From: a virus
Length of the DNA: 30,674 bases
Direction: 5' to 3' (one strand)
Virus record (IMG/VR): IMGVR_UViG_3300011116_000717
Location: 1 to 30,674 of that record
Shown in pieces: positions 1 through 30,674 of the stretch. Below the pieces are notes generated by a model. It saw nothing but the letters and a program-made list of their open reading frames with translations. It ran no database searches and was not told where the DNA came from. The number at the start of each line of letters is the position of its first letter. Position 1 is the first letter of the stretch. A program made the translations under genes and the position numbers.

Positions 1-25
1 GTGTGGCTAGTGTATTTGCTGACAT
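1..25 (-). CDS. Major capsid protein, N-terminal fragment (cut by window edge)
   Basis: Only eight codons are visible (MSANTLAT), starting at base 25 and running off the left edge. The start is chosen because GAGG lies 7-8 bases upstream and a promoter-like sequence lies about 140 bases upstream. The gene directly upstream on the same strand is the scaffold, and scaffold followed by capsid is the usual order in podovirus head operons. The right end of the window carries a capsid-like C-terminus, so both pieces probably belong to one gene on a circular map. The assignment rests on gene order and that match, not on homology in eight residues. Confidence 0.6.
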
Positions 26-157
26 CGTTATACCTCGATAAATTTAATATGAGTTTTTAAAGAGTTCTCTTCTCTCGGTATGTCGAATCAGCAATTGACC
101 CTTGTTGTAATATAGTATGACTTGTAAGTTTTCGCTTTAATTAGGAGATCATGAAGA

Positions 158-195
158 CCATACTAGTTTCTAGCCATACTAATTTTTATTGTCAA
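158..195 (-). promoter_or_regulatory. Probable sigma70-type promoter for the capsid gene, with overlapping repeats
   Basis: On the minus strand a perfect TTGACA (195-190) is followed after 17 bases by TAGAAA (172-167), which matches 4 of 6 bases of TATAAT. The -10 element sits in the short palindrome CTAGTTTCTAG (163-173). It is bracketed by two direct copies of CCATACTA (plus strand, 158-165 and 174-181), which could be a repressor or activator site. The promoter lies just after the scaffold stop and would give the capsid its own strong transcript with a leader of about 135 bases. The boxes are read from the sequence; regulation is inferred. Confidence 0.55.
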
Positions 196-202
196 GCACT
201 TT

Positions 203-1111
203 TTAATTTTTTATTCTCTCAGCTAATTCCCGTCTCCACTCTTCCTTTGTGATCTTCTTATTTGTAGGTTGCTTGGATTTTGGAACTGATTGACTAGATT
301 GAGATTGACTTGTTTTGAGTCTTGCAAGATCGTCTTGTCTGATTTGTTTAAGAAGATCCTCTCCAATGTAAGAAATTCTTTTAGTCGGATCTAGTGATTT
401 TAAAATTTGAGCATTTAGATTTCTAAAGTCTTCCTCCACCAAAGGAATGACTTGCTTTGGATTGACATTAATTCCCTTTTGTTCTGCAATCAACATATAG
501 TTTGCAATTCTTTTGACTACTTCGGGACTCTTAGGAAGAGAGCTACTTTCCAAAGCATCAATAATACTATTAGATATTTCCTGTTGTGCCTGTTGGATAG
601 CAATATTCATCTGCTCTTGTTCTCGTCTGGTTAACTCTTCTTTGTATTGTCTTTCGAGTTCTTCTTTTTCCTGTCTTACTCTTCGGAGTTCTTTTTCATT
701 CTCTGGAAGCATGTCTTCCTCGATTGCCTGAGTAAGATATTCCTCTGCTAGTTGTCTTGGATCATAGCCCGCTCTTTTTAGTAATTCAAAAGGATTAGTC
801 TGAATCATTTCTGCAATTTCTTTGACTAACTTCTCTTGTTGTCTTGCGTTCCGTGTCGCAAAGTCACTTGTCTTTTGTGCTTTGTAAGAAGAAACCATAG
901 TCTTAAATTCTTTGTCTGTCAATGGCTCATTCTCTGGCAATCCCCAAAGTGCTTTGAGTTGTCTTTCATTGATCTGCATCACCTGTCCATTGACTTCCAC
1001 TTTTGCTTCTCTCAATGGTATCTCGGTTGCTTGTGCTACTTCTCCAGATTCCTGTACTACCTCTTCAGATGGGACTGATTCTTCAATCGCTTCTGTTACT
1101 TGTTCTTCCAT
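203..1111 (-). CDS. Head scaffolding protein
   Basis: The protein has 302 residues, is highly charged and Glu/Gln/Lys-rich, and has no membrane segment. A long heptad-like coiled coil runs from about residue 135 to 180 (for example RRVRQEKEELERQYKEEL). The C-terminus is basic (NKKITKEEWRRELAERIKN), as in scaffolds whose helical tail binds the capsid shell. The N-terminus is acidic and low in complexity. It lies between the portal block and the capsid start, the usual scaffold position in podoviruses. AAGGAAAAC stands in front of ATG at 1111. I infer the role from composition and position, since scaffolds diverge too far for motif recognition. Confidence 0.75.
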   Translation of the reverse strand: MEEQVTEAIEESVPSEEVVQESGEVAQATEIPLREAKVEVNGQVMQINERQLKALWGLPENEPLTDKEFKTMVSSYKAQKTSDFATRNARQQEKLVKEIAEMIQTNPFELLKRAGYDPRQLAEEYLTQAIEEDMLPENEKELRRVRQEKEELERQYKEELTRREQEQMNIAIQQAQQEISNSIIDALESSSLPKSPEVVKRIANYMLIAEQKGINVNPKQVIPLVEEDFRNLNAQILKSLDPTKRISYIGEDLLKQIRQDDLARLKTSQSQSSQSVPKSKQPTNKKITKEEWRRELAERIKN

Positions 1112-1135
1112 TTTGTTTTCCTTTATTAATTTTTA

Positions 1136-1870
1136 TTAATCAATTTCGAAGCAAATACAGGGCATTTCATCCTCAAATAAATTACAGTGCTTGTCCTGTT
1201 CTTCTCTTAATTGCTTTAAGCTTATGTCCTTCATAAAAGTATATTGACCGTTTTTAAATTCTGATTCAACTCTCTCTCTCTCTCGATAAACATCGGGATT
1301 AGTTTTCAATAAATGCAGCCATGACTTTTTGCCAGCTCTTACACACCCTCCAGAACAATTATTATGGATATATCCATCTTTATATAGTCTTGGTATTTCT
1401 ATATTGTTTTCTTTTAGCCAATAAGTAATCTTATCTTTAATAAAAAAATCTTTACTTTCTATTAACGGGAATTTAGTCTCTATTCCTAATTTGTCGTATT
1501 GAAATTTAATTCTATCAGCTCTGTGCTTTTCAGAGTAATCAATACCAAAGTAAACAGTGCAATTATTAGAATAATTTTCTTTTAGGTATTTTTGCAAAAC
1601 TTCCACTTTCATATATCGACTACAATTTGGGACTCTGTTAGATCCTAGCATTCCAATTCCATTAAATAACTCTTCTGGGTTATTATATTTATGGTGTTTT
1701 AATCTAATTATTTTTTGGTTAAATAGCTTTTCTAAATCATCCAAAAATCTATATAAATCTAAGTCTTCCCATCCAGTATCTGTAAATATTAATTCAGCTT
1801 CTTTTTTTTCTAAAATTAATTTTGCAACATATGCACTGGTAAGTCCGCCTGATATCGTAATGATATTCAT
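1136..1870 (-). CDS. PAPS reductase-like PP-loop protein
   Basis: The 244-residue protein opens with SGGLTSA (residues 7-13), a form of the SGGxDS pyrophosphate-binding loop of the adenine nucleotide alpha-hydrolase/PAPS reductase superfamily; the usual Asp is replaced by Thr. Other family-like features are FTDTGWE near residue 30, a cysteine in PNCSRYMK near 84, and NNCSGGCVRAGK near 170-181, which could bind metal or an Fe-S cluster. Relatives include sulfate assimilation enzymes, tRNA thiolation enzymes and DndC of DNA phosphorothioation, so its substrate cannot be read from sequence. It overlaps the portal stop by four bases and sits between portal and scaffold, an unusual place for an enzyme. 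A nucleic-acid modification role is possible but inferred. Confidence 0.75.
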   Translation of the reverse strand: MNIITISGGLTSAYVAKLILEKKEAELIFTDTGWEDLDLYRFLDDLEKLFNQKIIRLKHHKYNNPEELFNGIGMLGSNRVPNCSRYMKVEVLQKYLKENYSNNCTVYFGIDYSEKHRADRIKFQYDKLGIETKFPLIESKDFFIKDKITYWLKENNIEIPRLYKDGYIHNNCSGGCVRAGKKSWLHLLKTNPDVYRERERVESEFKNGQYTFMKDISLKQLREEQDKHCNLFEDEMPCICFEID

Positions 1871-3855
1871 ATTGGTACTGCACTTGCTCCGCTAGGAGTC
1901 TGATATCTTTCACCTGTCATCGGATTTGTTGGTAAGTTGGGAAGAGATCCTGTAACCTGTTCCAATGGATTTTCTTGACCACCTTGCGATACTTGTGGTA
2001 TTGATGGATTTTCTGGAGTCTTAGGAGGAAGATTCTGCATTCCCAGTATAGCAAATAAATCAGCATCGCCCGTCCGCATTTGGTTAATGTGGTTTTGAAT
2101 ATGTTCTAATACTACCACTACCAGATCGGGATTGTTTCTTGCTTCTGGGCTGTCTAATAATTGCTTGTGTTCGACGATATGCATAGGATGATTGTCGGTT
2201 ACTAATACAGGAGGATCAATTCCGTCATTCATCTGTTCATTTTCCATTGCAATCAGCATCAATTGTCTTTGCACCGGATCTGTAATTGAATCAAGCTTTC
2301 CATTTTGCAGGACACTGAAATACATGTCTGGGTTTTTGATGAATCCGTATTGCATAAGAGTATCAGCAATTTGTATCTTACCTGCAGTTGTTTTGCTCAA
2401 TGGGTTTCCCATATCAACAATAACTCTGTTCACGTTTTCCAGATCGGCTCCTGAAAATTCCTTCATATATGGAGTGTTCATTTTACCTACAATCGTTGCG
2501 ACTCTGGGAACTGTGGCATAAGATTGAAGCATAGAAATAATTGCTGTTCCACTGTCTTCTAATAACTGTACATATCTTTGTTGAGTCAATTGTAAGAATT
2601 GTATTGCTTGTGATGCAACTAGTGCCAATGCTGCCCCAGACTTTAAGCTTGCCTCTGGATTGCCTCTTACTACTGAGTTGATACCGCTTATAGATTCCAT
2701 CTCATTGACTAGTTCTTTGTATCGGTTAAATATCTCAACAGGAGTTGCAGTCAAGTTCATTGGTTCAGGCTTTCCCATCTTAGGATCATACTGGACTATG
2801 TTCAATCCTCCTGACAATTCCTCGACATCAAGATTAGATCCTCTGGGAACTAATACATTCTGCACTCCAAATGCTTCTTGGTTGGTTTGGATTGTCGATG
2901 CTAGACCGTCAACTGCTCTTTGTATAGGAAGCATATCGAACGATACTGAATACCCAAAAGGACTTGCATAGATTGACCCGGGATGAAGAGCAAAGACTGG
3001 AATCTGTGGATATGGAAGATCACTGTCAAATAATACTGTTCCGCCTTCGATAAATTCTGAGTATCTCCCATTTGGAACTGACTGAGTTTTGTCATGGTAG
3101 AATCTATAGAGAGGAATCAAGTCTGAATCTGTGATCCGATAGAAATCAAGGAAGTCATTCTTGAGAGATCCACTTGTCATCTCTGAGTTTATAATGTCTG
3201 TCTCAAAGTCTGGAAATTTCTTCGCCAGTTCATACTTATTCACAAACTCTCTGACTATTAAGTATTGCCTGTCTTCAAACTTTCTCAAGTAAGGATGCCG
3301 TATGATATCAATTCCAGAACAGGACATAAATTTAATATCACCTTCTTTAATTGGTTCGTTATTTTGCCCTACTCCATACTCTCTTCCTAGTGCCACATCC
3401 CAATTAAGAACGACATAACCTTCACCCGACCAAATAGCAAACTCGACCGCGTCCGCAACATATCTTTCAAGTCGCTTTTCTCTCATATAATAATCCAGGA
3501 GACCTTGTGCAAGCTTGGTTTGTGCTTGACTTGAATAGTCGTTATTGATTGCCCTTGCGTCGAATGTCGGTCTCTGTGATACTGTAATAGAAAGGATTGC
3601 CTGAAGGATTGATCTATAATGATTTACGAACAAGAAGGAGTATTCTCCTGCATCTCCACCTCTGACTGTATCGCCAAGATGATATCCTGCTCTGAAGTAT
3701 TGTCTGTAAGACTTTCTCCAAAGATCCAACATTCCATTGATCCTGACATACTGGTAATAATCATCCACTTTCTTTTGGAGTTCTCCGCCGATCTCATCTA
3801 CTGTAAGATTGGCGAAGTAGGTTGCGTCTGAACTTAATTTCGTTTTAGTTAACAT
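1867..3855 (-). CDS. Portal protein
   Basis: At 662 residues it fits podovirus portals. The N-terminal half has RGGDAGEYSFLFVNHYRSI near residue 65 and a segment around FAIWSGEGYVVLNWD near 140. The central part resembles the portal clip and stem region, with GINSVVRGNPEASLKSGAAL near residues 395-415 followed by a long helix. The C-terminal 60 residues are Pro/Gln-rich and probably disordered. The portal forms the dodecameric ring at the capsid vertex through which DNA is packaged and ejected. It starts one base from the terminase stop, so the two are translationally coupled. Homology is judged from pattern and from adjacency to the large terminase. Confidence 0.85.
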   Translation of the reverse strand: MLTKTKLSSDATYFANLTVDEIGGELQKKVDDYYQYVRINGMLDLWRKSYRQYFRAGYHLGDTVRGGDAGEYSFLFVNHYRSILQAILSITVSQRPTFDARAINNDYSSQAQTKLAQGLLDYYMREKRLERYVADAVEFAIWSGEGYVVLNWDVALGREYGVGQNNEPIKEGDIKFMSCSGIDIIRHPYLRKFEDRQYLIVREFVNKYELAKKFPDFETDIINSEMTSGSLKNDFLDFYRITDSDLIPLYRFYHDKTQSVPNGRYSEFIEGGTVLFDSDLPYPQIPVFALHPGSIYASPFGYSVSFDMLPIQRAVDGLASTIQTNQEAFGVQNVLVPRGSNLDVEELSGGLNIVQYDPKMGKPEPMNLTATPVEIFNRYKELVNEMESISGINSVVRGNPEASLKSGAALALVASQAIQFLQLTQQRYVQLLEDSGTAIISMLQSYATVPRVATIVGKMNTPYMKEFSGADLENVNRVIVDMGNPLSKTTAGKIQIADTLMQYGFIKNPDMYFSVLQNGKLDSITDPVQRQLMLIAMENEQMNDGIDPPVLVTDNHPMHIVEHKQLLDSPEARNNPDLVVVVLEHIQNHINQMRTGDADLFAILGMQNLPPKTPENPSIPQVSQGGQENPLEQVTGSLPNLPTNPMTGERYQTPSGASAVPI

Positions 3856-5258
3856 TATCTTTTAAACATCCTTTTTAGATTTGACTTCTCACTAGACTCT
3901 TTTTCAAAGTTTATGTAATGCGTGCTTGGTAAAGCTGTACTTGTAATTGGGATCGGATTGGAATACTGATCTATGTTCCGTACCATGTAAATCAAACTAG
4001 CCAATGCATCAAAGTGACCATACATATCACTCACATCAAATTGATTCCTTTGCTTGTTCCATATCCCTGCTCTCAAACATCCAATAAGTTCTTGGCAATT
4101 CTCCGAGACATACAATCTTCCCTGTGCTACAAAGACTCTAAGCTCATTGACCATTGCAAGCAAAGTGTCTTTACTGGTTGGAGCAAAGTGGACACCGTGC
4201 ATCAATGACATATCCTGTAGTAATATCACATTGTTATTGTCTGCAATACGTCTAGGTTCTGTCATGTCTTTAAATAGTTCTTCTTCTTTGGCTTGGATAG
4301 TTCTTGCAATTAGATCGGTCGTTGTGTTCTGTCCTGTCAAGATTGATTCATCTACTACTTGTAAGATAGACTTTTTAAAATCATAGTATCCGTACAGAAT
4401 AGCAGTCTTATGTCTTCCTCCAATATCCATAGAGATATAATTATGATAGTACATTCTCCAAGAATCTAGCTCAATCTCTCCCACATAGGAATCATTCCAC
4501 TCTGGCACTACTACAGACATCTCATCTACTACAAACTCACATAGATACTCTCTCTTCCATGTGCTTGAATTGACTCCACCTGCTTCACTGCAATAAAGAT
4601 CCACTGTCTCCTGTTTCAAGCTTTGGTTGTCATAGATCGTAAACTTACTATAATAGTTTCCCCAAATAGCCTCTTGGCATAGTCTAGGAAAATAATGTGC
4701 AGGAGTTCGAGGAGGAGTACTTGAAATTATTGTCCTTCCTCCTGTGGTCAAAGTTTGAGGCATGAGGATATCTTTCAGAACATATTCCAAATCAGAAATA
4801 CTTCCTGCCTCATCAATCAGATTAAGATCCGACCTATGCCCTCTCAGATTCTCGGCATTGTTATTGTCACATCCTGCAATATGTATTTCACTCCCATTAT
4901 TGAATACATACTTTGAGTCCTGAGTCTTGAATGTGGGCTTATACTTGTCTGGGCAATCGTGTAGTATCTCGATCATGATAGGCTGTATAATTTCTTTAAG
5001 TTGCTTCTGAGTAGGTGCCGCAAATCTTATTAGTTTGTTCGGGCTCTGTAAAGCTTGCTCGATTGCAAGTAGACAAAGTATAAATGACTTCCCAAACCTC
5101 CGAGTACAGTTTATGACGTGCTTTATAGAATTTGATCCTTTGATGCTATCATACAATTTAATCTGATAAGGAAGTAGTTTGTAGTACAAGTCTCCCTGTT
5201 CCCATGATTCCAGGATGAGTTCATTGTATAGAAGTCTTTCTCTTGAGATAGCGTTCAT
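3855..5258 (-). CDS. terL: Terminase large subunit
   Basis: The 467-residue packaging motor has an N-terminal ATPase with the Walker A-like loop TRRFGKS (residues 52-58). A Walker B segment with catalytic Glu, LNLIDEAG, lies near residue 145, and a coupling-motif-like ISSTPPRT near 178. The C-terminal nuclease is of RNase H fold type, with metal-binding acids in SMDIGGRHKTA near 270 and further acids in DNNNVILLQD and FDALASLI. It docks on the portal and pumps DNA into the prohead, cutting the concatemer. Length and motif order are normal. It overlaps the small-subunit candidate by four bases. Confidence 0.92.
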   Translation of the reverse strand: MNAISRERLLYNELILESWEQGDLYYKLLPYQIKLYDSIKGSNSIKHVINCTRRFGKSFILCLLAIEQALQSPNKLIRFAAPTQKQLKEIIQPIMIEILHDCPDKYKPTFKTQDSKYVFNNGSEIHIAGCDNNNAENLRGHRSDLNLIDEAGSISDLEYVLKDILMPQTLTTGGRTIISSTPPRTPAHYFPRLCQEAIWGNYYSKFTIYDNQSLKQETVDLYCSEAGGVNSSTWKREYLCEFVVDEMSVVVPEWNDSYVGEIELDSWRMYYHNYISMDIGGRHKTAILYGYYDFKKSILQVVDESILTGQNTTTDLIARTIQAKEEELFKDMTEPRRIADNNNVILLQDMSLMHGVHFAPTSKDTLLAMVNELRVFVAQGRLYVSENCQELIGCLRAGIWNKQRNQFDVSDMYGHFDALASLIYMVRNIDQYSNPIPITSTALPSTHYINFEKESSEKSNLKRMFKR

Positions 5259-5674
5259 CCGTTATTGCTTCCTATCTCGGATCTAAGCTTATCTATCAAC
5301 ATCCTTCTTTCTTCTGAACTAAGCTTCTCTTGAGTTATCGACTCACCTTTTGAAGTCACGTCTAATAGTTCCGATACCTTACCATGTCCAGAGTCAAAGA
5401 GTTCTCTGAATGCTTGAACATCTCCCTTAAGTGCTTTCCCTATAAGAGATATAACAAGATGATCTTGTATCTGTAGTGTTTCGGTTTGTCCTGTAATCGG
5501 GTTTACTTTTTTATAGTTTGCCTCTAGCCATTCACGGACTATTGTGGATCGGTTTCTAGCTCCCTTTGGTCTGCCATTTGGGTTGTGACCTGGTTCACCT
5601 GCTTTTTGTGGTTTTAAATTATCAAGCCTATTTCTCTTTTCTTGATTATTTCTTGATTTTGCAGGCTTGCTCAT
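5255..5674 (-). CDS. terS: DUF5681-type protein, candidate terminase small subunit
   Basis: The protein has 139 residues. Its N-terminus carries the motif PGHNPNGRPKGARNRST (near residues 28-45), typical of DUF5681-type proteins that often lie just upstream of the large terminase. The middle is helical and could form a DNA-binding helix-turn-helix and oligomerisation region. The C-terminus is charged (SSEERRMLIDKLRSEIG). It overlaps both neighbours by four bases. From position and family it is the probable DNA-recognition subunit of the packaging enzyme. No biochemical role can be read from the sequence directly. Confidence 0.75.
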   Translation of the reverse strand: MSKPAKSRNNQEKRNRLDNLKPQKAGEPGHNPNGRPKGARNRSTIVREWLEANYKKVNPITGQTETLQIQDHLVISLIGKALKGDVQAFRELFDSGHGKVSELLDVTSKGESITQEKLSSEERRMLIDKLRSEIGSNNG

Positions 5675-6369
5675 TGGTGCGTTAAGGTCGGAATTGCACC
5701 GCCCTCTTCCTCCTGGAATGGAGTCGCATCGCTATCTATGCTTTTAACGCTTTTTTTTGGATATGGTTTTTTTAATTTTTCACATAGTTCTTTCATGTCA
5801 ATAGTTAATGGATAAAGATATTTTATTTTTCCTTTTGTGATATATTCTGAAATTTGTTTTGCTCTATAAACAATCTTTGCATTTTGTAAAGTTTTTTGAA
5901 AGCCAAATCTTTTACATTTATCAGAGATTGTTTTTCCGTGAATTCTTTCCCCATCAATAATGAATGAAGCATCTTTTTTGTTTATCATTGATGTGCCAAC
6001 ATAATACCAATTTGTAGCTTGATAAATTGTTCCAAAATGATTTTGATCTATATCTGCATAACTAATTATTAATTTACATAAAGGGAGTGATTTTTTAAGA
6101 ATTTTCAAACTTATTGAAAGGGCTTTGCCTGTGCCTTCCTGCTTACCATTCAAGGCAATTCTGACCAATTCTATTACATTGCCTTGCTTTAAATTATACT
6201 GTGCCGCTAAATTATTATTTGCTCCAGTTCCATAAAGGACAACTCCACACCATTCGTTTTTATTATTAAATACAGAGTATCCAAAAACATTTACTGGAAC
6301 AGATTTCGCATAATGAAAATTCTTACAAGCATATTCAATAGCTTTTCTACTTGCAATTTCCAATCTCAT
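5671..6369 (-). CDS. mom: Mom-like DNA adenine modification protein (GNAT fold)
   Basis: This 232-residue protein resembles the Mom family. It has NFHYAKSVP at residues 17-25, then GVVLYGTGANNN and ELVRIALNGKQ around 42-80, and a C-terminal part typical of the GNAT fold (YADIDQNHFGTIYQATNWYYVG). In phage Mu, Mom converts adenine to a carbamoylmethyl-type modified base that protects DNA from restriction. Here the gene is wedged between a ParB-like gene and the terminase genes with four-base overlaps on both sides, which suggests modification is timed with packaging. The last 30 residues (after about 200) are acidic and Pro/Ser-rich. Family membership is judged by motif; the exact modification is inferred. 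Confidence 0.8.
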   Translation of the reverse strand: MRLEIASRKAIEYACKNFHYAKSVPVNVFGYSVFNNKNEWCGVVLYGTGANNNLAAQYNLKQGNVIELVRIALNGKQEGTGKALSISLKILKKSLPLCKLIISYADIDQNHFGTIYQATNWYYVGTSMINKKDASFIIDGERIHGKTISDKCKRFGFQKTLQNAKIVYRAKQISEYITKGKIKYLYPLTIDMKELCEKLKKPYPKKSVKSIDSDATPFQEEEGGAIPTLTHQ

Positions 6370-6905
6370 AACTCACCTGCTGAAACACTAAAGAAAGCAT
6401 CTGGGCAAATTTTATTTAATAAATCTTTTATAGGTTGCTCACATCCTGACAAATCTAATACTGTTGGAAAAGTTATTTTCATGGTTGCAGGTTTGTTTTT
6501 TTCTTCTCCTATTAATTCATCTTCATTTGGAGGAATAGCAAAATCTGGCACATCCAATCCCCATTCTGTCAGTTCATCTGTATTCCACTCATTCGCCAAC
6601 ATAGCCCAATCCCACTCACCAAAGCCAACATTGTCCTTGATGATAAATTCACGTTGTTGCTCTTCTGTGAGATCATCCGCAAATATTACAGGCACTTTCT
6701 TGATGCCTGCTTCCTTACAAGCTTTCATTCTCATATTGCCACCTAAGACAATCATGTCCTTGTTAACTACAATCGGACGTATTTCAAGCATTCTAGGAAA
6801 AGTTTTAATCGACTCCACTAACTTATGAAATTTATCATCCTTGATTATTCTAGGATTGTTAGGGTTAGATTTGATATCGGAAAGGTTTACTTCTCTGCTA
6901 TTCAT
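6366..6905 (-). CDS. ParB/sulfiredoxin-fold protein
   Basis: The 179-residue protein has the ParB-like N-terminal domain: NPNNPRII near residues 15-22, an ESIK helix, and the nucleotide-binding signature GGNMR at 55-59 (family GGxxR). It continues with EFIIKDNVGFGEWDWAMLANEW, characteristic of phage ParB-like proteins that occur alone or fused to DNA methyltransferases. Those relatives are linked to DNA modification rather than plasmid partition, and no ParA is present here. It overlaps the Mom-like gene by four bases. Possible activities are CTP or ATP hydrolysis, nuclease action or target choice for modification. The family is secure; the role is inferred. Confidence 0.85.
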   Translation of the reverse strand: MNSREVNLSDIKSNPNNPRIIKDDKFHKLVESIKTFPRMLEIRPIVVNKDMIVLGGNMRMKACKEAGIKKVPVIFADDLTEEQQREFIIKDNVGFGEWDWAMLANEWNTDELTEWGLDVPDFAIPPNEDELIGEEKNKPATMKITFPTVLDLSGCEQPIKDLLNKICPDAFFSVSAGEL

Positions 6906-7165
6906 TTTGCTATCTTACTCACTGGCTTGCTACTCCACATCCTACATGACCAATACTTAGGACTAGTCTTATCATTAGCCTCATCACATCCATGTCTTGA
7001 TCTAAATGCAGCCCGTCTTTCTGGACTGTCCCGCTTGATTTCCATGTTCGGATCTCCAAAGGTAACTTTGACTATCTTACCTGTCTTCTTTGACTTGACA
7101 TAGACACCAAACTTTTTATTTGATCCACTAGGAAGTCTGAAAGGTTTATTCAATAACTTATCCAT
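6902..7165 (-). CDS. Conserved phage protein with GDPNMEIKRD and YWSCRMW motifs
   Basis: The 87-residue basic protein begins with a beta-rich part (KKFGVYVKSKKTGKIVKVTF). It then carries GDPNMEIKRDSPERRAAFRSRHGC, here read as two blocks around residues 36-60, and ends with KYWSCRMWSSKPV. I recognise the motif set as one that recurs in many phage genomes, alone or joined to head-associated proteins, without an established function. Two cysteines and one histidine (RHGC, WSC) could bind a metal. It is coupled to the ParB-like gene by a four-base overlap and to the membrane protein upstream by eight bases. Confidence 0.7.
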   Translation of the reverse strand: MDKLLNKPFRLPSGSNKKFGVYVKSKKTGKIVKVTFGDPNMEIKRDSPERRAAFRSRHGCDEANDKTSPKYWSCRMWSSKPVSKIAK

Positions 7166-7352
7166 CTCTCCTCCTCATGCCCTGTGCGACTCTAATATTA
7201 GACACTTGATCCTCTAGTGCTTTTATCCTCTCTTCATAATCCACAACATCTTCATTCTTAATTTCTTTCTTATTAATAATTATAGTCTTATATATATCAT
7301 ACAATATTGCCTCTGTCACTATCACAATTAAAGCTATCGATACCCACATCAT
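7158..7352 (-). CDS. Small membrane protein with one helix and a coiled coil
   Basis: The protein has 64 residues. Residues 2-20 form a hydrophobic helix (MWVSIALIVIVTEAILYDI). A charged linker follows, then a heptad-like stretch, YEERIKALEDQVSNIRVAQ. The layout resembles small membrane-anchored phage proteins and some accessory holins, but it lies far from the lysis genes. No family was recognised. The gene overlaps the one downstream by eight bases and is two bases from the GNAT-like gene upstream. Confidence 0.6.
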   Translation of the reverse strand: MMWVSIALIVIVTEAILYDIYKTIIINKKEIKNEDVVDYEERIKALEDQVSNIRVAQGMRRRDG

Positions 7353-7354
7353 AA

Positions 7355-7813
7355 TTAATCCATATCATGATTATCAATTAAGTCAATCACTAATTTTTTT
7401 GCCACCTTGTTCTTACTTTCGACAATCTGACCGTCTTCTTTCATCCCACATCGTTTTAACCAATTAATCGCTCTTGTATTATTATTGTATAGATAGCATG
7501 TAAACCCATCTTTACCTTGAGTAATTGCATTCCAGAACCGTATTAAATTCTCTTTACTCCTCTTATCAGGATGTACACCAAAAGAATATAATACCCATTC
7601 ACTATGAGCATAGATCCAAACTATGAAAAACTTGTGATAATTATCTACTATGTAATATGACTTTGGATATTCTCGTAATGCATCCTGAATTCTTTTTAAT
7701 ATTTTAACTGAAATCTTATTATTATCTAATACAAACTCAGGATCGCAATACTTATACAAATCTCTGTCACTTGTAAATATATCTAAAATTAAATGTGCTT
7801 CAACCGTCTCCAT
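7355..7813 (-). CDS. GNAT-like acetyltransferase-fold protein
   Basis: The 152-residue protein has the C-terminal half of a GNAT fold. A beta strand with WVLYSFGVHPDKRSKENLI (near residues 73-91) is followed by a helix, then FTCYLYNNNTRAINWLKRCGMK near 104-125, the usual GNAT beta6/beta7 region with Asn and Arg. This arrangement is known in T7-type small proteins of the gp13 kind and in phage proteins near head genes. The acetyl-CoA loop is degenerate, so catalysis is uncertain. It overlaps the nuclease gene upstream by 14 bases. Confidence 0.6.
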   Translation of the reverse strand: METVEAHLILDIFTSDRDLYKYCDPEFVLDNNKISVKILKRIQDALREYPKSYYIVDNYHKFFIVWIYAHSEWVLYSFGVHPDKRSKENLIRFWNAITQGKDGFTCYLYNNNTRAINWLKRCGMKEDGQIVESKNKVAKKLVIDLIDNHDMD

Positions 7814-8201
7814 GTATTATCCTATCTATAGTTGTCTTTACATATTCTTTTGGGTAGTAATCGTTTTTGCTTAACTGCATAAAATCGTCACTTGTAAATC
7901 TTATAAGTTTATAACCTGCCAAAATATAATCATTATACTTTCTCACGTCCTGAGCATACCCAAACCCACGATTGTGCCTGCCTTGATTCCATATCCCTCC
8001 TTCAATCTCTATAAGACAATTGTATTTCTTTAAATAGAAGTCTGCTCTGAATCTCCTTTTAGGTATCGGACAAAATTCTGCTATAAAATCTATATTGTGA
8101 AATACAAGAAACTTTCTAAACGGTTCCTCGTATTTCTGTTTATCTGATATAAATTTTGTTCTTTTAATTTTTGTTAGTAAGTGGTCTCTAGGATGGTTCA
8201 T
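7800..8201 (-). CDS. Vsr/DUF559-like endonuclease
   Basis: In this 133-residue protein the core resembles a PD-(D/E)xK nuclease: RFRADFYL with Asp54, then NCLIEIEGG with Glu65 and Glu67, followed by GGIWNQGRHNRG and DVRKYNDYILAGYKLIRFT. That run is characteristic of the Vsr/DUF559-like group, in which the final Lys position is often replaced. Likely tasks are branch resolution or nicking during replication and packaging, or attack on host or rival DNA. The start codon lies inside the end of the small paralogue upstream, with a 14-base overlap, so the pair is translationally coupled. The fold call is firm; the substrate is unknown. Confidence 0.75.
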   Translation of the reverse strand: MNHPRDHLLTKIKRTKFISDKQKYEEPFRKFLVFHNIDFIAEFCPIPKRRFRADFYLKKYNCLIEIEGGIWNQGRHNRGFGYAQDVRKYNDYILAGYKLIRFTSDDFMQLSKNDYYPKEYVKTTIDRIIHGDG

Positions 8202-8394
8202 TTAATTTATCTCGCAATGCTCTCAATCGTATGTCTAATTCAATTAATTCAAATTTTAAATCATCATAATACAAATTTAACCAATATATATAATCCATAT
8301 TTTCAGAAATATCTATATGTAAATTATCTTTAATGTCTTTTATATTATATTCTACACCAATAAAACTTTGCTCAATTTTATCTATATAACTCAA
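8188..8394 (-). CDS. Small ALRDKL-tail paralogue 1
   Basis: The 68-residue acidic, helical protein ends in RLRALRDKLNEPS. The same C-terminal motif, preceded by a helix with Tyr, Leu and Asp/Glu, occurs in four other small proteins nearby (8735-8944, 8937-9248, 9875-10072 and 10142-10357). The body is poorly conserved between copies, apart from an MSYIDKIEQSF-like start that resembles copy 2. No known family was recognised. The gene overlaps SSB by four bases and the nuclease gene by 14. Confidence 0.6.
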   Translation of the reverse strand: MSYIDKIEQSFIGVEYNIKDIKDNLHIDISENMDYIYWLNLYYDDLKFELIELDIRLRALRDKLNEPS

Positions 8395-8738
8395 AACTCA
8401 TCCTCCATACTTAATCCAAAGTTTGGATCATCTGGATTGCTTATCCTTTTTGTGATTCTTTCAAATCCATTTGCTAGTATTACAGTCTTGACATTCTTCT
8501 TACCGTCTGTTCCATCCCATGACTCGACATCAAGCTTACCGTCAATCATGATACGATCTCCTTTTTTAAGTTCTTTCATAAACTGTGCTGTCTTTTCCCA
8601 TGCTTTGACTTTGTGAAAATCTGACTTGTTTGGATTCTTATAAATAGCAATATCGAACTGGACAAAGTCTTTTCCATTAATTACTTTATGTTCTACATCC
8701 CTTGTGATGTTCCCGACTAATTGTACGTAATTTCTCAT
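8391..8738 (-). CDS. ssb: Single-stranded DNA-binding protein
   Basis: The 115-residue OB-fold protein matches the bacterial SSB plan. It starts MRNYVQLVGNITRDVEHK, has FVQFDIAIYK in the second strand, KVKAWEKTAQFM in the helix region and KGDRIMIDGKLDVESW in the next strands. It ends with a short acidic tail (GLSMEDEF), the usual docking tip for replication and repair partners. It coats single-stranded phage DNA during replication and recombination and could work with the Sak4-like ATPase. The linker is short, as in many phage SSBs. Genes on both sides overlap it by four bases. Confidence 0.9.
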   Translation of the reverse strand: MRNYVQLVGNITRDVEHKVINGKDFVQFDIAIYKNPNKSDFHKVKAWEKTAQFMKELKKGDRIMIDGKLDVESWDGTDGKKNVKTVILANGFERITKRISNPDDPNFGLSMEDEF

Positions 8739-8944
8739 AATATTTCCTCGACCATATCTCTGAAAGCTCTAAGTTGTATTACTAAATTATATGTATCATC
8801 CATATTAAAATATAGTGTATCATTGAACATTTCTTGATCTTCATCCAGTTTATCTATGTAATTAAAAACTCTATCCACATTGTCATCTATCACACTAAAA
8901 GATTTTTCAATGTCATTTATCAAACTTACCAAATCTTTACTCAT
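8735..8944 (-). CDS. Small ALRDKL-tail paralogue 2
   Basis: The 69-residue, very acidic protein is probably all helical. Its end, LVIQLRAFRDMVEEIL, is a variant of the ALRDKL tail in neighbouring small proteins. Its early segment LINDIEKSFSVIDDN resembles DKIEQSFIGVEYN of the 8188-8394 copy. It starts inside the end of the upstream gene with an eight-base overlap and runs into SSB with four. No catalytic or binding motif is visible. Confidence 0.6.
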   Translation of the reverse strand: MSKDLVSLINDIEKSFSVIDDNVDRVFNYIDKLDEDQEMFNDTLYFNMDDTYNLVIQLRAFRDMVEEIL

Positions 8945-9248
8945 TATTTCCTCTTTTGTCCCTTATTGCTTGTATCTTAATTTTTTCTTCGTTGGTAAAT
9001 TTCAAATCTAAAGTTTCATATATATCATCTATTGTACCCATAAAATTAAATAAAGCAACCTGTAGCTCTGGATCATATTTGTACGACGTTATATTTAGAT
9101 TGCTAGGCTTATCCATAATATTATAATTTAATGAGGATGAGCAACCATCCTCATCAAGACACAATAAATAGTTTAATCTCCTTTTATTATTTGATAATAT
9201 TACTATACTCATAATATTATTTATGTCTATTAATTTTTTTATAGTCAT
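8937..9248 (-). CDS. Small ALRDKL-tail-like protein 3
   Basis: The 103-residue protein ends in KIKIQAIRDKRGNNE, a weaker match to the ALRDKL tail. The rest shows no recognised domain; an acidic middle with LCLDEDGC precedes a beta-rich part. The start at 9248 overlaps the upstream gene by 32 bases and has no clear ribosome binding site. An alternative ATG at 9212 would shorten the protein by 12 residues and remove most of the overlap, but it also lacks a clear site. Confidence 0.5.
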   Translation of the reverse strand: MTIKKLIDINNIMSIVILSNNKRRLNYLLCLDEDGCSSSLNYNIMDKPSNLNITSYKYDPELQVALFNFMGTIDDIYETLDLKFTNEEKIKIQAIRDKRGNNE

Positions 9249-9450
9249 GAAAAATAAATAGAAATATTAAAAACACATAGCATATTCCAAAAGTTATTCC
9301 ATCCACTACTGGCAACTTGCCACCCACAAAACCAAAAGCAAAGCTAATCAATCCGAACATAACCAATTCAATTATCTTTGCATCAATCATCTTTGTATTG
9401 CTTGCATCTATATATTTCTCATTCTTATCAATGTAACTTTTAAAACTCAT
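9217..9450 (-). CDS. Small protein with two membrane helices
   Basis: I place the start at 9450 (MSFKSYIDKNEKY, 77 residues) because AGAGGAAT lies just upstream, rather than at the earlier ATG at 9492, which would run through the preceding gene. Two hydrophobic segments, around residues 26-45 and 50-68 (IELVMFGLISFAFGFVGG and ITFGICYVFLIFLFIF), form a membrane hairpin ending in a basic tail. No family was recognised. Small membrane proteins in phage early regions can block superinfection or alter the host envelope, but nothing in the sequence selects a role. Confidence 0.6.
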   Translation of the reverse strand: MSFKSYIDKNEKYIDASNTKMIDAKIIELVMFGLISFAFGFVGGKLPVVDGITFGICYVFLIFLFIFHDYKKINRHK

Positions 9451-9451
9451 A

Positions 9452-9625
9452 TCAATTCCTCTTTGGATGTTTATTGTCATACTCTGGATCAATTATTTCT
9501 GTTGTCCTCTCTATCCTAGTCGGATGATTTCCCGATCTGCTTAATACAACTTTTTTGATTGTGTAGATAGCAAATAGTATTGTCAATACAAAACATAATG
9601 TAATAAATAGCATGTCCTTTATCAT
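9452..9625 (-). CDS. Tiny single-span membrane protein
   Basis: The protein has 57 residues. The ATG at 9625 overlaps the stop of the excisionase-like gene in an ATGA, and GGAG stands about five bases upstream. Residues 5-24 form a hydrophobic helix (MLFITLCFVLTILFAIYTIK). A short polar cytoplasmic or periplasmic tail follows, with HPTRIERTTEIIDPEYD. It ends one base before the start of the two-helix protein, so the two may act together. No family was recognised. Confidence 0.6.
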   Translation of the reverse strand: MIKDMLFITLCFVLTILFAIYTIKKVVLSRSGNHPTRIERTTEIIDPEYDNKHPKRN

Positions 9626-9882
9626 TGTCTCCGACTCCCCGTGTAGTATGTAACTCTCATCTTTTTCCTTTGCTCAAGTTCATTGATTGCTTTATCCACT
9701 TCGTCTATAGGATGATAATTAATCTTACCTATCTTAATGGTCGGTATAACTTTATTGTTAACCATAGATTGATATAGATGTTCTTTGATCCCGTATGTGG
9801 ACATTATATCTGTTCTGGTTATTAGTTGTTTCTTGTTGTTAATGTCGTGTTTCATAGTTGTTTCGTTAAATAATTTATCCAT
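9622..9882 (-). CDS. Excisionase-like helix-turn-helix protein
   Basis: The 86-residue protein has a MerR/Xis-type winged helix: LITRTDIMSTYGIKEHLYQSM as recognition region, then NKVIPTIKIGKINYHPIDEVDKAI, the usual strand-turn and closing helix. Such proteins act as excisionases or as small transcription factors. No integrase is visible, so regulation or a replication accessory role is more likely. It starts inside the stop of the ALRDKL paralogue upstream (eight-base overlap) and overlaps the tiny membrane protein by four bases. Confidence 0.7.
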   Translation of the reverse strand: MDKLFNETTMKHDINNKKQLITRTDIMSTYGIKEHLYQSMVNNKVIPTIKIGKINYHPIDEVDKAINELEQRKKMRVTYYTGSRRQ

Positions 9883-10072
9883 TTTCTAATTTATCCCTCA
9901 ATGCTCTAGTATAAAGTTCTAATTTTTCGCATGTCATCCATATAAGATCCATGTTATATACTAAATCATCATCAGAATCAACAGAATACCCTATTTTTTT
10001 TATGGTAGATATTGTTTTATTTAAATGTTCTAATTCAATGTCTACTAAAGTCATGTGATATTTTATATTCAT
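9875..10072 (-). CDS. Small ALRDKL-tail paralogue 4
   Basis: The 65-residue helical acidic protein ends in LYTRALRDKLENG, nearly identical at both protein and DNA level to the end of the 10142-10357 protein. AAGGAG lies about 11 bases before ATG at 10072. The upstream spacer (10073-10141) is the only real gap in this stretch and holds only an 10-codon reading frame that looks like a decayed gene start. Function is unknown. Confidence 0.65.
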   Translation of the reverse strand: MNIKYHMTLVDIELEHLNKTISTIKKIGYSVDSDDDLVYNMDLIWMTCEKLELYTRALRDKLENG

Positions 10073-10141
10073 TTAGTTTTACGCTCCTTTTAATATTTAC
10101 TTACCATGTTTTCTATTTAAAATAATAAATCATACAATTCG

Positions 10142-10357
10142 CTATCCATTTTGTAGCTTATCCCTCAAAGCTCTGCAATGTATTTCATATTTATCTATAC
10201 AATAATTTATATTATCTCTATAATGCATATTAATACTATTAACACTACTAAAAAAACTTTGTTTTAATTCTTTTTCTATTAATTCGTATTTAAAATCATT
10301 TATAAACTCTTGTGTATTACTTAGATACTTATCTATATTTATTATAATACTATCCAT
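10142..10357 (-). CDS. Small ALRDKL-tail paralogue 5
   Basis: The 71-residue protein ends in IHCRALRDKLQNG. It shares with paralogue 4 the last dozen residues and a Tyr/Asp/Asn-rich helical body. A GGTGGGAT sequence about eight bases upstream supports ATG at 10357, one base after the replication initiator stop. Its stop codon overlaps an ATG that opens a frame of only ten codons, whereas the corresponding ATG after paralogue 4 opens the excisionase-like gene. That suggests duplication with loss of one downstream gene. Confidence 0.65.
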   Translation of the reverse strand: MDSIIINIDKYLSNTQEFINDFKYELIEKELKQSFFSSVNSINMHYRDNINYCIDKYEIHCRALRDKLQNG

Positions 10358-10358
10358 A

Positions 10359-11783
10359 TCAATATCCCACCGCCTTCTTACGTCTCAGTATATCAAACTC
10401 CAATTGCTCATCCATAGATAACTTTGTCCCGCTAATCATAATCCTCAATAACTCCTCTTCTCTTAATTTATCTTTCTCATCCAATTGCATTATCGGTCGA
10501 TACTTCTCATCCAATAACTCAATATTTGTATTACTATTCCTTTTATTCATAGCTTCTATTATCTCCGGAACTGTCCTCAATCCCATAGCATGGATCTGGT
10601 CATCCGAAAGATTTGGTCGATTCAGCATGACTTCTTTTACTCGTTCTCTCTCAATGACTCTCTCTCGATCTTTTTCGTATTCCGCTTTTTCCCGTTCCTG
10701 ACGTTTACGAATGACCCTGGATATTTCCCCGTAAATAGCATCAATCTCATTCGACCATCCAGAATGGCAATATTTAAATGTTGGGTTAGCACCTATGTAG
10801 ATCACAAGATTCCTGTTATGGAGATCTACCGGGAGCTTATCCCTAAATTCTTCCCCATGCTTTTTAATCAGGTAAAGCTTTGCCATATTCTCCACTGTTC
10901 CATAAAACTTTTTAGCCAGTGCTTCCCGTTCGGAAGGTGGGGCACTATCATATTGCTGAATTGCCGATCTAATTAGCTCTATATCTTTTGGATCCTCTTT
11001 GACCTGGTAATCGGGTGGTAGCTGCTTGTAGATAGCGTCTAAGATATGACGGGGGTTTTTGGTAAACCCAAACCCAATCGATTGGATGAACTGGTTAGAT
11101 GTGACTAGTAAGTCCTCTACTCTTGCTACTATAGTAGGTGGTGGGGGGGGCTGTTGCAGTTGCTGTTGTCGTGCCCTCTGTTCTGCCATAAGTCGATCAT
11201 TTTCTTCATGTAACAATCTCACTTCTTCATCTAGCTGTCTTTTGATTTCTTCATGAGAAAGTTCAGATTGGGGTTGTGGGGTTTTTTCCACGTCATCTTT
11301 GTAATGAGAGTCGGTCGGTTGTTTTTCTTCCCCCCCATTTTCGGTAGACTCGTTTTCGCCCCCCTTATTGGTATTCTTTATATTGGTATTCTTATTGGTA
11401 TACCCCAAAACCGATACATCGCTTTCCGATATATCGCTTTTAGGTATATCGGTAAATTTATTTCCGAACATGTTTAATATATATGTCCAGTTCCCTTTAT
11501 TCCCAGCCTCTCTAGTAATTTTAAGATAATTGTTTTTTTTGAGTTCCTGGATACCTGTCTGAATAGCTTTTTTACCATCTGATCCATGCTTTATTAATGT
11601 TTTACTGGTTATTGTAAATCGTTCGGTATCGTGACTTAAAAGATGGCATAGTATACCCTTAGCTTTGTAGCTAATGTTTTGATCTGATAGCATCTTATTT
11701 GATACCTGAGTAAAGCCCTGACGGTTTTTTATTATAAATGTTCTAGTTTTTTTCTTGCGTTTTTCTTGTGATGTGTTATTCAT
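10359..11783 (-). CDS. Winged-helix replication initiator-like protein
   Basis: The 474-residue protein has an N-terminal winged helix (about residues 15-105) beginning RQGFTQVSNKMLSDQ, then ISYKAKGILCHLLSH and TLIKHGSDGKKAIQTGIQEL and a closing LKITREAGNKG strand. This is the HTH_36-like domain of phage and plasmid RepA/DnaD-type initiators. A low-complexity linker follows, with KSDISESD and NTNIKNTNK repeats, a Glu/Gln-rich coiled coil and a PPPPP run. The C-terminal half is helical and without recognised motif. It probably binds the phage origin and recruits host helicase. The linker DNA carries tandem repeats that may be binding sites. No phage polymerase is seen, so host enzymes would copy the DNA. 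Confidence 0.75.
   Translation of the reverse strand: MNNTSQEKRKKKTRTFIIKNRQGFTQVSNKMLSDQNISYKAKGILCHLLSHDTERFTITSKTLIKHGSDGKKAIQTGIQELKKNNYLKITREAGNKGNWTYILNMFGNKFTDIPKSDISESDVSVLGYTNKNTNIKNTNKGGENESTENGGEEKQPTDSHYKDDVEKTPQPQSELSHEEIKRQLDEEVRLLHEENDRLMAEQRARQQQLQQPPPPPTIVARVEDLLVTSNQFIQSIGFGFTKNPRHILDAIYKQLPPDYQVKEDPKDIELIRSAIQQYDSAPPSEREALAKKFYGTVENMAKLYLIKKHGEEFRDKLPVDLHNRNLVIYIGANPTFKYCHSGWSNEIDAIYGEISRVIRKRQEREKAEYEKDRERVIERERVKEVMLNRPNLSDDQIHAMGLRTVPEIIEAMNKRNSNTNIELLDEKYRPIMQLDEKDKLREEELLRIMISGTKLSMDEQLEFDILRRKKAVGY
11367..11453. repeat. Tandem short repeats inside the initiator gene, possible origin iterons
   Basis: Two repeat families stand side by side. ATTGGTATTCTT occurs at 11367-11378 and 11382-11393, with a partial copy at 11394-11401. 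A 15-base unit, CCGATAYATCGCTTT, occurs at 11411-11425 and 11426-11440, followed by a diverged copy with ATATCGG to about 11453. Each 15-base unit contains CGATATATCG or a near-palindrome. They encode the protein linker repeats NTN and SDxSESD, so a coding explanation alone is possible. Iterons inside initiator genes are known in lambdoid phages, which makes an origin role plausible. Confidence 0.45.
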
Positions 11784-11825
11784 ATCTTACCTGCCTCATT
11801 AGTGGGTATCCTTTGTTTGGCTATT

Positions 11826-11857
11826 CCGAGTAGGATTTCCGCCTACTCGGTTTTGTT
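11826..11857 (+). terminator. Hairpin with T-run on the plus strand
   Basis: The 9-base-pair stem CCGAGTAGG / CCTACTCGG (11826-11834 and 11842-11850) with a seven-base loop is followed on the plus strand by TTTTGTT. That is the form of an intrinsic terminator for rightward transcripts, although no rightward gene precedes it. On the minus strand it begins eight bases after the antirepressor stop but lacks a trailing T-run, so there it could act as an RNA-stabilising or weak attenuating hairpin between antirepressor and initiator. Confidence 0.5.
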
Positions 11858-12559
11858 CTAACGTTCTACTAAATAATCTACTTCTATTTTTTCCATAAGA
11901 TTTTGATATCTTTTGGATAAGTAAACATAACCTTCTGGAGTTATCAAAATTTTTTCTCTGGACTCTTCATTTTTAATAACTCTTTGAATTTTAAAGTATT
12001 TAGAATATTGTTGATAAGGATGGTTTCTATTAGGATAATCCATAAGAATTCCATCATTCCTTAGTATCTCTAAAAACTTATTTTTACCTACAATTATTTT
12101 AAAATTATCAATAAACTCCTTAACACTAAAATTTGTTCTATGTCCTATTATGCTTTCGGCAAGTTCTACTTTTGGCTTATCTTGTTCAATTTTTCTTGCT
12201 TGTTCTTCTATTTTTTCATATTGATCGGCTGCTAGTCTTAATGCCTCAGCAAAATCTTTAGGCATACTTCTTTTTTTTAGTTCTTCCTGAAGTCTGATCT
12301 CAAAAATAAAATCTTGTGCTTTTTTAGTATTCCCCATTAGTTCAGCTAATTTTATTATTCCAATTCCTGACCAAACAATAGATAATTTTGAACCTGTAAC
12401 AGTCGTTACGGGTTCAGATTTCCAGTGAATATATTCTGTTAAATTATTTAAGTTTCGAGATTTGCACATTCTTATAGCATCAGGAGTACAATCAAAACCT
12501 TTTGCTACTTGTTCGGTTGTATACCAATTATTTGAGACATTATTATATGTTAGTTCCAT
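11858..12559 (-). CDS. KilA-C type phage antirepressor
   Basis: The 233-residue protein has an N-terminal region with a helix-turn-helix-like start (WYTTEQVAKGFDCTPDAIR, residues 12-30). A helical linker rich in Glu/Lys follows around 90-130. The C-terminal domain is typical of KilA-C antirepressors: KNKFLEILRNDGILMDYP, NHPYQQYSKYFKI, and ITPEGYVYLSKRY near 207-220. Such proteins bind or titrate phage repressors and promote lytic growth, or act as DNA-binding regulators. The start at 12559 is preceded by AAGGAG that lies within a hairpin in the leader, suggesting translational control. No partner repressor was recognised in the window. Confidence 0.8.
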   Translation of the reverse strand: MELTYNNVSNNWYTTEQVAKGFDCTPDAIRMCKSRNLNNLTEYIHWKSEPVTTVTGSKLSIVWSGIGIIKLAELMGNTKKAQDFIFEIRLQEELKKRSMPKDFAEALRLAADQYEKIEEQARKIEQDKPKVELAESIIGHRTNFSVKEFIDNFKIIVGKNKFLEILRNDGILMDYPNRNHPYQQYSKYFKIQRVIKNEESREKILITPEGYVYLSKRYQNLMEKIEVDYLVER

Positions 12560-12662
12560 TCTATGGACTCCTTGTAGTTGAGTCCCGATGTGGGTAGATA
12601 TTGCGGTAGGATTGATTCTCCCTCAAGAATCTACCCGATGTGAGGGCATCGGGCTTAATGCT
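12560..12662 (-). promoter_or_regulatory. Structured 5' leader of the antirepressor mRNA, possible bistable RNA switch
   Basis: Reading the minus strand, arm A CCCGATG (12653-12647) can pair with A' CATCGGG (12640-12634) or with a second copy A'' (12590-12584). Arm B GGGTAGAT (12636-12629) pairs with B' ATCTACCC (12599-12592). Arm C GGACTC (12585-12580) pairs with GAGTCC (12570-12565), which covers the AAGGAG ribosome binding site (12573-12568). A' overlaps B and A'' overlaps C. So A:A'' with nested B:B' excludes A:A' and competes with the site-hiding hairpin. Pairing is seen; switching is inferred. Confidence 0.5.
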
Positions 12663-12690
12663 ATGTTATGTCGCTTGCTTATTTTGTAAA
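12663..12690 (-). promoter_or_regulatory. Candidate promoter for the antirepressor
   Basis: On the minus strand TTTACA (12690-12685) is followed after 16 bases by TAACAT (12668-12663), with 5 of 6 and 4 of 6 matches to the sigma70 boxes. The predicted start near 12656 falls just before the first arm of the structured leader. It lies between the CoiA-like gene and the antirepressor, where a separate promoter makes sense. The match is modest in an AT-rich genome. Confidence 0.35.
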
Positions 12691-12711
12691 GTTATTTTTC
12701 ATCTATTATTT

Positions 12712-13701
12712 TTAAAATAATTGTAACTCTTTCATTCTTTTTTCATTAATTATATTTTTTTGTTCATTTATTGTTTTTGTAAGTTCATTAATAGTATTTT
12801 TTAATTTATCTATTTCAATTGTTAATTCTAAACTTTTTATTTGAGCTACATTTTTATCTACTAAAAGAATATGTTGATTTTTATTAAAATATTCTTGCCA
12901 TTTATTTTTTAATGCTTTTTCTACCTTTTCTTTAAAATCATTATTTTTAATATCTTCAATTTTTTTATTAAAATCAGATTCTAATTTTATTTTTAATATA
13001 TCTTTAAATTCATTCTCTCTTTTTTTTATTTCTAATAATTGATTGTTAAAATACTCATCTTTATATATTTGCAATTGAAGATTATAGCAACTTGTATATG
13101 TTTTATTAATAAAATGTTCATAATTAAAATTACTTTTTAACTCTTCAAATATTAAATTATCAACTATCTGTATATTTAAAATATTTTTATGTTCATATAT
13201 ATACAATAAATTGTTATAATTATTGTATATATCAGAAATAAAATTTTTTCTTAATCTTATTTCTTTTAATTTAAAAGGATGAAATTGTTTATAAAAATTT
13301 AATTCTATAGATTTATCATTATAATCAAAAACCCAAATTAATTTTTTTCTTAATTTATTTATATAAAATTCACATCTTGATTTAAATTCATTCATAGATA
13401 TAGCTGAATGCTGAAATTCAAAAATAAAATTATTAATACTTACGTCAGCAATATGTTTTTCTCCAGTATCTTCATCTGTATAAATAATTTCTCTATTTTC
13501 CTCTGGAAATTTATTTTGCCACTCATAATGCCATTGAGTCATTTGTTTGTAATTGCAGTTTGTATCTCCTTTATGAGACCAATGATGAATATTAATTTCT
13601 CCCATTTTAGCTATTAAATATTCATTGCAACTTGGGCAATATCCATCTATTTCTTTGGTTGGTTGTATTCTATTTTTATTTTTATCCAAAGCAAACTGCA
13701 T
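12712..13701 (-). CDS. CoiA-like nuclease
   Basis: The 329-residue protein has the N-terminal CoiA zinc-binding part, CPSC at residues 22-25 with HHWSHK at 39-44 and Cys49. A nuclease core follows with HIADV (Asp86) and FEFQHS (Glu95, Gln97), then an RCEFYINK helix and IWVFDYND. That D...ExQ arrangement is the CoiA/restriction-like pattern. The C-terminal half is Lys/Asn-rich and ends in a coiled coil. In competence, CoiA acts on incoming DNA; in a phage it may be a recombination or selfish nuclease. The gene is more AT-rich than its neighbours, which suggests recent acquisition. GGAGG precedes the start at 13701. Confidence 0.7.
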   Translation of the reverse strand: MQFALDKNKNRIQPTKEIDGYCPSCNEYLIAKMGEINIHHWSHKGDTNCNYKQMTQWHYEWQNKFPEENREIIYTDEDTGEKHIADVSINNFIFEFQHSAISMNEFKSRCEFYINKLRKKLIWVFDYNDKSIELNFYKQFHPFKLKEIRLRKNFISDIYNNYNNLLYIYEHKNILNIQIVDNLIFEELKSNFNYEHFINKTYTSCYNLQLQIYKDEYFNNQLLEIKKRENEFKDILKIKLESDFNKKIEDIKNNDFKEKVEKALKNKWQEYFNKNQHILLVDKNVAQIKSLELTIEIDKLKNTINELTKTINEQKNIINEKRMKELQLF

Positions 13702-13727
13702 ATTTAATCCTCCATAAAATATATATT

Positions 13728-14186
13728 TTATTTATTTCCATTACTCCTCCTCTTATCCCGTCTCTTAGCATCCTCCAAGACCTTACTAAAATTAGCATCT
13801 ATCCAATCCTTAGGATACCAATGCCTCTTATAGTTACCAACAACATATGGAGCTTTAGAGATATGCAATAACCTAATAGCATGCACTTTGGATATATAAT
13901 ACTTGATAGCAATCTGATTAGCAGTATAGGATTGCTCTTGTATCTCGATTGGCACTTCATAAGCTTTGTCTTTGCGGTGATACGTCGGTGGCACTGCTAT
14001 TGATTTTCGGTATTCAATCTCTTCTAATACTTTCTCGGTTTGTTCTCGATTGTAGTAGTTCAGATGTTTAATCTGAACCATTTCCACTTTGTATTTATCC
14101 ATGAATTTTAGCATCATGTGTTTACTGCTAAAACTACTTTGTAAATCCTTGCTCAATATATACTCATTAAGATTAATATTCTCCAT
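13728..14186 (-). CDS. Protein with two helix-turn-helix-like segments
   Basis: The protein has 152 residues. The first half, from LSKDLQSSFSSKHMMLKFM to the REQTEKVLEEIEYRK helix, and the second, SYTANQIAIKYYISKVHAIRL followed by YKRHWYPKDWIDANF, each resemble a MerR/excisionase helix-turn-helix with wing and closing helix. A basic C-terminus (AKRRDKRRSNGNK) would aid DNA contact. It may be a regulator or an accessory replication protein binding two half-sites. No named family was recognised. It overlaps the upstream gene by 14 bases. Confidence 0.55.
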   Translation of the reverse strand: MENINLNEYILSKDLQSSFSSKHMMLKFMDKYKVEMVQIKHLNYYNREQTEKVLEEIEYRKSIAVPPTYHRKDKAYEVPIEIQEQSYTANQIAIKYYISKVHAIRLLHISKAPYVVGNYKRHWYPKDWIDANFSKVLEDAKRRDKRRSNGNK

Positions 14187-14355
14187 TGTTTAACATCTCC
14201 AATAACTTTACTCGTGTAGATTCCAGAACTCGTCTGGTTTCCTCTATTCGATTTCGTTCTTTCTTTTGCATCCAAAATCCTTCCAAGTCTTTTTGAAGTT
14301 TGCTATCCAGTACTACAATATCAATTAGCTCTTGTATAATCTTTGTGTCACTCAT
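14173..14355 (-). CDS. Small coiled-coil protein
   Basis: The 60-residue charged helical protein has a heptad-like segment, QKKERNRIEETRRVLEST (about residues 30-47). No family was recognised. It overlaps the YopX-like gene by four bases and the tandem helix-turn-helix gene by 14, so all three are probably translated together. Confidence 0.55.
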   Translation of the reverse strand: MSDTKIIQELIDIVVLDSKLQKDLEGFWMQKKERNRIEETRRVLESTRVKLLEMLNNGEY

Positions 14356-14780
14356 CCCAATCCTCCCACTTTATCATGTGACTCATACATGTGACCTATG
14401 ATCCTGATTGACTTTACGTTCCGGGACAATAGATATGCAATACCTAGACTTGGTGATAGTATTTGAGGATGAAAATCAAATATAGTATCTCTACCGATTT
14501 TATGTTTTACAATAGCTACTCGATGCTTGTTACCAAATACAAAATCAACTTCAATGACATCGCCTGTTATGATCTCTTTGTGATCGTCATCTACCATAGT
14601 AGTTGCATAGTGAATATCTATGATTTTATCGGTATATGGGAAAGAATGTTCTTTGCCATTTATATCATAGCATTTAATGTAATTGACACTTGCTCTAATA
14701 TCGCTTTGCTCCTGGAATACTGGTTTGTAAAACATCTCTTCTTTTTCGAGATGCCACAACCTATTAATACTTAAATTCAT
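14352..14780 (-). CDS. YopX-like protein
   Basis: The 142-residue protein has the YopX layout: LWHLEKEEMFYKPVF near the start and DIHYATTMVDDDHKEIITGDVIEVDFVFG in the middle, here written as two blocks, with a beta barrel to the end (FDFHPQIL). The usual family motif is GDxDKNGKEIYEGD; here DDDHKEIITGD takes its place. YopX proteins are common in phages and prophages, form decamers in crystals and have no settled function. It has four-base overlaps on both sides. Confidence 0.7.
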   Translation of the reverse strand: MNLSINRLWHLEKEEMFYKPVFQEQSDIRASVNYIKCYDINGKEHSFPYTDKIIDIHYATTMVDDDHKEIITGDVIEVDFVFGNKHRVAIVKHKIGRDTIFDFHPQILSPSLGIAYLLSRNVKSIRIIGHMYESHDKVGGLG

Positions 14781-15148
14781 TTTGGTTCCTCCTTTTTTTC
14801 CTTGATCCAGTTGCCTCTATTACATTGGTCACATGGATCTATAGTTACTGTCTCGATATATATAAACGGGTTGTATTTCTCGATCGTCTTACAATACTCT
14901 TCTATGCCTTTCAGGTTATCGAAAAAAAACTTACCGTATTCAGGAATAGCAGGATTAATACTTCTAATATAACTCCAACACATCCGATGGATTCGTTCAT
15001 AGCCTTTGACCTCTTGGTTAGGTTTGATGTATTCCAGATCCTTCCCTGTATATCTCAGGGTCTCAACCTTGCCAGTATCATTGCAATTATAACAGTAATA
15101 TCTGTGAGTAGATTTGAGATTGCTAAATGTTTTTACTATTTCTTCCAT
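14777..15148 (-). CDS. Protein with two CxxC zinc-ribbon-like pairs
   Basis: The 123-residue protein has CYNC at 19-22 followed by DTGKVETLRY, the start of a DnaJ-like or zinc-ribbon beta hairpin, and CDQC at 106-109. A further Cys lies in RMCWSY. The two pairs could form one zinc site. It lies among replication and recombination genes, one gene away from the Sak4-like ATPase, so a nucleic-acid or helicase-loader task is plausible but not shown. It overlaps the small upstream gene by 26 bases in another frame. Confidence 0.55.
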   Translation of the reverse strand: MEEIVKTFSNLKSTHRYYCYNCNDTGKVETLRYTGKDLEYIKPNQEVKGYERIHRMCWSYIRSINPAIPEYGKFFFDNLKGIEEYCKTIEKYNPFIYIETVTIDPCDQCNRGNWIKEKKEEPK

Positions 15149-15299
15149 TCAATCCCTTTTCATCCCATATCTTATCGACAATATTAATCAAATTTCTATG
15201 TCGTTCTGTTTCCAACTTAGCAATCTGTTTATTAAGATCCGAGTTTAAAAACTCGAATCTTCCATTGATTATTTGCATTATTTGATCTTTTAGTTCCAT
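15123..15299 (-). CDS. Tiny helical protein
   Basis: The 58-residue protein was read from ATG at 15299, which overlaps the TGA of the Sak4-like gene by one base. It is helical with a segment LNKQIAKLETERHRNLIN (around residues 22-39). It extends 26 bases into the zinc-ribbon gene and ends NGRNSKNI. No strong ribosome binding site is visible; coupling to the upstream stop could supply ribosomes. No family was recognised. Confidence 0.5.
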   Translation of the reverse strand: MELKDQIMQIINGRFEFLNSDLNKQIAKLETERHRNLINIVDKIWDEKGLNGRNSKNI

Positions 15300-16408
15300 C
15301 AAAATATACTCTCATCTACATTTGTTGATCTGGCTGTTATACAGACTCTTGCTATCTCATGTCTCCACATCTCAAACAATTTGCATAGATCCTTTTCTTG
15401 GTTTTCTGTTGGGACTATGTTCTTGTCCTCGATGTGTTCCGTGAGAGTTGTCATACACTTTTGCATATAGGATGTGTATTCCTCAAAGATTTCCTCTGAA
15501 AGTTTATCAATGTATTTTTCAAAAGTCTGATTGGCTTTGATAAATCTACTCACATCAAATTGCAAAAGACTCTCACTAATAGCCGTTTTAAATTTGCTAT
15601 AAGTTTGATTGACATCAACTTGTTTAGGTTCTGGTTTTGCTACCGAAGTTGGTTTCAGTTGCACTATTTCTGGTGTTGGTTGTATAATCTCTCTTTGTTG
15701 TAATTGCTGTGGTATATTTTGAGGTATAGCAGATCCAGAATTTAACCAATTAATTAATTCAATACCAAATTTTTCATCTGGCATATTAATAATCTTATCT
15801 TGATATTTGCCTGTTCTATCTTTAATAACAGTAGCATAATGATCGACGGTAATTTCTAGTAGCATGTCAAATTCATATTCAATTCCCTTTCCCTGCTCTG
15901 GACTCAATCCTACTCGCCTAACTTTTTTATCTTCCCCAACTTCCCATTCTGTCTTAGATCGAATTGTAGCAATTACATGTCCATGGTAATTAATAATAGC
16001 ATCAACTAAAGCACGCTGTTTAGGTGTGCCTTCAGCCCAAGCTCTCCATGTATTTCCTTTATATTTTACATTTTCAAGCCTATCAATGTCCTCAATTAAT
16101 TCTTGCCATGCATGTGATAAGCTATCTATAATAAGAATGTTATATCCATTATCACTTGCAACTTTAATTCCTTGTAAATAGTCAGCTATTGTTTTACGGT
16201 CTAGTTCTAATACGTCAAAATCAAATCTATCGGCGTATTTCGATGCCGACCCACGTTCTGAGTCAATAAAAGCTATTTTTCCATTAGTTGCCGTTTTAAA
16301 TCCATTTGCAATCCTAAGGCTAGTATATGTCTTACCCGATCCAGATGGTCCAAATATTGAGCATCTTAATTTAGATGCTTTTTTGTCCGCTTTTTTAAAT
16401 TGCATCAT
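15299..16408 (-). CDS. Sak4-like RecA-fold ATPase
   Basis: The 369-residue protein has Walker A GPSGSGKT at residues 20-27, acids in AFIDSERGSA (Asp49, Glu51), and Walker B ILIIDSLSH at 91-99. WEVGEDKKVRRVGLSPEQGKGIEYEFD matches the phage AAA_24/Sak4 group, here given in two blocks around 155-182. The C-terminal 130 residues add a Pro/Gln-rich linker and a helical domain. Sak4 proteins are RecA-like single-strand annealing recombinases that cooperate with a phage SSB; the SSB here is 6.6 kb downstream. GGAGG lies five bases before the start at 16408. Confidence 0.85.
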   Translation of the reverse strand: MMQFKKADKKASKLRCSIFGPSGSGKTYTSLRIANGFKTATNGKIAFIDSERGSASKYADRFDFDVLELDRKTIADYLQGIKVASDNGYNILIIDSLSHAWQELIEDIDRLENVKYKGNTWRAWAEGTPKQRALVDAIINYHGHVIATIRSKTEWEVGEDKKVRRVGLSPEQGKGIEYEFDMLLEITVDHYATVIKDRTGKYQDKIINMPDEKFGIELINWLNSGSAIPQNIPQQLQQREIIQPTPEIVQLKPTSVAKPEPKQVDVNQTYSKFKTAISESLLQFDVSRFIKANQTFEKYIDKLSEEIFEEYTSYMQKCMTTLTEHIEDKNIVPTENQEKDLCKLFEMWRHEIARVCITARSTNVDESIF

Positions 16409-16584
16409 TTAACCTCCTTAAGTTTTCCCGCCGCATATTTAGCAAGCAATGCATTAACAAAACCACCCGCTTTAATTGATCCAGATGGCATTTTAGCTTC
16501 AATTTCAGCCCGCTCTATGGCTGCACGTAAAAATGTTTTGGAAAGTTTGCAACTTGTCCATTCAGATTTTTCTTTTGTTTTCAT
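16405..16584 (-). CDS. Small basic protein upstream of the recombinase
   Basis: The 59-residue protein starts at 16584 behind AGGAG at a good distance. It is helical and basic, with a segment SKTFLRAAIERAEIEAK and then FVNALLAKYAAGKLKEV, reminiscent of small ribbon or helix DNA-binding partners. No family was recognised. It overlaps the Sak4-like start by four bases (ATGA), so stoichiometric production with the recombinase is likely. A strongly folded spacer lies immediately upstream. Confidence 0.6.
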   Translation of the reverse strand: MKTKEKSEWTSCKLSKTFLRAAIERAEIEAKMPSGSIKAGGFVNALLAKYAAGKLKEVK

Positions 16585-16595
16585 TTTATCTCCTA

Positions 16596-16659
16596 TTTGC
16601 TTCTAGCGACCCAATAGGGTTTCGGGGAGTGGCAAACTCCCCATCTTCAGGCTAGCAAA
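16596..16659 (-). ncRNA. Folded intercistronic RNA element
   Basis: Between the stop of the upstream small gene and the ribosome binding site at about 16590-16594, three pairings can form together on the minus strand. The outer stem pairs TTTGC and TAGC (16659-16651) with GCTA and GCAAA (16607-16604 and 16600-16596). An inner hairpin GGGGAGT / ACTCCCC has a TTGCC loop (16642-16624), and a small hairpin ACCC/GGGT has a TATT loop (16620-16609). The outer stem bulges out three bases (GAA). The fold leaves the ribosome site just outside its 3' edge. A processing site or regulator is inferred. Confidence 0.45.
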
Positions 16660-16831
16660 TTAAAGAATGTAATTTTACTAATTTTTTATCTTCCATAAAC
16701 ACTAATTTGAAAAATAATTCACCTGCATCAAAGTATTTATTTTCTTTTTTAGCCTGTGATTTTGTAACTCCAACTATGTCATTTATTAATTTGCCTTTGT
16801 TTTCTGGTGTTAGTTTTTGAGTTTTTTTCAT
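16652..16831 (-). CDS. Small basic first gene of the leftward unit
   Basis: The 59-residue protein starts at 16831 because AAAGGAG stands seven to ten bases upstream. A longer frame back to 16951 would only translate the poly-A/T tract into Phe/Leu and is rejected. The sequence is charged and helical (TPENKGKLINDIVGVTKSQ) with an FDAGELFFKLVFMEDK core. No family was recognised. As first gene after the divergent region it may be an early regulator or takeover protein. Confidence 0.6.
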   Translation of the reverse strand: MKKTQKLTPENKGKLINDIVGVTKSQAKKENKYFDAGELFFKLVFMEDKKLVKLHSLIC

Positions 16832-16879
16832 GTTTTTGATCTCCTTTGATCCTTTATATATACTATCGTAAACCGTCGG

Positions 16880-16930
16880 AAAAAAAAGTAAACAAAAAAA
16901 AATAAAAAAAAGAAAAAAAAATAAAAAAAA
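16880..16930. repeat. Phased poly-A tract in the divergent intergenic region
   Basis: Of 51 bases, 45 are A on the plus strand. The single-base interruptions fall at 16893, 16903, 16912 and 16922, and the next non-A is at 16931, so runs of seven to nine A repeat every nine to ten bases, close to the helical repeat. Such phased A-tracts bend DNA strongly. The tract separates the leftward unit starting at 16831 from the rightward unit at 16986. On the plus side TATACT (16959-16964) resembles a -10 box but has no good -35 partner. Confidence 0.7.
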
Positions 16931-16985
16931 TGTTTTAATCTTTTTTTGCAATCCTGCCTATACTCATTACAGGAGACATAACAAC

Positions 16986-17486
16986 ATGAATAACCAATCT
17001 AAATTTTTCGAATTTTTCAAAACCAAAAGACTAAAACTAACCATTGCAATATTCTTCGGAACCGTAGGAATAGTATCTAACTACTCAGCTATTAAGTATT
17101 ATCTATTACAAACTAGAATGGATCTAATCCAATCTGAGACCACTCTTACAATCTATGCACTAGGTATTTCTCTCAGTCTGGACATAGCTATTATTGTATT
17201 TCATCTTATGAGGACATATGCACTTATGTGGGGATCTGTGTTGCTAGCTTTTCTTGTGAGTGTGACTGCTAATACTAATACGTTTTTATCTTGTGCCGGA
17301 TCTTGTAAGCAACCCATTGACGATCCAGGAGCATTGCTTGCATTTTGTCAGGCTTTGATTATGAGTTTATTGCCGATTGTAATTATAATCTATCTGACTG
17401 AATTGGCTGTTCAGCAATACGATAAAGAGATAAAATTTACTACTCAGACTTACAATAATAGTTGGCAAGATATAAAGTTAGATTAA
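16986..17486 (+). CDS. Four-helix membrane protein
   Basis: The protein has 166 residues. Hydrophobic segments lie at about 18-40, 52-72, 76-96 and 113-141. The N-terminus is short and basic (KTKRLKLT), which suggests it stays in the cytoplasm. The loop before the last helix has two close cysteines (CAGSC). AGGAG precedes ATG. No family was recognised. As one of only two rightward genes in the genome it is set apart from the lytic transcript, the position where phages often keep immunity, superinfection exclusion or lysogenic conversion genes. That role is inferred. Confidence 0.7.
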   Translation: MNNQSKFFEFFKTKRLKLTIAIFFGTVGIVSNYSAIKYYLLQTRMDLIQSETTLTIYALGISLSLDIAIIVFHLMRTYALMWGSVLLAFLVSVTANTNTFLSCAGSCKQPIDDPGALLAFCQALIMSLLPIVIIIYLTELAVQQYDKEIKFTTQTYNNSWQDIKLD

Positions 17487-17489
17487 TAT

Positions 17490-17670
17490 GGATTTGAAAA
17501 TCCTAGCTTATCAATGTGTAAGTTATGGTAAAACGATTTGCGTATGCGTTTTAACGCTCAATTAATCTAGATAATTGGGTTAGTATACGGACTGAGTTTT
17601 TAGCAAAAATCCCTGCCTTATGCGATATAACGTGACTCCATGTCGCCAGTATAAGGTGGGGATTTTTATT
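17490..17670 (+). ncRNA. Multi-hairpin structured segment, candidate non-coding RNA or leader
   Basis: The 198-base space between the two rightward genes has no convincing gene; one 25-codon frame lacks a ribosome site. It holds successive hairpins: GGATT/AATCC at 17490-17503; TAAAACG/CGTTTTA at 17529-17535 and 17547-17553; CTCAATTA/TAATTGGG with two or fewer G-U pairs at 17557-17579; and the long terminator-like stem at 17605-17667. The end lies a dozen bases before the ribosome site of the next gene. It could be a stable RNA, or a leader whose terminator controls the downstream gene as in riboswitches. Confidence 0.45.
17605..17667. terminator. Long bidirectional terminator-like stem
   Basis: AAAAATCCC (17605-17613) pairs with GGGATTTTT (17659-17667). 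After a symmetric TG/TG internal loop CCTTAT (17616-17621) pairs with ATAAGG (17651-17656), and GCGA/TCGC (17622-17625 and 17643-17646) may add an inner stem. T-runs trail the stem on both strands, so it could stop rightward transcripts of the membrane gene and leftward transcripts leaving the lysis genes. Confidence 0.65.
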
Positions 17671-17684
17671 TAATAGGAGACAAC

Positions 17685-17879
17685 ATGACAATAACACATG
17701 CCGCAAAGTATCTCAAGACTAATAAGTTAAATGTTAAGAGATTAGTAAAAGAAAAAAAAATTAGAATTATAGCAGATGGTTCTCTTAATTCTGAAGATGT
17801 TGAATTTTTAAAACTAGAATGGGAAGAGAGAAAGAAAATATCCAAACCTATTTGGATTAATCAAGGTGCTGTAATTTAG
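17685..17879 (+). CDS. Small helix-turn-helix protein
   Basis: The 64-residue protein matches a MerR/excisionase helix-turn-helix in brief: MTITHAAKYLKTNKLNVKRL, then KKIRIIADGSLNSEDVEFLKLEW as strand and closing helix, shown in two blocks. TAGGAG lies in front of the start. It could be a Cro-like or Xis-like regulator of the divergent region. It overlaps the spanin gene on the other strand by four bases, tail to tail. Confidence 0.65.
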   Translation: MTITHAAKYLKTNKLNVKRLVKEKKIRIIADGSLNSEDVEFLKLEWEERKKISKPIWINQGAVI

Positions 17880-18259
17880 ACAGGCTTAAATTTGAGATAC
17901 AATTTTATCCCATAGAAAATTAGAATTGCAATTATAACAAGCAATAGAAATCTTTTGAAATATCGGTATGGTTTTATTTCTTCTTCTAATTCTGCTAATT
18001 GCTTTTCTAGTTCGCTTATTTGACGCTGTAAAACAATAGAACTTTCCTGACATTTATTATATTGACTATAGGCATCTTTACCATATTCTCCACAATCCTG
18101 TAAGACTCTTACTACTCTTTCTCTAATAGATGAATCTTTGATACTTGATACTTCAATGGATTGTAAATCTTTGATTGCTTCTTTGGTATCTATTGGTTTA
18201 TTGATCTGATTGTAATCGGTAGCACATCCAAGCAATAAAATTAATACTATTCTAACCAT
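17876..18259 (-). CDS. Unimolecular spanin (u-spanin)
   Basis: The 127-residue protein begins with a short signal sequence ending in a lipobox, LLLGC with Cys12, so it should be lipidated and sorted to the outer membrane. The middle is a helical domain with a coiled coil, QRQISELEKQLAELEEEI (about 79-96). Residues 101-121 are a membrane helix (RFLLLVIIAILIFYGIKLYL). Lipobox at one end and a C-terminal inner-membrane anchor is the layout of T1 gp11-type u-spanins, which fuse the two membranes at the last step of lysis. It follows the candidate endolysin with a 13-base overlap. Topology is seen; the role follows from layout and position. Confidence 0.75.
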   Translation of the reverse strand: MVRIVLILLLGCATDYNQINKPIDTKEAIKDLQSIEVSSIKDSSIRERVVRVLQDCGEYGKDAYSQYNKCQESSIVLQRQISELEKQLAELEEEIKPYRYFKRFLLLVIIAILIFYGIKLYLKFKPV

Positions 18260-18840
18260 AGTAGTCTATATCCAGATTTATTAGTTGCTAGTTTGGAACT
18301 TCTAACCATTGCATTACCTAACAAAGAATATGGATACTCAACTTGCGATCCTGAATTTTTACCGATCTTGACATACTTAGATTCCGCAAAAGAGTATTGA
18401 CCGTATGGATCATTGACAATCCAGATTTTTCTTTCCTCATCATATCCTATGATAAGTATATAATGACCTTCATCTGTTATCATTGTACTACACATAACAG
18501 GAGATCCACTATTAATAGCTTTTATAATATCATTATTATTGCCTGAGTGTGGGACAAATCTTACTTTTTTATTTATATTTTTATTCTTAAGAATTGTAGT
18601 TATGTGATCCGGATATCTTGCAAGAAATGCTCCGTTCCTAGTATTAGTTTTATTTTTGATATACTCATCATCCATAAGTATAATCAATTCAGAGATAAAT
18701 TGATCTGTGCTTGCTTCCTGTACTACAGATGATATTAGCATTGATGCCGCTGTATATCCACATTGCCAAGATGGCTTGATTCTTCCTAGTTGCTTATTGT
18801 CGATCTGGTCATTCTGTTTTATATCTAATACTTTTCTCAT
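18247..18840 (-). CDS. C39-like cysteine peptidase, candidate endolysin
   Basis: The 197-residue protein has the papain-like C39 triad: Cys27 in WQCGYTAASM, His126 in EGHYILIIGYDE, and Asp144 or Asn143 in IVNDPYGQY. It has no signal peptide, as expected for an endolysin released by a holin. C39-type domains normally cut peptides, for instance leader peptides of exported toxins, and occur in some cell wall hydrolases. Here a holin-like gene lies directly upstream and a spanin directly downstream, and no lysozyme or amidase is present, so it is the best endolysin candidate. A target in peptidoglycan cross-links is inferred. Confidence 0.7.
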   Translation of the reverse strand: MRKVLDIKQNDQIDNKQLGRIKPSWQCGYTAASMLISSVVQEASTDQFISELIILMDDEYIKNKTNTRNGAFLARYPDHITTILKNKNINKKVRFVPHSGNNNDIIKAINSGSPVMCSTMITDEGHYILIIGYDEERKIWIVNDPYGQYSFAESKYVKIGKNSGSQVEYPYSLLGNAMVRSSKLATNKSGYRLLWLE

Positions 18841-19061
18841 GTATAGCCTTTATCCTGTGACTCTGGTTCTTCGACAAAAAAGTTAGTCATAAACTTTCCT
18901 ATAGTCCCGATTGCAATACAAATAAAGGCTAAATACTTTTCATCCATCACAATAGAATATCCCGTTAGAAATTGACTTGCTCCGAGTAGTGCATCGCCAA
19001 ACTTTCTTAATTTTGCAGGAGTTGGTTGATAATAAGACTTTATTCTAAATTTAATTTTCAT
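18837..19061 (-). CDS. Holin-like membrane protein
   Basis: The 74-residue protein has a basic N-terminus and two hydrophobic segments close together (GDALLGASQFLTGYSIV, about residues 22-38, and YLAFICIAIGTIGKFMTNFF, about 43-62), then a charged tail EEPESQDKGY. This is a two-helix holin layout. The motif GDALLxxxxFxTGY...GKFxTNFF is one I recognise from putative holins in other phage genomes. Position beside the endolysin candidate supports it. Overlaps of four bases join it to both neighbours. Confidence 0.7.
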   Translation of the reverse strand: MKIKFRIKSYYQPTPAKLRKFGDALLGASQFLTGYSIVMDEKYLAFICIAIGTIGKFMTNFFVEEPESQDKGYT

Positions 19062-19261
19062 TTAACTTTTATTAATAATTGCTTTATGTCTGCTTTGATC
19101 TCTTTCAATTCTTCTTTGATTTCCTGTACTACTTTTCTGTCCTGTTGTGTTTCGCTTTCTAGTTTTACAATTCTGACTTCATGAGTATAGTATGCAACTG
19201 TGAGAGACACAATAAATGATCCATAAGTTATGATATCTTTAAAGTCTATATTGAGTCTCAT
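19058..19261 (-). CDS. Small membrane-anchored coiled-coil protein of the lysis module
   Basis: The 67-residue protein has a hydrophobic segment at about residues 11-24 (ITYGSFIVSLTVAYYT) and a long charged coiled coil to the end (QEIKEELKEIKADIKQLLIK). The plan resembles XhlA-type holin accessory proteins or an antiholin, in the opposite order from the spanin. It starts inside the stop of the upstream small gene (four-base overlap) and overlaps the holin-like gene by four bases. Confidence 0.6.
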   Translation of the reverse strand: MRLNIDFKDIITYGSFIVSLTVAYYTHEVRIVKLESETQQDRKVVQEIKEELKEIKADIKQLLIKVK

Positions 19262-19389
19262 TTTTTCTTCTTTGTTGGTTTTATAATTTCTTTTGCAACT
19301 TTCTGAGGAATCCCTGTTTGTTTTGCAAACTTTGGATTGTTAGCGACCGCCTTCATGAGTTTTTCTTGTGCTTTACTTTTAGCTGGCAT
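19258..19389 (-). CDS. Tiny basic phage protein beginning MPAKSKAQ
   Basis: The 43-residue protein starts at 19389 behind AAAGGAGAT. Its opening MPAKSKAQEKLMKAV and Lys-rich end resemble the short DUF3008-like phage proteins with MPAKSKxQ starts, whose function is unknown. It contains TGIPQKVAKEIIKP near the C-terminus. It is the first gene after a strong promoter and overlaps the coiled-coil gene by four bases. It may be a virion or DNA-binding protein placed in the lysis transcript. Confidence 0.65.
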   Translation of the reverse strand: MPAKSKAQEKLMKAVANNPKFAKQTGIPQKVAKEIIKPTKKKK

Positions 19390-19408
19390 ATTGTATCTCC
19401 TTTATGCT

Positions 19409-19436
19409 TTTATACTTGTTCAATAAAATTTGTCAA
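19409..19436 (-). promoter_or_regulatory. Strong sigma70-type promoter for the lysis module
   Basis: On the minus strand a perfect TTGACA (19436-19431) is separated by 16 bases from TATAAA (19414-19409), a 5 of 6 match. It stands just after the stop of the ejection-protein gene and about 20 bases before the first lysis-module start, leaving a short leader with a good ribosome site. It is the best promoter match seen in the window. Confidence 0.65.
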
Positions 19437-19437
19437 T

Positions 19438-21150
19438 TTACTTTACTCGATTTTGATTGTCTTGATCAAATTTAGATTTCATAGCTTGCCTTCTTTCTAC
19501 TTCGCTTCTGTTCTCTGATAGGAATTGATCTAGTAGTCCTCTCTGTATTCCCTGTTGTGCTGCAAATCCTCTTTGGGTTGATTGTGGAATTACATTTGAT
19601 GGGGTTCTAATTCCTTTAGTACTTTCTAAAATTTTAGCTGCTATTTTTCCACCTTCTCTTTCCATTCTTGGGGCTAACAATGCTCCTCCTATAGTTCCTA
19701 TTACAGTTCCTGGTGTTCCTCCTAATGTTGATCCAATAGCAGCACCACTTCCCATCATTCTATTTGTAACACTTGACCCAATCGCACCTGTTGCCTGTAT
19801 TTCTTTTAGTAGTTGTAAATCTGATATTGTTTGAGTTACGTCTCTAAGTTTTTCAATACCTTGGTAATTATTATACCTAGGCTTACTTAATTCTTTTTTC
19901 ATTAAATCTAATGTTCTTGATTCTGCTTCAGACATATTTAATGCATTTTGTCTAAGTTTAGAATTTATAAATTCTTCTGCTTTTTTAGCACTAGCTTCTT
20001 TTCCTCCAAATTGAGATACAGTTAATCTTTTTAAATATTCAGAAACATTTGTTGCGTCTGCAGTCGGTTGCATTGCTTCTGCATATCTTGGAGATTGATT
20101 TTTTAAAGGCACATCTATTGATCTTCTTATTTCTTTAAATGCATTTAAAGTATTTTCTGCATCAATTGGAAGTTGTCTTTGTTCTCCTACTTTTGGGCTT
20201 AATGCTTTTATGTCTTTATCAATTAATTTAATTAATTTTTTTGACTCTATTCCTGATAATACTTCAGGAAAATTTTCATCTATTGTTTTTATTTTACTAT
20301 TTAATTTACCTAATGTTTGTTGATCAACTTCTGATACAGGACTTAATGTAGATCCAATATTTTTTATATTATTAAGTACTTCTTCTTTGGGTATAGAAAT
20401 TTGATCACTTTCATTTTTTAATATATTATAAGCTCTATTAGATAATAAATTTGCTTTTCTTTCAAAAGGATTTTTCTTTACTAAATCAGTAATGTCATTT
20501 GCTAGTTTTTGAGTTTCTTCTTTTCCTGTTCCTGTAAATATTCTTTCTATCTTTTTAATTCTTTCAGGTTGACTTTCTACTTTTTCAAGATACGGAAGAG
20601 TCTTTCCTGTCATTGCTGACAATCCCGATTTAACGGAAACATCAATAGCAGGTTTTACTCCTTGTATTGCAGATTGAATACCTCTTCCTAACACTGGCAA
20701 AGCTCCACCCAATGCCCCACCTATCCCAATATCTCTTGCAACTTGCCCGGCTGTCTCGCCTTCTGAGTATCCCAATCCGGACAAGGCTCCTGTTCCTGCT
20801 CCTATCGTTGCAAGTTTCCCAAGCGTGGCTCCTGTTGCTACTTGACCGATTGGAGCTACTGCTCCTGATCCTATTTCTCCTGTGAGATACGATGCTGGAT
20901 TTTGCTCGGATGCTTGTTTGTACATTCCTCTTGCTTCTTGCAATACATCTTCGTATGGTCGACCTGATCGAATTGATTCTAGTCTGGCTATTGCTTCATC
21001 TGCCAAACCAAAAGTTGCACCTTGTGATACTCCCATCAATCCTGATTGTAGTGGAGATCTTTTTGGCTGATTAGATGGTAGAGATGGTTGCTGGCTTATT
21101 GGTTGTAATTCATCTACATATTTTCTTAATTCTTCTTTAGTATATGGCAT
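19438..21150 (-). CDS. Large ejection-type internal virion protein
   Basis: The 570-residue protein has a Gly/Ala-rich region at about residues 35-170 (GLMGVSQGATFGLADE, GTGALSGLGYSEGETAGQVA, GGALGGALPVLGRG), followed by a long helical, Lys-rich part. A second Gly/Ala-rich block near 480-510 (GSGAAIGSTLGGTPGTVIGT) follows. The mix of hydrophobic amphipathic blocks and coiled coil is typical of podovirus proteins ejected into the host to form a channel (compare P22 gp16 or T7 gp15/gp16). No lytic transglycosylase motif is visible. The gene is the last in the tail block, adjacent to two similar proteins. Confidence 0.6.
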   Translation of the reverse strand: MPYTKEELRKYVDELQPISQQPSLPSNQPKRSPLQSGLMGVSQGATFGLADEAIARLESIRSGRPYEDVLQEARGMYKQASEQNPASYLTGEIGSGAVAPIGQVATGATLGKLATIGAGTGALSGLGYSEGETAGQVARDIGIGGALGGALPVLGRGIQSAIQGVKPAIDVSVKSGLSAMTGKTLPYLEKVESQPERIKKIERIFTGTGKEETQKLANDITDLVKKNPFERKANLLSNRAYNILKNESDQISIPKEEVLNNIKNIGSTLSPVSEVDQQTLGKLNSKIKTIDENFPEVLSGIESKKLIKLIDKDIKALSPKVGEQRQLPIDAENTLNAFKEIRRSIDVPLKNQSPRYAEAMQPTADATNVSEYLKRLTVSQFGGKEASAKKAEEFINSKLRQNALNMSEAESRTLDLMKKELSKPRYNNYQGIEKLRDVTQTISDLQLLKEIQATGAIGSSVTNRMMGSGAAIGSTLGGTPGTVIGTIGGALLAPRMEREGGKIAAKILESTKGIRTPSNVIPQSTQRGFAAQQGIQRGLLDQFLSENRSEVERRQAMKSKFDQDNQNRVK

Positions 21151-21151
21151 A

Positions 21152-22180
21152 TTATAAACCTTTCTTTATCATTAAATCTTGATACATTTTTAAATTATCA
21201 GGATCATTTGGATTAGAATAATAATTTTGAATAATTGCCTTTTCTCTATCATCATTTATTTCAGTTGGAATATATGGTTTATAGAACTTATTTATCGTTC
21301 CAGTTCCTCTAAGTTCATTTTCAACATTATCATTTAAATTTTTGAGTGCTTGGTTTATTCTGGCATCAATTACTTCATCTCTAGTATAATCAGGAGATCC
21401 TGTGATTTCTTGAATTATTGATATACTGCCTGTATCTAATGCTCCAGTTTTTTCAGCAGTTTTTATTTTTAGTAGTAAACTATTTGCGATACTTTGTGCT
21501 TTTGCTTTTTCTGCTGCATATCCTAACGGAGATTTTATTTCTTTTATGGCTTTTCTATATTCTTCTAATTGTTTTTTTATTGTTTCCGTATTAGATGTAA
21601 ATTTATCTGTTTCTTTTTGGTCTTTGCTTTCTTTTTCTTCTTTTGGCTTCCCCACTCCACCTACTCCACCGCCTTGTCTTGGTATAGATATAAGTCTACT
21701 CTGTTCTGCTTGTCCTTTGAGACCTTGTAGTACAGTAGGATCATTTAAATCAGTATAGCTAAAATTCTCTGGTATTTTTAAATTTAATGCTTTTTCAAAT
21801 ACCATTCTTCTTTTCTTACTCTCTTCGCTCTTCGGATCCATAAGCAACTTTGCCCGATCTCTACTAGCTTGTTGGCTTCTCATTGACTCAAACATTCCTG
21901 CCGATCTTTGTATGTCGGCTGCCGATCCTCCCATCAATCCAGTTCCGATCCCTGCCATACCTTGTGCAATCAATGATCCGAGGAAGTTGGAACTGTCATC
22001 CTGTTCTGGTGCTGTGATAGTGATAGGTTCTTGTGATAGTAAAGAAGGACTTTGTGGCTCTAAAAACGTGCTTGCTGTTCTTATGACTGGATTTTGATTG
22101 CTAGGTATAGGAGTATTAATAGTTTTTTGTTTTGGTGCTATGGGTTTAAATAAATTTGAATCTAGTCCTCTATTTGGCAT
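21152..22180 (-). CDS. Internal virion or ejection-type protein, Ser/Pro/Gln-rich
   Basis: The 342-residue protein has a disordered, Pro/Ser/Thr-rich N-terminus (about residues 1-85) with a hydrophobic patch FLGSLIAQGMAGIGTGLMGG near 84-103. A helical charged middle follows (KEEKESKDQKETDKF) and a polar C-terminus ends in MIKKGL. No catalytic motif is seen. It lies between two other proteins with Gly/Ala hydrophobic patches, and all are likely packaged or ejected together. Confidence 0.5.
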   Translation of the reverse strand: MPNRGLDSNLFKPIAPKQKTINTPIPSNQNPVIRTASTFLEPQSPSLLSQEPITITAPEQDDSSNFLGSLIAQGMAGIGTGLMGGSAADIQRSAGMFESMRSQQASRDRAKLLMDPKSEESKKRRMVFEKALNLKIPENFSYTDLNDPTVLQGLKGQAEQSRLISIPRQGGGVGGVGKPKEEKESKDQKETDKFTSNTETIKKQLEEYRKAIKEIKSPLGYAAEKAKAQSIANSLLLKIKTAEKTGALDTGSISIIQEITGSPDYTRDEVIDARINQALKNLNDNVENELRGTGTINKFYKPYIPTEINDDREKAIIQNYYSNPNDPDNLKMYQDLMIKKGL

Positions 22181-22190
22181 ATTATTCTCC

Positions 22191-23168
22191 TTATACTTTT
22201 TTAGGTTGTGTCAATGCAGCACCTGCCACACCACCACCGACTGTAAGACCTGTTCCAAGACCTTGAGACATGGCTTGCTGGTTGGCAAGTTGTTGTTGTG
22301 TTTGAGTTTGTCCTATGCCACCAATTCCCTGACTCAATCCACTCATATAATCTGTTTGCAATCCATATTGAGCTAACGGTCGTTTTACTTTATTTTGTAA
22401 TCTTTGTTGATTTTCTAAATCAGTATTGGCTTGTGATACTCGCATCTTTTCCCGTTCAAATTCATTTCTTAAACTTTGCTTTAAATCCAAATCTCTTAAC
22501 CCTGCTACGTTTCTATTCTGAGTATTAAATTGATTGATCACGTCCTGAGCTTGTGCTTTTTGTGCCTGTCTCTGAAAATCTGTTTGTTCTATTCCGGATG
22601 ATAAGTTTGCAAGGTTACTCAATGCATTTACTCTTGCTTGTTGTGCTTGTGCCGCTTGTTGCATTCCTTGAGTCGATGCCTGTTGACTTGCCGCTTGTGA
22701 TGCTTGCAACTGTGCTGCTAGTTCCTGACCACTCCCGGACAATCCTCTCTGTGCCATGTTCTGAAGGATGGATTCTCTTTGTCCTCTCTCCTGTGTTGCA
22801 ATCTGATTTTGTATTTCAGTCAATGCTGCTCTGTCAATTGCACTCAATCCAGTTTGGGAAAGTTCTTCTATTCCTCCGATGGCTTGCAATTGTTTTTGAC
22901 GCATCGCTTGATTGATTACACCTGAAGGAAGACCCGTTGCTTGTAGTTCTTCTGGAGTAAAGTTGCCTAAGTAAGACAAAGCTTCAGGAGTAGAATACTT
23001 TGCAAACTCTACTTCTGGTATTTCAGGAGGACGATTAATAAGGGCTGTGAGTGCTTGTAGTTTTGCTGATTGTGTAGATGCTGACAAATCTGGTCTTGTG
23101 AGATAGCCCATAAGACCACCTGCTGCTACTCCTGCTCCACCTGCTATGAGTGCTGTTGTAACTGGCAT
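22191..23168 (-). CDS. Gln/Ala-rich internal virion protein
   Basis: The 325-residue protein opens with a Gly/Ala membrane-like segment (TALIAGGAGVAAGGLMGYL, residues 4-22) and closes with another (GLTVGGGVAGAALTQPKK). Between them is a helical Gln/Ala-rich core (LAAQLQASQAASQQASTQ). This resembles podovirus core and ejection proteins such as T7 gp14 or P22 gp20, which insert in the host envelope. It is one base from the next gene's start region, so it is tightly linked to the 440-residue protein upstream. Confidence 0.6.
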   Translation of the reverse strand: MPVTTALIAGGAGVAAGGLMGYLTRPDLSASTQSAKLQALTALINRPPEIPEVEFAKYSTPEALSYLGNFTPEELQATGLPSGVINQAMRQKQLQAIGGIEELSQTGLSAIDRAALTEIQNQIATQERGQRESILQNMAQRGLSGSGQELAAQLQASQAASQQASTQGMQQAAQAQQARVNALSNLANLSSGIEQTDFQRQAQKAQAQDVINQFNTQNRNVAGLRDLDLKQSLRNEFEREKMRVSQANTDLENQQRLQNKVKRPLAQYGLQTDYMSGLSQGIGGIGQTQTQQQLANQQAMSQGLGTGLTVGGGVAGAALTQPKKV

Positions 23169-24490
23169 TATTGTATCCTCTCTTGTAGTAATGGCGAAAA
23201 TGGGGTATTACCTGATAATTGTTCAAGTGCTTGGATTCTTGAAAATCTTGTTGGATCATAAGATGATATTAAATTTCTTTTTGTTTCATTTAATTGATTC
23301 AAGTAAGTATTATATTTATTTACAATATCTTGATTTCTGCTAGAATAATCTGCTAAAAATCTACGTTGAGCATCTAAATCAAATTCAAATGGTCTTTTAG
23401 CTTCATTTCTTTTTTGAATTTCTCTTGTATTATATTCTATATTGCTTTGTGCGTTAGCCTTATTTCCTTGAGCATTGCTAATTTCTTGTCCAGTAGATAT
23501 AGGATTATCAATAATAGCTTGATATTTAGCAATAGCTGATCTTTCTGCATTTATTGATTTGTTTAAATTATCAATTTCTTTATTATGATTATTTATTATA
23601 TTTTGTAAATTAGCTTGATTTTCTTGAGATTTATTAATTTGTCCTACTATATATTTTGCATCTTCTGGATTAACTCCTATATTACTTGCAACATATTGTT
23701 GATTAATTCCTCTAATAAAATCTTCTTCTGGTCTTACTATTCTAGTCAATTCGTTTTGAACTTCTCCAGCAGTTAAAGGTTTTCCTTGTGCTTGTGTTCT
23801 TAGTGTTTCTATATCTCCTATTATGCTTGGAGCTTGTGTTTTACGTATTGCACTTGCTGTAGTACCTAAACCTGCAATAGCTTGTTGTCCTGATTGTGTA
23901 CTCTGAGTAAGAAATCTATCTAAGACATTTTCGCCTCTGGTAGCCAATGCAGGATTTACTCTTTGAGATTGCAAATAATTTTGCAATGCATTGGGATCTC
24001 TTTGTATTGTTTCCAATCCACTCGCAAGTTGTTCCTGTTGTGTTCCTAGCATTCCTCTTGCCGATTGAAGTTGTTGGAAAGGTGTTTCGATATCTCCTAT
24101 TCCTTGTGTTCTATAACCTGCAAATCTTTGTATATTCTTAGGATCTTGAACTATTGCAGTTGGATTTTGTAAAGCACTTTGAACAAACTGTTGTCCGGAT
24201 CGAATTGATTCAAATCCTGATTTGATTGGTTCCGCTTGTTTTACAAATTCTTGTTGTCTTGTTCCTAGCTCTCCCTGTCTAGCTTGTGCTTCTCTTTGCA
24301 GTATCTGTGCATTTGGGTTTGCTTCATTGGCTTGGACATACTGTTGTAGATTTGTAAAACGACCACTGCCACCTTGTGAAATATTTTTTCTTTGCTGTGC
24401 CTGTTGCCCAAAAGTTCCCGAACCCATTCCGAGAGTTGGAGCTTGTGCTAGGTTTTGTTCTTCTGGTTTTTTCTCAAATACATTCGCCAT
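23168..24490 (-). CDS. Gln/Asn-rich coiled-coil virion protein
   Basis: The 440-residue protein is extremely rich in Gln, Asn, Arg and Ser. An N-terminal Gly/Gln-rich part (about residues 10-60) is followed by repeated helical blocks with QxxQ and IxxI spacing. A long coiled coil around 290-360 includes IINNHNKEIDNLNKSINAER. No family was recognised. Location among tail and ejection genes and an overlap of one base with the downstream gene suggest a virion component, perhaps a scaffold for the other ejection proteins. Confidence 0.55.
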   Translation of the reverse strand: MANVFEKKPEEQNLAQAPTLGMGSGTFGQQAQQRKNISQGGSGRFTNLQQYVQANEANPNAQILQREAQARQGELGTRQQEFVKQAEPIKSGFESIRSGQQFVQSALQNPTAIVQDPKNIQRFAGYRTQGIGDIETPFQQLQSARGMLGTQQEQLASGLETIQRDPNALQNYLQSQRVNPALATRGENVLDRFLTQSTQSGQQAIAGLGTTASAIRKTQAPSIIGDIETLRTQAQGKPLTAGEVQNELTRIVRPEEDFIRGINQQYVASNIGVNPEDAKYIVGQINKSQENQANLQNIINNHNKEIDNLNKSINAERSAIAKYQAIIDNPISTGQEISNAQGNKANAQSNIEYNTREIQKRNEAKRPFEFDLDAQRRFLADYSSRNQDIVNKYNTYLNQLNETKRNLISSYDPTRFSRIQALEQLSGNTPFSPLLQERIQ

Positions 24491-24491
24491 G

Positions 24492-24911
24492 TCATAATCC
24501 TAATATTGTAATATTGTATTGCTTATTGTTGTCCAGTCCAGTGATGTAATGTATTGTGACTGTTCCATCGTTGTTGTCATACCATGATAAAGTAACTGCA
24601 TCATGTTTCTTTTTTGGAGTACCGATCTCTTCAATATATCCTAGTAGTAGTATTTGTGTTTTACGTCCGAGAGTATTAAGATAATTTATTTCAACAAAAT
24701 CTTTTGCAGATGTGTATGTCGATGGAGTTCTGAAAGTGATATTTTTAATTTGACCTTTCACATTTTCTGGGATTGTTAAATTTCGATTGAATGCTGAGTA
24801 AACTTCCTCTATAAATTGATTGATAGGAGAAAGAAGAGAATCCACCCATATAGGAATGTCGGCTCCTAAGTCGGATCTTTGCACACGCTTAATTGTTGGA
24901 AGTGATGCCAT
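24492..24911 (-). CDS. Small beta-rich tail-associated protein
   Basis: The 139-residue protein has a helical N-terminus (DIPIWVDSLLSPINQFIEEVYSAF) split here for length, then an alternating strand pattern: GQIKNITFRTPSTYTSA, KTQILLLGYIEEIG, and VTLSWYDNNDGTVTIHYITGLDNNKQYNITI at the end, described as three strands. It resembles small tail accessory proteins that accompany gp10-like genes in podoviruses. It overlaps the P22 gp10-like gene by one base. Role is inferred. Confidence 0.55.
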   Translation of the reverse strand: MASLPTIKRVQRSDLGADIPIWVDSLLSPINQFIEEVYSAFNRNLTIPENVKGQIKNITFRTPSTYTSAKDFVEINYLNTLGRKTQILLLGYIEEIGTPKKKHDAVTLSWYDNNDGTVTIHYITGLDNNKQYNITILGL

Positions 24912-27367
24912 TATTTAAATCTCTCGGACATTGGCTCGAACATTGCTGACAATCCCTGTATTGCAAAATAAGATTGAGCTTTCTTTGATCTTACTCGGAA
25001 AAATACCCATGACGCTCTTCTTTTGAGTAAAGGAATATATGTCCTTATAGGATAAGCCAATCCCGTCCCAAATCCCCAGGGAATATTGCCCCATCCAAAA
25101 GATCCCCATTGATCGGATCTCAATGGAGATACCTCTGTATACTCCACGTTAGGATCAAAATTACTTGAGAATCCAATCTCTATAGAACTGAAATCGGCTG
25201 TTCTGAATAACATTGTGATTTCTCTCCAATGTTTTAAAATGCCTGGATTTTGGCTGTCATTCTGTGACCATTCTATAATTGATTCTATTGGTTCATAAGA
25301 GATAGCAGATCCTGCAACAAATCCAGAAGTGCTTTCTAAGGTAACATTATTTCCTGCTACCAAAGTCACAACAGAGTATACTCCACTTTGTCGTATTACT
25401 TGATTGATAGATATGTTTGCATTTGGAGATATTGTAAGAATATTTCCTGCAATAGAATTGATTGTGATATTATAAGAGTCATCTACATAGTCGGTTGAAT
25501 TTAAAGCCTTTCTTTCTCTGTAGATATATCCATCTATTCCACCCATGTAAAGTCTATTGTCATACACTATTCCGCATGAACGATCTTGTATATATTTAGT
25601 CCATGCATTCGTAAAAAAATTATATACATAAGCTTCTGAAGGATATGTATCAGTTGCCAATGCTTTGCAATAGAATAAATACTTTCTATCCACTTCGTAA
25701 GACACGCCAAAAGAAGTAGTAAAAAAGTTTTGTATAATTTCTCTTTGTTGGATTTGATCTTCTATCGGTCTGGAAATAACCTCGACTCCATTGTCTGATA
25801 TCGCCGCTATTCCCTGATCTGTATAGCAATAGATTTGATTATTCATCTCCACTGCAGATTCTATAGAAAGCAGTTTTACAGTATTGTCAAATAATGAAAT
25901 ACGCAATGAACTTGGATCTTCTCCTATGATTCTGAATAGACCGTCTTCTTTAAGAATGAAAACTGAATCTCTAAGAGGAATGATTCTTAGTATTTCATTT
26001 GCTCTACTTCCTGCATCTACATAGTTTAGTATAGGTACTGCTTCTGGCTGTTGCAATTTTGAGTAGTATACTCTGTTTGGGTTTTCGTCGTTCGTGCTTC
26101 CGTTGTTTGTTCCAGACGTGCTTAGAACAGGATTCCAACAGGTTGTCTTACTTGATACAATAAAATATTGTGCTGTAGTATAGTCATTTGCTTGTATAAA
26201 TATTTTTCCAGGCAAATCCCCAAAGCCTGATATGTAATATGCACTTATTGTAGATTGATATAAATTTATAACTTTGACTAATGATCTTGCTGTTTCTGCT
26301 ATGTTTTCGGATGCAGATCCTGACGTAAATACTCTAAAGATTGCACTTGCAGGAGTTTCGGTTGATGTCGATGCTGTGTATGTCACTCCATTAATAGTTA
26401 ACGTATCATTGTTTGTAAGTGCTACGCCTGCACTGTTAGATACTGCAATTAAAGTAAGAAAGAAATTTTGTCTACTCTTTGTATTTGCATAGAATGTCAT
26501 GTTTTTGTATGTACAGATATCTATTGCAAAAGGTGGCTCATCGTTAGACTGTAATATTCCTTCCTGTGTTGGAGATGTATATAGGAATGCTCCTCTCAAT
26601 GTCTCAGGAGTGATATCATTTATATCGACATAACCTGCTGATTTTTGTGCTGAAGTAAGATTGCCTTCATAGACTAATTGCAAATCGTCTGGCGGCTCGA
26701 TGGGAGATGTAACATTTACTGATCTATAAGCTTGATAAAAATATCCTACCTCAGCCATGTCAGGCACATATAATCTAATGTTTACATTTTTATCTCCTGA
26801 AGAGTTTGTTACTGCAGCACGACCCGAAGGAGATCCGAGTATTAAATTATCATTTGCGTCTTTGTATCCCCAAACAAATCTATAAGCCACCGACTCACCA
26901 TTTCCCAGAAATCCATTTGAACTTCCAGAATCAATAGTACAGTATCCATCCAATGCCCTTGGAGATCCTGCATTAATAGGAGTGTCGGTAACAACAGACA
27001 TCTTTTTAATATTTGCCGATGTCGTAAAATAAAAGTTCTTATTTGCCTGAGTCGATTTTATCCTATGTCCAGTTGGAGGAGTATAAGTGCCTGAATATGT
27101 TGTGAATGTTCCTGATCCATTATCTCTTGCAAGTTTGTTGTCATAACTGGAAATCAATGTTCCTTGATAATCAAAGAGAGCATCAATAGACCCCGTGTAA
27201 GAAGCAGGCATCTGTCCGTATTTTGCTTGTCCCCGTCTTGGTTCTGCCACCGATCCTTTGTCAATTTGAATGTTGTCTGCTTTTTGTAATGCACCTTCAG
27301 GTATCTCGCTAAATTGATTTGGATTTGTATAAAGACCTGCTATTTTAAGATTTAAAGCTTGTGCCAT
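24911..27367 (-). CDS. P22 gp10-like tail hub protein
   Basis: The 818-residue protein begins with a segment typical of gp10-like DNA stabilisation proteins: GLYTNPNQFSEIPEGALQ, then KADNIQIDKGSVAEPRRG at residues 28-45. Blade-like repeats follow with IPLRDSVFILKEDGLFRI, AAISDNGVEVISRPIE, YLFYCKALATDTYPSEAYVY and NAWTKYIQDRSCGIVYDNRL, the beta-propeller plan of the family. It is longer than P22 gp10, and an insertion of beta-rich domains around 300-390 explains part of the excess. It would cap the portal and link it to the tail needle or fibre. The connector gene is directly upstream. Confidence 0.75.
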   Translation of the reverse strand: MAQALNLKIAGLYTNPNQFSEIPEGALQKADNIQIDKGSVAEPRRGQAKYGQMPASYTGSIDALFDYQGTLISSYDNKLARDNGSGTFTTYSGTYTPPTGHRIKSTQANKNFYFTTSANIKKMSVVTDTPINAGSPRALDGYCTIDSGSSNGFLGNGESVAYRFVWGYKDANDNLILGSPSGRAAVTNSSGDKNVNIRLYVPDMAEVGYFYQAYRSVNVTSPIEPPDDLQLVYEGNLTSAQKSAGYVDINDITPETLRGAFLYTSPTQEGILQSNDEPPFAIDICTYKNMTFYANTKSRQNFFLTLIAVSNSAGVALTNNDTLTINGVTYTASTSTETPASAIFRVFTSGSASENIAETARSLVKVINLYQSTISAYYISGFGDLPGKIFIQANDYTTAQYFIVSSKTTCWNPVLSTSGTNNGSTNDENPNRVYYSKLQQPEAVPILNYVDAGSRANEILRIIPLRDSVFILKEDGLFRIIGEDPSSLRISLFDNTVKLLSIESAVEMNNQIYCYTDQGIAAISDNGVEVISRPIEDQIQQREIIQNFFTTSFGVSYEVDRKYLFYCKALATDTYPSEAYVYNFFTNAWTKYIQDRSCGIVYDNRLYMGGIDGYIYRERKALNSTDYVDDSYNITINSIAGNILTISPNANISINQVIRQSGVYSVVTLVAGNNVTLESTSGFVAGSAISYEPIESIIEWSQNDSQNPGILKHWREITMLFRTADFSSIEIGFSSNFDPNVEYTEVSPLRSDQWGSFGWGNIPWGFGTGLAYPIRTYIPLLKRRASWVFFRVRSKKAQSYFAIQGLSAMFEPMSERFK

Positions 27368-27370
27368 ACA

Positions 27371-28255
27371 TTATTTCCATAGATACCTTGATAGTCTTCT
27401 ATTTGCTGAAATCTTTTTTGGCTGTGCATCTACTCGAGGAGTAATAAGATTTCGGTTGTCCGACTCCATCTGTGCATAAGTCAACAAAGCAGACTGCAAT
27501 CCGTTATTGTCTCCCATGTATTCCATCATTCTGACAACTACTGCTTGGATTAATAATGGTATTGTATCCTGTGGAATTTGAGCAAAAGGAGATTCTCCAC
27601 GAGATGCCACATAGAATCCAGTTTCAATATTGGTTGTGTTTGTAAGATTCAAAGTTGCACTTGATACTGTCCCGGCTGTTCTCTCTGTGACTGTATCCCA
27701 TGGTTGATTGTTACTTACAATATCAATCTCACTTCCTGTAGTTATGTTTGCAGGAAGGTTTGTGCTACATACTATAGATGTGTTTGTATTGACTGTACTT
27801 ATGATTGCAGTTCTGGAAGTTGCTACAATCTCGGATGGTCTTCTGTAGTAGTATACTCTTAGTTGTCCGCTTGTGATAGCTTGAGGAAATATTTTTATTT
27901 TACTACCTTGAATGTAGTACCCACCATAATAATCATTTATCTGAGATACTGCTAATCTGGGAACAGAAGCGAAGAAAGAATCATCTGAACTTGCAGTATA
28001 GATATTGATCTGATTGATCTTGTTTCCTATGGCACTCTTAGGAATATCAATTTCTGTAGTGCTACCATTTTGAGTATATTCATCATATGTGAGAAAGTAA
28101 TCTTCCCTGACTGCTAAGATATAAGGTATTATTCTATTTTGCAATTCTTCATTTAGCATTGCAATCAAGTCTGAATCACTAAATAGATTTTGACTTGTCG
28201 GGATTAAAGCTCTTCTTTTAAGTTGTGCAATTAATCCTGTGGATGTAAAATCCAT
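27371..28255 (-). CDS. Head-tail connector protein (gp4/gp11-like)
   Basis: The 294-residue protein has an N-terminal helical region (LIAQLKRRALIPTSQNLFSD and LIAMLNEELQNRIIPYIL), a central beta-sandwich-like part with Thr/Asn-rich strands, and a C-terminal helix bundle (LLIQAVVVRMMEYMGDNN). The helix-strand-helix layout with a basic C-terminus is that of podovirus tail-tube A or P22 gp4-type adaptors that bind the portal. A beta insertion around residues 150-220 (SRTAIISTVNTNTS, NITTGSEIDIVSNN) is longer than usual. It lies directly upstream of the gp10-like gene, as in P22. Confidence 0.7.
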   Translation of the reverse strand: MDFTSTGLIAQLKRRALIPTSQNLFSDSDLIAMLNEELQNRIIPYILAVREDYFLTYDEYTQNGSTTEIDIPKSAIGNKINQINIYTASSDDSFFASVPRLAVSQINDYYGGYYIQGSKIKIFPQAITSGQLRVYYYRRPSEIVATSRTAIISTVNTNTSIVCSTNLPANITTGSEIDIVSNNQPWDTVTERTAGTVSSATLNLTNTTNIETGFYVASRGESPFAQIPQDTIPLLIQAVVVRMMEYMGDNNGLQSALLTYAQMESDNRNLITPRVDAQPKKISANRRLSRYLWK

Positions 28256-28542
28256 TACATAGCCTTTTTCATTTTCATTTTAGCTTGCAATCTTCCAAGA
28301 ACTGAAGATGGATCTATTTCTTCCTCATCGTCTTCTTCCTCTCCTTCATCCTCTTCCATCATTGGCTTTTTGTCGGATTCTAGCTTAACGATTGTAAGAC
28401 CTTTCTTTTCAGGTTTGATTTCCTCATCATACTCCATGTCCATCTTTTCTTTTGGCATGAGTCGTTCCATCTCCATGTCTTCCATCTGAGAGATGATATC
28501 CATGATCGCTTTTAGTTTTGCATTCTTCATGATTCCTGGCAT
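28255..28542 (-). CDS. Small Met/Glu-rich acidic protein
   Basis: The 95-residue protein has TAGGAG ahead of ATG at 28542. It holds a Met/Glu-rich block (QMEDMEMERLMPKEKMDMEY) near 20-39, an almost purely acidic run of Glu and Asp near 65-77, and a basic Met/Lys-rich end (LQAKMKMKKAM). Such extreme composition suggests a chaperone-like or DNA-mimicking protein, but it may also be a virion component. It overlaps the connector start by one base. Confidence 0.6.
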   Translation of the reverse strand: MPGIMKNAKLKAIMDIISQMEDMEMERLMPKEKMDMEYDEEIKPEKKGLTIVKLESDKKPMMEEDEGEEEDDEEEIDPSSVLGRLQAKMKMKKAM

Positions 28543-28553
28543 TTTGATTGCTC

Positions 28554-28709
28554 CTATTTTTTCTTCTTTGCTGTCTTACTTGCTTGTTTGAAATCTTTGG
28601 CACTAGGAGAATTTGGATTTTTGGTTGATCTCATTCTTTCTCCAGATCCTGCTTTAATTCTCTCTCTTTTAGCATGAATATTGTCATACAAACCTTTCTT
28701 TTGTTCCAT
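28554..28709 (-). CDS. Small basic phage protein with KKGLYDNIHAKRERI
   Basis: The 51-residue Lys-rich protein starts at 28709 and ends at 28554; it is flanked by the fibre-assembly-like gene one base upstream and the acidic protein twelve bases downstream. It contains GLYDNIHAKRERIKAGSGE and RMRSTKNPNSPSAKDF, a pattern I recognise as recurring in small conserved phage proteins of unknown function. Its basic charge contrasts with the acidic neighbour; the two could bind. Confidence 0.7.
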   Translation of the reverse strand: MEQKKGLYDNIHAKRERIKAGSGERMRSTKNPNSPSAKDFKQASKTAKKKK

Positions 28710-28710
28710 T

Positions 28711-28935
28711 CTATTTACTCCATATTGGGTTAGGTTCTACAGGAAAGATTGGGTCTTCCACTGGATTGATGATTAGATTTCTTAATTGACTTCTGTAGGA
28801 TTCAAATTCTGATTTGTTTGTGATGTTTACGTCTGGTAGTACAGACCAATCTGAATTTGCAATACGTTTTTTTGATTCTTCTTTGCAATTATTTTTTTTG
28901 AATTCTGATAATCTTTTTTGATCTACAATAATCAT
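28711..28935 (-). CDS. Tail fibre assembly-like protein
   Basis: I choose ATG at 28935 because it overlaps the upstream stop as ATGA; the longer form from 28947 would add MGSS. The 74-residue protein has KKRIANSDWSVLPDVNITNK and EFESYRSQLRNLIINP followed by FPVEPNPIW, matching the phage tail assembly chaperone pattern (SDWxxLPD...YRxxLR). It probably helps the tail fibre fold or attach. The fibre gene lies one gene upstream. Confidence 0.7.
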   Translation of the reverse strand: MIIVDQKRLSEFKKNNCKEESKKRIANSDWSVLPDVNITNKSEFESYRSQLRNLIINPVEDPIFPVEPNPIWSK

Positions 28936-29189
28936 TGAACTGCCCATCCTTGATACTCTGGATATTTCTTATAGAATTCTTCTTTTGTTAGACCGATTCC
29001 ATCTGCATTGTCTTTATTAATTTCCATAGTCCAAAAGTTTCTTGTATCTCTTGAAGGCAATTCAGATTCTTTTACAAGTTTGTAATACAACCCACTAGGT
29101 ACGTCTTTGTCTGCTATAATTTTAATATCATCTTCAATTGCAGGGATAAGTATTTTTAATCCTTCGTTGTCGTTATAGGCTATTTTCAT
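28932..29189 (-). CDS. Small protein between tail fibre and assembly-like gene
   Basis: The 85-residue protein has a beta-rich first half (LKILIPAIEDDIKIIADKDV) and ends in a Lys/Tyr/Glu-rich helix (TKEEFYKKYPEYQGWAVQ). Phage genes next to tail fibre genes with similar N-termini often act with the fibre assembly protein. No firm family was recognised. Overlaps of four bases join it to both neighbours. Confidence 0.55.
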   Translation of the reverse strand: MKIAYNDNEGLKILIPAIEDDIKIIADKDVPSGLYYKLVKESELPSRDTRNFWTMEINKDNADGIGLTKEEFYKKYPEYQGWAVQ

Positions 29190-30244
29190 CTAAAAACCAC
29201 CGTTGATATTTGTTCTGCATCGGTATTGGTTCCGTTAAAATTTGTTGTTACTATTCTATATTGACTAGTACTTTTTAATGTTGGAGTCCCCAAGGATGCT
29301 CTTAATCCTACAAATGTTGGACTAGCAGCCGCAGATACATCAAATTGTTGATTTGATATAATAGCATAATTTGCATCAGGCATAGCAGTTGTAAAGTTTA
29401 CAGTATAATCCCCCGTCCCATTATCTGTAATACTAGACACATTCCCACTTGATCGAATTGCAACAGTACCTGTTCCATTAAAATTTACCCATGCTCTACA
29501 TAGATACCCATTATCAAGTTGAGTATTGTAGTCTGTCCCTACTTGACTTTCATAAACTGCCTTGATTTGTCCTGTGGATTCTATTCTAAATCTAGAATTC
29601 CCATTGGTTATAAAATCAAGAGTATCGGCTGCACTTCTTCCTATTCCAGTATTTGTATCTCCTGTAAATGATAGAACTGGAGTATTGGCTGTTGTGTCGT
29701 CGTCTAGATATGTGACACCGTCAATAGTAGTATTTCCAGACACTCCGAGAGTTCCTGCTATTGCTGTATTTCCAGAGGATGCCGTTACATTAAACTTGTT
29801 TGTATTGATTGCAACATTTCCTGTGATAGCAACAGATCCATTGACATCAAGCTCAACGGAAGGAGTCGCATCATTGATACCAACTTTATTAGTAGTAGGA
29901 TCGACGAACAAGACACCACTGTCTACATTTAGTATTCCAGTGATTGCCGTTGTATCGCTCGTGCCATTGCCTAGATTAGAGTTTCCATTGACTGTGATAT
30001 TACCTGTAAGAGTAGTGTTTCCAGTTACGGAAGCATTCCCACCAACAGTAAGATTTGCATCAAGTGTTGTGTTACCTGTGACATCTAAAGTCGATGGTAT
30101 GTCTACAGTAGTACCACTGGCAAGACCAATTTTTCCAAGTGCAGCACTTGTTTCTATTGCAAAGTCGGTTGCTGCATCTCCCCAGTTTGTATCTCCAACA
30201 TCTGGGTAGTCAATCAATTCTCCATTTACACTTATTTCTGGCAT
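29186..30244 (-). CDS. Tail fibre protein
   Basis: The 352-residue protein has an N-terminal attachment segment DYPDVGDTNWGDAATDFAIE (residues 13-32). Then comes a repeated block with the core GN(T/A)xLxGNxTVxGN from about 50 to 190 (VTGNTTLDANLTVGGN, VTGNTTLTGNITVNGN), typical of triple beta-helix fibre shafts. The C-terminal part has FNGTGTVAIRSSGNVSSITD and YTVNFTTAMPDANYAI, a module I recognise from other phage tail fibres, likely the host-binding tip. The DNA repeats follow from the protein repeats. Confidence 0.85.
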   Translation of the reverse strand: MPEISVNGELIDYPDVGDTNWGDAATDFAIETSAALGKIGLASGTTVDIPSTLDVTGNTTLDANLTVGGNASVTGNTTLTGNITVNGNSNLGNGTSDTTAITGILNVDSGVLFVDPTTNKVGINDATPSVELDVNGSVAITGNVAINTNKFNVTASSGNTAIAGTLGVSGNTTIDGVTYLDDDTTANTPVLSFTGDTNTGIGRSAADTLDFITNGNSRFRIESTGQIKAVYESQVGTDYNTQLDNGYLCRAWVNFNGTGTVAIRSSGNVSSITDNGTGDYTVNFTTAMPDANYAIISNQQFDVSAAASPTFVGLRASLGTPTLKSTSQYRIVTTNFNGTNTDAEQISTVVFR

Positions 30245-30247
30245 GTA

Positions 30248-30316
30248 TTACTTGCCTTTCTTTTTGGACATTGGTTTTTTAACTGGCATCTTTGATCCCG
30301 ATTTTTTACCGTACAT
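30248..30316 (-). CDS. Very small Lys-rich protein after the capsid gene
   Basis: A 22-residue basic peptide (MYGKKSGSKMPVKKPMSKKK followed by GK) is read from ATG at 30316, with AAGGAG eight bases upstream. Its strong ribosome site and tight spacing to the fibre gene support real translation. Tiny Lys-rich proteins after the capsid gene occur in other phages and may bind DNA or decorate the capsid. Function is unknown. Confidence 0.5.
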   Translation of the reverse strand: MYGKKSGSKMPVKKPMSKKKGK

Positions 30317-30341
30317 GTATTTCTCCTTGTATGTATTGCAA

Positions 30342-30361
30342 AGAGGGATCTTACTCCCTCT
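30342..30361. terminator. Hairpin downstream of the capsid gene
   Basis: AGAGGGA (30342-30348) pairs with TCCCTCT (30355-30361) around a six-base loop. It lies just after the capsid stop on the minus strand. The T-run after the stem is weak on both strands, so it is more likely an attenuator or an mRNA-stabilising hairpin that favours capsid over downstream genes than a full terminator. Confidence 0.45.
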
Positions 30362-30373
30362 CGTTTAGTTTTG

Positions 30374-30674
30374 TTATGCTACATCAAACCCAGTGATTTT
30401 AGTACACTTAGCAGGTGCCATACAGAGTAAAGCTTGATCTGCATAAGCTCGAACTTCATATCCTGCGTTGCTTGGGAGTTGTAAGAAAATCTCAGTAGAA
30501 TCCATACCAGGAGTTTGAAAAGTAACATCGGTCGCACCTACTCTGATGAATTGCTTTTTGGGGATAACAAAGATATCACCAGCTTTTAAAATTGGATGTG
30601 GCTCAATCTCGATCTTTCCGTTTGATCCATAGAATGCAAGCTTCTGTACTCCGTTTTCTGCAATACCATTTTTG
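30374..30674 (-). CDS. Major capsid protein, C-terminal fragment (cut by window edge)
   Basis: The last 99 residues of a protein run in from the right edge and stop at TAA (30374). The sequence is beta-rich with Ile, Pro and Lys: GVQKLAFYGSNGKIEIEPHP, ILKAGDIFVIPKKQFIRVGA, and EIFLQLPSNAGYEVRAYADQ near the end, closing in TKITGFDVA. The segment is consistent with the P domain and C-terminus of an HK97-fold capsid protein. It is followed by a hairpin and then tail genes. It pairs with the fragment at 1-25, as expected if the map is circular and the missing stretch lies inside this gene. Confidence 0.7.
   Translation of the reverse strand, partial: KNGIAENGVQKLAFYGSNGKIEIEPHPILKAGDIFVIPKKQFIRVGATDVTFQTPGMDSTEIFLQLPSNAGYEVRAYADQALLCMAPAKCTKITGFDVA

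Follow-up and report, generated by a model that had tools for sequence, protein, structure and literature searches.

The sar RNA of phage P22 is a separate antisense RNA that controls an antirepressor gene. In phage P1, as annotated in AF234172, a promoter is followed by a structured RNA, a pair of short target sites, the first gene and ant, and the b2 target site lies at the ribosome site of icd. The IsrK RNA of the Salmonella prophage Gifsy-1 lies ahead of the antirepressor gene anrP (isrK-orf45-anrP), and has a short form that acts in trans; experiments showed that it adopts two alternative structures, one of them translationally silent, whose predicted energies are almost the same (PMC4825925).

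Here we describe a leader RNA of about 100 nt that precedes an antirepressor-type gene in an uncultured phage, within a window of 30,674 nucleotides (positions 1 to 30,674 of IMG/VR record IMGVR_UViG_3300011116_000717). We consider it rather probable that this leader forms the 5' end of a phage early-operon mRNA and acts there in cis as a bistable element of translational control, and the two mutually exclusive folds proposed for it have strong comparative support across ten relatives.

The leader and its proposed folds

All elements of the leader (12656 to 12559) are on the minus strand, in the interval bounded by a CoiA-like gene that ends at 12712 and an antirepressor-type gene whose start codon is at 12559. 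This first gene (11858..12559, minus strand) encodes a 233-aa protein with a KilAC C-terminal domain (PF03374, 2.4e-13; phrog_63, 9.3e-21), and the second (10359..11783, minus strand) encodes a replication-initiation-like protein (phrog_4707 and others). The operon that includes this initiator gene begins with the leader. Just upstream of the leader is a promoter-like sequence, TTTACA-16-TAACAT (12663..12690, minus strand), a weak consensus match (9/12) that is no better than chance for the region; TTTACA stands 31 nt ahead of arm A in the window and in the relatives L018 and L029, though the intervening sequence differs. Judging from this promoter-like sequence, the transcript would begin just upstream of arm A and not downstream of arm B, where a start would be at odds with the folding put forward in the first-pass annotation. 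Elsewhere in the window we noted a strong palindrome (CCGAGTAGG...CCTACTCGG, then TTTTG) on the plus strand at 11826-11850, between the antirepressor and initiator genes, and a single plus-strand ORF amid the minus-strand genes (16986-17486), whose 166-aa product has hydrophobic stretches and no PHROG match. The best terminase match in the phage collection was to a Silvanigrella phage, at 29% identity.

The first-pass annotation held that two copies of CATCGGG compete for one CCCGATG arm, and that long-range pairing of A with A'', with B:B' nested inside it, overlaps the arm of the hairpin masking AAGGAG. All of these elements are present on the minus strand, and the overlap is as it described. 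Arm A (CCCGATG, 12653-12647) can pair across loop 1 (CCCTCA, 12646-12641) with arm A' (CATCGGG, 12640-12634), the 3' side of hairpin 1, or with the more distant arm A'' (CATCGGG, 12590-12584). The GGG of A' also starts arm B (GGGTAGAT, 12636-12629), which runs across the junction of hairpins 1 and 2 and has as its partner arm B' (ATCTACCC, 12599-12592), whose 3' end can alternatively pair with the start codon region. Hairpin 2 (GATTCT-TGAGGG-AGAATC, 12614..12631), separated from hairpin 1 by 1-2 nt, carries loop 2 (TGAGGG, 12625-12620), an exact complement of loop 1 that the first-pass annotation had missed. The joining segment that follows (12600..12613) has a C-rich core, CCTNCC, and is unpaired in both states, with some of its columns invariant in alignment A2. 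The last GG of A'' forms the first two bases of the anti-SD arm GGACTC (12585-12580), which together with GAGTCC (12570-12565) makes up the SD-masking hairpin (12565..12585) around the SD AAGGAG (12573-12568); the end of A'' is 24 nt from the start codon. A direct repeat, CCCGATGTG, is present twice.

We propose that in state 1 hairpins 1 and 2 would form and leave B' and A'' free; the end of A'' would then form a helix across the SD (GGAC:GUCC), and that of B' would base-pair with the start codon region (CCAU:AUGG), turning translation off. In state 2, A would capture A'' and B would capture B', consuming both the anti-SD arm and the partner of the start codon, and the SD would become accessible, from which we infer that translation is on. 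The switch may be triggered by a ligand, by a protein of the phage or the host, or by co-transcriptional timing. Through the complementary loops, state 2 or a folding intermediate would probably also contain an H-type pseudoknot. This is favoured because a full 6-bp kiss between intact hairpins only 1-2 nt apart would be sterically hard: fully paired 6-nt loops form a near-collinear stack, a geometry that intact hairpins joined by so short a linker could hardly attain, and a full intramolecular kiss of the two intact hairpins was set aside by this geometric reasoning. On the same reasoning, the loops more likely pair within an H-type pseudoknot, formed together with B:B' or with hairpin 1 by itself, or else in an intermolecular contact.

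Relatives and the exchange of flanking genes

Scanning IMG/VR with exact and degenerate patterns, together with protein searches, identified nine further records with the promoter-plus-leader cassette, giving ten uncultured phages in total, and a relative of the initiator gene lies downstream in all of them (10/10). When the covariance model was run against the whole records, we found one convincing copy in each (10/10); the weak second hits were the opposite strand of the same site, except for one at E 0.17 in G001. The element is present in every record that has an initiator of the window's family and enough upstream sequence, a count that leaves aside L062 and L030, whose records are cut just inside the initiator gene. 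It is absent from the distant antirepressor relatives L004-L014 and from partial initiator relatives. Among known phage records the leader had no DNA match and its L018 variant had chance matches only, and in the genome collection a narrow pattern gave zero hits and a broad pattern gave 8, all of which proved to lack complementary loops when inspected. Of 13 hits in one scan, six (L019, L021, L022, L023, L026 and L027) were discarded as unrelated hairpins.

Both the gene before the element and the first gene after it are exchanged among the relatives. Mean identity was 81-87% for the promoter segment and leader (87% for the promoter segment, 10 relatives) and 62-67% for the flanking segments, all of these values being flattered by averages that ignore gapped columns. 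The first gene is of antirepressor type in most relatives, with KilAC, BRO-N plus KilAC, or a weak Rha-like match and related N-termini. In L017 it encodes a 134-aa protein without a family match, and in L024 a 90-aa protein comes first, followed by a BRO-N protein. The antirepressor-type genes of L020, L024, L025 and L031 have a near-identical C-terminal domain (HLYHRITIYGKKFRPDLDQS...) and differing N-termini (BRO-N, weakly Rha-like, unassigned), which we read as domain shuffling directly downstream of the RNA cassette. At the other end, the differing upstream genes of L015, L016, L017, L024 and L025 stop at or near CTTTACA, which suggests that this edge of the cassette is a recombination boundary. 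We also observed, at 2216-3103 relative to the element in L046 (G005, IMGVR_UViG_3300008114_000091), a ThyX-like ORF broken after about 27 residues, then a GIY-YIG nuclease-like insert and a separate ORF resembling the remainder of ThyX; judged by eye, this looks like a homing insertion.

Compensatory changes, folding energies and predicted ribosome access

In the ten-sequence alignment, 99.5% of cells in the state 1 helices and loop1:loop2 were paired and 9 of the 19 pairs were changed on both sides; none of 500 shuffles reached this score, and slid controls were 37-61% paired. The two loops are perfect complements in all ten sequences, which fall into five types (CCCTCA/TGAGGG, CCCATA/TATGGG, CGCCCA/TGGGCG, CCGTCA/TGACGG and TCCCTAT/ATAGGGA). 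Two pairs of the hairpin 2 stem are changed on both sides in five of the ten sequences, as are three base pairs of hairpin 1 in L031. When arms were swapped among the sequences, own partners paired better than swapped ones for loop1:loop2 (6.1 bp versus 3.99; 1/20000 permutations), the hairpin 2 stem (6.0 versus 4.61; 70/20000) and B:B' (7.8 versus 6.73; 105/20000), and A:A'' covaried weakly (1962/20000 permutations reached the observed value); these counts are optimistic, the ten phages being close kin whose changes are not independent events. The arms and states were picked by inspection of the same ten sequences.

State 2 as a whole scored barely above shuffles on alignment A2, partly because L031 is misaligned there. 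One B:B' pair changes from A-U to G-C in four sequences, and because the base concerned sits between the two hairpins, where it has no state 1 partner, this change is explained by state 2 alone. The earlier expectation that the arms would not vary without compensation in related phages is mostly borne out; it falls short for A:A'', which is down to 4, 5 and 6 bp in L024, L031 and L015, respectively, and appears to rest more on conservation than on covariation. Positions with two alternative partners (A, the GGG common to A' and B, and the GAT common to hairpin 2 and B) had a mean entropy of 0.11, with 10 of 13 invariant, versus 0.55 for positions with one partner (Mann-Whitney p 0.0013). Such bases would be near frozen because drift would need two compensations, which fits a switch, and frozen two-partner bases beside drifting one-partner bases are the evolutionary pattern expected of a two-state RNA. 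A further helix, between loop1-A' and the spacer of B' and A'', is suggestive only: L031 has 6 bp of it (0.6% of spacer shuffles), L018, L024 and L025 have 5 bp (3-8%), and no other sequence has more than 3 bp. We rejected a pairing between arm B and the middle CCTACC, as it fails in relatives with CCTTCC or a GGGTGG arm B.

The leader stretch folds better than 200 of 200 dinucleotide shuffles (z -3.3), and a 7-nt arm with two exact partners arose in 1 of 2000 shuffles of the 101-nt leader. The first-pass annotation had proposed comparing the energies of its two states, and constrained folds make them nearly isoenergetic, at -31.7 and -31.0 kcal/mol, as computed with secondary-structure models whose scope does not extend to pseudoknots. 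The ensemble energy gap between the states is about 3 kcal/mol or less in nine of the ten sequences. Opening of the SD and AUG is predicted to cost on average 8.1 kcal/mol in state 1 versus 4.6 kcal/mol in state 2, with state 1 higher in all ten sequences, the two being nearly equal in L025 (6.3 versus 6.1). For state 1, a hairpin involving the SD is predicted in 10/10; its arms differ in L024, and L025 and L031 have an internal hairpin. In the state 1 models of most relatives, the start codon region pairs with the end of B' or with bases flanking A'', and in L017, which has a GTG start, this pairing is CAC:GUG. The state 2 models keep a small local hairpin partly masking the AUG, and the 'on' direction is thus an uncertain prediction. 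When the window leader was grown in silico (MFE versus length), hairpins 1 and 2 were followed by state 2 at 72-90 nt, and from 96 nt onwards state 1 returned together with the SD hairpin; this order would suit a kinetic switch, but MFE versus length is not equivalent to simulating kinetics.

Of the two readings offered at the outset, a bistable switch or an antisense-controlled leader, the former is well supported, given compensatory changes in the helices of both states and predicted SD masking throughout. An antisense RNA in the form of P22 sar is not supported, as no opposite-strand promoter-like site was found in 12480-12760 by a search that detects sigma-70-like sites only.

Alternative readings and known RNA systems

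The main rival to cis translational control is action in trans, in which the 5' half of the leader (hairpins 1 and 2) would be processed to a small RNA, as for P1 c4 or IsrK, and would pair with B' and A'' of transcripts from the same operon. The order of parts is that of P1, the antirepressor-type first genes of most relatives would suit such a regulator, the loops and arms change in concert as in immunity-type antisense RNAs, and IsrK activates an antirepressor mRNA in trans by such logic (PMC4825925). However, no terminator-like site, and hence no IsrK-type short-isoform terminator, was found in 12480-12760, and an intrinsic terminator between the halves gave weak hits in L018 only. The C4 model RF01695 matched 0/10 records at E up to 10, while its P1 control scored 68.8 bits (9.9e-15). 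In P1, about 10 nt separate the end of b2 from the icd start, whereas the end of A'' lies farther from its start codon and A'' overlaps the anti-SD arm, so that pairing there would open rather than cover the SD. On balance trans action seems doubtful to us. It is quite unlikely, in our judgement, that the complementary loops pair between transcripts and that the leader thereby gauges the number of its own transcripts, hence of genome copies, and flips the first early gene; if they did, the diverged yet matched loop pairs would form specificity groups, as in plasmid copy-number control. A leader that binds a protein or ligand (an autogenous operator or riboswitch), with the C-rich joining segment and a loop pseudoknot as the binding site, could draw on the partly invariant unpaired CCTNCC and on the H-type pseudoknot that loop1:loop2 could form with B:B', but the loops are the most variable parts of the element, unlike a ligand pocket, and no Rfam aptamer matched at E up to 10. 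We regard this as unlikely; it would be compatible with a cis switch and mainly concerns the trigger.

Two hairpins standing 1-2 nt apart where an early operon begins, immediately behind a promoter-like sequence, also recall the put RNA of phage HK022, which modifies RNA polymerase from the very start of the early transcript, and putL likewise comprises two stem-loops in about 70 nt just after PL (PMC9378689). Yet put would need neither loop1:loop2, nor complementarity to B' and A'', nor SD masking, and the HK022 genome gave no match to covariance model R1 (E up to 10); a put-like function is, we think, very improbable. We find it scarcely credible that the locus has one static fold only, or works at the DNA level as an operator, origin or recombination boundary, with the second state a by-product of repeated motifs: the direct repeat and the use of the cassette edge as a gene replacement point in several phages would be accounted for, but compensatory changes in loop1:loop2 and B:B' require single-strand pairing, and in every case the cassette runs up to an SD and start codon region with which it can pair.

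What the cis-acting two-state leader would serve can be considered from gene content. Tyrosine integrase (PF00589) and HTH_3 (PF01381) were absent from nine records of about 19-32 kb, which are possibly incomplete, and all control genomes gave matches. A role in lysogeny is therefore doubtful, and early-gene timing or dosage is as likely a role as a lysogeny decision. Bistable RNA leaders have often been inferred from one sequence, and here the pairings of mutually exclusive states are compensated across ten phages. Alongside c4, sar and IsrK, the element would be a further, compact case of RNA control linked to antirepressors, in phages with no detected integrase or HTH_3 repressor. It stands at the entry of the early operon, lacks an Rfam family and is small enough for direct mutational and probing tests.

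As an RNA family the leader appears to be new. None of the Rfam 15 families matched it at E up to 10 (only chance microRNA hits occurred, away from the element), nor did C4, and the earlier remark that its layout had no match stands to that extent, with P1 c4 and Gifsy-1 IsrK as partial precedents. Like P22 sar, it would control an antirepressor gene at the RNA level, but sar is encoded as a separate antisense RNA. With HK022 put it would share two adjacent stem-loops near the start of an early phage transcript, a start placed here by promoter-like sequence, and it adds long-range arms and SD masking. We judge it most similar in layout to P1 c4 and in logic to Gifsy-1 IsrK. As in P1/P7 C4 (RF01695), a promoter (here only consensus-like) is followed by a structured RNA with two short antisense arms, two target sites, the first gene and an antirepressor, with A and B facing A'' and B' ahead of the first gene. 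Unlike in C4, the loops are complementary to each other, and target site A'' overlaps the SD-masking strand rather than the SD, so that pairing is predicted to lower the cost of opening the SD and AUG. The pairing of IsrK with an upstream ORF spans about 30 nt, and IsrK has a terminator and a proven trans-acting short isoform, whereas the pairing arms of the leader are 7-8 nt long and lie within about 100 nt, with no terminator seen. Like IsrK, the leader would be a promoter-proximal RNA before an antirepressor gene with two near-isoenergetic folds, known here from computed folding and covariation.
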